Of a DNA stretch of 50,721 bases, positions 1 through 50,721 are shown piece after piece. The notes beneath the pieces are model-generated. The model was not told where the DNA came from and searched no databases. It worked only from the letters and a program-made list of their open reading frames with translations. The stretch covers positions 1-50,721 of the forward strand of contig JAURZI010000117.1 of NCBI GenBank assembly GCA_030653435.1, in the 5' to 3' direction. Within the stretch, counting starts at the first letter, position 1. Every line of letters starts with the position of its first letter. The stretch comes from Methylovulum sp. Its GTDB lineage: Bacteria > Pseudomonadota > Gammaproteobacteria > Methylococcales > Methylomonadaceae. The position numbers and the translations under genes are program-made.

Positions 1-142
1 TAAACGGTCACCATTCGGTTGTTTAGGCATTCGGCACGCATCGTGCAATTTTTTAGCCTGATAAAAATCAGCAACAAAGGCACGGAATATATGCTTGCAT
101 AAAAAAACTGCATTGTGGCCGTGCGAACTTTTTTTCTGCCAG

Positions 143-148
143 TATAAT
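143..148 (+). promoter_or_regulatory. possible -10 box upstream of the GT39 gene
   Basis: TATAAT lies 37 bases before the ATG at 185. I see no convincing -35 box at normal spacing, since the nearest TTGTGG is 24 bases away. Bases 1-184 hold no gene that I can support. Confidence 0.3.
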
Positions 149-184
149 TTGGCGTTATTTCTTTGGTTTTTACTATGACGGCTG

Positions 185-1717
185 ATGTTCGAAAAACTTT
201 TAACCTGTATTGAGCGTTATCTTGTGCCGGTGTTGACCGGCATTTTTGTATTGCGGGTCGCCTATCTTTTCATCAATGGTTTGGATTTAATCGGCGATGA
301 AAGCTATTACTGGGACTGGTCGCGCAGGCCGGACTGGTGTTATTACAGCAAACCGCCGATGGTGGCTTGGCTGATTGCAATTTTTACCGGGCTAGGCGGC
401 GATTATACGGCGGTGGTGCGCTTACCCGCGGTGGTTTTGGGGATGGTGTGCTTAGGCTATTTGTATGCGACGGCCAAGGCGTTTTATTCATCTCAGGCGG
501 CGGCGTTAGCGCTGTTGTTAATACTGGCGATGCCGTTCAATGTCCTGGCCAATTTTGTCATGACCATCGATCCGCCGCTGTATTGTTTTTGGATGATGAG
601 TCTTTACTATTTGCATGGCGCGTTGTTTGGTCAGGATAAAAACCAGCGGCTAAGGTCTTGGTTTTGGGCCGGCGTAGCGACGGCGGCGGCGATGCTCAGC
701 AAGCAGGTGGCCTTGCTGATTCCGGTAATGCTGGTTTGTTTCTTGCTGCTGGACCAGCGTCGGCGCCCTTTATTTAAACGTGAATTTTTGCTGTATTTGC
801 TGCCCGTATTGCTGAGCCTGGTGCCTATTGTGTTATGGAATCAGCAGCATGACTGGGTTATGTTCAGTCATAGTAAAGGCCATTTCGGCATTAAGGAAGC
901 TGTTGCGTTAAGCACACGACTGGAGCAGGCGGGCGCTTTTCTGTTGTACCAATTGTTGCTGGCATCGCCGGTGATTTTCGTGCTGATCCTGGTCATGGCC
1001 TATCAAGCAGGCCGACGATTTACCCGGTTAAGCGCTGAGGAACAGTTGCTGATGCTGATGGGGCCGGTTTTGCTGATCGGCATTTTGGTGTTGAGTCTGG
1101 TGCAAAAGGTGCAGGGCAATTGGTCCATGCCGTTTTATTTTAGTGCGTTGATCTTGTTAAGCGGCCGGTGGCTGGCAGGCGAGCGAAAAAATGCGCTAAA
1201 AATCGGTGTGGTTATGGGCTATCTCATGGTGATGCTGACTTATGCGCTACCCGTGACCATTCAAACCTTTAACTTGCATAACACGCCGGTCGATCCGACA
1301 TTCCGGTTCAGGCACTGGGGCGAGTTGGCGGCATCCATCGAGACGGTGCGCGAAAAAACCGTGCCGGATACCGAAGGAACCTTGCTTATTGCGCTGGGAC
1401 ATCGTTTTTTGGCTAGCCAATTGGCTTTTTATTTGCCTGGGCATCCCCGTGTTTACCGTTATGAAGGCAGCGGCCAGATCGTCTCGCAATACGAAGTGTG
1501 GGGCGGGCCTGAAGACGCTATCGGCAAAAACGCTTTCATTGTCGCCGAACAAACCGTAGCGGAGTTACCCGCGCCGCTGACATCGGTATTTGTACATTTT
1601 TATGAGGTCGGCACCGTGGTTAATCCGATGGATAAACGTAAATCCTACCATTTGTTTTTGGGGGAGCATTTGAAAGTATGGCCGACCGCCCAACAAGCCC
1701 CACTGGGGGGCGGATAA
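185..1717 (+). CDS. GT39/ArnT-like membrane glycosyltransferase
   Basis: This 510-residue multi-spanning inner-membrane protein belongs to the dolichyl-phosphate-mannose mannosyltransferase (PMT_2/ArnT-like) superfamily. These enzymes move a sugar from a polyprenyl-phosphate donor to a lipid or protein on the periplasmic side. The first periplasmic loop (about residues 37-62) has the typical acidic pair in GDESYYWDWSRRP followed by YYSKPPMVAW. About ten hydrophobic helices follow, then a soluble C-terminal third (about 390-510). The stop overlaps the start of the PAP2 phosphatase by one base (TAATG), so the two are probably co-translated. Such pairs occur in envelope glycolipid modification. 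Donor and acceptor cannot be told from sequence, and I do not claim ArnT itself. Family confidence is high, substrate unknown. Confidence 0.85.
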   Translation: MFEKLLTCIERYLVPVLTGIFVLRVAYLFINGLDLIGDESYYWDWSRRPDWCYYSKPPMVAWLIAIFTGLGGDYTAVVRLPAVVLGMVCLGYLYATAKAFYSSQAAALALLLILAMPFNVLANFVMTIDPPLYCFWMMSLYYLHGALFGQDKNQRLRSWFWAGVATAAAMLSKQVALLIPVMLVCFLLLDQRRRPLFKREFLLYLLPVLLSLVPIVLWNQQHDWVMFSHSKGHFGIKEAVALSTRLEQAGAFLLYQLLLASPVIFVLILVMAYQAGRRFTRLSAEEQLLMLMGPVLLIGILVLSLVQKVQGNWSMPFYFSALILLSGRWLAGERKNALKIGVVMGYLMVMLTYALPVTIQTFNLHNTPVDPTFRFRHWGELAASIETVREKTVPDTEGTLLIALGHRFLASQLAFYLPGHPRVYRYEGSGQIVSQYEVWGGPEDAIGKNAFIVAEQTVAELPAPLTSVFVHFYEVGTVVNPMDKRKSYHLFLGEHLKVWPTAQQAPLGGG

Positions 1718-2391
1718 TGTTGGCGAAGTGCGGACGTCGCTGGCGGGAACTGTCTATTCTTGTGGTCTTGATGGGCATTACCACGCCGATTTTCTGGGTG
1801 ACTGATCTGGATCGTCGGGCCGCCGCGCTATTTTATTTGCCGGATGGTGGCGTTAATGTCTGGCCTTGGCAACATTGGTGGTTATGGGATTATTTATTCC
1901 GTTATGGCGACCTTTTTGCCGTGGTCGTGGCCGCAGGCGCCCTGCTTGTCGCGCTAGCCAGTTATGCGATAGCGGCAGCAATCCCTTGGCGCAGGCCGGC
2001 GCTCTATATCGTGCTGGTGATTGCGTTGGGGCCTGGATTAGTCGTCAATCTGGTTTTTAAAGATCATTGGGGGCGCCCCAGACCTGTGCATGTCAGCGAG
2101 TTTGGCGGTTCGTACCACTATATTCCGCCGTTGCAAATCGGCGACACGCGCGACAAGTCTTTTCCTTGCGGGCATTGTTCGGTGGGTTATATGTTTTTCG
2201 CCTTGTATTTTTTGTCGCGCAAACGCAAGGCATTTTATTTTGTGTTGACCCTGGTGCTGGCGCTGATGATGGCATTGGCCCGCATGTCGGCGGGCGGGCA
2301 TTTTCTGTCGGATATTTTATGGTCCGGCTATCTGGTGTTTTTGCTGGCCTGGTTGGTTTATTACGGCTGGTATGAACGCACCACCGCTTAA
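1717..2391 (+). CDS. PAP2-family membrane phosphatase
   Basis: This is an integral-membrane phosphatase of the PAP2/acid phosphatase type, acting on lipid phosphates such as undecaprenyl pyrophosphate or lipid A 1-phosphate. All three signature motifs are visible: KDHWGRPRP (C1), PCGHCS (C2, with Cys in place of the common Ser of PSGH) and ARMSAGGHFLSD (C3, catalytic His). About five or six membrane helices surround them. I chose the ATG at 1717 because it overlaps the stop of the glycosyltransferase and follows a run of G residues at good spacing. An upstream ATG at 1678 would add 13 residues. The coupling suggests joint work on a lipid-linked substrate. The last bases overlap the convergent MOSC gene. 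Confidence 0.85.
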   Translation: MLAKCGRRWRELSILVVLMGITTPIFWVTDLDRRAAALFYLPDGGVNVWPWQHWWLWDYLFRYGDLFAVVVAAGALLVALASYAIAAAIPWRRPALYIVLVIALGPGLVVNLVFKDHWGRPRPVHVSEFGGSYHYIPPLQIGDTRDKSFPCGHCSVGYMFFALYFLSRKRKAFYFVLTLVLALMMALARMSAGGHFLSDILWSGYLVFLLAWLVYYGWYERTTA

Positions 2392-3212
2392 ATCGGCGGC
2401 TGCTTTTCACCTGTGCTGTTAACGGTAACGGCATCGCCGACGGTTAATACGCCGCATTGGTTATGCAAGGCATTTTGCCCGAAATAAACCTTGTTTTGCC
2501 ATTTTCTGATGTGGTTAAGCGTGGTCAGCGGTTCTTTGCCGGGTTTTGCCGTCAGCGGATCTATGGTCGGTACCGAACACCGGGAGCAGGGTTTGGGCAG
2601 CCTGAAGCCTATCGTGCCTATGCTGATTTCCCGCCAGCTGTCTTCGGCATAATCGGCGCAACCGGAGATGACCAGATTAGGCCTGAAACGGCTCATGGGC
2701 AGTTCCAGCTGCATGACCTGATTTAGCGAGGCCAGAGAGTTTTCGGAAATGATTAAAAAAGGGAAGCCGTCGGCAAAGGCCACCTGGTCGGAACTGTTGC
2801 CGTAATCAGGATCGACGCGGCGGATAGCATCGTCGGGGAGGTAGACTAAGCGGCAGTCCTGCCCTAGAAATGCGCTAAGCCATCGGTCCGCAGCTGTCGA
2901 CACGCTACGGGCGTCGCACTGGTCATGCCAGATGGTGCTGCTAATGGTCTCACCGCCTACCGGGTTAAGCGGCAGGATAAGATGGCCCATGCCCGGTGCG
3001 GACAACACCAGTTCATCGGCGGTGATCGCGGTATGGATTAACGCCATGGACGGTAAGCGGCGTTGGCTGAGAAACTGCCCATCCTGGTCAATGAGCAGCC
3101 ATTTTCTATCGTATTGCAGGCCGGTTTCCGTGACCGGCCAGCTGCTTACGCTGATGCCGGCCAATGATTTGACGGGATAGACGGTAATTTCGCTTAATAA
3201 GACAGATGCCAT
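2388..3212 (-). CDS. MOSC domain protein (YcbX/mARC-like)
   Basis: This 274-residue protein has an N-terminal MOSC beta-barrel region (starting near residue 9 with TVYPVKSLAGI) and a C-terminal MOSC domain. The segment PKPCSRCSVPT, about residue 205, contains the conserved cysteine that in this family can ligate molybdenum. Relatives such as E. coli YcbX and eukaryotic mARC reduce N-hydroxylated compounds with a Mo cofactor. Whether this protein binds Mo is inferred; mobA, for Mo cofactor maturation, lies elsewhere in the window. It is convergent with the PAP2 gene, overlapping its end by four bases, and lies 15 bp downstream of the PLP/ATP-grasp operon on the same strand, so it may be read through from it. 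Confidence 0.85.
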   Translation of the reverse strand: MASVLLSEITVYPVKSLAGISVSSWPVTETGLQYDRKWLLIDQDGQFLSQRRLPSMALIHTAITADELVLSAPGMGHLILPLNPVGGETISSTIWHDQCDARSVSTAADRWLSAFLGQDCRLVYLPDDAIRRVDPDYGNSSDQVAFADGFPFLIISENSLASLNQVMQLELPMSRFRPNLVISGCADYAEDSWREISIGTIGFRLPKPCSRCSVPTIDPLTAKPGKEPLTTLNHIRKWQNKVYFGQNALHNQCGVLTVGDAVTVNSTGEKQPPI

Positions 3213-3226
3213 GGTTTTCCAGTATG

Positions 3227-4750
3227 TTAGTGATGAAAATCAGTCGTGGGTAATGAACGGATCAACAACGCGGTTTTATCCAGCGCCGCCAATGCGCCGG
3301 TAATCACGCGCAGGCCGCCATCCTTATCGGCGACGGCCTGGACGATAAGCCGGGTGCTGATGCACAGCCGCAATGCGCTAACCATGATGCCGTCGCGCTT
3401 GCCGCACGCTACCGGTTGGCCCAACTGGCAACGCGTTGCAGTGTTGCCTTGATAGCTATCCAGCGTGGTAGGCAGTTGCCTGTATACCAGCATCGTTTCT
3501 TCCATGCTTAAAGGCTTACGTCCGGCATCGGCATGATAAAGCAGGAATGGGAAAATGGTCTGGAGGTGATCCCAGCTATCGTCCGTCAACAGCGGACGGC
3601 GGTCTAGCGCGGGCACGGCTAACGGTTTAAAGTGTGGGTTGTTGTGCAGGCGTTGTAGGATAGCCGCAGTAAAGTCTTTGATAATGCCGATCGTTAGGGC
3701 TAACGGTATGGCACGGAAAGCACGCAGTTCCTGCGCGGCGATTTCCCAGCGCAACAGCAGGCCAAAAGCGCTGGTTTGTGCGTCATGTGCGGTTGTCGTC
3801 CAGTTTGCAGGCCAATCCGACTTGCTTGATGATGCGCTTAGTGCGTTAGGGAACGGGCGTAATGCCAGTTGGTGCGCGGTTTGCGGCGGAACCAGCAGCG
3901 CAGCCGAAAAGGATGGGCCGCTCAGGAATTTCGAGCCGGTCAGCGCGACTATGAAACCTTGCTGCAAATAAGCCCGTAATGTCGGCTGTGCGATGCGGAA
4001 CTGGCAGGCATCAACCAGCATGTCGATGTTATGCGGATACTGGCGTTGCAAGGCCAGTACACAGTGCAGACTAGGCGCGAGCAAGCCGGTCTTGGACTGG
4101 TCGACGAGTATCAGCAGGACGCGCCGGTTTGCTTTAGCGGCTATGCTGACAAGTTCGGAAACGTCCGCATCAATATCGGTTGCCGGCCTAGTGCTGCCAT
4201 CGGCCAGCCGTACCGATACCGCTACGATTTCCGGTGCAGGATGCCCCGATGCTACGGTCAGACGACTGCCGTCCAACGCGGCACGGACGCCTCGACCGGT
4301 TTCGTTGGCGTCTATCATCACGATCCGCGCGGGGCTGGTTGTGCCGCTGCCTGTATATTGCGCCGCAACGCTATGGGCATCGGTGCCTGACGGCGAGAAA
4401 ATGATTTCCGTATTGTCCGGCAGTGCACATAAGTCCCGCAATTCGGCACGGATGCGCCTGAGCTCAAGGGCATAGACGGTTGCCGCTGATGCGCTGCCCA
4501 GTGCATGCAGCAAGCGTTGGCGCATGCGCTGGGCATACCCGTAACCTTCGGGGGAAATAACCGACGCCGTAGAGGAGCCGTAAGCCAGCAGTTCCGGTTC
4601 GGGATAAGGTGAACAGCCGTAGGCGTTCAAGCCCGTAACCGCATCCAGCGCAATGCGCGCATCGCCACCTGCGGTCAATAGCTGTGCCGTGGATGGCAGG
4701 CATGCTGGCGTGCCTGCTGCTTGTTCGTCGTGCCCAGCATGCGTTTTCAC
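3227..4750 (-). CDS. uncharacterised fold-type-I PLP-dependent enzyme
   Basis: This 507-residue protein looks like a member of the aspartate-aminotransferase-fold PLP family, closest in style to class V aminotransferases and cysteine desulfurases. Visible marks are a phosphate-binding-like IIFSPSGTDAH (about residue 116), a PLP-pyridine aspartate candidate in MLVDACQF (about 245) and a Schiff-base lysine candidate in ALTGSKFLSGPSF (about 270). The start is GTG, overlapping the ATP-grasp stop (GTGA), which implies translational coupling. The C-terminal third is unlike aminotransferases I know. It is the last of three coupled genes with a decarboxylase and an ATP-grasp ligase, so it probably acts on an amino acid or amine made or joined there. 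The actual reaction is unknown. Confidence 0.7.
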   Translation of the reverse strand: MKTHAGHDEQAAGTPACLPSTAQLLTAGGDARIALDAVTGLNAYGCSPYPEPELLAYGSSTASVISPEGYGYAQRMRQRLLHALGSASAATVYALELRRIRAELRDLCALPDNTEIIFSPSGTDAHSVAAQYTGSGTTSPARIVMIDANETGRGVRAALDGSRLTVASGHPAPEIVAVSVRLADGSTRPATDIDADVSELVSIAAKANRRVLLILVDQSKTGLLAPSLHCVLALQRQYPHNIDMLVDACQFRIAQPTLRAYLQQGFIVALTGSKFLSGPSFSAALLVPPQTAHQLALRPFPNALSASSSKSDWPANWTTTAHDAQTSAFGLLLRWEIAAQELRAFRAIPLALTIGIIKDFTAAILQRLHNNPHFKPLAVPALDRRPLLTDDSWDHLQTIFPFLLYHADAGRKPLSMEETMLVYRQLPTTLDSYQGNTATRCQLGQPVACGKRDGIMVSALRLCISTRLIVQAVADKDGGLRVITGALAALDKTALLIRSLPTTDFHH

Positions 4751-5979
4751 GGCGCTAAAGCATCCTGCGGCGTTGCGTCCAGCAGCATTTGCCGGAATGC
4801 CGCAAACACTTTGTGCATTTGCGGTTGCTTGTAAGGGAATAGCTCGACCGGATCCAGGGCATGTACGATCATGCAGCTGTCCACTTCAAAAATCAGCAGC
4901 TTGCCGTCGGGCGTTTCGGCGCAGTCTATGCCCAGATAATCCAGACCCAGACATCCGGTAATGGCGCTGAATGCCTCGGCATGTTTGGTGGCAAAGCTTG
5001 TGTCGAAGGTTGCCATGACGTGCGCTTCTTCGGCGCGTTTCTGGTCGTTTTCCGCCATCCCAGCATTCAGGTAATGGATCATCCAGTGCTCGGATATGCC
5101 CAGATGACAAATAAACGGGCGGCCTGCAATCAATACGATACGGTATTTCCTGAACAAACCGTCCGGGCTGCGGTAATCAATAAACCGCGATACATAGAAT
5201 TCGCTACCGTTATGGTCTTGCAAGTAAGCAGCCAACGTTGCGACATCGGTTATTTTATCCAGACCCTGTCCGGCATGAGAATCGACCGGGCGCACAATCA
5301 TCGGATAAGCGCCGTCCGCCATCAGGCTATCGGCCGATAGCCCATTGCTACTGAGTTGTTCCAGCCTTTGCCTGCCCACGCGCACCGTAACCGGCATCAT
5401 GACGCCAGGCAAGTATTGCAGCAAGGCACAGGCCTGATCGCGCGATAGCAAGGCTATGCGCGCCGGTAAGTTAAGTACGGGGTGCGGCCATGCTGCGAGC
5501 GTGACCGCCAGTTCTTGCAACAGCGGCATATTGTCGTCGGACTGGGCAACCGCGACGAACAGTACGTCATGGTCGGGCAGTTGGGCAGGTAAATGTCGGT
5601 TTGCCGTGACATAAACCTGGGTCAGCGCAATATCGGAGTTTTCCAGCAAGAATTCCAGCGGCGTGTTGGCCATCAAATCGCCGTTGCTCATGATCGCGCA
5701 AACGCGGAGTTTGACCGGGCCGTTTGCTGTCGGCGGTGTGTAAATCTGTTGGTTGCCGATAGCGTCGGCTTGCATCAGCAGCGCCAGTTCGCGGTTGCCC
5801 CGCAGTTGCAATACCGTCGACAAGTCCATCAAGGTATTGGCGCAGGGATTGGCGTTAGCGCGGGCAATCAGCTCCGTGCCCAAGGGCGCGAGGTCTGCGC
5901 CGGCGAAAGCCATAGCCATCAGTTTGGCAAGGCCGATCAATGCGGTGGGGTTTTCGTCTTGCAGATCGTTGGCGGTCAT
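4747..5979 (-). CDS. ATP-grasp ligase with N-terminal helical region
   Basis: This 410-residue protein has an N-terminal helical, TPR-like part (about 1-75, with LSTVLQLRGNRELALLMQADAI) and a RimK-like ATP-grasp part. The ATP-grasp features seen are YPMIVRPVDSHAGQGL (about 227; nucleotide-binding loop with Arg in place of the frequent Lys), a hydrophobic strand ending GRPFICHLGISEHW, and LLIFEVDSCMIVH (Mg-binding Glu). ATP-grasp enzymes join a carboxylate to an amine, thiol or similar group through an acyl phosphate. The gene overlaps both neighbours by four bases (ATGA upstream, GTGA downstream), so it belongs to one operon with two PLP enzymes. Substrates are unknown. An amide-forming step on the product of the decarboxylase is a reasonable guess, but only a guess. 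Confidence 0.75.
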   Translation of the reverse strand: MTANDLQDENPTALIGLAKLMAMAFAGADLAPLGTELIARANANPCANTLMDLSTVLQLRGNRELALLMQADAIGNQQIYTPPTANGPVKLRVCAIMSNGDLMANTPLEFLLENSDIALTQVYVTANRHLPAQLPDHDVLFVAVAQSDDNMPLLQELAVTLAAWPHPVLNLPARIALLSRDQACALLQYLPGVMMPVTVRVGRQRLEQLSSNGLSADSLMADGAYPMIVRPVDSHAGQGLDKITDVATLAAYLQDHNGSEFYVSRFIDYRSPDGLFRKYRIVLIAGRPFICHLGISEHWMIHYLNAGMAENDQKRAEEAHVMATFDTSFATKHAEAFSAITGCLGLDYLGIDCAETPDGKLLIFEVDSCMIVHALDPVELFPYKQPQMHKVFAAFRQMLLDATPQDALAP

Positions 5980-7433
5980 CGGTTGTCCTGGGCTTGGGTG
6001 GTTAGACGGTTGCCAAAATCCAGCACGGCATTGACGAGTGCGTCGATGTCGTCGGCAGTGGTGCGGTGATTGACGATTGCTGCGCGTATCGCCAGTTTGC
6101 CGTGCAGCAGGGTGGTCGATGGCGCGGCGATACCGGATTCCTGCACGGCGACGGTAATTTCCGCATTGATCCGGTTGGCATCAGCGCTACGATAGCGGAA
6201 GCAGACGATATTCAGTGCAACGGGCGCTAGGAGTTCCAATTGCGGACTGGCTGCGATGCGTTGTTCCAGGTGCTGCGCCAGCAGGCAGGTGTTTGCAATG
6301 ATATGGCCTAATTTTTCCGCCCCGTACACTTTTATCGTGAACCAGGTTTTTAGCGCCCTGAAGCTGCGCGACAGTTCCGGGCCTAAATCGCAAGGCCAGG
6401 GCGAGCCTGCTGCGAGGCCGCGGGTTTCGCGCATCAAATAGGCGGCTGGGGAGGCAAAAGTGTCCAGCTGCTGTCGGCTATCCCTGACCAGTATAAAACC
6501 TGCGTCATAAGGGACTTGCCCCCATTTATGGAAATCGAAGGCCAGCGAATCGGCAAGCCCTATGCCTTGCAAGCGCGGTGCTAGGTCGGGGGCGAGTATC
6601 GCCAGAGCGCCATAAGCGCCGTCGACATGGAACCAGAGCTTTTCGCGCCGGGCAAATTCGGCAATGGCGCTTAGCGGGTCAATGGCGCCGACATCCACTG
6701 TGCCTACCGTGGCGGCAATAAAAAACGGGGTCAATCCGGCTTGTTTATCGGCGGCGATGGCCTCTGCCAGGGCGGCGACATCCATTTGATAGTCGCCGTT
6801 GACCGGGATCATACGCAAAGCATCGCTACCGATGCCGGCAATATCCATAGCCTGGGCGATGCTGAGGTGGGCGCTGGTCGAGGTATAGGCGACCAGGCGT
6901 TGCGTGGACGCAGCAATGCCGGTCCGGCGCACGCTTGCACCCAGGAGCGCGGTTCGGGCAATCAATACGCTGATAAGATTGGCCATGGACGTGCCGCTGA
7001 CCAACAGGCCGCCAGCCGTTTCCGGGAAACCAAACAGCCCTCGCACCCATTGCACCAGCTGCCGTTCCAGTTCAACCGGCGCCTGGTCACGTCCGCCGAG
7101 GTTAGCATTGAGTCCGGCCGCCAGCATGTCCGCCAACATACCGACCGGCGTGCCGCCGCCATGGACCCAGCCCATAAAACCCGGATGGGTATTGCCCACG
7201 GCATAAGGCAGGATGGTTTTCATGAACAGGTCATGCGTCTCGGCAAGATCGCCGGGGCTATCATCCAGCTGTTGCCGGAATGTCCCGCGCACGGCTTGCG
7301 GCTGCGGCTGCCAGACCGGCTGTGTACGGAGATGCTCAAGATAATCCAGCATATCGTCAAGCATTTGATGGCCTTGTGCGCGAAAAGCAGGCCAATCGTC
7401 CGGATCCAGCGTGTTGTCAGAAGTTTTTAGCAT
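5976..7433 (-). CDS. group II PLP-dependent amino acid decarboxylase
   Basis: This 485-residue enzyme belongs to the pyridoxal_deC family (aromatic amino acid, glutamate and related decarboxylases). Conserved features are GGTPVGMLADML near residue 91, LVSGTSMANL (about 144), HVDGAYGA (about 271; PLP aspartate) and SLAFDFHKWGQVPYDAG (about 305; Schiff-base lysine in HKW). The length matches bacterial aromatic-L-amino-acid decarboxylases. It removes the carboxyl group of an amino acid to give an amine. Exact substrate cannot be read from sequence. It is the first gene of the coupled three-gene operon and overlaps the ATP-grasp start by four bases (ATGA). About 200 bp without a clear promoter precede it, shared with the divergent DUF5610 gene. 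Confidence 0.88.
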   Translation of the reverse strand: MLKTSDNTLDPDDWPAFRAQGHQMLDDMLDYLEHLRTQPVWQPQPQAVRGTFRQQLDDSPGDLAETHDLFMKTILPYAVGNTHPGFMGWVHGGGTPVGMLADMLAAGLNANLGGRDQAPVELERQLVQWVRGLFGFPETAGGLLVSGTSMANLISVLIARTALLGASVRRTGIAASTQRLVAYTSTSAHLSIAQAMDIAGIGSDALRMIPVNGDYQMDVAALAEAIAADKQAGLTPFFIAATVGTVDVGAIDPLSAIAEFARREKLWFHVDGAYGALAILAPDLAPRLQGIGLADSLAFDFHKWGQVPYDAGFILVRDSRQQLDTFASPAAYLMRETRGLAAGSPWPCDLGPELSRSFRALKTWFTIKVYGAEKLGHIIANTCLLAQHLEQRIAASPQLELLAPVALNIVCFRYRSADANRINAEITVAVQESGIAAPSTTLLHGKLAIRAAIVNHRTTADDIDALVNAVLDFGNRLTTQAQDNR

Positions 7434-7569
7434 ATCACGGCTGTTCAGTTATTATTCGCATCCTGGATGTGCCGGCTGCGAGGGGTATAAGAGCTATTTT
7501 AAGCGTTCTACAAGCAAAAAAATATTTATTACGCAAACACTGTCAAGTTAGCGCCTCTTCAGCCGCTAT

Positions 7570-7638
7570 ATGAACAACCCGTTTGCTGTTAAAGTGGGTA
7601 AAAACGCGAGTATTAACACTAGATCAGGAGCAAGCTGA
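7570..7638 (+). CDS. possible 22-residue leader ORF
   Basis: A short ATG frame (starting MNNPFAVKVGKNAS) ends in TGA sharing its last base with the ATG of the next gene (TGATG). The geometry would allow coupling. However, I see no ribosome binding site before it, and the next gene has its own AGGAG. It may be chance. Confidence 0.2.
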   Translation: MNNPFAVKVGKNASINTRSGAS

Positions 7639-8258
7639 TGGAAATTAACTCAGAATACACGGTTAGCTATACGACAACTTCGGTTAAAACCAGCAGGCAA
7701 GAAAACGGGCCGTCACAAACACAGGCATCGGATACAGCCACGTCGACCTCAACGGCCAAAATCCAATTAAACCAGAGGATTTTGCAGGATACTATTGACG
7801 TTAACCTAAGCGCCGGTAATAAGTCGATGGCCTTATTGTTCAAGACTGCGCTGGAAGGCATTAATAAGGCATTACAAAGCGAGTTTGGCGATAACGCTAT
7901 ACAAAAGGTTTACGACTCAGGCGTTGATGTGTCGCCAGAGGCGACAGCGGACAGGATAGTCAGCATGACCACGGCCTTTTTCGACAAATACCAGACCAGC
8001 CATCCTGAATTAAGCACTGAAGATGCGCTTAATTCGTTTGTCAAACTGATAGGCGGCGGGATAGACAAGGGCTTTAGTGAAGCGCGAAATATTTTGCAAG
8101 GGCTTAATGTGTTAAACGGCAGCATAGCGAGCAATATCGACTCCACTTATGACTTGGTCCAACAAGGATTAAAGGCATTTGTCGATAATTATCAACGCCC
8201 GGAAACGATTGCTGCTGTTGACTCTTCCGGCCAAGAAGTCCAGGAAGTTTCGGTATAG
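7638..8258 (+). CDS. DUF5610-like hypothetical protein
   Basis: This 206-residue protein has no signal peptide or membrane segment. Residues 1-45 are Ser/Thr/Gln-rich and low in complexity. From about residue 47 it resembles the DUF5610 family, with conserved-looking stretches ILQDTIDVNLSAGNKSMALLF, FVKLIGGGIDKGFSEARNIL and IDSTYDLVQQGL. The family has no known function to my knowledge. The start is supported by AGGAG eight bases upstream. It stands alone, divergent from the decarboxylase operon and convergent with ampD. The DUF assignment is from memory of the pattern and should be regarded as probable. Confidence 0.7.
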   Translation: MEINSEYTVSYTTTSVKTSRQENGPSQTQASDTATSTSTAKIQLNQRILQDTIDVNLSAGNKSMALLFKTALEGINKALQSEFGDNAIQKVYDSGVDVSPEATADRIVSMTTAFFDKYQTSHPELSTEDALNSFVKLIGGGIDKGFSEARNILQGLNVLNGSIASNIDSTYDLVQQGLKAFVDNYQRPETIAAVDSSGQEVQEVSV

Positions 8259-8328
8259 TGATGTGCGGGTGCAGGCTGTTGCCTTGATAACGCCAGGCAG
8301 TACAATTAAGCATACGCCCGCCTGATGG

Positions 8329-8346
8329 CGGTTCTCCCGCGAACCG
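8329..8346. repeat. small inverted repeat between convergent genes
   Basis: CGGTTC-tcccgc-GAACCG forms a 6-bp stem between the DUF5610 and ampD stops. A neighbouring CCGCC-tgat-GGCGG overlaps it. No T-tract follows, so a termination role is unsure. Confidence 0.35.
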
Positions 8347-8422
8347 ATAAATCAGCGACCACTCGCGCAATGGGCACATGCAGTAGCTTTACCGGTGAGT
8401 TGAGGCCGCGCCTGAAGCCCTG

Positions 8423-8968
8423 CTATCTATCCAACCAAGCCCACAACTTTTGCCATTCAAATGACGCGCCCGGATCGGTTTTCCGTCCTGGCGCGATATC
8501 GCTGTGCCCGGTGATATGCTGGTGCGACAAGCCGGGATAGGTGTTAAGCAGAAGCCGGATGACGGTCGCCAGCTGTTCATATTGCCGGTCGCTGTAGGCT
8601 ATGGCTTCTGTGCCTTCAAGTTCTATGCCTATGGAAAAATCATTACAGCGCTCGCGCCCCTGGTAATTCGATTGCCCTGCATGCCAGGCGCGTTTGTCGA
8701 AGGGCACATATTGCACGCAAGATCCATCGCGTTTAATCAGCACATGGGCTGATACCTTAAGCTGATAGATGTCTTGAAAATACGGGTGTTGCTCCGGCTT
8801 AAGCCGGTTGCAGAATAACTGGTTTATATAAGGATTGCCGAACTGGCCGGGCGGCAGGCTGATGCAATGGATCACCAGCAAGCTAATGTCTGAGGGGTCT
8901 GCCCGCTCATCGAAGTTGGGGCTAGGTATACGGGTTATGTCGGTTAACCAGTGTTGGGCTATGATCAT
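8423..8968 (-). CDS. ampD: 1,6-anhydro-N-acetylmuramyl-L-alanine amidase AmpD
   Basis: This 181-residue cytoplasmic amidase cleaves the bond between anhydro-muramic acid and the L-Ala peptide stem during peptidoglycan recycling. The amidase_2 zinc site is visible: His in LLVIHCISLPP (about residue 33), His in DKRAWHAGQSNYQGR (about 115), and the HSDIAPGRKTDPG block (about 154-166), which holds a zinc His, the Lys and the Asp. The absence of a signal peptide and the length fit AmpD rather than the larger AmiD. It is monocistronic and divergent from the CinA-like gene. AmpD affects AmpR-type beta-lactamase control in some bacteria; nothing here shows ampC or ampR. Confidence 0.92.
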   Translation of the reverse strand: MIIAQHWLTDITRIPSPNFDERADPSDISLLVIHCISLPPGQFGNPYINQLFCNRLKPEQHPYFQDIYQLKVSAHVLIKRDGSCVQYVPFDKRAWHAGQSNYQGRERCNDFSIGIELEGTEAIAYSDRQYEQLATVIRLLLNTYPGLSHQHITGHSDIAPGRKTDPGASFEWQKLWAWLDR

Positions 8969-9080
8969 CAGGGGTAGGCAAGCAATGAATGGGTTGTCCG
9001 GGTTTTGGCGGATAACTATATCTCAGCTGACACGGTGATGGTACAGTTATTGGTCTTCATCAATGCAGGAGCCATTAACA

Positions 9081-10322
9081 ATGAACCCAACCCTGGAAAT
9101 CTTTTCGCAAGGCGAAGAGATCGTGACCGGACACACGGTCGATACGAATGCCGCATGGTTGTCGCAACAAGCTGTAGCGCTGGGTTTTACCGTGACGCGG
9201 CATACTGCGGTAGGCGATAAATTGGACGACCTGGTAGTTTTGCTGAAGGAAATTTCCTTACGCGCCGATTGCTGCATCTGCACGGGTGGCTTGGGTCCTA
9301 CCAGTGACGATTTGACGGCAACGGCGGTTGCCGAGGCGTTTGGGCTGGTGCTGGAATTCGATGTCGTCGCCTTTGCACACATTCAGCAGTTTTTCATGAC
9401 TAGAAACCGGCTAATGCCTGAGTCCAACCGCAAACAGGCCATGCTGCCGAAAGGCGCTGAGCGGCTCGATAACGAATGGGGTACGGCGCCGGGTTTTGCC
9501 GTGCACTACCAACGGTGCTGGTTTGTGTTTTTACCGGGCGTGCCGTCAGAAATGCGGGCTATTTTTCTCGAAAAAGTAAGGCCGACATTGGCTACGCGCT
9601 TTACTTTACGGCCCAGCACGTTGGTCAGCATTAAAACCTTCGGCATCGGCGAGTCGGATATTCAGCAACGCATCGGCGGCATTGCCATTCCTGCCCAGGT
9701 ACAACTGGGCTTTCGCGCCAGCTTGAACGAAGTGCAAACTAAATTATTGTTCCCGCCAAATTATCCGGGTGCCGAAATGAGGTTATTGGTTGCCGAGTTT
9801 GCCGATATATTGGGTGATGTGGTGTTTGCTGTTGATGGTTTGGGCGAGGTGACCGGCGATCTCGCGTTTACTGTCGACCAGTTAATGCAGGCCGGAAAAC
9901 ACACGTTGGCGGTTGTCGAAACCGCCAGCCAGGGCTTGTTGGCAGGCTTGTGCGTAGGTTCGGCATGGCTGCTGGAAACGCGCTACGAGTGCTCGCTGGC
10001 AAGATTGGCGCAAAAACTCGCGCTGGCCATAAGCGCGGATGATTTGCTGGAGGCGGCAAAGGCTGTAGCGCTTGCCACCCGACATGGCAGCGGCGCCGAT
10101 TTCGTTTTAGTTCAGCTTTATGCCGGAGATTTTCCGGCCTTGCTGGACAAAGGCAAGCTGATTGATCTGCAAACCGTTTTGTTGGCAGGCGGGCGGTGTT
10201 ATCAGGCTAAACGTTCCATAGCAGGCTTGCCCCAACGTAAGCAAAACCAGGCGGCATTATTGGCACTGGATTTATTGCGCCGGTATTTACAGGGTAGCGT
10301 CTCTGACGCACACCTCTGCTAG
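9081..10322 (+). CDS. CinA-like protein with degenerate C-terminal domain
   Basis: This 413-residue protein has a well-kept N-terminal MoCF/COG1058 domain: [21 protein letters not shown] at the start, [19 protein letters not shown] (about 75), [15 protein letters not shown] and FLPGVPSEM. In CinA this half is an ADP-ribose (or NAD-type) pyrophosphatase. The C-terminal half should be an NMN deamidase (PncC) but lacks the AESCTGG signature: the matching place reads VETASQGLL. The YSN and GIAGPxGG blocks are also missing, so deamidase activity is probably lost. I chose the ATG at 9081 because AGGAG stands ten bases before it; an in-frame ATG at 9063 has no such site. It is convergent with the epimerase, with a four-base overlap. 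Confidence 0.85.
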
Positions 10323-11332
10323 CCGGCAATCTTATAAAAATCCTTATACCAAGCAACGAAATTGCTGATGCCGTCTGCCAATAAGGTTGCCGGTCTATAA
10401 CCGAAATCATTAACCAGGTCGGAGACATCGGCATAGGTGTCGGGAATATCGCCGGGTTGCATAGGCAACAGGTTTTTTACCGCTGTTTTACCCAGGCATT
10501 GTTCCAGGGTCTCGATAAAGCTCAAGAGAGGGATCGGGTTATTGTTGCCGATATTGTAAATCCGGTATGGCGCGAGGCTGGTGCCGGGATCAGGATGTTC
10601 GCCGGACCAATCGCTATTGCCTTGGGCGGGTTTATCCAGAACGCGGATAACGCCTTCGACGATATCATCAATGTACGTGAAATCGCGGCGGTGGTTGCCG
10701 TAATTGAACACAGCTATCGGTTTGCCTTCAAGTATATTGCGGGTAAACATGAATAGCGACATGTCCGGTCTGCCCCAGGGCCCGTAAACGGTAAAAAAAC
10801 GCAAGCCGGTCGTCGGTATCCGATAAAGGTGGCTATAGGTGTGAGCCATTAACTCATTGGCTTTTTTGCTGGCGGCATATAGCGACACCGGGTGGTCGAC
10901 ATTGTCATGGATAGAAAAGGGCATGCAGGTGTTTGCCCCGTAAATTGAACTGGTGGACGCATAGGCCAAATGTTCTATCTCATGCTGCCGACAACCTTCG
11001 AGTATATTCATGAAGCCGACGATATTGGAATCGATATAGGCATCAGGATGGGTGATCGAATAACGCACGCCGGCTTGGGCCGCAAGGTGCATGACTCTGG
11101 CAACATCTTCCTTGGCAAAAACGTCCTGCACGGCTTGTTTATCGGCAATATCGAGTTTTACAAACTTAAACTGCCGATAATCTGTTAAACGGTCTAGCCG
11201 CGCTAATTTTAAATTGACATCGTAATAATCATTAAGATTGTCTATGCCTACGACTTCGTCACCGCGTTCCAATAATTTAAGGCCCAATGCCGAGCCTATA
11301 AACCCTGCTGCACCTGTTACCATTACCTTCAA
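10319..11332 (-). CDS. UDP-glucuronate 4-epimerase-like SDR protein
   Basis: This 337-residue extended short-chain dehydrogenase/reductase interconverts nucleotide sugars, most likely UDP-glucuronate and UDP-galacturonate. The Rossmann motif [11 protein letters not shown] is at residue 7, and the catalytic YxxxK is in [16 protein letters not shown] (about 151). [20 protein letters not shown] and [13 protein letters not shown] are hallmarks of the CapI/LpsL/WbnF branch. Acid hexoses of this kind feed capsule, lipopolysaccharide or exopolysaccharide. No polysaccharide cluster surrounds it. Substrate specificity is inferred from family resemblance only. Confidence 0.85.
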
Positions 11333-11719
11333 ATTGTTCTCCTTGTTGAATTAATAATATACCGGCTGTCCCGCCTAAAAATGGAAGCCATCATACGGAA
11401 TAAGTTAAACTATCAGACTGATATTGTATGTTGCGCGGAAGCCTAATTGTTTGGATAACGTGGCTTTTGATAACCATAGTCGAGGCTGTCGGTCTCCTAT
11501 CCATTAGTCAAGCGGCTTTCCCTCTCAGGCAGTGTGTCAGTTATTACATGCGCTAATAGGGATTTATAGGCAGTAATTGGCACCGAATCATTGTAATACA
11601 TTAGCTAGACTTAGAATATTAATCTGGCCTGATACCAAAAAAAATCAGCTCCCATAAAAATACTGTAAACATAATCTGCTAAAGTAAGCGTTTCGCATTG
11701 AGCCCTGTGATTAACCGAC
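11333..11719. other. 387-bp intergenic region between epimerase and mtnB
   Basis: The region is AT-rich and separates two divergent genes. I found no ORF with coding character, no long inverted repeat and no clear -35/-10 pair. A weak -10-like CATAAT lies near 11670. It presumably carries the promoters of both neighbours. Confidence 0.5.
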
Positions 11720-12340
11720 ATGATTTATACTAAAGATTTTTATATTGCGGCAAACCAACTGATAGATGCCGGACGTTTTATCGACAGCAAAGCCTGGGTA
11801 CCGGCAACCAGCGGCAATTTTTCCGCACGCTTGCCGGACGCGACCATTGCCATTACCGTATCCGGCAAGCATAAAGGGCATTTGCAGACCGATGACATTA
11901 TGTTGATTGATGCCGATGCCCATGCCCTGGACGGCAAAAAACCGTCAGCTGAAACCGAGCTGCACACCTCACTTTATCAGCGTTTTCCTGAGATACAATC
12001 GGTGCTGCATCCGCATACGCTAAATTCCGTGCTGATTTCACGGTTGTTTGGCGATCAATGCGTGTTGCAAGACTATGAATTATTAAAGGCTTTTAACGGT
12101 ATTACGACACATGAAAGCCGTATCGTGGTGCCGATTTTTGCCAATGACCAAAATATCCCCCGTTTAGCCGCACAAATCGGGCAATACCTGGATAAGCAAG
12201 CGGTGTGTCATGCTTATATCATTGCCGGGCACGGGCTTTACACTTGGGGGAGGTCGGTGGACGAAACCTTGCGCCATCTTGAAGCGCTGGATTTTTTATT
12301 TGCTTGTGAATTACAACTGCACGGAGTTAAAAAAATATGA
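11720..12340 (+). CDS. mtnB: methylthioribulose-1-phosphate dehydratase
   Basis: This 206-residue class II aldolase-fold enzyme removes water from 5-methylthioribulose-1-phosphate in the methionine salvage pathway. Characteristic parts are WVPATSGNFSARL (residues 28-40), SVLHPHTLNSVLISRLFG (zinc-binding HPH near 98) and AYIIAGHGLYTWGRSVDETLRHLEAL (His near 180), all matching MtnB. Its stop overlaps the mtnD start (ATGA), giving a compact mtnB-mtnD-mtnC operon. The other salvage steps (mtnA, and mtnK or mtnP) are not in the window. Confidence 0.93.
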   Translation: MIYTKDFYIAANQLIDAGRFIDSKAWVPATSGNFSARLPDATIAITVSGKHKGHLQTDDIMLIDADAHALDGKKPSAETELHTSLYQRFPEIQSVLHPHTLNSVLISRLFGDQCVLQDYELLKAFNGITTHESRIVVPIFANDQNIPRLAAQIGQYLDKQAVCHAYIIAGHGLYTWGRSVDETLRHLEALDFLFACELQLHGVKKI

Positions 12341-12912
12341 GTTTGTTAACGGTATATAATTTGGCTGACGGTATTGACGGACAGCCTAGACAGGGCGAGC
12401 GCTACACTGATTTTAACGCTATCCATGAGCAACTGGATGCCATCAGTGTGCAATTTGAGCGCTGGACTGCGAATAACGAGTTCGCTGCCGATGCTGACCA
12501 GGAAACGATACTCGCCGCTTACGCAGATGCCATAGCCCGCTTGACGGAGCAATACGGCTTCCAATCCATTGATGTAATTAACGTGACGCCCGACCACCCG
12601 GAAAAAACGGCGCTTAGGCAGAAATTTCTGGCTGAACATGTCCACGATGATTTCGAAGTGCGGTTTTTTATTGAAGGCTGCGGGTTGTTTTATCTGCATG
12701 TCGCCGATAAAATTTATGCAGTGCTGTGCGAACAAGGCGATTTGATCAGCGTGCCCGCCAACACTACACACTGGTTCGACATGGGTGAGAATCCGCATTT
12801 TAAAACAATACGCCTGTTTACCACGCCATACGGCTGGGTTGCGACCTTTACCGGCAATCCGTTGGCCGAGACCTTTCCAACCCTGGATCAAACCGTTGCT
12901 GAACTGTCATGA
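12337..12912 (+). CDS. mtnD: acireductone dioxygenase
   Basis: This 191-residue cupin metalloenzyme oxidises acireductone to the 2-oxo acid precursor of methionine (Fe form) or to a shunt product with CO (Ni form). The metal ligands are visible as [11 protein letters not shown] (His, His, Glu at about 101-107) and the later His in [11 protein letters not shown] (about 145). The length fits the family. It overlaps mtnB upstream and mtnC downstream by ATGA junctions, so the three proteins are probably made in balanced amounts. Confidence 0.94.
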
Positions 12913-13592
12913 TTAAAGCAGTCGTCACCGATATTGAAGGCACAACCTCATCCTTATCGTTCGTTAAAGACGTGCTGTTTCCCTATGCCCGTGCCCATCT
13001 GGCAGATTTTGTCCGTAGCCATGAACAAGACCCGGAAGTTAAAACCTTGTTGACAGATATGGCCGGCATAACGGGTACGGCATTGACGACCGACCAAGCC
13101 ATTACGCAGGCCTTGGCCTGGATCGACGAGGATAACAAAGTGACGCCGCTCAAGTCCTTGCAGGGTTTGATCTGGGCAGCGGGTTACCGGCAGGGCGATT
13201 TTAACGGTCACATCTACCAGGATGCGGCAGAAAACCTCAAGGCATGGAAAGCGCGGGGGCTGGATTTATATGTCTATTCATCGGGTTCGGTCTACGCACA
13301 GAAACTGTTGTTTGCGCATTCCGAGTACGGTGATATGACGCCGCTGTTTTCCGGTTATTTTGACACCCATATCGGCCCCAAACGGGAAGCCGCATCCTAT
13401 GCGGCAATAGCCGCACAGATCGCCTTGCCAGCAGCCCAGATCGTTTTTTTATCGGATATTAAAGAAGAACTGGATGCGGCCCGCGCAGCCGGATTGGCGA
13501 CCTTATGGCTAAACAGGGACGGTATATTGGTTGCAGAGGCTGAACATCGGCAGGTGGGTAGTTTTGACGCTATTGATCTGGACAGGCTTTAG
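12909..13592 (+). CDS. mtnC: enolase-phosphatase E1
   Basis: This 227-residue HAD-superfamily enzyme carries out enolisation and dephosphorylation of 2,3-diketo-5-methylthiopentyl-1-phosphate, giving acireductone for MtnD. The HAD start [23 protein letters not shown] (Asp nucleophile in DIEGT), the [15 protein letters not shown] block and [16 protein letters not shown] are diagnostic for MtnC. It is the last gene of the mtn operon. About 80 bp separate it from the convergent cobC. Confidence 0.95.
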
Positions 13593-13672
13593 CCCATGCC
13601 GGGCGGGCGGTTGGCGAAACGCGCCATATGCTTTTCGGCTATGGTGGTAACTGTCAAAGCAACGCCCGTTGC

Positions 13673-14236
13673 TCATTTATTAAGATACTCTATATAAGTG
13701 TAACCGGCGATATGCTGTAGCTTATGCACAGAACCCAGGTTGATGCGGAACTGAAAAGCATTGGCAGGCGGCAGGCTCAACACCCGCGCGAGTAGCGCCC
13801 TAATCACACCGGCATGCGTCACCACCAGCACCTGTCCGGCGTTATGCTGCACTAAATCCTGCCAGAAACTGCCGGTACGTTGATATAAATCGTCAAAGCT
13901 TTCGCCGTCAGGCGGTGCGGTACCGACAAAATGATCCGTCCAATGCCGTAATAGCTTAGGCTCGATCTCATCAAAACGCTGGTTTTCCCAAGCGCCGAAA
14001 TTGAGTTCCAGTAAGCGCTCATCGGTAATCACGGTGTCGGACAAGGTTTCCGACAAGCGCAAACAGCGCGTCAGCGGGCTGCTGAACACTAGACTGTCTT
14101 CCACTAAATCGGGCAATTTCTGTTGCAATAGTGGCAGTTCGTCGGTAAAACTGTCTGCCAACGGCATATCACTCTGACCATAACACAGCCCGGCAATAGC
14201 GGCGGTTTTTGTGTGGCGGATTAAATAAATGTCCAT
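13673..14236 (-). CDS. cobC: alpha-ribazole-5'-phosphate phosphatase
   Basis: This 187-residue histidine phosphatase begins with the catalytic LIRHTKTA motif (RHT variant of RHG) and has VVTHAGVIRALLARVL near residue 140 with the second His. In this context, overlapping cobS by 16 bases, it is best called CobC, which dephosphorylates alpha-ribazole phosphate or adenosylcobalamin phosphate in the last steps of cobalamin assembly. On sequence alone a general phosphoglycerate-mutase-like phosphatase would also fit. Confidence 0.85.
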   Translation of the reverse strand: MDIYLIRHTKTAAIAGLCYGQSDMPLADSFTDELPLLQQKLPDLVEDSLVFSSPLTRCLRLSETLSDTVITDERLLELNFGAWENQRFDEIEPKLLRHWTDHFVGTAPPDGESFDDLYQRTGSFWQDLVQHNAGQVLVVTHAGVIRALLARVLSLPPANAFQFRINLGSVHKLQHIAGYTYIEYLNK

Positions 14237-14967
14237 AAGGCGCCGATGCTTAAATAAAAAACCGTTTCAGCCAATTGCTGGCTTGCGCCCAGGCAATCGC
14301 CGGTATAACCGCCGATATGGCGGTAAAAATACCGTCCGAGTTGCCCATTGACCAGCAACACCGGAATAACCGCGAGCCAGCATAAGACCGGCAACAGTAC
14401 AAAAGGCAGCAGCGCACATACGGCGGCAAACAACAGTCCTTGTCGGTCGGGTTTAAAAACCGCCGCGCCACCCTTGCTGGGTTCCTGCCGCGCATACCCG
14501 TAGCGCCGCATCAGCAACAACGGCGGTAACCGGCTGATGCTGTGCCCGGCCAGCAAGACCCACGGTACAGCGGCGGCAGGCAGCGCACCGAGCAGGCTGA
14601 TTTTCAGCAACAGCAGCAGGCACACGCCGATAGCGCCATACGCGCCGACCTGCGAATCCTTCATGATCTCCAGTATGCGCTGCTTGCCCCAACCGCCGCC
14701 GAAACCGTCGCAGACATCGGCAAAGCCGTCTTCATGAAAGGCGCCGGTCAGCAAAATGCCTGTGATGGTGGCGAGTATCGCCGCTGTAAACGGCGACCAT
14801 AATAAAGCCGCCAGATAAAACATCAAGGCACATCCGCCACCGACTAGCCAGCCGACTAAAGGCAGGTAAATGCTGGCTTGGGGAAGTTTTTGGTAATCTA
14901 AATTTTGTGGAGTGGGGAAACGGGTATAGAAACTTAAGGCCAGTTGTAAGAACTTTAAATGATGCAT
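14221..14967 (-). CDS. cobS: adenosylcobinamide-GDP ribazoletransferase
   Basis: This 248-residue polytopic inner-membrane protein joins alpha-ribazole (phosphate) to adenosylcobinamide-GDP, the final assembly step of cobalamin. The family signature GAFHEDGFADVCDGFGGG lies at about residue 75, preceded by LVGWLVGGG and followed by MKDSQVGAYG. Several membrane helices fill the C-terminal half. It overlaps cobC. A toxin-antitoxin pair separates it from cobT and bluB on the same strand. Confidence 0.93.
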   Translation of the reverse strand: MHHLKFLQLALSFYTRFPTPQNLDYQKLPQASIYLPLVGWLVGGGCALMFYLAALLWSPFTAAILATITGILLTGAFHEDGFADVCDGFGGGWGKQRILEIMKDSQVGAYGAIGVCLLLLLKISLLGALPAAAVPWVLLAGHSISRLPPLLLMRRYGYARQEPSKGGAAVFKPDRQGLLFAAVCALLPFVLLPVLCWLAVIPVLLVNGQLGRYFYRHIGGYTGDCLGASQQLAETVFYLSIGALWTFI

Positions 14968-14993
14968 TCGTTTTGATAGTGATCTACTTCTAT

Positions 14994-15293
14994 TTACGGG
15001 GTGCTAACGCGTCCCAACCAGTAATCGGGTTTACGGTGCAAGTGGGCGACAGCGACGATGACTAAAGTGTCGTCATCTAAGCCATACAAAACACCATAGG
15101 GGAAACGCTTAATTAAACATCTTCTTATCTCACCCGAAAAAACGGCATAAGCTTTTGGAAACAAACATATTCGCCTTAATGCAGCATCAAACTCGGTTAA
15201 AAATTGCACACCTAAATTAGGTTGTTGGTTTTCATACCAGTTAAAAGCATCATCCAACTCGGCCTGAGCCGCTTCTAGGAATTCGATGTTCAT
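14994..15293 (-). CDS. RelE/ParE-family toxin
   Basis: This 99-residue protein has the RelE/ParE fold pattern: an initial strand IEFLEAAQAELDDAFNWYENQQP, FLTEFDAALRRI in the middle and RRCLIKRFPYGVLYGLDDDTLVIVAVAHLHRKPDYW at the end. Such toxins are mRNA interferases or gyrase poisons. It starts inside the antitoxin stop (ATGA overlap), the usual antitoxin-first order. The pair sits between cobT and cobS. Target and activity are not readable from sequence. Confidence 0.87.
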   Translation of the reverse strand: MNIEFLEAAQAELDDAFNWYENQQPNLGVQFLTEFDAALRRICLFPKAYAVFSGEIRRCLIKRFPYGVLYGLDDDTLVIVAVAHLHRKPDYWLGRVSTP

Positions 15294-15502
15294 TTATATT
15301 TCTGCATAACATCGTTGTAGCTGACAGTTTTTAATTCTCCTGCTTGATAAGCCTGCCATCGCTTTTGTGCTTCTTCATGCCATACAGTATCCACTTCAGG
15401 ATTTGGTGCATCCAAATCGGTTAAGAGTAATTCGGCTAACCGTAGCTTTTCTAAAGGTGGTAATTGCTTGGCTTGTTGGTAGATGTCTGTGGTTTGCGAC
15501 AT
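15290..15502 (-). CDS. addiction-module antitoxin
   Basis: This 70-residue protein resembles the short 'putative addiction module component' family: helices in DIYQQAKQLPPLEKLRLAELLLTDL, then a linker with PEVDTVWHEEAQKRWQAYQAGEL and SYNDVMQKY. I chose the ATG at 15502, where GAGGA stands about six bases upstream. A longer frame starting at 15583 has an N-terminal stretch that does not look like the family. It is cognate to the RelE/ParE-type toxin just downstream. Confidence 0.85.
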   Translation of the reverse strand: MSQTTDIYQQAKQLPPLEKLRLAELLLTDLDAPNPEVDTVWHEEAQKRWQAYQAGELKTVSYNDVMQKYK

Positions 15503-15721
15503 AACAGTCCTCGATTTGTAATGGCATTTAAAATGTGGGCAACTATGCAAGCGAAGTAAATTACGAAACGGCGATAAGTTCAATAAGCTGTTTTAGTTCA
15601 TCGTCAATTATTTGCTTTTAATTTGCAGGCTTTCAGAAAAATAACGGTACAATCGCATCATTTCAGTGTGGTCGCGGAAATGTCTGAATAGTCGATTGGC
15701 AAGAACGGCGGAAGGCTTGGC

Positions 15722-16768
15722 TTAATGATCCACCCCAGCCTCATCAAAAGATGCCATGCCATTCAAAAATAACACCGCCGATTGCAACAGGGGATAAGCC
15801 AGCGCAATACCGGATCCTTCGCCTAATCGTAAACCCATATCCAGCAATGCCGTCGCGTTGAAATAATTCAATAAAGCCTGATGTCCCCGTTCGTGCGAAA
15901 CATGGCTGAACACGCAATAGTCCAGTATGTTCGGGTAACATTGATAGGCGGCTAACAGCGCTGCACCGGCGATAAAGCCGTCAACCACTATCAGCATGTT
16001 CAATTCGGCTGCTTGCAGATAAGCACCGGTCATCATCGCGATTTCAAAACCGCCGAACGTGCCCAATACCTCTACAGCCCCGGTAATGCCGGGGTGATTA
16101 TCCAAGGCCTGTTGCAACACCGCTGTTTTATGCGCCAGTTGGTCGTCGGACAGGCCTGTGCCGCGACCGACGCACTCCGCTAAGGCTATGCCCGTCAGGC
16201 AATGTATGATGGCGGCGGCAGACGAGGTATTGCCTATGCCCATTTCGCCGAAACCTATGCAGTTACAGCCGTTTTGATGGCGTTCTGACACCAAGTCAGC
16301 GCCTTTGTGCAAGGCTGTCAACATCTCGATTGACGTCATGGCGGGATGGGTTAAAAAATTACGGGTGCCCTTAGCTATTTTGGCGTCGATCAAGTGGGGA
16401 TGCGCCGGTAAGTCGGCATTGACACCGGCATCCACTATCAGTAATTCGATACCGTGCTGTCTGGCGAGCACATTAATGGCTGCGCCCCCAGCCAAAAAAT
16501 TGGCGACCATTTGCCCGGTGACGGCCTGCGGGTAGGCGCTGACCCCGGCTGCTGCTATGCCGTGGTCAGCGGCAAAAACAATAATGCAGGGCTTGGCTAA
16601 GCGCGGCGATAGGCTGTTTTGTATCAAACCGATTTGTAAGGCCAGGGCTTCCAGTCGTCCTAGAGAACCTTGTGGTTTGGTTTTCTGGTCGATTTTAGCT
16701 TGTAAGGCCTGGGCCAGCGCCAAGGAAACGGGGGGCACGGTAAAGTTTAACGGCACGGTACAGCCCAC
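15722..16768 (-). CDS. cobT: nicotinate-nucleotide:dimethylbenzimidazole phosphoribosyltransferase
   Basis: This 348-residue enzyme transfers phosphoribose from nicotinate mononucleotide to 5,6-dimethylbenzimidazole, making alpha-ribazole phosphate. Family blocks include KTKPQGSLGRLEALALQIG (residues 32-50), FAADHGIAAAGVSAYPQAVT, GFGEMGIGNTSSAAAI (about 173-188), VEVLGTFGGFEIAMMTGAYL and GMRLGEGSGIALAYPLL-like text near the C-terminus. The start is uncertain: GTG at 16768 overlaps bluB by 22 bases, and a GTG at 16756 is also possible. Its partner BluB, which makes the dimethylbenzimidazole, lies directly upstream. Confidence 0.93.
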   Translation of the reverse strand: MGCTVPLNFTVPPVSLALAQALQAKIDQKTKPQGSLGRLEALALQIGLIQNSLSPRLAKPCIIVFAADHGIAAAGVSAYPQAVTGQMVANFLAGGAAINVLARQHGIELLIVDAGVNADLPAHPHLIDAKIAKGTRNFLTHPAMTSIEMLTALHKGADLVSERHQNGCNCIGFGEMGIGNTSSAAAIIHCLTGIALAECVGRGTGLSDDQLAHKTAVLQQALDNHPGITGAVEVLGTFGGFEIAMMTGAYLQAAELNMLIVVDGFIAGAALLAAYQCYPNILDYCVFSHVSHERGHQALLNYFNATALLDMGLRLGEGSGIALAYPLLQSAVLFLNGMASFDEAGVDH

Positions 16769-17400
16769 ATATTTTCGAAGATTAAATTGTCCAGGTTTTT
16801 TCTGGCCGCCCAGTTTTCCTGTTCCAGCATGGGCTTATCGTAAAATGCCGCAACATGGCCCAGGCATAATACGGCGACAGGCTGGCTATCTTCCGGCATG
16901 CCCAACAGTTTTTTTAGCGCTTCCGGTTCAAACATTGACACCCAACCTAAACCGATGCCTTCCGCTCGTGCCGCCAGCCACATATTCTGTATCGCGCAGG
17001 CCAGCGATGCGAGATCCATTTCCGGTAAGGTCCGCCTGCCGAAGATATGGGGTTCGCGTTGTTCGCACAAGGCGGCGACCAACACTAGGCCGCATTCGAG
17101 TATGCCTTCCACTTTCAGCTTCATAAATTCATCTTCGCGTTCATTTAAAGCGTGTGCAGTGCGTAGCCGTTCTTGCTCGACCAGAGCATGGACCGCTAGG
17201 CGTAAATCCATGCAGCTGATACGGATAAAGCGCCACGGCTGCATAAAACCCACGCTGGGTGCATGGTGGGCGGCTTCCAGCAAGCGGTTCAGCAAATCGG
17301 GGGCTATCGGGTCGGGTAAAAAATGTCGCATGTCGCGGCGTTCGTAGATGGCGCGGTAGACCGCGGCGCAATCGGCATCGGGATAACGGTTTTGGACCAT
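16747..17400 (-). CDS. bluB: 5,6-dimethylbenzimidazole synthase
   Basis: This 217-residue flavin enzyme of the nitroreductase fold cannibalises reduced FMN with oxygen to form the lower ligand of cobalamin. The BluB-like N-terminus YRAIYERRDMRHFLPDPI, SVGFMQPWRFI (about 50) and GLGWVSMFEPEALKKLLGMP (about 154) support this over general nitroreductases. Its end overlaps cobT. Together with cobT, cobS and cobC it gives the host the lower-ligand and final assembly part of aerobic B12 synthesis. I found no cobalamin riboswitch upstream. Confidence 0.92.
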   Translation of the reverse strand: MVQNRYPDADCAAVYRAIYERRDMRHFLPDPIAPDLLNRLLEAAHHAPSVGFMQPWRFIRISCMDLRLAVHALVEQERLRTAHALNEREDEFMKLKVEGILECGLVLVAALCEQREPHIFGRRTLPEMDLASLACAIQNMWLAARAEGIGLGWVSMFEPEALKKLLGMPEDSQPVAVLCLGHVAAFYDKPMLEQENWAARKNLDNLIFENMWAVPCR

Positions 17401-17410
17401 TGCCGGTATG

Positions 17411-17788
17411 CTATTTTACAAAACAGTTTTTCTCGGCATAGCTTTCGGCTTCTTTAAGCAGTGCCCGCAAGTCTTTGGATTGTTTGGGGTCGCGGAAAAC
17501 GCCGCCGCTTTCGCCCGGCGTGCTCTTTAAGTAGCTGAAGGTTTTTGCCGCTTCGTATTCGTTGAAAGTCATTTTTTCTGCAATTTTGTCGATTTTACAG
17601 CCGCAGGCATACTGGTTGATATAGCTGAGGCCGCCGTGCTGTGCAACGCAATTTAAAACGTATTCGACCCGGTCACGGGTCGGGAAATCGTTGGCGCGCA
17701 CCGGTGTTTCCAGTACGGGTTCAGGTGCAGTCGCGCAGCCGGTCATCAGTGTTATGAGAGCAAAACTTAAAACAGATATATTTTTCAT
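17411..17788 (-). CDS. small conserved-looking lipoprotein, unknown function
   Basis: This 125-residue protein has a lipoprotein signal (residues 1-18, ending LMTGC, so Cys18 would be acylated). The mature part has a compact block with four more cysteines: LNCVAQHGG, YACGCKIDKIAEKMTFNEYEAA and the C-terminal NCFVK. I do not recognise the family. The gene ends ten bases before bluB and may be co-transcribed with the cob genes, but nothing in the protein suggests a corrinoid role. The Cys pattern could hold disulfides or a metal in the periplasm. Confidence 0.65.
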   Translation of the reverse strand: MKNISVLSFALITLMTGCATAPEPVLETPVRANDFPTRDRVEYVLNCVAQHGGLSYINQYACGCKIDKIAEKMTFNEYEAAKTFSYLKSTPGESGGVFRDPKQSKDLRALLKEAESYAEKNCFVK

Positions 17789-17922
17789 TGATGTGCTTAT
17801 TCCTAGGCGTATTGCTATAGATTAAAAAGTAAAAGGCTACGGCGTTTTCAGAACTTGTTCATTTTAACTGAAAAGCCAATAATAAATCATACCGTATCAT
17901 TAAACCGTGGAGGATAGACAGC

Positions 17923-18516
17923 ATGGGCAACCCCAATCGCGTAAGCGGCGTTATTCTTGCCGGAGGCTTGGCAAGGCGTATGGAACATCAGGATAAAGGC
18001 CTGATTACTTATAAAGACCGTCCGTTGGTCAGTTATGCGATAGCGGCGATGTTGCCGGTAGTGGATAAGTTAATGATAAATGCCAACCGTAATCTTGTAG
18101 CTTACCAGCAATTCGGACTGCCTGTTGTCGCCGACCAATCCGGCAGTTTCGACGGCCCGTTGGCCGGGATATTGACGGCATTGGCGCATGCGGACGCCGA
18201 GGTGCTGCTCGTGATGCCTTGTGATTGCCCCTTGGTGACTGCCGGGCATTTGCGGGTTCTATTGGATGTTAGGAAAATGGAGGATGCCGACATTGCCGTC
18301 GCCTTCGACGGTGAACGCCTGCATCCGGTGTTTCTGGCCATCAAAACCTCTGTGCGGCGCGGTCTGGAGGATTATTTAGCCAGTGGATGGCGTAAAGTGG
18401 AGGACTGGCTGCTGAGCTGCAACACTGTCAAGGCGGATTTCAGCAAGCAGCCAGACGTGTTTGTTAATATTAATACCATGGCCGAGTTGATTAGACTGGA
18501 AGAGCAGGGCCGGTAG
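17923..18516 (+). CDS. mobA: molybdenum cofactor guanylyltransferase
   Basis: This 197-residue enzyme links GMP to molybdopterin to give the MGD cofactor of DMSO-reductase-type enzymes. The GT-A-like start GVILAGGLARRMEHQDKGL (residues 9-27) is the GTP-binding LAGG-RM motif. DQSGSFDGPLAGILTAL and VMPCDCPLV (metal-binding Asp) follow in order. The family normally has CDxP, and CDCP fits. GGAGG about nine bases upstream supports the ATG. It stands alone between a divergent lipoprotein gene and the type II secretion operon. Confidence 0.93.
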   Translation: MGNPNRVSGVILAGGLARRMEHQDKGLITYKDRPLVSYAIAAMLPVVDKLMINANRNLVAYQQFGLPVVADQSGSFDGPLAGILTALAHADAEVLLVMPCDCPLVTAGHLRVLLDVRKMEDADIAVAFDGERLHPVFLAIKTSVRRGLEDYLASGWRKVEDWLLSCNTVKADFSKQPDVFVNINTMAELIRLEEQGR

Positions 18517-18832
18517 CCCCGGAACGACGCCCTTTCAGGTGTTGCGGATCGGGCGTGACAGAATCAACAAATAACACACAACAGTCACGGCGTGCCACGG
18601 AATCAATCTGGTCAGTTGGAAGGTTCATATTATCCGATATATTTCAAGGCGTGGGTGCTAGGGTAAAGCCCGGCGCGCGCGGTAAGGTTGGGCACGGGTA
18701 TTATTGCCTTTTTGTCATGCGTGGGCATGGGTATGATGCCGTCAACACAGAAACGCCTATCTTGGGGTTGTTGTGATAAAATCCCTAGAGGTCTTATAAT
18801 CCCCGCGCCCACCGTACTCACTGAACTTAATA
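18517..18832. other. 316-bp region between mobA and gspE
   Basis: Apart from the promoter listed below I see nothing coding here. A GTG-started 73-codon frame (18555-18776) has no ribosome binding site and no recognisable protein character, so I left it out. Confidence 0.5.
18771..18800 (+). promoter_or_regulatory. sigma-70-type promoter of the type II secretion operon
   Basis: TTGTGA, an 18-base spacer and a perfect TATAAT lie 33 bases before the gspE start. The position fits transcription of the whole gspE-gspD operon. Confidence 0.6.
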
Positions 18833-20515
18833 ATGGCATACGAATCATTGCTAAAAACGTTGCAACAGAAAGGCAAGCTTTCTGCTTCGGAATTAAAAAA
18901 AGTTGAACGCGTTCAAAAAGGTTCCGTAGCCGAAAGCCTGCCGCAATTATTGGTGAAGCTGGGCTTGTGTTCCGAACTGGATGTGGCCGATGCGTTTGTT
19001 GAATCCGGCCGATTCGAGAAGGTGGCATCAGGTCAATATCCTTTGGAAATGCAGTTGCCAGAGAGCGTGTCCTTGCGCTTTCTTAAACAATTCCATGTTA
19101 TTGGCCTTGGTTTCGATGAACAGGCGGTGACAGTCACGATGATGGATCCGGAAGACCAGTTTGTCATAGACGCATTGCGACTGGCGACCGGTAAACAAAT
19201 CATTGCTAAAGTCGGCTTGCTGTCGGAAATCGATACGGCGTTGGAAATGCAGTACGGCGAAGGCCGTTCGCAAATGGATAAGATTGTCGATGGCCTGACG
19301 ATGGAGGATATCGGCGAGGAAGATCTGGAACATTTGAAAGATCTCGCTAGCGAGGCGCCGGTCATCAAAATGGTGAACCTGATCATGCAACGGGCAATTG
19401 AAACCAAAGCGTCCGATATACACATTGAACCGTTTGAACAATCATTAAAAGTCAGGTTGCGGGTTGACGGTGTGTTGCAGGAAATTGATGCACCCCCTGT
19501 CAAATCGACGGCGGCGGTGATTTCACGCATTAAAATTATGGCCAAGCTGAATATCGCCGAGCGGCGTTTGCCGCAGGATGGTCGTATCAAGGTGCAAATG
19601 CTCGGTAAGGAATTGGATTTACGGGTTTCGACAATACCGACGATGTATGGCGAGTCCGTGGTGATCCGTTTGTTGGACAAGGAAAATACCGTGCTGGATT
19701 TTACCGCCCTAGGGTTTTCCGGCATACATTTGCAGCGCTTTCTCGATGTGCTGGCCTTGCCGCACGGCATTATCCTGATTACCGGGCCTACCGGCAGCGG
19801 CAAATCGACGACGATGTACGCGGCCTTAAAGCAGTTGAATACGTCGGCGCGCAAGATCATTACCGTCGAAGACCCGGTGGAATACCAGATGGAGGGCATT
19901 AACCAGATTCAGGCCAAGCCGCAGATCGGCTTGACATTTGCGTCGGCCTTGCGGTCTATCGTCAGGCAAGACCCCGATGTCATCATGATCGGCGAAATGC
20001 GCGACCTGGAGACGGCTAGAATAGCGGTGCAATCGGCTTTGACCGGCCATTTGGTGTTGTCCACGCTGCATACCAATGATGCCGCGGGCGGTGTCACGCG
20101 TTTGCTGGATATGGGCCTGGAAGAATACTTGTTGACCTCTACGGTAAACGGCATTTTGGCGCAACGCTTGGTCAGGAAGCTGTGCCCGGTCTGTAAGGAA
20201 AGCCATATTGCTTCCGGGCAACTGATTGATGATTTGCGCTTGAGACGCTTTGCCCCGGATGGTGAGATTGTCCTGTATAAACCGGTGGGCTGTCCGTCCT
20301 GTAACGGCATGGGTTACCGCGGACGTATGGCGATTATCGAGTTTTTACCAATGACCGATCCTGTCCGCAAGTTGATTATGGCGCATGAAGAGGCGGGCGC
20401 TATCCAGAAACTCGCGGTTGCCGAAGGCATGCAAACGCTTTATGAAAATGGTCTGGTCAAAGTCGTCGAAGGCATCACGACGCTGGAAGAAGTCATGCGG
20501 GTCACGTCGGAATAA
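18833..20515 (+). CDS. gspE: type II secretion ATPase GspE
   Basis: This 560-residue cytoplasmic hexameric ATPase drives pseudopilus assembly. It has a GspE/PilB N-terminal domain (about 1-150), then the ATPase core with GPTGSGKSTTMYAAL (Walker A, about 317), the Asp box VEDPVEY, VIMIGEMRDLETARIA (Walker B with Glu; GEMRD instead of the common GEIRD), STLHTNDA (His box) and a four-cysteine zinc module (CPVC near 452, CPSC near 486). It heads an eleven-gene operon whose order matches Xanthomonas xpsE-F-G-H-I-J-K-L-M-N-D. gspF follows after two bases. Confidence 0.95.
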   Translation: MAYESLLKTLQQKGKLSASELKKVERVQKGSVAESLPQLLVKLGLCSELDVADAFVESGRFEKVASGQYPLEMQLPESVSLRFLKQFHVIGLGFDEQAVTVTMMDPEDQFVIDALRLATGKQIIAKVGLLSEIDTALEMQYGEGRSQMDKIVDGLTMEDIGEEDLEHLKDLASEAPVIKMVNLIMQRAIETKASDIHIEPFEQSLKVRLRVDGVLQEIDAPPVKSTAAVISRIKIMAKLNIAERRLPQDGRIKVQMLGKELDLRVSTIPTMYGESVVIRLLDKENTVLDFTALGFSGIHLQRFLDVLALPHGIILITGPTGSGKSTTMYAALKQLNTSARKIITVEDPVEYQMEGINQIQAKPQIGLTFASALRSIVRQDPDVIMIGEMRDLETARIAVQSALTGHLVLSTLHTNDAAGGVTRLLDMGLEEYLLTSTVNGILAQRLVRKLCPVCKESHIASGQLIDDLRLRRFAPDGEIVLYKPVGCPSCNGMGYRGRMAIIEFLPMTDPVRKLIMAHEEAGAIQKLAVAEGMQTLYENGLVKVVEGITTLEEVMRVTSE

Positions 20516-20517
20516 GC

Positions 20518-21732
20518 ATGCCGTTATTTACTTATAAAGCCGTCAACACGGTTGGCGAAACAGAGGACGGCGTCAGGGATGCCATTGATGAAGCGCAGTT
20601 AATTGCCGCATTACAAACTGAAGGTTATATCCCCATTCGTGTTACCGCCGCCAGATCTCGCTCATTTTTGGGGTTAGGGGGCGCAAAGCAGACTAAGTTA
20701 TCGCAAAAAGACATCGCGTTATTCACCGGAGAACTGGCAACGTTGCTGGAATCTGGTCTGCCTTTGGATAAGTCCTTATTAGTCTTGATGGACTTGACGG
20801 AAGATAATGAACGGCTGACGAAGTTAATCGCGAAGGTGCTGGAAAAGGTAAAAGGCGGTGCTTCACTCGCCGATGCGCTGGAAATACAGGCGGGCATCTT
20901 CACTAAATTTTATTTGAATATGATACGTGCCGGAGAAGCGGGCGGCAGTTTGGGTGAAGTGCTGGCCCGTTTGTCCGAATATCTGGAAAGTTCTCAAGAA
21001 CTTAAGGATACGGTCAGCACGGCGTTGATCTATCCGGTGATTTTACTGGTGATGTCGTTGGCATCGGTGTTTATCATGCTGACCTTTGTCGTGCCGCAAT
21101 TTACCGAGATGTTTGAAAGCGCCGGCAAAGCATTGCCGGTGTCGACGCAAATTGTCGTCGGCATGGCGGAATGGCTGCAAAGCTATTGGTGGATACTGAT
21201 AGGCGGTTTTTTAGGCCTGTCCAGTTATATGAAATTTCAGATGGCAGATCCGGTAAGGAAAAAAGTTTGGGATGGCCGTTTTCTGAAAATACCGCTGTTC
21301 GGCAATATCCTGTTAAATAAGGAAACCGCCAATATCAGCCGGACTCTGGGAACTTTACTGGGCAATGGCGTTTCCATCATAGCAGCCCTCGTCATCGTCC
21401 GTGAAACGGTGGACAATTTGGTGGTTGCGGCGGCTATTGCCGACACCGAGGAGCAGTTAAAACAGGGCAAACACATGTCCGACGCTTTGCTTGAAAAAGG
21501 GATATTCCCTAAAATGGCAATGCAAATGATTAAAATGGGTGAAGAAACAGGGCGTTTGGAAGAAATGTTGCTGCGTGTGGCGACTATTTACGATAAACAG
21601 CTCAGGGTGGCAATACAACGCATGCTGGCATTTTTGGAGCCCGCGTTGATTATTACCTTGGGACTGATTATTGCCGGTATTATCGTGTCGATTTTACTGG
21701 CCATTTTGAGTGTCAATGACTTGGCCTTTTGA
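20518..21732 (+). CDS. gspF: type II secretion inner-membrane platform protein GspF
   Basis: This 404-residue protein has two repeated T2SSF helical domains (about 70-195 and 270-395) and three membrane helices (near 170, 222 and 380). Typical text includes ALFTGELATLLESGLPLDKSL, MIRAGEAGGSLGEVLARL and the matching second-repeat MIKMGEETGRLEEMLLRVA. It couples the GspE motor to the pseudopilus base. It starts two bases after the gspE stop. Confidence 0.95.
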   Translation: MPLFTYKAVNTVGETEDGVRDAIDEAQLIAALQTEGYIPIRVTAARSRSFLGLGGAKQTKLSQKDIALFTGELATLLESGLPLDKSLLVLMDLTEDNERLTKLIAKVLEKVKGGASLADALEIQAGIFTKFYLNMIRAGEAGGSLGEVLARLSEYLESSQELKDTVSTALIYPVILLVMSLASVFIMLTFVVPQFTEMFESAGKALPVSTQIVVGMAEWLQSYWWILIGGFLGLSSYMKFQMADPVRKKVWDGRFLKIPLFGNILLNKETANISRTLGTLLGNGVSIIAALVIVRETVDNLVVAAAIADTEEQLKQGKHMSDALLEKGIFPKMAMQMIKMGEETGRLEEMLLRVATIYDKQLRVAIQRMLAFLEPALIITLGLIIAGIIVSILLAILSVNDLAF

Positions 21733-21789
21733 TAGATTTACTTTTTGATAACAACCTTTTTGATAGTAAAACGGCGGAACATAATCACC

Positions 21790-22218
21790 ATGAAACACAT
21801 ACAAACTCGCACAGAAAGCGGCTTTACCTTACTGGAATTACTGGTTGTATTGGGCATCATCGCGATGCTGGCCGGGATAGTCGGCCCACAAGTCATGAAG
21901 CACATGGGCGAATCCAAAACCAAAGCGGCAAAAGTACAAATTGAAGACCTGTCGGCCACGCTGGACATGTATAAACTCGATTTGGGTCATTATCCTACCA
22001 CCGAAGAAGGCTTGAAGGCATTAATCGAATCGCCCGATAGTGCCAAGCGCTGGAATGGGCCTTATCTGCAAAAAGCCAAAATCCCTCTGGATCCGTGGCA
22101 GCAGGAATACCATTATGTTTATCCCGGAGAGCACGGCAAATTTGACCTGTTTTCATTAGGCGCAGACGGCAAGGAAGGCGGTGAAGGTGAAGATCAGGAT
22201 TTGGCCAGCTGGGAATAA
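21790..22218 (+). CDS. gspG: major pseudopilin GspG
   Basis: This 142-residue prepilin-like protein has a short leader and the cleavage site ESG|FTLLELLVVLGIIAML, with Glu at +5 of the mature protein. The C-terminal half has the GspG-type GHYPTTEEGLKALIE, KRWNGPYLQ, DPWQQEYHYVYPGEHGKFDLFSLGADGKEGGEGEDQD; this last acidic run is the calcium-binding loop of major pseudopilins. I chose the ATG at 21790, because the in-frame upstream start at 21745 would give an unusually long leader. Confidence 0.95.
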   Translation: MKHIQTRTESGFTLLELLVVLGIIAMLAGIVGPQVMKHMGESKTKAAKVQIEDLSATLDMYKLDLGHYPTTEEGLKALIESPDSAKRWNGPYLQKAKIPLDPWQQEYHYVYPGEHGKFDLFSLGADGKEGGEGEDQDLASWE

Positions 22219-22238
22219 CGGGCAAGCTGCCTGATAAC

Positions 22239-22706
22239 ATGCCGAGATACCCTAAAGAACAAGGTTTTACGCTGATTGAGCTGATCGTCGTATTGGTCAT
22301 TGTCATATTAGGGTTTTCTGCCATAGGCATCAGCATGTCTTCAGGACATGACACCGCTGAAATTAAAGCCGCCGCAAGGGATATGGTTTCTGCATTGCGC
22401 TATGCCAGAGGTCAGGCTTTAATGGACCATGAAGAAACCACGGTTGATTTTGACCTTGAAGAAAACAGTTACACGATCAGCAGCCGCGACAAAGTGTATA
22501 CGGTTCCTGATGAAATCAGCCTCACTGTGGTTACCGCACAAAGCGAACTGACCGGACAAGGGCAGGGCAGTATCCGTTTTTATGCCGATGGCTCCTCAAC
22601 GGGCGGGCGGGTAACGCTGGAACGCGATAAAGCCAAATTGCAAATTGACATTAACTGGCTAACCGGCGCTTGTGAACTTAGCGATACCTTCGATGATACA
22701 GACTAA
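22239..22706 (+). CDS. gspH: minor pseudopilin GspH
   Basis: This 155-residue protein starts with the prepilin site EQG|FTLIELIVVLVIVIL (Glu+5) and continues as a small beta-rich domain with AARDMVSALRYARGQALM, the GspH/FimT pattern. It is a minor component that sits near the pseudopilus tip. The next gene, gspI, begins within its last 14 bases. Confidence 0.9.
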   Translation: MPRYPKEQGFTLIELIVVLVIVILGFSAIGISMSSGHDTAEIKAAARDMVSALRYARGQALMDHEETTVDFDLEENSYTISSRDKVYTVPDEISLTVVTAQSELTGQGQGSIRFYADGSSTGGRVTLERDKAKLQIDINWLTGACELSDTFDDTD

Positions 22707-23103
22707 TCAACAGCGCGGTTTTTCCTTGCTGGAAATCCTGATTGCTTTTTCCATATTGGCCCTTTCTTTAGGCATACTGCTGAAAATATTTTCCAGCGGT
22801 GTCAATATCGCGGCTGTCGCAGAAGAATATACCGCCGCCGTACAAATTGCCGAATCCTTGATGATACGCACTGGTGTGGAAACGCCGTTACAGGCGGGCG
22901 AAACATCGGGGCTGGATGGTGAACACTATAACTGGCGGGTCGTGGTCAACCCATATGTGTTGCCGCCAGATCAGGTTGATGTGAATGCCTTGAAGCTGGC
23001 GCTTTTTAAAGTCGATGTCACGGTAAGCTGGGGCGATGGCAATACCGGCGAACGGCAGATTGAGCTATCCACGTTAAAACTGACAACCGAAAAGCCTTCA
23101 TGA
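22693..23103 (+). CDS. gspI: minor pseudopilin GspI
   Basis: This 136-residue protein has the site QRG|FSLLEILIAFSILALSLGIL with Glu+5 and a short C-terminal domain, YNWRVVVNPY through VTVSWGDGNTGERQIELSTLKL, as in GspI. I chose the ATG at 22693 over the upstream GTG at 22672 because it gives a normal leader length. With GspJ and GspK it would form the tip complex. It overlaps gspJ by four bases (ATGA). Confidence 0.9.
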   Translation: MIQTNQQRGFSLLEILIAFSILALSLGILLKIFSSGVNIAAVAEEYTAAVQIAESLMIRTGVETPLQAGETSGLDGEHYNWRVVVNPYVLPPDQVDVNALKLALFKVDVTVSWGDGNTGERQIELSTLKLTTEKPS

Positions 23104-23924
23104 ACCGGAATAGAATGGCACACGGCAACCAGCGCTTATGCGCCAGGGCTATATCTAAGGGCGTAGGCCGCTATGCCGCTGAAGGTTTTACACTGATTGA
23201 AGTGCTGATTGCAATGACGCTACTCAGCATTATGGTGGTATTGCTATTCGGCAGCCTGAAAATTTGTGCAGATAGCTGGGAAAAAGGCGAAAGTAAAATT
23301 GCTGAAGTCAATGAAGTTGCGGTTGTTTACAACTTTTTTCAACAGCATTTATCGGCAGCAAAACCGCTATGGGATGATTTTAGCGTAGCGGGGCAGAAAA
23401 CATATGCTTTCCAGGGCAATACACAGTCCTTGCAGTTTGTCGGTAATTTTCCCGCCAGTGCGGGGCGTGGCGGCTTGCAATTGTTTTCCATACAGTTGCA
23501 GGACGACCAAGATAGCCAGCTATCCGGTGGAACACCCATTAATGTAAGCCTGACGCCATTTTTCCCGTTGACTGAGGGTGCAGACCCGCAGAAAGAAGAA
23601 GTGGCCCTGATAAAACATGTCAGACATTTTTCCCTGGCTTATTTCGGCCCTGATGATACCGGTGAAGCCAGTTGGCAAACGGAATGGCTGGATAAGGAAA
23701 CCCAGCCGCAATTGGTCAAGATTAACATCCAAGCCGACAACGGCATATTTTGGCCGGAAATGGTCATTGAGCTGAAGGTCGCCAGTGCGGCGGACGGCTC
23801 AGATACGGCTGGACAAAACACCGATGCGACGGATGATGAGCAGGGCACGGATGATGCCGAGAACACTGACGAAAACACTGATGAGGGCGTTAATGACACC
23901 AGCGCCAACGGGATGGATGAATGA
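23100..23924 (+). CDS. gspJ: minor pseudopilin GspJ with acidic C-terminal tail
   Basis: This 274-residue protein has an unusually long basic leader of about 28 residues, then AEG|FTLIEVLIAMTLLSIMVVLLFG (Glu+5). The globular part resembles GspJ. The last 40 or so residues are a low-complexity tail rich in Asp, Glu, Thr and Asn (for example TDENTDEGVND), encoded by loosely repeated GAYGARAACACT-like units. Such a tail is not part of the GspJ core. It may bind calcium or simply be a flexible extension. Confidence 0.85.
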   Translation: MNRNRMAHGNQRLCARAISKGVGRYAAEGFTLIEVLIAMTLLSIMVVLLFGSLKICADSWEKGESKIAEVNEVAVVYNFFQQHLSAAKPLWDDFSVAGQKTYAFQGNTQSLQFVGNFPASAGRGGLQLFSIQLQDDQDSQLSGGTPINVSLTPFFPLTEGADPQKEEVALIKHVRHFSLAYFGPDDTGEASWQTEWLDKETQPQLVKINIQADNGIFWPEMVIELKVASAADGSDTAGQNTDATDDEQGTDDAENTDENTDEGVNDTSANGMDE

Positions 23925-23934
23925 GGCAGGGACA

Positions 23935-24951
23935 ATGAAATGGCGCACTGCGCCAGCCATCAGGCACCAAGGTTTTGCCCTGGTGCTCGTGTTGTGGATG
24001 TTGAGTTTGTTGACGATCATGGCAGGTAGTTTTGCGCTGGGCATGCGCCGCGAATCATCAATTATCGCCGGCGTTAAAAATAACGCGCAGGCCGCCGCAG
24101 TTGCAGAATCCGGCATTGCCATCGCAGAGCTGATGTTATTGAACCCTGACCAGAATAAGCGTTGGCGGGCAGACGGCAGTGTGTATTTGATAGACGATGC
24201 CGCCGTGCTGGGTAGTGACCATGCCGAAGTGCGGGTGCGGTTGTTGTCGGAAACGGGCAAAATAGACCTGAATAAAGCCGATCAAAAGCTGCTGGCCGGG
24301 CTGCTGGCGCAATCGCCTGTTGAAGACGAACAACAACAGGGCAAGCTGGTAGGTGCGATCCTCGATTGGCGGGATGAAGATGATCAGCTTAGTATCGATG
24401 GCGCTGAACAAAAAGAATATAAAGAGGCGGGCTTGTCCTACCAACCCAGAAACAAACCGTTTCAGACCGTGGACGAATTACAGCTGGTATTAGGCATGGG
24501 TGGGACGGTTTATGAATGGCTGGCGCCGTTGGTCACTGTTTATTCAGGCCAGGCTAACGTCGATGTGCAACAAGCGTCCAAAGATGTGTTACAGGTGTTG
24601 CCTGATGTGGACACCAGCTTGATAAATGATTATGTCGCCGCCAGGCTGGAGAGCGCCACCAACGGCTTGCCTGCGCCTCCATCGCCGTTTGGCGTTGGGC
24701 AAGGTGGCTCGGCGAGGCAGGTTCAGGGGCAACAAAGTGCGGGGGCGATCACTATTGTTTCTGAAGCGCTGCTTGAGGATGGCTCCAGGGCAATGATCCG
24801 CGCGGTGATAAAATCAGGCGGCTCAGCCCAGAACGGACAACCGTTTCAGATGCTCGAGTGGCAGCGCAACACGGCAAGCGACGGCTCATTATTTGCCGAC
24901 ACCATAGGCGCAAGCGCAATAAACGAGTTATTAGTGCAGACCATTAAATAA
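23935..24951 (+). CDS. gspK: minor pseudopilin GspK
   Basis: This 338-residue protein has a prepilin-like start HQG|FALVLVLWMLSLLTIMAG without the +5 Glu, as is normal for GspK, the tip-capping subunit. It has the large alpha-helical insert with SETGKIDLNKADQKLLAGLL, AILDWRDEDD and FQTVDELQLVLGM (helix-hairpin-helix-like SAM regions). I chose the ATG at 23935 behind GAGGCAGGG. A longer frame from 23785 overlaps gspJ and translates its acidic tail out of frame. Confidence 0.9.
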   Translation: MKWRTAPAIRHQGFALVLVLWMLSLLTIMAGSFALGMRRESSIIAGVKNNAQAAAVAESGIAIAELMLLNPDQNKRWRADGSVYLIDDAAVLGSDHAEVRVRLLSETGKIDLNKADQKLLAGLLAQSPVEDEQQQGKLVGAILDWRDEDDQLSIDGAEQKEYKEAGLSYQPRNKPFQTVDELQLVLGMGGTVYEWLAPLVTVYSGQANVDVQQASKDVLQVLPDVDTSLINDYVAARLESATNGLPAPPSPFGVGQGGSARQVQGQQSAGAITIVSEALLEDGSRAMIRAVIKSGGSAQNGQPFQMLEWQRNTASDGSLFADTIGASAINELLVQTIK

Positions 24952-24955
24952 ACAC

Positions 24956-26086
24956 ATGCTAAATTTGAATTCAACCATTGATATGGACTTTAAGTCGTTC
25001 CTCCGCTGGTGGCGTAGTGAACTGAGTTTTTTAGTGCCTGAAAAAATAAAGCGGCTATTTAATGACAGGCAAGGCTTATTGGTTATTAGTACGGAAGGTA
25101 CGGGATTAGTGTTGACCTACGCCGAGGGTGGACAGGCCTATCTGGAGGGGGCTGGGGAAGTCATCGCAAAAATTGGTCGCAATGAAGCGGGCATAGCGCA
25201 TTATAAAACGTTAGAAGCAAATGACGAGCGCTTGGGCAAGGCTAATGTCATCCTGAGGTTGACGGGGCAGGAGGCTATTTGCAGGGAGCTGGCTTTACCG
25301 GCTGCGGCTAAGGAAAATTTGTATCAGGTCGTCGCTTATGAACTGGACCGCTATACGCCGTTTAAGGCAGAGCAAGTGTATTTTGCCGTTAAACCCATAG
25401 AAGGCGCCAATGAGCCTGGGCAAATCAAGGCTATGTTAGTGCTGACAACGAGAGAATGCCTGGAAGGGCTCTATGAAGACATTAAAGCGATGGGTATGTC
25501 GCCGCTGTTTGCCGATTATCAGGGCGCCGCGAACCGGCTTGACCAACTCCATGATGCTTATGATTTACTGCCCGAAGGGTTAAGGCAGAAAACTGCAAAA
25601 ACGCCGCGTTTGATCCATTTTGCACTGATGGCATCGGTTGCTTTACTGGCCGCAGCCGTGCTGGTGGCTCCGGTTTGGCTTGAATACCAGATGGTTAATG
25701 CGTTAACGGACAAAATCAAGATCATAGAAAAAGATGCAAAAAAAATTAAGGCCTTACAGTCAGAAATCGACACCGTGATTAATGAGACCCAGATGCTGAT
25801 CGATGAAAAAAATGCGACGCCTATGGTCGTTGAGATGTTGAACACACTTAGTGCGATTATCAAGGACGACACTTGGCTGGCTTATTTGCAATACGCGGAC
25901 AATCATTTGCAAATACAAGGCGAATCACCTGCCGCATCAACGCTGATAGGCGTATTGGAGGCTTCCGAGCTGTTTACCAAAGCGCGTTTTGTATCGCCGG
26001 TTACGCAAAACAATATCAGTAAACTGGAACGCTTCCAAATTACCGTCGACACGACAAAATCAGGGGCTGCCCATGGAAATCCCTAA
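24956..26086 (+). CDS. gspL: type II secretion protein GspL (PilM/PilN-like)
   Basis: This 376-residue bitopic protein has an actin-like cytoplasmic domain (about 35-215; LLVISTEGTGLVLTYAEGG, LPAAAKENLYQVVAYELDRYTPF), one membrane helix near 220-242 (HFALMASVALLAAAVLVAPV) and a periplasmic coiled-coil/ferredoxin-like part that looks like PilN. This corresponds to GspL of the Xps type. It recruits GspE to the membrane. It overlaps the gspM start by 14 bases. Confidence 0.85.
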   Translation: MLNLNSTIDMDFKSFLRWWRSELSFLVPEKIKRLFNDRQGLLVISTEGTGLVLTYAEGGQAYLEGAGEVIAKIGRNEAGIAHYKTLEANDERLGKANVILRLTGQEAICRELALPAAAKENLYQVVAYELDRYTPFKAEQVYFAVKPIEGANEPGQIKAMLVLTTRECLEGLYEDIKAMGMSPLFADYQGAANRLDQLHDAYDLLPEGLRQKTAKTPRLIHFALMASVALLAAAVLVAPVWLEYQMVNALTDKIKIIEKDAKKIKALQSEIDTVINETQMLIDEKNATPMVVEMLNTLSAIIKDDTWLAYLQYADNHLQIQGESPAASTLIGVLEASELFTKARFVSPVTQNNISKLERFQITVDTTKSGAAHGNP

Positions 26087-26654
26087 ATTCCAGACGCAGC
26101 GATGGCTTGCTATAGGGCTGTTAATGCTGGTCATGCTGATAGTCGGCATGGTGTTGATTGTGCCGCTGGTGTCCAAAGGCATGGCGCTGAACGAAGCAAA
26201 AAATGCGCTGGTTTTCAGGCTACAACAATATGAGCGTATTTTAGCCAAGAAAGATTCGGTTATAGCCGGTATGGCCAAAATAAAACAGCAACATGACGGG
26301 CAAGGCTATTTTAATAGCCAGGAAACCGATGCCTTGGCCTCAGCCGATATGCAGAATTTCATAAAAAAGACCATTGTTGATGCAGGCGGACAATTGAGTA
26401 GCACCCAAGCCATTCCGGTCAGCAATAAAGACGGTTTCAGCCGAATAACGGTGCGGGTCAGGATGACCGGCAACAGCGAAGTCCTGCGGGCGGTGTTGTA
26501 CAAGATAGAAACATCCACGCCGCTGATTATTATTGACCAGATAGACATCAGGCCGATGCGCGGCAAGCGCAATATGGTCACGCATAAAATCGAACCCAGC
26601 AATGATTTGAACGTAAATTTTCAGGCTGTCAGCTTTATGAGAAAACCGTCATGA
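26073..26654 (+). CDS. gspM: type II secretion protein GspM
   Basis: This 193-residue bitopic protein has a short cytoplasmic N-terminus, a membrane helix at about 13-37 (LAIGLLMLVMLIVGMVLIVPL), a coiled-coil and a periplasmic domain ending with TSTPLIIIDQIDIRPM, typical of the T2SSM_b type. The ATG at 26073 is used, since a longer frame would translate gspL sequence. It pairs with GspL at the platform. Confidence 0.8.
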   Translation: MEIPKFQTQRWLAIGLLMLVMLIVGMVLIVPLVSKGMALNEAKNALVFRLQQYERILAKKDSVIAGMAKIKQQHDGQGYFNSQETDALASADMQNFIKKTIVDAGGQLSSTQAIPVSNKDGFSRITVRVRMTGNSEVLRAVLYKIETSTPLIIIDQIDIRPMRGKRNMVTHKIEPSNDLNVNFQAVSFMRKPS

Positions 26655-26681
26655 GAAAACTACCCGAAGGAACAGCGTCGA

Positions 26682-27344
26682 ATGAATAGCAAGTTGGTGA
26701 CCGTGCTAAGCGCAGTGGGCGCGGCTTTGCTGTTGATACTTATGGGTGAGTTGTTTTATGCAAACCAAGTGCAAAAACAATTGCTCAGCTCAAGTTTGAG
26801 CGCTGAAAAAAATGCCGCCCAGGATGAAATGCCTAGCGTCGACCTGACACAACGTAGCGAAGAAAACTATGAAGATATGGTCAGCAGGCCTTTATTTATC
26901 GAAGGTAGAAAGCCGGTGATCGAGCCTACTCCTGAACAATCGCAGGCCAGTGCTGTTGCCGTCAAATTCGATTGGCAATTAAACGGCGTCTATACGACAA
27001 AAAAAGGGCTTTCGGCCTTGTTTACCAGGGCGACTTCAAAAGTGCCCAAAGACAATTACCGCAAGATAAGGCCAGATGACGAACTTGACGGCTGGAAACT
27101 CACGGAAATTCACAAGGATAAAGTCATATTGACGCAAGACGGCAGCCGCAAGGAACTGTTGCTGCGTAAACCAAAACTGAAACAATTGCCGCCGAAAAGA
27201 GGCAACGCGCCGCCACAACCCGCTGCCGAACCCGAAGCACCTGGTGCGGAGCCGCCGCCGGAACCAGGACAGATGCCTGAATCCGAACTTGAACCTGAAT
27301 CCCCGGAAGACTCTTTTGAGAATAGTGATAATGAACAATTTTAA
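26682..27344 (+). CDS. GspC/GspN-like inner-membrane connector (XpsN position)
   Basis: This 220-residue bitopic protein has one N-terminal membrane helix (LVTVLSAVGAALLLILMGELFYA). The periplasmic part has SRPLFIEGRKPV and FDWQLNGVYTTKKGLSALFTR, which resemble the homology region of GspC that contacts the secretin. The last 45 residues are rich in Pro and Glu. In the xps operon of Xanthomonas the gene at this place is xpsN, which interacts with XpsD. I infer the same role here. It overlaps gspD by 14 bases. Confidence 0.7.
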   Translation: MNSKLVTVLSAVGAALLLILMGELFYANQVQKQLLSSSLSAEKNAAQDEMPSVDLTQRSEENYEDMVSRPLFIEGRKPVIEPTPEQSQASAVAVKFDWQLNGVYTTKKGLSALFTRATSKVPKDNYRKIRPDDELDGWKLTEIHKDKVILTQDGSRKELLLRKPKLKQLPPKRGNAPPQPAAEPEAPGAEPPPEPGQMPESELEPESPEDSFENSDNEQF

Positions 27345-29517
27345 GAAAATATCAACAGCGTCCTGCTTGGTTGCAATGGGTTTGTCGCTGTCCAGTTGTG
27401 AGCTGATAGGCCCTAAACAAACGGAACTTTTACCGTTGGCACCGGTTGCCAAGCCGCAAGCGGATGCAAATTCAGACAATGTTTTTAAAGGCCTGCAAAA
27501 CAAACCGCCGGTTGTTGATTCACTGAAGTCCAAAATAGAACTCTATCCCGGAACCGATAGGTTTGTGCCGCCTGCGCCGATACAACATAGAAAAACCGGC
27601 TCGGAAACCGGTTCGTACAGCCTTAATTTTGATGATGCCGATCTGGGCGAGGTCGCCAAGGTGGTGTTGAGCGACATACTCGGACAAAACTATGTGTTAA
27701 GCCCCAAAGTGGTCGGCAAAGTCACGTTGCAAACCACACAGCCGTTAACCAAAGAAGAGTTGTTGCCCACGCTGGAAATGGTCTTGCGTATGAATAATGC
27801 GGCGCTGGTTAAAGACGGCAAAATCTACCATATTGAACCGGCAGCAGATGCGTTGTATACCTCCGATATATCGACGGGCAGCAGTAATCCGGGTTATCAG
27901 ACGCGGGTCATTCCGATCAAAAATGTTGCCGTTGAAGACATCATTGACGTACTAAAGCCACTGGTCCAGGAAAAAACCATCCTGCATGTTGACGGCACCC
28001 GTAATATTCTGGTCGCATCAGGCACGCCGGATGAAATGTCCAGGGTCATGGATATGGTAAGCACCTTTGATATCGATGTGTTGAAGGGCCGCTCGTTTGG
28101 CCTGTTCCCATTAGCGCATACTGATCCGGAAACGATCATCAAGGAACTTGAAGAAGTATTCAACAAAAAAGGCAAAACAGAAGAAACCGATTTTTTCCGT
28201 TTTATCCCGATTGAACGGATGAATGCCGTGATGGCGATTACGCACCAAGCCAGGTATTTGCAAGATATCGAAAGTTGGGTGCTGAGGCTGGACAAGGCTC
28301 AATCGGGCGCTGGCGGCGGCGTTAATGTTTATAAGGTCCAACACGCGGATGCCGAAGAGCTTGCCGACACCTTGAATGAAATTTTTACCGGCGCGCAAAA
28401 ACAGGATAAATCGGCCAAGGTTGCCGCCGGTAAAAAAGCCTCTGAAATCAGCAATAAATCGACGATAGACACCAAGACGGACACTAAATCCTCATCGTCC
28501 AGCAAACGAAGCGCTAGCCGTAGCAAAGGTTCCAGCGCTACCGGCACGGCGGCGGTGGCCGATGTCGAGGATGTCAGGATCATATCTGACAAAGCCAATA
28601 ATGCTTTGATTATTGTCGCTACGGCGCGTGAATATGAAGTCATACTGCCTGTCATCAAGCAACTGGATCTATTGCCGTTGCAGGTGCTGATTGATGCGAC
28701 CATAGTGTCGGTTGATTTAAAGGATGATTTAAAATACGGCATACAGTGGAAATTACAGCATGACAACAGTGCCGTCAGCAGCGGTCTGGGAGCGGCTACC
28801 TTAGGCAGTTCGAGCTTTGCTGCGGCAGAGGCGTTTGCCAGCGGCGGATTGAGCGCTGTCTATAATTCAGGCGCGGTGAATGCGCTGTTAGCATCGCAAG
28901 CCAGCAAAAATAACATCAATGTCATTTCGTCACCTTCTTTAATGGTGCTGAATAATCAGGAAGCGACCATCGAAGTGGGTACGCAAATCCCTACCTTATC
29001 AAGCACGTTATCAGGGGCCGGTATCACTTCGGACGGCTCGGGTACGGGCAGTACCGGACTGGTCACCAACAGCCAGATACAATATAAAGATACCGGTGTT
29101 AAGTTGGAAGTGACACCCCGTGTGAATGCTAATGGCATGGTGATTATGGAAATCAAGCAAACCGTAAGCGATCCCGTAGAATCAACAATAGGCGTGACTT
29201 CTTCGGCCGCTATTGCAAAAAAAGAAATTGAAAGCTCGGTTGCCATTCAGGATGGCGAAACGATTGTGTTAGGCGGCTTGATTAAAGAAAACAACACCTA
29301 TAATAAAGCCGGAATACCCTTTTTTCATGAGCTGCCATGGATAGGCCCATTATTCGGCAATACCACGAACAACAAAGATAAATCTGAACTGGTTGTGCTG
29401 ATTACGCCCCGTGTAGTCAAAAGCAAGCAGGATTCAAGGCTGATCTCCAATGAATTCAAACATAAATTAACCGGTATTTATAGGGACAGTTCGGCAGCAT
29501 CAACTTATAAAAGGTGA
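27331..29517 (+). CDS. gspD: type II secretion secretin GspD, lipoprotein type
   Basis: This 728-residue outer-membrane secretin forms the exit channel. Order: signal peptide with lipobox LSSC (Cys23), N0 domain (YSLNFDDADLGEVAKVVLSDIL, about 95), N1-N3 domains separated by a Ser/Lys-rich linker (about residues 365-410), then the secretin core with VNALLASQASKNNINVISSPSLM (about 515), the EVGTQIPT segment, VKLEVTPRVN and SELVVLITPRVV near the end. Residue +2 after the Cys is Glu, so outer-membrane sorting is expected. Lipoprotein secretins (XpsD of Xanthomonas, HxcQ of Pseudomonas) can reach the outer membrane without a separate pilotin. I chose the ATG at 27331, since it alone gives a signal peptide. 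Confidence 0.93.
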   Translation: MNNFKKISTASCLVAMGLSLSSCELIGPKQTELLPLAPVAKPQADANSDNVFKGLQNKPPVVDSLKSKIELYPGTDRFVPPAPIQHRKTGSETGSYSLNFDDADLGEVAKVVLSDILGQNYVLSPKVVGKVTLQTTQPLTKEELLPTLEMVLRMNNAALVKDGKIYHIEPAADALYTSDISTGSSNPGYQTRVIPIKNVAVEDIIDVLKPLVQEKTILHVDGTRNILVASGTPDEMSRVMDMVSTFDIDVLKGRSFGLFPLAHTDPETIIKELEEVFNKKGKTEETDFFRFIPIERMNAVMAITHQARYLQDIESWVLRLDKAQSGAGGGVNVYKVQHADAEELADTLNEIFTGAQKQDKSAKVAAGKKASEISNKSTIDTKTDTKSSSSSKRSASRSKGSSATGTAAVADVEDVRIISDKANNALIIVATAREYEVILPVIKQLDLLPLQVLIDATIVSVDLKDDLKYGIQWKLQHDNSAVSSGLGAATLGSSSFAAAEAFASGGLSAVYNSGAVNALLASQASKNNINVISSPSLMVLNNQEATIEVGTQIPTLSSTLSGAGITSDGSGTGSTGLVTNSQIQYKDTGVKLEVTPRVNANGMVIMEIKQTVSDPVESTIGVTSSAAIAKKEIESSVAIQDGETIVLGGLIKENNTYNKAGIPFFHELPWIGPLFGNTTNNKDKSELVVLITPRVVKSKQDSRLISNEFKHKLTGIYRDSSAASTYKR

Positions 29518-29627
29518 AGGTTTAGATAAAGGCTGGACGAAAGCCATGCAGATCGTCATACAAGTATTTTAGAACCGGTGCGACCGGATGTTTGTTCACA
29601 CCCGTTGGTATCATTTGTTTTAGTCAA

Positions 29628-29656
29628 TTGAATATCAATGTGTTAAGACTTTTTAT
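29628..29656 (+). promoter_or_regulatory. weak promoter candidate of the sulfotransferase gene
   Basis: TTGAAT and TTTTAT are separated by 17 bases, 30 bases before the ATG at 29686. The match is moderate only. Confidence 0.3.
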
Positions 29657-29685
29657 CCGGTCATTATCAAAATTAGGGAGATTAA

Positions 29686-30558
29686 ATGAAACATCGATTT
29701 GTGATTGGAATTGGTTCGCAACGTGCCGGTTCGACGTTATTACATCGCTTGCTGGAAACATCAACTGATGCTTTTATGCATCCTATTAAAGAATTGCACT
29801 ATTTTGATACCTTATATGGTTTTCGGGCGCAGGCAGCGCTTAAGCGTTTTGCTTTAAAACAACTGGCAAGACAAATTAGCCGGATAGTCCAGGCTAAGAA
29901 CGCGGATTTTGTCCTTAAACAAAAATATCAGTGCCATTTGCGTACCAATAAAATACTGGCTACATTGCCGATAGACAAGGTGGACTATTTGGACTTGTTT
30001 CGTCCTTGCATAGCTGGTGCCAAGCTGCTGGGTGAAGTCACCCCCGAATATATGCTGCTGGATGAACCGTCCATCGAAAAAATGAAACAAGTGATCGGCG
30101 ATGATGCCGCTGTTATCTTGATTTGCCGCAACCCGGTCAAACGCTTTCTGTCTGCGGTCAAGCTGATGAATGTTTATAATAAGCTGGCATTAAACGATGT
30201 CACGGCGGAAGCTTGGATCCAAAAAATGCTGGCGGAACAATCAGGCTGGCTGGCAGCACAAGATGGATACAACAACTATGCCGATACCATTGCCCGTTAC
30301 TCCAAACATTTTCGCCATTTTGCCGCCATTAGTTATGATGAAATGGTCAGTAATCCCGAAAAAACCGCCGAGCAATTAGCCGATGTGCTGGCTATTCGCA
30401 TTAACCCGCAAATATTCAAAAAAGAATCGGGCAAAGTCATCAATGATTTAGGCAGCGATTTCACTATCAGTCCGCAAACTGTCCAACAACTTGGCGAGCG
30501 CTACCAAACTAATCAAGTTTTTTTGGATAAGTTTTTTGGCTTAGCGCTGACCCAATAG
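29686..30558 (+). CDS. PAPS-dependent sulfotransferase family protein
   Basis: This 290-residue protein has the sulfotransferase 5'-phosphosulfate loop GIGSQRAGSTLLHRLLE at residues 8-24 and the 3'-phosphate-binding part VILICRNPVKRFLSAVKL at about 145, followed by a region with FAAISYDEMVSNPEKTAEQLADVL. It would move sulfate from PAPS to a carbohydrate, lipid or protein. The acceptor is unknown. AGGGAG upstream supports the start. It is monocistronic, with a terminator directly after it. Confidence 0.85.
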   Translation: MKHRFVIGIGSQRAGSTLLHRLLETSTDAFMHPIKELHYFDTLYGFRAQAALKRFALKQLARQISRIVQAKNADFVLKQKYQCHLRTNKILATLPIDKVDYLDLFRPCIAGAKLLGEVTPEYMLLDEPSIEKMKQVIGDDAAVILICRNPVKRFLSAVKLMNVYNKLALNDVTAEAWIQKMLAEQSGWLAAQDGYNNYADTIARYSKHFRHFAAISYDEMVSNPEKTAEQLADVLAIRINPQIFKKESGKVINDLGSDFTISPQTVQQLGERYQTNQVFLDKFFGLALTQ

Positions 30559-30578
30559 CGGGGATATATCATATTCTG

Positions 30579-30598
30579 AACGGTCACGCCCGTTTTTT
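30579..30598 (+). terminator. rho-independent terminator after the sulfotransferase gene
   Basis: AACGG-tcacgc-CCGTT followed by further T residues. It lies 21 bases after the stop. Confidence 0.6.
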
Positions 30599-30661
30599 AG
30601 GGTACCCATCACGTACCGTTTATATCGATTTTAATTATAAAGCATATGCTCAGGCTTGCTG

Positions 30662-32050
30662 CTAAACGCCAAGAGCAGCTTTTTTCCACGGCGCGGGGGT
30701 TCTAACCGCCTGCCATACCGGGCTTTCGATGGTCAGCGCCAATTGGCGCACCAATTCCAGCATGCCTTGATAACCTTCGTAGCCGAACTCCCGTTCCTGG
30801 TTAATATCCAGGAACGGGATTTTTGCCTTCAACGCCGTGTACATATTACGGCCCCCGGCGATGAGAATATCGGCCTTATAATCATGCACAATCCGGATCA
30901 GTTCCTTAGGGCTGCCGTCGTTAATCATTAACGTATCATCGCCCATTAATTCACGAATCCGCGCTTTGTCTTCTTCGGTGGACTTGTTCGTGCCCGTCGC
31001 GACGACGACCATGCCCAAATCCTGTAGCGCCGAAATGACCGACCAGCTTTTTACGCCGCCGGTAAACAACAGCACGCGCTTGCCTTTAAGGCGTTGCTTC
31101 CACGGCTCCAGCTCGCATCGAATACGGGTTTCTTCGCGGGCAATGAGCTGTTCGGTGCGTTCGGTTAAATCCGGGTCGTTCAGCGCCTTGGCAAAATCGC
31201 GCAAGGCTTGGCTGGTGTCGGTAATGCCGTAAAAACTGCCTTCAAACCATGGTGTACCGTATTGTTGCTGCAATTTGCGGGCGACATTGACCATCGCCTT
31301 GGAGCAAACCATCATATTGACTTCGGCCTTGTGCATGGTTTGCACTTCGCGGAACCGGGCGTCACCGGACAAAGTGCATAGGATACGCAGGCCCAGTTCA
31401 TCCAGTAACGGCAACACATGCCAGAATTCACCGGCAATATTGTATTCGCCGACCAAATTGACGTCATGTACGTTAATGCCTTGGCGTTGGATCGATACCG
31501 GATCGGGGTCGCGCGTACCGATGACGTATTTGACCATCGCATCCCCGGCAATCCGGTTGCCGAGATTTTTGGTGCCGTAAAAACCAGCGCTATCTATCGG
31601 CACGACCGGAATACCCCAGCGCTCTTCCGCCGATTTGCACACGGCATTAATGTCATCGCCGACTAGCGCAGGAACACAGGTGTTATAAATAAACACCGCA
31701 GGCGGCTGATAGGTGTCAATCGCCTGTTTGATGGCATGGAACAAACGTTTTTCCGAGCGGCCCATGACAATGTCCTGCTCGGTCAAGTCGGTCGTCATGC
31801 CGATTCGGTATAAAGCCGCTCCAGAAGAGCGGGTGCCCCGGTTATCCCAGGAGCTGCCTGCACAGGCGATAGGGCCGTGCACAATATGCGCGACATCGGC
31901 AATCGGCAATAAGGCGATCTGTGCGCCATCAAATGCACAGCCACCGGCTGCGGCGCCGGGTTTGGGCTTGGCGCAACCGGATTTCTCTTTTTTGTTATGT
32001 TCGCACGCGGGTTCGTCGAGTAATGCGGCAATATCTTTGGTTGTTTTCAT
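30662..32050 (-). CDS. nifE: nitrogenase cofactor biosynthesis protein NifE, stand-alone
   Basis: This 462-residue protein is the NifE half of the NifEN scaffold on which FeMo-cofactor is matured. Diagnostic text: [41 protein letters not shown] (cluster-ligating Cys), [32 protein letters not shown] and [19 protein letters not shown]. It is full length with key Cys residues kept, so it looks functional. The ATG at 32050 starts the usual [16 protein letters not shown]; an in-frame GTG/ATG further up would read through the promoter. The usual partner nifN is not downstream, where the opposite-strand sulfotransferase lies. Upstream are a sigma-54 promoter and a NifA site, so expression under nitrogen-fixing conditions is likely. 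Confidence 0.93.
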
Positions 32051-32083
32051 GTTCTGGGCCTGAGCTGAGTCTATATTGCCTAA

Positions 32084-32099
32084 AGCAACCAATGTGCCA
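32084..32099 (-). promoter_or_regulatory. sigma-54 promoter of nifE
   Basis: On the minus strand the site reads TGGCAC-N5-TTGCT, a full match to the -24/-12 consensus with the GG and GC pairs at the required spacing. It ends about 34 bases before the nifE ATG. Confidence 0.85.
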
Positions 32100-32142
32100 T
32101 AAATTAAGTTATTGATTCATAATGATTTATTTATGTAGAGTT

Positions 32143-32158
32143 TGTTTGAAAACTGACA
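32143..32158. promoter_or_regulatory. NifA upstream activating sequence
   Basis: TGT-N10-ACA, the NifA recognition pattern, lies 44 bases upstream of the -24 element of the nifE promoter. This is the only such match I found in the interval between mltB and nifE. Confidence 0.7.
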
Positions 32159-32235
32159 CAAGCAAGATGCCTGGCGTGACAATGTGAGGTTTCATTTCGT
32201 TTGGCACGCAAGTCCAGAACCGTAGTAAGGCTAAA

Positions 32236-33273
32236 TTAGTCGTAGCGTTGTTTAATGGCCTGCGCCAATTGATGCACGGCCATTGCATATTTATTGCTGT
32301 TGTTGTACTTCTTGATCACTTTAAAGTTAGGATGGACATGCCAGTATTCAATGCCGCTGTAGGTGCTGAGCTCGATAACGGCGGAATCTTTGGCGGGGCT
32401 GGTTGGTTTTGCCACCGGGTTGTTTGGCTGCCAGCCGCTACGTGAGAAATAATGCGCCACACTGCCTATGGCATCGCTAGGCTGCCAAATATCGCAGCGG
32501 CCATTATTGTCAAAATCCACTGCCAAGCGGCGGTAGCTACTCGGCATAAATTGACCCAAGCCCATAGCTCCGGCCCATGAACCCACGGGTTGTCTGGGTT
32601 CATAGCCTTGTTCACGGGTCATCAGCAGAAAATTTTCCAGTTCGGTGGTAAAAAATTTCTCACGCCTGTGGGTATCGAAGGCCAACGTGGTCAACGCATC
32701 AAAAACACAGGTTTTGCCGATGTTTTTGCCGAAATAGGTTTCTACTCCAATAATCGCGACGATATATTCAGGATCGACGCCATAAGTTGCGCTTGCCCGT
32801 TCAATCGCATCGGCATTGTTGCGCCAAAAGGCAACGCCATTGTTGATGTGCGCTTCGGTCAGGAATTTGTTACGGTAACGGGTCCAGCTCCCGACGCTGG
32901 GTTTTGACGGGCCGGTATAAGGGGCGGGGCTTTCCAGGCGAATCACCGATTCCAAACGGTTAGCTCGTGAAAACAAACCATTAAGATAAGTCTCTGAAAA
33001 ACCGTGCTTTTTAACCATGTGTTGGATAAAGTTCCGTACGGCAAACGAATCTGCGTAAGTGCCGGTTAACGTGGTGGCGAAATAATTTTGGAAATTCGGC
33101 TCTACCGCGTAACTGTCAGGATAGAGTTGGGACGGCTGGATAATCAGCCCGGTTGCCGGTTTACTGGTAACCGTTGGGGCCTGAACGACTTGCTCCACGG
33201 GTTGGCTGGCACATCCTGAAAGTATTGTCGCTACTATTAATTTTACTGCGTTGCTATGATTCATGTTTGCCAT
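32236..33273 (-). CDS. mltB: membrane-bound lytic murein transglycosylase B
   Basis: This 345-residue lipoprotein cleaves the glycan strand of peptidoglycan with formation of a 1,6-anhydro end, the product later handled by AmpD. It has a lipobox ATILSGC (Cys21). The catalytic Glu is in YIVAIIGVETYFGKNIG (about 172). SWAGAMGLGQFMPSSYRRLAVDFDNNGRCDIW is the MltB hallmark. I kept the first ATG, which has AAAGAG seven bases upstream; ATG codon 4 is also possible. It stands alone, 185 bp upstream of nifE. Confidence 0.92.
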   Translation of the reverse strand: MANMNHSNAVKLIVATILSGCASQPVEQVVQAPTVTSKPATGLIIQPSQLYPDSYAVEPNFQNYFATTLTGTYADSFAVRNFIQHMVKKHGFSETYLNGLFSRANRLESVIRLESPAPYTGPSKPSVGSWTRYRNKFLTEAHINNGVAFWRNNADAIERASATYGVDPEYIVAIIGVETYFGKNIGKTCVFDALTTLAFDTHRREKFFTTELENFLLMTREQGYEPRQPVGSWAGAMGLGQFMPSSYRRLAVDFDNNGRCDIWQPSDAIGSVAHYFSRSGWQPNNPVAKPTSPAKDSAVIELSTYSGIEYWHVHPNFKVIKKYNNSNKYAMAVHQLAQAIKQRYD

Positions 33274-33364
33274 GATTAGACTCTTTGTCGTTATTGATTA
33301 TTTGGAACGTTTTTATTCGGTAACATTATAGTAATATAACTCATTGTTTTAATGGATAATTCAG

Positions 33365-33958
33365 CTAAAAACACTTTGCTCGAAACTCATCGGGTATATC
33401 CAGGCTAAATGTTTCATGCTGTATGCGGGCCATATAAAATCCAGCCGCCAATACCCGCTTTTTTAAAGCGTCGCTGATGTCCACCGCAGCGATAATACCG
33501 TAAAGTTTTTTGTCCTTATGTTCGGGGAACAGCGTTTTAAAATTCGCCATCAAACTATTGAGTTGGGTAATCGCTTCCTCGCGACAATGGCTTTTGACTT
33601 CCACAACATAGACTTCATTGATAGCGCTATTGGCATACGCCAGCACATCAATCTCGGCATCGATGCCGTTTTTACTCACTCGGACACTGGGGCTAATCAC
33701 TTCCATTTTAAACCGCTCGCGCAGGATTTTGGTCATCGAAGGCAAGGCAAGCCCTTCGGTAAAACTGCCAAACTTTTTACCCAAGCCGCCGATTTGTTTG
33801 CCCAATTCTTTGAGTTGAAGGTCAAGTTCCTGTTTTCGTTGGTCGGCTTCCCGGGCCATTTTTTTCCGTTCTTCATTGAATGCTTTCTGTTCTTCACTGG
33901 TCTCTTTTTGGGCAACTGCCAAACTGGCAACCAGTTGTTTTAATTCGTCGTCAGTCAT
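33365..33958 (-). CDS. DUF3782-like PD-(D/E)XK protein with coiled coil
   Basis: This 197-residue protein has an N-terminal charged coiled coil (about 5-60, rich in Glu, Lys and Gln) and a C-terminal nuclease-like domain with DAEIDVLAYANSAINEVYVVEVKSHC (about 107-132), the D-(x)n-ExK core of the PD-(D/E)XK superfamily. Proteins of this kind (DUF3782/DUF3532 style) are frequent in genomes rich in mobile DNA and have no settled function. It lies beside the reverse-transcriptase remnant, but I see no direct link. Confidence 0.75.
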   Translation of the reverse strand: MTDDELKQLVASLAVAQKETSEEQKAFNEERKKMAREADQRKQELDLQLKELGKQIGGLGKKFGSFTEGLALPSMTKILRERFKMEVISPSVRVSKNGIDAEIDVLAYANSAINEVYVVEVKSHCREEAITQLNSLMANFKTLFPEHKDKKLYGIIAAVDISDALKKRVLAAGFYMARIQHETFSLDIPDEFRAKCF

Positions 33959-34034
33959 CGTGATAGCCCTCTCGTTGTTGCGTTATGAGATTTATGAAAG
34001 GAAAGTAACCTGTGCCATTTTAACCGTAAAGTCT

Positions 34035-34268
34035 ATGCAATTGGATTTATTTCAACAATTTAGCACTAGCCGCAACGCCGGGGTTTAACTCCACGAACTG
34101 TTTGAAGCGTATACATAATGTCGCCGCAATAAGTGCAACACGGCGAATGCGCTGGCGTTTGAAATGGATTACGAAACCCGACTGATCGACTTGTGGCAGG
34201 ATATCAATGCACACACCTATAACCCAGGCAAAGTGGCGTGTGGTGCGCTTAAGGAAAGCGGCGAATAA
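34035..34268 (+). pseudogene. decayed reverse transcriptase N-terminal fragment
   Basis: One frame from the ATG at 34035 reads through two TAA codons (34086, 34116) to a third at 34266. The translation, MQLDLFQQF then LHELFEAY, CRRNK.NTANALAFEMDYE and LIDLWQDINAHTYNPGK, matches the opening of bacterial reverse transcriptases of the kind with DARRNKRNT...ALxFExxxE...TYxPG, found in diversity-generating retroelements and related RTs. The catalytic palm (YADD-type motif) is missing, so the piece is a relic. It precedes a DUF1566 gene with variable-region character. Assignment is from memory of the family pattern. Bases 33959-34034 and 34377-34542 around it hold nothing else I can name. Confidence 0.6.
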
Positions 34269-34296
34269 AATTACTTTTAAGACAAATAGATAATTT

Positions 34297-34376
34297 GTAG
34301 GGCGTGCTGCGCGCGCCATCAACGGGTTGGCGCGTTATACCTTTACGCCGGAGAAGGCGCGCGCGGCACGCCCTAC
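34297..34376. repeat. 80-bp palindromic MITE/REP-like element, copy 1
   Basis: It starts GTAGGGCGTGC and ends GCACGCCCTAC, with inverted ends of about 20 bases rich in GC repeats (GCGCGCGCC / GGCGCGCGC). A second copy of identical length lies at 35752-35831 in the same orientation with about 73 of 80 bases identical. Such elements are often mobilised by a transposase elsewhere. Confidence 0.85.
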
Positions 34377-34542
34377 TTCAGATGCTGTGGTAATAAACTG
34401 AACAATGACGAGCATTTTTCTTAACTATGAGCAGTGACGCTCCGCATGGGTACGATAAGAAAGCAATTTATTTTCTTGTGATAAGGTCATTAATTTTGTA
34501 GTGTACATTGCACCCTAAACTATTTCTCCTGTAGATATCCCT

Positions 34543-35490
34543 ATGAAATCAATGTACAAACAACTGGCCATAACGCTGATATTGGCCGCTATCGGTATCC
34601 ATACCGTTCATGCCGTAACACCGGCGGGCAAGCCAGTTAACGCCACCATCAAGCTGCAAGGCGGCAGCGATTCCAGTGCCGAATGGAAAGCCCCGTTCAC
34701 CTCTGCCTATAAAGTCCATGTGTACGTACCGAAAACAGGTACCACCACCAACGCCCTGTACCGCGTTTACCCCAACGGCAAACGCGCGGGCAGCACCGAA
34801 TGCCTGGGCAGCGATGCCAAATTCCCCTGTCAAGAAGTGACTATCGACCAAACCCTCTATCCCAATGCCTGGACACAACTGATGGTGGACGATGATCCGG
34901 CGACGCAATGGGCGTTTGTCAAAGGCAAAGGCTACGTTACCGTCGTCGCCAGCAACCTTAGCGCGGTGGAACTTTTAAACCTGTCCGGCTTGGTGCGCTT
35001 TGAAAACCAAACCATCGCCATCGGCAAGACCTACCAAGGCGGCCTTATTTTCTATGTTGACGGCACCGGCGAACACGGCTTGATTGCCGCAGCGGCTGAC
35101 CAAAGCGCTGGCATTCAATGGTATAACGGTTCATATTTGACTACAGGAGCTACGGCTACCGCCGTGGGCACGGGGCTGGCTAACACGACCAAGATTATCA
35201 AGGCGCAAGGCGCGGGTTCTTATGCCGCCAAATTGTGTGCAAATCTGGAGATCGGCGCGTACAGTGATTGGTATTTGCCGTCAAAAGATGAATTGAACTT
35301 GATGTATACCAACATTGGCCAGGGGGCTGCCGCACCGTTGACCAATGTGGGTGGTTTTGCCGTTGCCTGGTACTGGAGTTCGTCTGAATTCGGCTTCAAC
35401 TACGCGTGGTTCCAGAGTTTCGGTAGTGGCGGTCAGCTCAACAACGGTAAGTACGACACGGATGCAGTCCGTGCGGTGAGGGCTTTTTAA
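34543..35490 (+). CDS. secreted DUF1566 protein, likely DGR variable target
   Basis: This 315-residue exported protein has a signal peptide (1-25, cleaved after TVHA), an N-terminal beta domain (about 26-160) and a C-terminal DUF1566/Lcl-like lectin-fold domain, from GKTYQGGLIFYVDGTGEHGLIAA through YSDWYLPSKDELNLMY to the end. The last 40 residues follow the plan WSSSE...AW.Q......Q....K..T..VRAVRAF, known from targets of diversity-generating retroelements. From codon 283 to 308, 19 of 26 codons end in C or T. The seven others are mainly the scaffold residues A, W, Q, Q, K, T. That is what adenine mutagenesis of AAC/AAT template codons would leave. No template repeat is present in the window. 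It is flanked by two copies of an 80-bp repeat and follows a reverse-transcriptase remnant. A surface ligand-binding role is inferred. Confidence 0.8.
   Translation: MKSMYKQLAITLILAAIGIHTVHAVTPAGKPVNATIKLQGGSDSSAEWKAPFTSAYKVHVYVPKTGTTTNALYRVYPNGKRAGSTECLGSDAKFPCQEVTIDQTLYPNAWTQLMVDDDPATQWAFVKGKGYVTVVASNLSAVELLNLSGLVRFENQTIAIGKTYQGGLIFYVDGTGEHGLIAAAADQSAGIQWYNGSYLTTGATATAVGTGLANTTKIIKAQGAGSYAAKLCANLEIGAYSDWYLPSKDELNLMYTNIGQGAAAPLTNVGGFAVAWYWSSSEFGFNYAWFQSFGSGGQLNNGKYDTDAVRAVRAF
35371..35490 (+). other. putative DGR variable region (VR)
   Basis: Codons 277-315 of the DUF1566 gene. The variable-looking block is 35389-35466, and the invariant 3' end coding VRAVRAF and the stop is 35467-35490. 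Assignment rests on codon pattern and family resemblance. The matching template repeat has not been seen. Confidence 0.55.
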
Positions 35491-35517
35491 CACTTTAACC
35501 TTTTAACCATTTTCTTT

Positions 35518-35542
35518 CCCGCGCAGCGGGCGCGATTTTTTT
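35518..35542 (+). terminator. hairpin after the DUF1566 gene
   Basis: CCCGC-gca-GCGGG, a short spacer and seven T residues. It may be a simple rho-independent terminator. DGR targets also often carry a hairpin just downstream of the variable region, so both roles are open. Confidence 0.6.
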
Positions 35543-35636
35543 GACCTATGGCGCTTTACTATGATTTACCCGTCTGTCGGGACACCTATCGACTGATCTT
35601 AAAGATATTTGAATGCACTAAGGATCTTGTAGCGGG

Positions 35637-35656
35637 ACGGGGGTTTGTAACCCCGT
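35637..35656. repeat. hairpin repeat
   Basis: ACGGGG and CCCCGT, 6-bp arms with an 8-base loop, in the non-coding stretch between the DUF1566 gene and ilvI. Confidence 0.4.
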
Positions 35657-35708
35657 ACTGAATGTTTTGAAGCTGCCGTTACCGTGAATTATCCGAGAAA
35701 CCCTGCGA

Positions 35709-35727
35709 ACGGGGCAACATGCCCCGT
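35709..35727. repeat. hairpin repeat
   Basis: ACGGGGCA-aca-TGCCCCGT, a perfect 8-bp stem with a three-base loop. It shares the ACGGGG/CCCCGT arms with the hairpin 50 bases upstream. Confidence 0.5.
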
Positions 35728-35751
35728 CTGGCTTCACTAAAGTTGCCTATT

Positions 35752-35831
35752 GTAGGGCGTGCCGCGCGCGCCATTAGCGGATTGGCACGTTTTACCTTTA
35801 CGCCGGAGAATGCGCGCGCGGCACGCCCTAC
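35752..35831. repeat. 80-bp palindromic MITE/REP-like element, copy 2
   Basis: Same length and orientation as the copy at 34297-34376, with seven differences. The two copies bracket the DUF1566 gene like direct repeats about 1.4 kb apart. Confidence 0.85.
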
Positions 35832-35833
35832 GC

Positions 35834-35942
35834 TTCAGCCCGTTGGGGGTAACGCGAGGAACCCCCAACGATTGACGCTCCGATGTGTTGTACCCTCTGG
35901 GGCATCAAGGGTTCGTACCTCGCCCCAACCTACTGGGCTGAA
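35834..35942. repeat. long intergenic repeat with nested inverted arms
   Basis: Outer arms TTCAGCCC and GGGCTGAA enclose about 90 bases. Inside the left part, CGTTGGGGG and CCCCCAACG form a 9-bp stem. The piece abuts the 80-bp element directly. It looks like a palindromic intergenic repeat unit rather than a gene. Confidence 0.6.
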
Positions 35943-36062
35943 TTGTGTATGTTAGATGACAATTACAATTTTACTAAGAACCTAGTAGAATGCTGCCAAT
36001 TCAGCTATTGAAAAAGATTGCTGTCAATGAGTTTGTATGATCGTTTTATCTAAACCAAGTGT

Positions 36063-36090
36063 TTGGGTAGGAAATAAAAACGAATATAAT
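36063..36090 (+). promoter_or_regulatory. probable promoter of the ilvIHC operon
   Basis: TTGGGT, a 16-base spacer and a perfect TATAAT, 36 bases before the ilvI start. I see no leader-peptide attenuator with branched-chain codons. Confidence 0.5.
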
Positions 36091-36125
36091 CAGTATAGAA
36101 ATTATCGCTATTTATCGAGGTGAGT

Positions 36126-37862
36126 GTGGAGCTAAGCGGCGGACAAATTCTGGTGCAAAGTCTTAAAGACGAAGGTGTGGAGTATATCTTTGGTTATCCT
36201 GGCGGTGCAGTATTACATCTGTATGATGCCATTTTTCAGCAGGATGATGTCAAACATATTCTGGTCAGGCATGAGCAAGGCGCAACACATGCGGCTGACG
36301 GTTATGCAAGGGCAACCGGGAGGCCAGGTGTTGTGCTGGTGACATCGGGGCCGGGCGCCACCAATGCGATAACCGGAATTGCCACGGCTTATATGGATTC
36401 CATCCCTATGGTTGTCATATCCGGGCAGGTGTCCTTACCGGTAATAGGCAGCGATGCTTTCCAGGAAGTCGATATGGTCGGCATCAGCCGCCCCTGCGTG
36501 AAACACAATTTTTTGGTCAAAGATGTCACCAAAATAGCCGAAACCATTAAAAAAGCGTTTTATATTGCTACGACCGGCCGACCCGGCCCTGTGGTCGTCG
36601 ATATTCCCAAGGATATAACGGATCCGAAAATAAAAGTCCCTTACAAGTACCCTAAAAAAGTGTCGATACGTTCGTATAATCCGGCAGTTAGCGGGCATAA
36701 AGGCCAGATTAAGAAAGCGGTCGAATTATTATTGGCCGCCCAAAAGCCGGTCATCTATTCCGGCGGCGGCGTTGTGTTAGGGGAAGCTAGTGCGGAATTG
36801 ACCGAATTTTGCCGTTTATTGGGCTATCCGGTTACCAATACTTTGATGGGCTTAGGCGCTTATCCGTCAACCGACAAGCAGTTTATCGGCATGTTGGGCA
36901 TGCACGGCACTTATGAAGCCAATATGACGATGCATGATAGCGATGTCATTATTGCCATCGGCGCCCGTTTTGATGACCGCGTCACCGGTAAGCTGGATTT
37001 GTTTTGCCCTTATGCCAAGATCATCCATATTGATATTGATCCTGCGTCCATTTCCAAGACCGTTAAGGTCGATATTCCGATAGTCGGCGAAGTTAAGCCG
37101 GTGTTGGAACAAATGATGGAATTGATTAAAGACAGCAAACACAAACCGGACAAAACAGCGCTGGAGGCTTGGTGGCAACAAATCGACCAGTGGCGCAGCT
37201 TGCAGTGTTTGGAGTACGACCGCGACAGTCTGTTGATTAAGCCGCAATATGTCATCGAGCAGCTCTATGAAGTCACGAAAGGCGATGCCTATATTACTTC
37301 GGACGTAGGTCAGCATCAGATGTGGGCGGCGCAGTATTACCGCTTCGATAAGCCGCGTCGCTGGATTAATTCCGGCGGGCTGGGGACTATGGGGTTCGGC
37401 TTGCCTGCGGCGATTGGCGTCAAATTGGCGTTTCCCGATGCCGAGGTTGCCTGTGTCACCGGTGAAGCCAGTATCCAGATGTGCATCCAGGAATTATCGA
37501 CGGCGCTGCAATACAAGACGCCGATTAAAATCATTAACCTGAACAACCGTTACATGGGCATGGTGCGCCAATGGCAGGAATTCTCCTACGAAAGCCGTTA
37601 TTCGCATTCGTATATGGACACTATTCCCGAATTTGTACAATTGGCGGAAGCTTACGGCCATGTCGGCATGCGTATTGATAAACCCGAAGAAGTCAGGCCT
37701 GCGCTGGAAAAAGCTTTTGCCATGAAAGACCGCACGGTCTTTTTGGACATCATCACCGACCGTACGGAAAATGTTTACCCTATGATAGAAGCGGGCAAGG
37801 GGCATCACGACATGAAATTGCGGGTTGCCCTAGGGACATCAATAGACAGGGAGCTGGCATAA
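36126..37862 (+). CDS. ilvI: acetolactate synthase large subunit
   Basis: This 578-residue ThDP enzyme condenses two pyruvates to acetolactate, or pyruvate with 2-oxobutyrate, in valine, leucine and isoleucine synthesis. Blocks include [20 protein letters not shown] (catalytic Glu region), [22 protein letters not shown] and [20 protein letters not shown], the ThDP/Mg site with Glu in the GDG position as in other proteobacterial IlvI. I use the GTG at 36126 (MELSGGQIL), since GAGG stands five bases before it and related proteins begin MELSGG. A GTG at 36120 is the alternative. The stop overlaps ilvH by one base. Confidence 0.95.
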
Positions 37863-38353
37863 TGAGGCATATCATTTCGATACTGATTGAAAACGAATCC
37901 GGCGCATTGTCGCGGGTCGCCGGGCTGTTCTCGGCGCGCGGCTATAATATTGAATCGCTGGCCGTAGCGGTTACCGAAGATCCCAGCCTGTCGAGAATAA
38001 CGCTGGTCACGCGCGGTAATGAAGACATTATCGAGCAGATTACCAAGCAATTGAATAAATTGATCGACGTGGTCAAATTAATCGACTTGGCGGAGTCCGA
38101 CCATATCGAACGCGAACTGATGATGGTCAAGATTAAAACCAGCGAGCACACCCGTGCTGAAATCAGAAGTTTGGCAGACATATTTCGCGGTAAAATTCTC
38201 GACGTGACGCCGACGTCTTATGTCGTTGAAATCACCGGACCGTCGGAAAAGCTGGATGCGTTTGTCGCGGCTATAGAACCGGAAACGATTGTCGAAGTGG
38301 TCCGCTCGGGCCCTACCGGTATATCAAGAGGCGAAAAAGGGCTGCATTTATAA
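37862..38353 (+). CDS. ilvH: acetolactate synthase regulatory subunit
   Basis: This 163-residue small subunit stimulates the catalytic subunit and confers valine feedback inhibition. It has an N-terminal ACT domain (RHIISILIENESGALSRVAGLFSARGYNIESLAV) and a C-terminal domain with ELMMVKIKTSEHTRAEIRSLADIFRGKILDVTPTSYVVEITG. The length and start match IlvH. TAATG overlap with ilvI indicates coupled translation of the two subunits. Confidence 0.96.
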   Translation: MRHIISILIENESGALSRVAGLFSARGYNIESLAVAVTEDPSLSRITLVTRGNEDIIEQITKQLNKLIDVVKLIDLAESDHIERELMMVKIKTSEHTRAEIRSLADIFRGKILDVTPTSYVVEITGPSEKLDAFVAAIEPETIVEVVRSGPTGISRGEKGLHL

Positions 38354-38389
38354 TACCCTGCGCCAACCACCACACACTTTTAACATTAA

Positions 38390-39424
<1,035 letters not shown>

Positions 39425-39468
39425 GCTATTGCAAGCCTGAGTTTGCCTATTATTCACGCTACCAAGGA

Positions 39469-39510
39469 ACCGTCGAGCATTTCCCGCCAGGGAAATACGG
39501 CGGTTTTTTT
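39469..39510 (+). terminator. rho-independent terminator of the ilv operon
   Basis: A long stem built from ACCG.CG...ATTTCCC, loop gcca, GGGAAAT.CGGCGGT, then seven T residues, 45 bases after ilvC. Confidence 0.85.
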
Positions 39511-39593
39511 ATTATGTGGTGCAGCGCCATTCCAGTCGCAGGTGCGTGGATTTCATGAATGTTCAATCTCCGCAACCTGGGAAATAACGTAAT

Positions 39594-40325
39594 ATGGGCG
39601 AAGACAACGATATAGCGTTAACACCTGGGTTCGGTGCTGACAGCCAGCACGAGATTGGGCGGTTTATTCCTGCCGACATATTGGAACTGTACGAAGTGCA
39701 TAGCTATAAACATGCTGCGGCAATCCTGCATAACAGCTATCCTGATGAACTGGCGGAAATTATCGGTGCTTTGCGCCAGTTCCGGTTAACAGTCAACGAC
39801 ATTTTGAAGCCTGGCGGTAATGAGTCCGATATACCAAAACGCATTTCATCATTGCTTAGGCCTTTAGGCTGGTATGAAACGCGTATCAAAGGGGATCTGC
39901 TGATAACAATGGAGATTCATCAAGAACATGAGACCCGCTCAGGGAAGAACAAGACGGTTTTGCAACACCCTATCAAGCGTGATAATTATCTTGATGGGCA
40001 TAAAGTTGATTACGTGAAAAAAAGCGTCGCTTTCGACCTTGAATGGAACAGCAAGGACCAGACATTTGACCGTGATTTATACGCCTTCCGGGCATTCTCC
40101 GATTGCGGACTGATCGGGGCGGGGATTCTTCTGACCCGAAGCGCAGCGTTGAATCCTGTATTTTCAAAATTGGGCGTCAAAGCAAAATATGGCGCATCCA
40201 CCACCTGGATGGGTAAACTGCTTTACAGAATGAACGCAGGTCGCCACGGTGGTTGCCCTGTTTTGATATTCGGCATCACGCCTAACATTATTACTGATTT
40301 ATCAGCTAGCGCAGCCCCTCAATGA
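39594..40325 (+). CDS. BglII/BstYI-family type II restriction endonuclease
   Basis: This 243-residue protein matches the BglII/BstYI endonuclease family. The C-terminal half contains GHKVDYVKKSVAFDLEWNSKDQTFDRDLYAFRAF (about 141-174), which carries the acidic active-site residues, then GAGILLTRS. BglII cuts AGATCT and BstYI cuts RGATCY; specificity of this one cannot be read off. It lies just upstream of, and overlaps by four bases (ATGA), an MT-A70 methyltransferase, so the two form a restriction-modification unit with the endonuclease first. The pair lies directly after the ilv operon terminator and was probably acquired. Confidence 0.87.
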   Translation: MGEDNDIALTPGFGADSQHEIGRFIPADILELYEVHSYKHAAAILHNSYPDELAEIIGALRQFRLTVNDILKPGGNESDIPKRISSLLRPLGWYETRIKGDLLITMEIHQEHETRSGKNKTVLQHPIKRDNYLDGHKVDYVKKSVAFDLEWNSKDQTFDRDLYAFRAFSDCGLIGAGILLTRSAALNPVFSKLGVKAKYGASTTWMGKLLYRMNAGRHGGCPVLIFGITPNIITDLSASAAPQ

Positions 40326-40966
40326 GCAAACAGCAAACAGCAGCGGATAGCCTGTTATCCCAGCTTGGCGACAAAAAATATAAAACCATACTCGCCGACC
40401 CGCCTTGGCAGTTTCAGAACCGTACCGGGAAAATGGCGCCGGAACATAAACGATTGTCGCGCTACGAAACGATGAAGCTGCCCGATATTATTGAGCTTCC
40501 GGTTGCTGAAATCGTCGAGGACACCGCCCATCTTTACCTTTGGGTGCCCAACGCGTTACTCCCAGACGGATTGGCTGTCATGCAGGCTTGGGGCTTCGAG
40601 TATAAGTCCAATCTGATTTGGCATAAAATCAGAAAAGACGGCGGACCGGACGGTCGGGGCGTCGGGTTTTATTTTCGTAATGTAACCGAAATCATTTTGT
40701 TTGGTGTGCGCGGGAAAAATGCTAGAACACTTGCCCCCGGCAGACGGCAAGTCAATTTTCTGGCTACCCGGAAAAGGGAGCACTCCCGTAAGCCGGATGA
40801 ACAATACGAGCTGATTGAATCATGTAGCCCCGGCCCTTACTTGGAGTTGTTTGCGCGCGGCGAACGGGTGGGCTGGGATGTTTGGGGCAACCAGGCCGAT
40901 GACAGTTATGCGCCCAACTGGTCTACTTATGCCAACCATTCTCAGGCGGATGGATTTACCGTGTAA
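40322..40966 (+). CDS. MT-A70 family DNA adenine methyltransferase
   Basis: This 214-residue methyltransferase has the catalytic DPPW in YKTILADPPWQFQNRTG (about residue 25), AHLYLWVPNALLPDGL and the C-terminal SAM-binding EQYELIESCSPGPYLELFARGER. MT-A70 proteins methylate N6 of adenine. Coupled to the BglII-type endonuclease, it is expected to protect the host DNA at the endonuclease's site. Because it is translated after the endonuclease with overlap, both are made together. M.BglII itself is a cytosine-N4 enzyme, so the partner type differs from the classical pair. Confidence 0.9.
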   Translation: MSKQQTAADSLLSQLGDKKYKTILADPPWQFQNRTGKMAPEHKRLSRYETMKLPDIIELPVAEIVEDTAHLYLWVPNALLPDGLAVMQAWGFEYKSNLIWHKIRKDGGPDGRGVGFYFRNVTEIILFGVRGKNARTLAPGRRQVNFLATRKREHSRKPDEQYELIESCSPGPYLELFARGERVGWDVWGNQADDSYAPNWSTYANHSQADGFTV

Positions 40967-41055
40967 AGTCCTGGCATCATGCCGCGACAATGGCTTTGTA
41001 CATCGGTGCCATTATTTTTTATTTCCACCCCACGCTTTTTCGAGTCCAGCTTGAT

Positions 41056-42762
41056 ATGAAAATCTTTGCAACCGTAATATCTATCCTATTGCTTACCGGC
41101 TTATTGGGCTGGCTGTCTAACTTGCCTCAGGATGCCGGGCCCGATGTTCCGCAAGGCAAACTGAACAGCTTGTCTTTTGCGCCATTTCGCGAAGGGCAAG
41201 GGCCTATGGACGGCATTTTCCCTACGCCTGAACAAATCGATGCCGATTTGCGCCTGATGGGCGAAAAAACCCATTCTATACGGACGTATGCCAGCGCAGA
41301 AGGCACGATGCCGGCAATCCCGGCTTTAGCGCGTAAATACGGCTTGACGATGATCCAGGGGGCTTGGCTCGGCGGCGTCAAAAAAGGCAATAAACTGGAA
41401 GTCGACGAGCTGATACGTTCCGCCAACGCCAACCCCGACGTCATCAAGAGGGTCATCGTCGGCAATGAAGTGTTGTTGCGCGGCGATCTGGAGCCTGAAG
41501 AACTGATCAAGTACATACGCGAAGTCAAACAGGCGGTGAAACAACCCGTGTCTTATGCCGATGTTTGGTCTATGTACATGAAGTATCCAGAGCTGATTAA
41601 GGAAGTGGATTTTATTACTATCCATATTTTGCCTTATTGGGAAGACGAACCGATTGCCGTTGACGACGCACCTGCACATATCGAACGTATTTACAAGCAT
41701 GTCCAGCAGGAAGCCAATTCCATTTCACCGAACAAGCCGATATTGATAGGCGAGTCGGGATGGCCTAGCGTAGGCAAACAACGCGGCTGGGCAGTGCCCG
41801 GCGTCGTCAATGAAGCCAAATTTATCCGTGGCTTAATCAAAGTCGCCAATGCCAACGGCTTTGATTACAACATTGTCGAGGCTATCAACCAATCCTGGAA
41901 AAGCGAACTGGAAGGTGTGGTCGGCGCAAACTGGGGCTTGTTTTCTGTGGATAGGCAGGAAGTGTTTCCGCTGACCGGCAAGGTCTACGAACATCCTGGA
42001 TGGTATCGCGGTTTGCTGCTTGCAACCCTGGTCTTCCTCGCGCTAGTAACGATTTGCCGCAAACCGTTACTAGCCTTACCGACGGTACGAATGGCAGGCC
42101 TGTTGGCGTTATTGCAAATCTTGTCCGTGCTCTGGGTTCAGCAAGCCGAGTTCTTGTGGTATACCAGCTATAGCAGTTGGCAACGCCTGTTCACAGCAAC
42201 CATCCTGGGTGCCAATGCGCTCTTGGCCGGTTTAATGATGCAGCGGGCATACGGCTTGCTCTCAGGGCAGGCCGCCGATCCTAAAAAATCGGCCTGGTTA
42301 TATGGCATTTACATTCTATTTGCCGGGTTTGCTGTGTTTAAAACCTTTTTCCTGGCCGTCAGCGGCCGCTATATCAGTTATCCTATCATCGCGATGTATG
42401 CGCCTGTGGTCGGTGTTTCCGCATTAATGCTGATACGATATGCCACTGACCGGCACTGGACGGCAGGCGCGTTCGGATTTGACGGCTTGGCGGGTCACAC
42501 GCATGACAAGGCCTATCAGGACAACTGGATGGGCTATGCGCTGCTCACTATCGGTGTTGCCTTGATAATGGGCGAAACCTGGGCGTTCATGGACAGCCGC
42601 GACCTGATTCTCGCATACCCTGATGTGGGTGCGAGAATCGGCATGGCCGTCGCGTTTACCGTGACCAACTGCCAGTTGCTCATGTGGCTGTGCTGTTTGA
42701 TCGTGCTCGCCTTGCCTTTATTGCTGAGCGGTCATAAACCCGCGTCGGCTTCTATGGCGTGA
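41056..42762 (+). CDS. GH17-like membrane beta-1,3-glucan enzyme
   Basis: This 568-residue protein has an N-terminal membrane anchor (3-18), a GH17-like catalytic domain (about 30-310) and a C-terminal part with about seven or eight membrane helices. The catalytic glutamates are in RVIVGNEVLLRGD (about 138) and ILIGESGWPSVGKQRGWAVPG (about 233). Relatives are glucanases or transglycosylases that act on beta-glucans, including those tied to cyclic glucan synthesis. I chose the ATG at 41056 because it gives a normal membrane signal. An ATG at 40990 is in frame. No glucan synthase gene lies next to it. Confidence 0.8.
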   Translation: MKIFATVISILLLTGLLGWLSNLPQDAGPDVPQGKLNSLSFAPFREGQGPMDGIFPTPEQIDADLRLMGEKTHSIRTYASAEGTMPAIPALARKYGLTMIQGAWLGGVKKGNKLEVDELIRSANANPDVIKRVIVGNEVLLRGDLEPEELIKYIREVKQAVKQPVSYADVWSMYMKYPELIKEVDFITIHILPYWEDEPIAVDDAPAHIERIYKHVQQEANSISPNKPILIGESGWPSVGKQRGWAVPGVVNEAKFIRGLIKVANANGFDYNIVEAINQSWKSELEGVVGANWGLFSVDRQEVFPLTGKVYEHPGWYRGLLLATLVFLALVTICRKPLLALPTVRMAGLLALLQILSVLWVQQAEFLWYTSYSSWQRLFTATILGANALLAGLMMQRAYGLLSGQAADPKKSAWLYGIYILFAGFAVFKTFFLAVSGRYISYPIIAMYAPVVGVSALMLIRYATDRHWTAGAFGFDGLAGHTHDKAYQDNWMGYALLTIGVALIMGETWAFMDSRDLILAYPDVGARIGMAVAFTVTNCQLLMWLCCLIVLALPLLLSGHKPASASMA

Positions 42763-42866
42763 TCGTCGGGCACCGAGCTGCGGGGTAACCAAAAAGCTCA
42801 GCAATGCGCTATTTTTCTGGCGGCGGCAGTTAGTGTGCCAAGGTTCCAGGGGAATGATCTACCGGA

Positions 42867-44255
42867 TTATCCCCATTGTGATTTACGTACGCTAAAGCTG
42901 CGCCCTTTAATTTTGCCGTTTTTTAAGCGGCTAAGCGCCTCATCAACGCTATCGCGTTTGATAGCGACGTAGGCATGGGCATCAAAAATATCAATTTTGC
43001 CGACTTCGCTGCCTGCGAGACCGGCGTCGCCAGTCAATGCTCCCAAGATATCGCCCGGACGCACTTTGTTTTTACGTCCGCCATCTATCCACAAGGTCAC
43101 CATCGGCGGCTCAAAGCGCGGTTCGTAGCGCATGACAAAAGGCGCCACGTCATCCCAGCGGACAGGGCTAGCCTGATAGGCTTCAATCGCCTTAACGCGG
43201 TCCAGTTCCTGTTGGGTGGCTAAACTCAATGCCAGCCCTTTGCTGCCTGCACGACCGGTGCGGCCAATACGGTGCACATAGATCTCGGCATCCCAGGGTA
43301 GTTCGTAATTGATTACGGCCTGCAATTCTTTAATATCCAAGCCACGTGCCGCCACATCGGTGGCCACCAGAACAGAGCAGCTTTTATTGGCAAAACGCAC
43401 CAGCACTTGGTCCCTGTGCTTTTGTTCCAGGTCACCGTGCAATGCCTGTACGGAAAAGCCGCAGTTTTCCAGGGCGCCGGCCACGTCCTGGCAGTCTTTT
43501 TTAGTGTTGCAAAATACCACGGTCGATTCAGGGCGGTAATAGACCAAGAGATAGCCCAAAGCAGAGACCCGTTTCGCTTTGTCTACTGAATAAAAACGTT
43601 GCTCTATGACGCTGTCGTGATGGCTACTGTCTATGCTCACGGAAATGGGTTCGATTTGGAAGGCCTTGCTGATCTCGCGTATCGGGTCAGAATAAGTGGC
43701 CGAAAACAGCAAGGTTTGTCTTTGCTTCGGCGCGTAGGAAATGACATCTTTAATGACCTCTTCAAAACCCATGTCGAGCATCCGGTCGGCCTCGTCAAGC
43801 ACAAGAACCCTTAGCTTGTCGAGGCGTAAACTGCGTTTTCTCAAGTGTTCCTGTAAGCGTCCGGGCGTGCCGACTACAATATGCACGCCATGCTCCAGAG
43901 AAGCCAGCTGCGGGCCTAGCGGCACGCCGCCGCATAGTGACAGCACTTTACAGTTTTGGGTATGACGCAATAACCTGCGGATTTCTTTGGTCACTTGGTC
44001 GGCGAGTTCCCGCGTCGGGCAAATCACCAGGGCTTGTATGTTAAAACGGCTAAAATCCAGCCGCGATATCAAGCCTATGCCGAAGGCGGCCGTTTTACCG
44101 CTGCCGGTTTTAGCTTGGGCAATCACATCCCGACCTGCCAATATATGCGGCAAGGTTTCTGCCTGGATGGGGGTCAGATGGCTATAACCTATGGATTTAA
44201 TGTTTTCCAGCAGGGCGGGGCTTAAGGGTAACGAAGAAAATTCAGCAGTGTTCAC
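42867..44255 (-). CDS. dbpA: ATP-dependent RNA helicase DbpA
   Basis: This 462-residue DEAD-box helicase acts in large-subunit ribosome assembly, guided by hairpin 92 of 23S rRNA. Motifs in order: Q motif HLTPIQAETLP, AQAKTGSGKTAAF (I), PTRELADQV (Ia), VLDEADRMLDMG (II), FSAT (III), VATDVAARGLD (V) and YVHRIGRTGRAG (VI). The C-terminal RNA-binding domain PPMVTLWIDGGRKNKVRPGDILGALTGDAGL (from about 378) is specific for DbpA. It is monocistronic. Confidence 0.95.
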   Translation of the reverse strand: MNTAEFSSLPLSPALLENIKSIGYSHLTPIQAETLPHILAGRDVIAQAKTGSGKTAAFGIGLISRLDFSRFNIQALVICPTRELADQVTKEIRRLLRHTQNCKVLSLCGGVPLGPQLASLEHGVHIVVGTPGRLQEHLRKRSLRLDKLRVLVLDEADRMLDMGFEEVIKDVISYAPKQRQTLLFSATYSDPIREISKAFQIEPISVSIDSSHHDSVIEQRFYSVDKAKRVSALGYLLVYYRPESTVVFCNTKKDCQDVAGALENCGFSVQALHGDLEQKHRDQVLVRFANKSCSVLVATDVAARGLDIKELQAVINYELPWDAEIYVHRIGRTGRAGSKGLALSLATQQELDRVKAIEAYQASPVRWDDVAPFVMRYEPRFEPPMVTLWIDGGRKNKVRPGDILGALTGDAGLAGSEVGKIDIFDAHAYVAIKRDSVDEALSRLKNGKIKGRSFSVRKSQWG

Positions 44256-44369
44256 GAAAGGGCTCTTATCAAGGGTGAAGTGGGCGTAGTGCCGTCCTTC
44301 AATGTTTTATGATAACAGATACAAGCACTTTAGTACGGCCTAGCCAAACGAAGATTGTAGGTGACTGGA

Positions 44370-44398
44370 TTGCTGTGTTAGTGTCGCCCCTGTATACT
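44370..44398 (+). promoter_or_regulatory. sigma-70-type promoter of the small secreted protein gene
   Basis: TTGCTG, exactly 17 bases, then TATACT, 32 bases before the ATG at 44430. GAGGA serves as ribosome binding site. Confidence 0.6.
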
Positions 44399-44429
44399 GC
44401 AAATTTCTACCATTGATGAGGAACAAGCC

Positions 44430-44897
44430 ATGTCCGCTAAAAAAATGTTGGCCGGTGTCACCGGTTTATTGTTAGGTTTGGGTTTGACGCAAGTCGCCCA
44501 TGCAGATATTGCTAATTTTTATGAATGCAAGGGCAAAGATGTCTCTTTGACATTCAGTACTTCGGGCATAGCCAGCTCGACGTATGCCAGCCTTTATTTG
44601 GGCAAGAAAAACTACACCGCCGATGATTCCACTCTCGAAACGCAAGCAACGGTGATGGGCGATGTTAAAACCCTGACCTTGAAATTCATACCGGATGTGG
44701 AAATCAGAAAAGCGTCCTTCATTATTCCAGAGATTAATTTAGGCCAAGATGCCAGCGGTGAGTTTGGGAATGCCAACTTTAGCAGCCAGTTGATCCTTAC
44801 CGTTATTGCGACACCTTTTATTGCCGGCCCCTACCTAGGTGTTGTCAACCCGTCCAGATACATCGATTTAAAGTGTAAAGCCTCTTTGGTTTTTTAA
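44430..44897 (+). CDS. small secreted protein of unknown function
   Basis: This 155-residue protein has a clear signal peptide (1-25, cut after THE AHA in VAHADIAN). The mature 130-residue part appears all-beta, with two cysteines (FYECKGKD near the start, LKCKASLVF at the end) that could close a disulfide. I do not recognise the family. Its own promoter and ribosome binding site are good, so it is a real gene. Confidence 0.7.
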   Translation: MSAKKMLAGVTGLLLGLGLTQVAHADIANFYECKGKDVSLTFSTSGIASSTYASLYLGKKNYTADDSTLETQATVMGDVKTLTLKFIPDVEIRKASFIIPEINLGQDASGEFGNANFSSQLILTVIATPFIAGPYLGVVNPSRYIDLKCKASLVF

Positions 44898-45109
44898 CCC
44901 GCAGGACACCGTCAACTTGGCTGGCAACGCCAGGAGGTTAGCCAAGACTGGGCGGCAAGCCCTCGCCGTCCTTTGAGTGACCCTTCATCGGGTTCAAACT
45001 ATTGTCATGGTCAGGTAATAAATAAATGGCATGCTTCCGGCTATTACAAAAGAATAGCTTTGTAATGGCAACGGAACTATTTCAACTAACCTGATAAGAG
45101 CAAATCCCA
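44898..45109. other. leader region of the phosphoesterase gene
   Basis: Contains a nested stem (CTTGGCT 44916-44922 with AGCCAAG 44940-44946, and inside it TGGC-aac-GCCA). A sigma-54-like site is at 45027-45042 and an inverted repeat ATTACAAA/TTTGTAAT at 45043-45066. Confidence 0.4.
45027..45042 (+). promoter_or_regulatory. possible sigma-54 promoter of the phosphoesterase gene
   Basis: TGGCAT-N5-CGGCT keeps the GG and GC dinucleotides at correct spacing. However, the -12 box deviates from TTGC, so this is a tentative call. Confidence 0.4.
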
Positions 45110-46969
45110 ATGAACGGCAAACACTTATTTACCTATTCATCGCTAGCACTCGGTGTGGCTTTGGCGCTGAATGGCGGCTTGGCCCTAGCCAGCGCGCCCG
45201 TAACTCCCATCCAACACGTTATCGTGGTTATCGGCGAAAACGTTTCATTCGACACCTTGTATGGCGCATACCAGCCGCCTAAAGGCCAGACGGTAAAAAA
45301 TTTATTGTCCCGCGGCATTATCAAGGCTGATGGCACACCTGGCGTCAATTATGCCAGGGCCTTGCAGCATGAAGCCAGCAACCCAACAGACCAATACACG
45401 ATAAGGCCTTTGCATGGCAATGCTTATGTAACATTGCCCCAGCCTTTACAAACCGGCATTCTTGATCCTGCCACTTTTCAGTTTAAAGGCGCCATTCCTG
45501 ATACTCGTTTTCCTACTGATTTACCTAGCGGCCCGTTTCAAATCACTAAATACGTTCCTTATGGTTCAGCCGACTCGGCCACTGGCGATCCAGTGCATCG
45601 GTTCTTTCAAATGTGGCAACAAACGCGCGGCAACAATTTAGACCATAGCTTGTTCACCTGGGTAGCAACCACCGTGGGTACGGGTGGCGACAATGGTGTC
45701 GACGGCCCTAAACCTGGGGATGCCCAGCAAGGCGGCGAGTTGATGGGGTTCTTCAACATGTCCCAGGGCGATGCGCCGGTATTTAATCAATTGGCTAAAA
45801 CTTACGCCTTAAGCGATAATTTTCATCAAGCCATTATGGGCGGCACGGGCGCGAACTTTTTCGCGATAGCCACCGCTGATGTGGCTGTTTATAACAATGC
45901 CGGTGTGCTGGCGACCCCCCCAGCCAACCAAATTGAAAATCCAAACCCGCAAATAGGTACGGAAAACTTTTACACTCAAGACGGTTACCAGGGCGGTTCT
46001 TATGTGAATTGTTCGGATGCCAAACAGCCCGGCGTCAAGTCCATTTTGAATTTCCTCAAGGCCAAAAAACGCGCCAGTAACTGTGCCAGCGATGCCTTTT
46101 ATCTCGTCAATAACTACGATGTGCCTTATAACGTCGATGGGACGGCTAAAGCGCTAGGTGCAGACAAATTCGTGTATCCGCCGCAAACAGTCCCTACCAT
46201 AGGCGAAGCCTTGTCAGCCAAAGACGTGAGCTGGAAATGGTATACCGCCGGCCGCGATGCAGGCGATATACTCAATGATGGCTTCTACCCTCAGGTCCGT
46301 GCCTTGGTCGACTCTCAGGTGCCTACTACAATACCAGAGCCTACGCGTACGCAAATTGTTGATGCTAAAACGTATTCATCAACCCAGACCATTGTTTACA
46401 ACAGTATCGGTGACCCGCTCAATGCGTCGGCTAATATTGTTAATACGCCAGCCTTGCGCGACCATTTGAAAGGCATGGAAACCTTCCTGAGTGATGTCAG
46501 CAATGAGAGCTTGCCGGCGGTTTCTTTTGTCGTGCCCAAGAATCTTATCAGTGGTCATCCAGGCTATTCTGCGCCTGTGCTCTATGAAATGTTTATCAAT
46601 GAACTGGTGAATACCATCCAGTCCAAACCGGCATTATGGGCTAACACAGCCATTATTATCACTACCGACGAGGGTGGCGGTTATTTCGACACGGGTTATA
46701 TCCAAAACCTGGACTTTTTCGGCGACGGGCCGCGGATTCCTTTTTTAGTCGTGTCACCTTATGCGAAAAAAGCTTATGTGGATCATGTGTACCACGATCA
46801 CGCGTCCATCTTGAAGTTTATTGAATATAACTGGGAATTGCAGCCTTTGTCAGCGCGTAGCCGTGATAATCTGCCCAACCCGATTAACGGCGCGCATCCT
46901 TATCGCCCAGCCAACCAACCGGCTATCGGCGATTTGACGAGCATGTTTGATTTTTCTGTTAAAAATTAA
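45110..46969 (+). CDS. secreted phosphoesterase (acid phosphatase/phospholipase C family)
   Basis: This 619-residue exported protein has a signal peptide (1-29, ending ALASA) and the phosphoesterase family pattern. It begins PIQHVIVVIGENVSFDTLYGAY, with the metal-binding ENxSFD. DNFHQAIMGGTGANFFAIATAD follows near 250 and probably carries the nucleophile. AIIITTDEGGGYFD and VSPYAKKAYVDHVYHDHASILKFIE hold the C-terminal metal ligands. Relatives include AcpA-type acid phosphatases and non-haemolytic phospholipases C. It may be a substrate of the type II secretion system upstream in the window, which is inference. A strong terminator follows. Confidence 0.85.
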   Translation: MNGKHLFTYSSLALGVALALNGGLALASAPVTPIQHVIVVIGENVSFDTLYGAYQPPKGQTVKNLLSRGIIKADGTPGVNYARALQHEASNPTDQYTIRPLHGNAYVTLPQPLQTGILDPATFQFKGAIPDTRFPTDLPSGPFQITKYVPYGSADSATGDPVHRFFQMWQQTRGNNLDHSLFTWVATTVGTGGDNGVDGPKPGDAQQGGELMGFFNMSQGDAPVFNQLAKTYALSDNFHQAIMGGTGANFFAIATADVAVYNNAGVLATPPANQIENPNPQIGTENFYTQDGYQGGSYVNCSDAKQPGVKSILNFLKAKKRASNCASDAFYLVNNYDVPYNVDGTAKALGADKFVYPPQTVPTIGEALSAKDVSWKWYTAGRDAGDILNDGFYPQVRALVDSQVPTTIPEPTRTQIVDAKTYSSTQTIVYNSIGDPLNASANIVNTPALRDHLKGMETFLSDVSNESLPAVSFVVPKNLISGHPGYSAPVLYEMFINELVNTIQSKPALWANTAIIITTDEGGGYFDTGYIQNLDFFGDGPRIPFLVVSPYAKKAYVDHVYHDHASILKFIEYNWELQPLSARSRDNLPNPINGAHPYRPANQPAIGDLTSMFDFSVKN

Positions 46970-47021
46970 CGGAGCACCCTGCGGAACAGAGCCTAGCGCA
47001 TATTGAACCGCAAACGCTATA

Positions 47022-47077
47022 CCATTAACGCACGGCTTGGCAGGTTTTTAACTTGCCAAGCCGTTTTTTGTTAATGG
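47022..47077. terminator. strong terminator between convergent genes
   Basis: Inner stem ACGGCTTGGCA (47032-47042) and TGCCAAGCCGT (47054-47064) followed by a T run. Outer arms CCATTAAC and GTTAATGG extend the palindrome. It may end transcription from both the phosphoesterase gene and the sigma-54 activator gene. Confidence 0.8.
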
Positions 47078-47152
47078 GACAAAAAGACATGATCCTAATA
47101 GCTAGGATATAGGCCTTTAACCGTTACTAATCAAAGTGTTAATGGAAGCCGG

Positions 47153-48259
47153 TTAGGCCAAATAGCCATAGCGTTTCAGCCTGTGACGCAAGATATTTCT
47201 GCTGATACCCAGCAAACGCCCTGTTTGCACTTGGTTGCTTTCGCAATACGCATAAGCCGTGCGGATGATCGCTTCTTCAATGGTATCAAACAGGTTATCG
47301 GCGGGGTGTTCGTATAACGCTGCCAACGCATTTTCAAGTGATTTAAGCGTCGACGGCGTTCCGACACTAGCGGAGTTGCCATGATGCGAGGACATACCAA
47401 AATCGGGGTTTAAATGCAGGTCAACAGCGGTTACTTTGCCGTTTTTGCAAACCAGCAGCGCATGGTGAATGACGTTTTCCAATTCGCGGATATTGCCGGG
47501 CCACGCATAGACCAGCAGCGCACGCTCGGCTTCGGCGCTTAAATCCACGCTGCTGAGTTCCAGGCGTTTGCCGTAACGTTCCATGAAATGCCATGCCAAG
47601 GGCAAAATATCGCCTGGGCGTTCGCGCAATGGCAACAAATCCAGCGCGGCAACATTGAGCCGATAATACAAATCCTCGCGAAAACGCCCGGCCTGCACGG
47701 CTGCCGCCAAGTTGACATTAGTCGCGGCGACTAGTCTGACATCAATAGGAATAGCTGTCCGTGAGCCTAGGCGCACGACCTCCCGCTCTTGCAGCACACG
47801 CAATATTTTGACTTGCGCGGAAAGCGGCAAATCGCCGATTTCATCGAGAAACAAGGTGCCGCCATTAGCGGCTTCAAACCATCCGCTACGGGCGTTTAAT
47901 GCGCCCGTAAAAGCGCCGCGCTCATGCCCGAACAGTTCGCTTTCCACTAAGGATTCGGAAAACGCCCCACAGTTTACCGCGATAAAAGGCCCGTTATGCC
48001 GGTGACTCAGTTTATGCACTTGCCGGGCGACCAGTTCTTTACCGGTGCCGGTTTCACCGATAATCAGCACAGTGGCTTCGCTAGGCGCAATACGCTCGAT
48101 ATAGTCCAGCAAACGGGTTGATGCCGGATCGGTAAAAACCAGCGCCGTTGCCCTGATTGACATGGCATGAGAATCAGGGTCGGGCAAGGTGATAAGCGGC
48201 TCGCCGAATAAATCGGCCAGTGCGTCATCAATCTTTTTAGAATCTCTGTATTTATCCAT
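47153..48259 (-). CDS. stand-alone sigma-54-dependent transcriptional activator
   Basis: This 368-residue enhancer-binding protein has a short N-terminus (about 45 residues, no receiver, GAF or PAS domain), an AAA+ domain and a Fis-type helix-turn-helix. Motifs: [14 protein letters not shown] (Walker A, about 66), [15 protein letters not shown] (sigma-54 loop), [12 protein letters not shown] (Walker B), [11 protein letters not shown] and [11 protein letters not shown]. The C-terminal helix-turn-helix is [21 protein letters not shown]. Without a sensor domain it is probably controlled by a partner protein or by its level, like PspF. It is divergent from the secreted binding-protein gene, whose promoter is sigma-54 type, so it is the obvious candidate activator. 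Confidence 0.9.
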
Positions 48260-48496
48260 GGGATATCAACTGCTAAGTGATAAATAGTAAGCTATTTTTA
48301 ACAAATCCTTAGTAAGCGCTGCCTACGCACAGGATGATGTATTGGCAGTTACTCTAGCAGTCAATATAGATAACTTTAAATGATAAATTATCATGATATT
48401 ATCTAATTTAGGCATATATAAGCACTGCTAACAGGCCGCATTTATTGCCTAGCATTGAATAGACGGTCTATGCCATAGTGGCAATATCCACCCCAG

Positions 48497-48514
48497 CTGT
48501 TGGTATATCAACAG
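48497..48514. promoter_or_regulatory. inverted repeat, candidate activator site 1
   Basis: CTGTTG-N6-CAACAG, a perfect 6-bp inverted repeat 84 bases upstream of the -24 box at 48598. Confidence 0.5.
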
Positions 48515-48517
48515 CAC

Positions 48518-48536
48518 ATCAGCAGCAAGTGCTGAT
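48518..48536. promoter_or_regulatory. inverted repeat, candidate activator site 2
   Basis: ATCAGCA-N5-TGCTGAT, a perfect 7-bp inverted repeat 62 bases upstream of the -24 box. Its position is typical for enhancer-binding protein sites. The rest of 48260-48689 is AT-rich without a gene. Confidence 0.5.
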
Positions 48537-48597
48537 ATATACGCACAATGCCTTTGGATAGTAAAAAATAATCATTAAATATCAATTGGTTATTTAA

Positions 48598-48613
48598 TGG
48601 CATGATAAGTGCA
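48598..48613 (+). promoter_or_regulatory. sigma-54 promoter of the secreted binding-protein gene
   Basis: TGGCAT-N5-GTGCA with GG and GC pairs at the required spacing, followed by T residues, 77 bases before the ATG at 48690. Confidence 0.7.
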
Positions 48614-48689
48614 TTTTTGTGTTAGCAGCAAGTCTCCAGGCTTGTCAGCGATATCCCCCATCGACTGTTATTCAAAAAAGGTATTTATC

Positions 48690-50357
48690 ATGAACACATC
48701 AAACACATTGGCATTGGCGGTTTCTTTGCTGATAGGTGCACAAAGCGCTTATGCCCTGACCCCTTGGGCTAATGGCACCCCTAACATCAATGTCTACACT
48801 TCGGGTGGCGCAGCACAGGACAAGGCTTACGGACAAGTGGTGACGACCACATTGGCAGCACCGGGCAGCGTGGATATTTTTAGTGACGTCGATCCCGCAA
48901 CTGGCTCGATAGGTTCACGCTGGACAGCTTATTATTTTACCGGCAATGCCAATCTGGGCTCAGGACTGGCAGGCAAGAGAATCATGCTGGAAAAACGCTC
49001 TTACGGTGCTGCAGGTTATGGGGTTGTCCCTTTAGTCGCCAGCGTTCCGTTGGAACACCTGAAAATTTCTGGGCTGCCTAAAACAGCCTGGGAAGCGAAC
49101 GGTACCCAACAATGGAAAAAAACCATAGACGGCAGCAATGCCAGCACTTACTTGTTCAAAAAAGTTTCCGATGGCGGCTTTTTGGGCGTTGACCCCGATA
49201 TTTTGCTGAAACCCGGCACTGAAAATTATCCTGAACAGGTCAACGAGTTAACGACCGGGTTGCCTGAATCCAAATGGCCGTTGGATTTTCAGCAAGTGTC
49301 CAAGACCAGTTTCAGCGTAGTGCCTACCGGAGGACTGGTTTACGCTGTCGCGGTAACCCTGGATTTATACAAAGTGTTACAAGCTGCTCAAAAAAGGGCC
49401 GGTCTATTGCCCAGCAGCGTGGTCATCGGCAGCTACACCGAGAGCAGCCTGCCTAACCTTAATCGTAATGTCCTGGCATCGTTGCTGGCAGGTAAAATCG
49501 GCGCTTGGGATCAAATCAAAATTGTCGATAAGACAGATGGCAATACGGTCAAAACTTTGCTGGACAGCGACATACTCGGCGATGCCGCGGTGTCTGCGCC
49601 TTATAAGGAATCAACAACCGGCACTAACCTGACTCCAATTGCCGTGGGTCGGCGTAATAAAGGTGCGGCAATTGGTGCGGTTGCCTATGCTAAATTCCTT
49701 AATTATCCCGGTACGAAAAACGCTTTCCCGCCAGCGGCAAAAACCGCTGATAATGCAGTGGACGAAGACGCCACGCTGCCTATCGTTAAATCACCGGGCG
49801 GTGCTGCCGACACCGGAAACTTGCTGAAAGACTGGCAGAACGGCACCAATGCAACCGGCTACAACAATGTCGTGGATGGTTTAGGCTATGCCAAACGCTG
49901 GGGCATCGCCATCAACAGCGCTGACCGTAATAGTTCGGTCACCGCTGCAGGTACCGGCGGCGACCCTTGGCGCTATATCAGGATTGACGGCTATGCACCA
50001 ACATTGGAAAACGTAGCGGCTGGTGTTTACCCACACTGGGCGGAAGGGGCTGTCATATACCGGACCACCCAGGCTGCTGATCCGTTATGGGCAGTCAAGA
50101 CCAAATTGCTGAAAGCCTTCGCGGACGACCTAGGCAGTCCGACAGTTGCCAATGCCGTCAATACAACACAAGCTTGGGGCAAAACCGGCATCTTCGCCAC
50201 GACAGCAGATCCGCGCGGATTCACTGCCAGCGTCCCGTTCAATACCAGCAATCCTGTTGTGCCGCTGACGCATAAGAACGGTGGTTTTACCCACACTGAA
50301 ATCGTGCCTGTTGCCGACCCCGCCGCAACAGGCGGCCTGACTCTTCAGTTAAAATAG
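48690..50357 (+). CDS. secreted substrate-binding-like protein, unknown ligand
   Basis: This 555-residue exported protein has a signal peptide (1-22, cut after AQSAYA) and starts the mature part with PNINVYTSGGAAQDKAYGQVV. It then has a periplasmic-binding-like layout with AVGRRNKGAAIGAVAYAKFLNYPG and ends near LTLQLK. The overall style recalls PstS-type phosphate-binding proteins, but it is longer and I cannot identify the ligand. No ABC transporter permease follows; a hairpin and then an IS element do. The ATG at 48690 has AAGG upstream and gives the signal peptide. Sigma-54 control is predicted. The neighbouring phosphoesterase makes phosphate or organophosphate uptake a reasonable guess. 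Confidence 0.6.
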   Translation: MNTSNTLALAVSLLIGAQSAYALTPWANGTPNINVYTSGGAAQDKAYGQVVTTTLAAPGSVDIFSDVDPATGSIGSRWTAYYFTGNANLGSGLAGKRIMLEKRSYGAAGYGVVPLVASVPLEHLKISGLPKTAWEANGTQQWKKTIDGSNASTYLFKKVSDGGFLGVDPDILLKPGTENYPEQVNELTTGLPESKWPLDFQQVSKTSFSVVPTGGLVYAVAVTLDLYKVLQAAQKRAGLLPSSVVIGSYTESSLPNLNRNVLASLLAGKIGAWDQIKIVDKTDGNTVKTLLDSDILGDAAVSAPYKESTTGTNLTPIAVGRRNKGAAIGAVAYAKFLNYPGTKNAFPPAAKTADNAVDEDATLPIVKSPGGAADTGNLLKDWQNGTNATGYNNVVDGLGYAKRWGIAINSADRNSSVTAAGTGGDPWRYIRIDGYAPTLENVAAGVYPHWAEGAVIYRTTQAADPLWAVKTKLLKAFADDLGSPTVANAVNTTQAWGKTGIFATTADPRGFTASVPFNTSNPVVPLTHKNGGFTHTEIVPVADPAATGGLTLQLK

Positions 50358-50365
50358 ATGAGGCA

Positions 50366-50400
50366 GCCGTTGCTGTGCGTTTCGGACGCACAGCAACGGC
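50366..50400. terminator. perfect 14-bp hairpin after the binding-protein gene
   Basis: GCCGTTGCTGTGCG, a seven-base loop, and its exact complement CGCACAGCAACGGC. No T run follows, so it may stop or protect transcripts rather than act as a classical terminator. Confidence 0.6.
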
Positions 50401-50580
50401 ATAACGCCCACGTATCCAGGCTCGTAGCGCACAAATGCAGGCGTACCTATTTTCCGTCGGGGGTGGGTGACCTTCGCGCCCCACAGCATGAGGTTCCCGC
50501 TGAAGCGGAAAAAATTATTTGGTAATGAGAAATATAATTATTTGGAAATGGACTGTATTTGAATGTTTAAAAAACAATAC

Positions 50581-50721
50581 TGATGTGTCAACACTTTTCC
50601 GGACACAAAGTTAAGCAGCTTTACACTGCAATTCGTAGTCTACTGGCGACCAATAGCCATTGGCAGAATGTAGTCGCTCACGGTTATAAAAGACCTCAAT
50701 ATATTCAAATATAGCTTTCTT
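50581..50721 (-). mobile_element. IS3-family insertion sequence, cut by the window edge
   Basis: The terminal sequence TGATGTGTCAACACTTTTCC (plus strand) looks like an IS3-family terminal inverted repeat. The transposase C-terminus is encoded inward from it on the minus strand. Only the last 141 bases of the element are inside the window. Confidence 0.8.
50611..50721 (-). CDS. IS3-family transposase OrfB, C-terminal fragment
   Basis: The last 36 residues of a DDE transposase/integrase core can be read: [20 protein letters not shown], then SPVDYELQC and the stop. This is the typical end of IS3-family OrfB, with the R-LHS-NGY-SP-YE pattern. The gene continues beyond the right edge, so completeness cannot be judged. 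Confidence 0.88.

Follow-up and report, generated by a model that had tools for sequence, protein, structure and literature searches.

Does the 3′ end of a predicted surface-protein gene in Methylovulum sp. carry a site that was written by a diversity-generating retroelement (DGR) and, if so, is that site still being rewritten? The window, a stretch of 50,721 nt, is contig C7 of a draft assembly (genome G000; 4.66 Mb in 161 contigs, 99.95% complete). A first-pass annotation of the sequence described the gene at 34543–35490 (+ strand) as coding for an exported DUF1566 protein with a 3′ end resembling a DGR variable region (VR). The gene has the 315 codons and the DUF1566 assignment described, and its product has a Sec-type leader, as judged by eye. 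Pfam Lcl_C (formerly DUF1566) matches residues 185–313 (E = 3.3e-11), and codons 277–315 encode YWSSSEFGFNYAWFQSFGSGGQLNNGKYDTDAVRAVRAF, in agreement with the WSSSE plan that had been quoted. In six pairwise comparisons with homologues, dN/dS across codons 1–276 is about 0.15–0.20; outside of the variable site, the gene has the low ratio of a working protein. The nearest named homologues are from methanotrophs (Methylovulum, Methylocucumis, Methylobacter, Methylomonas, and Methylococcaceae).

The composition of codons in this gene alone is not informative. Codons ending in C or T (NNY) account for 19 of the 26 codons in the interval 283–308, exactly as counted in the first-pass annotation, and the seven that do not fit all encode scaffold residues. 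But the remainder of the gene has 173 such codons of 289 (Fisher P = 0.13), and a count of at least 19 is reached in 52 of the 290 26-codon windows of the same gene. We therefore reject the count as proof of a DGR; the pattern becomes strong only once sequences of relatives are added. Boundaries of the VR (35346–35482, +) come from homology to positions 3925–4061 of a template repeat (TR) in a related locus, L045, through the end of the IMH. Within the VR, codons 283–307 (35389–35463, +) include 15 for which the L045 template has AAY or GAY. The VR ends in a 19-nt IMH-like anchor (35464–35482, +) identical to that of the L045 TR, and the sequence that follows is CTTTTT in the window versus ATTTTA in the L045 TR. 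We infer from the sequences that the anchor and its tail represent an IMH/IMH* pair. A possible but weak hairpin (35520–35534, +; folding z of −2.33) after the VR could be a terminator or a DGR target-site hairpin. It was dropped as a target-site signal because hairpins are inconsistent among the five stretches that were folded.

Comparison with the template retained in L045 demonstrates, at the level of sequence, a template-directed pattern. L045 is in another genome of the genus, on the same contig as G010:C352, and its protein is 73% identical to that of the window gene. The repeat at 3925–4070 of L045 and the VR of the same locus are separated by 18 substitutions, each of them at an adenine of the template, plus 12 nt of gaps. 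The window VR aligns gap-free to this template, which is from another species, and excluding the tail after the IMH, the fractions of template bases that differ are 17/39 for A, 1/29 for C, 2/42 for G, and 1/27 for T. Changes to adenines are therefore far in excess of those to other bases (17/39 vs. 4/98; P = 6.7e-8), although the four differences at other bases and the foreign origin of the template count against the DGR reading. In the 15 AAC, AAT, GAC, or GAT codons of the template, 17 of 28 adenines and none of the 17 other bases are changed (P = 2e-5). As a control, the 240 nt upstream of the VR have 34 mismatches between the window and L045, of which five are at A in L045. Differences expected of a DGR target are thus at template adenines, with the L045 template standing in for the gene's own template, which was not found. 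When used as a query against 61 genomes, the best match of the L045 template outside its own place is the window VR (84%). As a further caution, the contig of L045 has a frameshift in the target near residue 27, and that copy is therefore broken or misassembled.

Across 142 VR-like stretches in the loci compared, six loci (L045, L057, L066, L067, L076, and L143) have a second copy nearby with mismatches biased toward A in that copy, and several other loci have unbiased paralogous copies only. VRs can be longer than the L045 template, by 12 nt in L045 (3205–3362) and 6 nt in L044 (9402–9556), and the extra length falls where the template consists of AAC repeats; a change in length during copying of the template is possible. 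At L042:9122–9157, approximately 800 bp before the target of that locus, 36 nt match the end of the VR and its IMH exactly, as if left by a second target that was lost.

Patterns of conservation in homologues are inverted at the variable site. Among 15 full or nearly full-length homologues, pairwise identity at codon positions 1, 2, and 3 is.31,.30, and.61, respectively, in the 15 variable codons, versus.71,.74, and.47 in codons 41–276. NNY codons make up 210 of 225 at the 15 template-variable positions (11 to 15 of 15 in single genes), and 316 of 597 at the 40 codons that vary most in the rest of the homologues. For the variable codons, five of the six pairs that include the window gene have dN above dS; the exception is L047 (dS 1.80, dN 0.76). 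Such dN values might also arise from ordinary positive selection alone, acting on an exposed lectin surface, and the nonsignificant NNY excess in the window gene would also be compatible with selection and no DGR. Against this, the changes are at template adenines and spare the other bases of the same codons, and remains of avd and of a reverse transcriptase (RT) are located on either side of the gene. Selection alone would also need the third positions of these codons to diverge as much as those of the rest of the gene, and the homologues show the reverse, with the third position better conserved than the first two in these codons only. We consider an origin by selection only to be very improbable.

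Remains of a DGR flank the gene. Downstream, at 35548–35628 (+), are the first 27 codons of avd, 93% identical to avd of L045, after which homology ends at a palindromic repeat sequence. The 114-aa protein encoded after the target in L045 matches Pfam bAvd above the cut-off (E = 6.4e-22). Its counterpart in genome G001 matches the PHROG "Avd protein of DGR" (E = 7.4e-27), and scores 66.1 bits against NCBIfam DivGenRetAVD, under the 80-bit cut-off of that model. Upstream, at 34035–34241 (+), is the relic of a DGR-type RT; it covers the N-terminal part, has two TAA codons inside, and is 52–54% identical to the DGR RT of G001 (E = 6.1e-13). Because the relic corresponds to the N-terminal part, a test for RTs based on PF00078 alone missed it. 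The statement in the first-pass annotation that the window has neither a template repeat nor a working RT holds within the searches made, but it did not describe this broken RT and the avd stub.

The relic and the target need not share a history. The relic and neighboring genes for a DUF3782 protein and a lytic transglycosylase are syntenic with G010:C447 at 88–90% DNA identity, and where the window has the target, the stretch of G010:C447 compared has a response-regulator-like gene (by eye). The presence of the relic in G010:C447 without an adjoining target means that it need not belong to the cassette of the target, and it may be older than the present place of the target. The DUF3782 gene adjoins the relic in both the window (33365–33958, −) and G010:C447. 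Weaker DUF3782 matches (23–39%) are near the avd stub in L047 and the DGR-type RT in G003 (related coordinates are L200:1133–1819, L047:11316–11945, and L193:925–1140).

Copies of a palindromic repeat are located between the RT relic and the target (34295–34381, strand unassigned) and past the break in avd (35751–35838, strand unassigned); the second is 91% identical to the first over 77 nt. The repeat is part of a family, with 37 matches in the genome to a query spanning 35600–35900. The idea that repeats at the two breaks are a single mobile unit was unsupported, as a stricter palindrome pattern had three matches in the genome and none in the window. Four more fragments of avd were found in the genus, at L208:215–316 (G011), L209:1–75 (G005), L047:11060–11110 (G014), and L210:7195–7269 (G017). 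In G000, G005, and G011, avd breaks at about codons 26–32. L045 retains avd and TR, and upstream of its target is a weak match of 29–41 residues to the C-terminal part of an RT (E = 0.00651 for 29 residues); no RT core was found in L045. Two copies of a holC-like gene (L045:1494–1934 and 5941–6147) flank the DGR remains on this single 6.1 kb contig.

The L045 template, the inverted conservation of codon positions in 15 homologues, and the nearby remains of avd and RT support the original proposal of a DGR target. We suggest that the window gene is, with high probability, a former target whose variable site was written by a DGR, orphaned by loss of the cassette, and is now probably frozen. In the proposed sequence of events, an adenine-mutagenizing RT would have copied an AAC/AAT-rich template into codons 283–307, with copying anchored at the IMH (35464–35482). 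The cassette would then have been lost, leaving avd cut after 27 codons and followed by a palindromic repeat, and the template and RT gone. That retrohoming was the mechanism at this target would follow from general knowledge of DGRs.

Where the site was written is less certain. The target gene is a mosaic, in which codons 41–120 are closest to L042 (nucleotide identity of.88) and codons 241–280 are closest to L045 (.94). The rise in identity to L045 starts near 35223 and runs on into the avd stub, except in the VR and the intergenic gap. This structure indicates an exchange between target genes, either of the VR-bearing 3′ end and avd or of the 5′ part. If the former, the site could have been written in another genome and brought in together with the 3′ end, through recombination or transfer, and the lineage may never have run a DGR on this gene. 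The mosaic and the extension of high identity into the avd stub are as expected of such an import. Conversely, identity of the 3′ part is near the 88–90% of the syntenic RT-relic locus in the same two genomes, and common descent of the 3′ part followed by exchange of the 5′ part therefore fits equally well. An imported site is a possibility, though a doubtful one. Spread by viruses or plasmids was considered and set aside; a degenerate VR pattern had no exact match in viral contigs. Protein searches identified one viral contig (53% over residues 160–315), one plasmid record (52.5% identity, covering 25% of the query), and two phage records (26.7–28.2%).

Whether written in place or elsewhere, the site appears to have lost its DGR. 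In the 161-contig assembly, there is no match to RVT_1 (PF00078), and the RT of G001 as a query recovers only the relic. With the VR as a query for a template, the assembly yields the VR itself and 11 chance matches of 15–21 nt. With the L045 TR as a query, it yields only the VR; of the 22 first-look candidates of this genome, 13 were scored. The L045 Avd as a query recovers only the 27-codon stub. A working DGR-type RT, a template repeat, and a full Avd were thus each sought and not found in this genome. The first-pass annotation had counted the lack of a template-like copy in the genome against a DGR, and such a copy is indeed lacking; the DGR reading nevertheless stands because the broken cassette explains the absence. 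Of the two states it had offered, served in trans or frozen, the latter fits better, and based on absences from the assembly, the target is probably frozen.

Service in trans would require a DGR on an unassembled replicon, or sister cells with an intact locus, as structural variants. Both cases have been published for Thiohalocapsa PB-PSB1 (PMC10907252), the IMH of the target is intact in sequence, and the genome is a draft. However, TR, an RVT_1 match, and full avd are missing from an assembly that is nearly complete. Moreover, genome G019 is in one contig and has a full-length homologue in which 14 of the 15 variable codons are NNY, yet its best match to the DGR RT is only 32% identical and the sole RVT_1 locus it has belongs to the QGGVISP type. 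Continued diversification in trans is therefore unlikely, and we favor a frozen site.

Intact cassettes in relatives provide a reference for what the window has lost. Loci L206 and L057 have the order target-avd-TR-RT and matched stretches without stops, and TR and VR differ at 18 of 50 A and 2 of 100 other bases in L206, and at 19 of 55 A and 2 of 92 other bases in L057. Cassettes with the same order in L076 (21/41 A, 2/107 others) and L207 (19/51 A, 4/102 others) each have one stop, which in L076 is within the match to the target and in L207 is within avd. GxxxSQ is a mark of DGR RTs, and QGxxxSP is a mark of other RTs. The RTs of all four cassettes have the motif GNLTSQ, and those of most other RT loci checked in relatives have QGxxxSP.

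Genomes of the genus with homologues and those with DGR-type RTs do not overlap. Full-length homologues are in 10 of 20 genomes (G000, G006, G009, G010, G011, G013, G014, G015, G017, and G019), and similarity searches found no DGR-type RT in any of these ten. By similarity, DGR-type RTs are in two of the 20, G001 (the query itself and a 317-residue match at 38%) and G003 (298 residues at 43%), neither of which has a full-length homologue. G018 has a 31% match to a DGR RT over 309 residues, with no match to the motif pattern. The lack of overlap applies to a set in which G013 and G015 are 76% complete, G014 is 88% complete, G010 is in 950 contigs, and RVT_1 loci were checked in part for motifs.

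The VR is located in a lectin-like domain. The AlphaFold model of the protein (pLDDT 86.4, pTM 0.66) is similar to the Legionella Lcl C-terminal domain (8q4e; Foldseek E = 9.8e-8, TM 0.79 on the target) and, much more weakly, 4eps (E = 1.3e-3), a structure tied to DUF1566 targets (PMC4159848). The Lcl_C match and the Lcl fold together place the VR in the C-terminal domain. Lcl (PMC11162425) and the window protein have the same fold, and their last 39 residues align gap-free. Four lysines of Lcl were tested for glycosaminoglycan binding (PMC11162425), and three fall on template-variable positions (283, 299, and 305), an overlap that is suggestive only (chance P = 0.15). Lcl has a collagen-like stalk, but no collagen repeat is seen by eye in the window protein, which also lacks all of the lysines. 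The term "diversity-generating" is absent from the main text of the Lcl paper (PMC11162425). By analogy to the structure of Lcl, the variable surface is predicted to bind a ligand, probably a glycan or the surface of another cell. The protein is most likely an adhesin, either secreted or at the cell surface, that retains a single fixed, putative binding site of a former library.

DUF1566 is a common target of DGRs (PMC4159848, PMC6642488). Systems with such targets, including L206, L057, and L045, share with the window an Lcl_C domain, a C-terminal VR, and A-directed differences, but the window lacks a TR, working RT, and full avd. Incomplete loci have also been described, in Thiohalocapsa PB-PSB1, in which MITE-like arrays replace the RT or TR and there is service in trans and structural variants (PMC10907252). 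As in the window, PB-PSB1 has C-terminal lectin-like VRs and DGR parts that are cut or replaced by short palindromic or MITE-like repeats, and its targets are scattered and recombined (PMC10907252). Unlike the window genome, in which none were found, PB-PSB1 has other DGRs that supply RT and TR, and its variation was observed in nature, whereas here one genome per species was compared. Considered alone, the locus is one more decayed DGR of a class already known from published incomplete loci (PMC10907252). No publication title on DGRs of these methanotrophic bacteria was found in the literature searched, which covers part of the field.

The locus implies that a hypermutation system that has been lost is recognizable by its product, given the template of a relative and inverted conservation of codon positions. 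Surveys of DGRs that seek an RT beside a target will miss such loci, and surveys are reported to miss remote targets (PMC8144416). Across the genus, we tentatively propose that DGRs are short-lived authors of Lcl_C binding sites, that 3′ modules spread by recombination among scattered target genes, and that the sites persist as a fixed repertoire once the DGR is lost. The possible survival of sites beyond their DGR across the genus is the most interesting part, and is offered with similar reserve. If true, diversity written by DGRs outlives them, and selection on fixed binding sites becomes testable. Genes of the Lcl_C type also occur in clusters that have no match to avd or a DGR-type RT in the surrounding stretches searched, with three in a row at L211:5332–8858 (G008) and two at L212:6990–9176 (G019).
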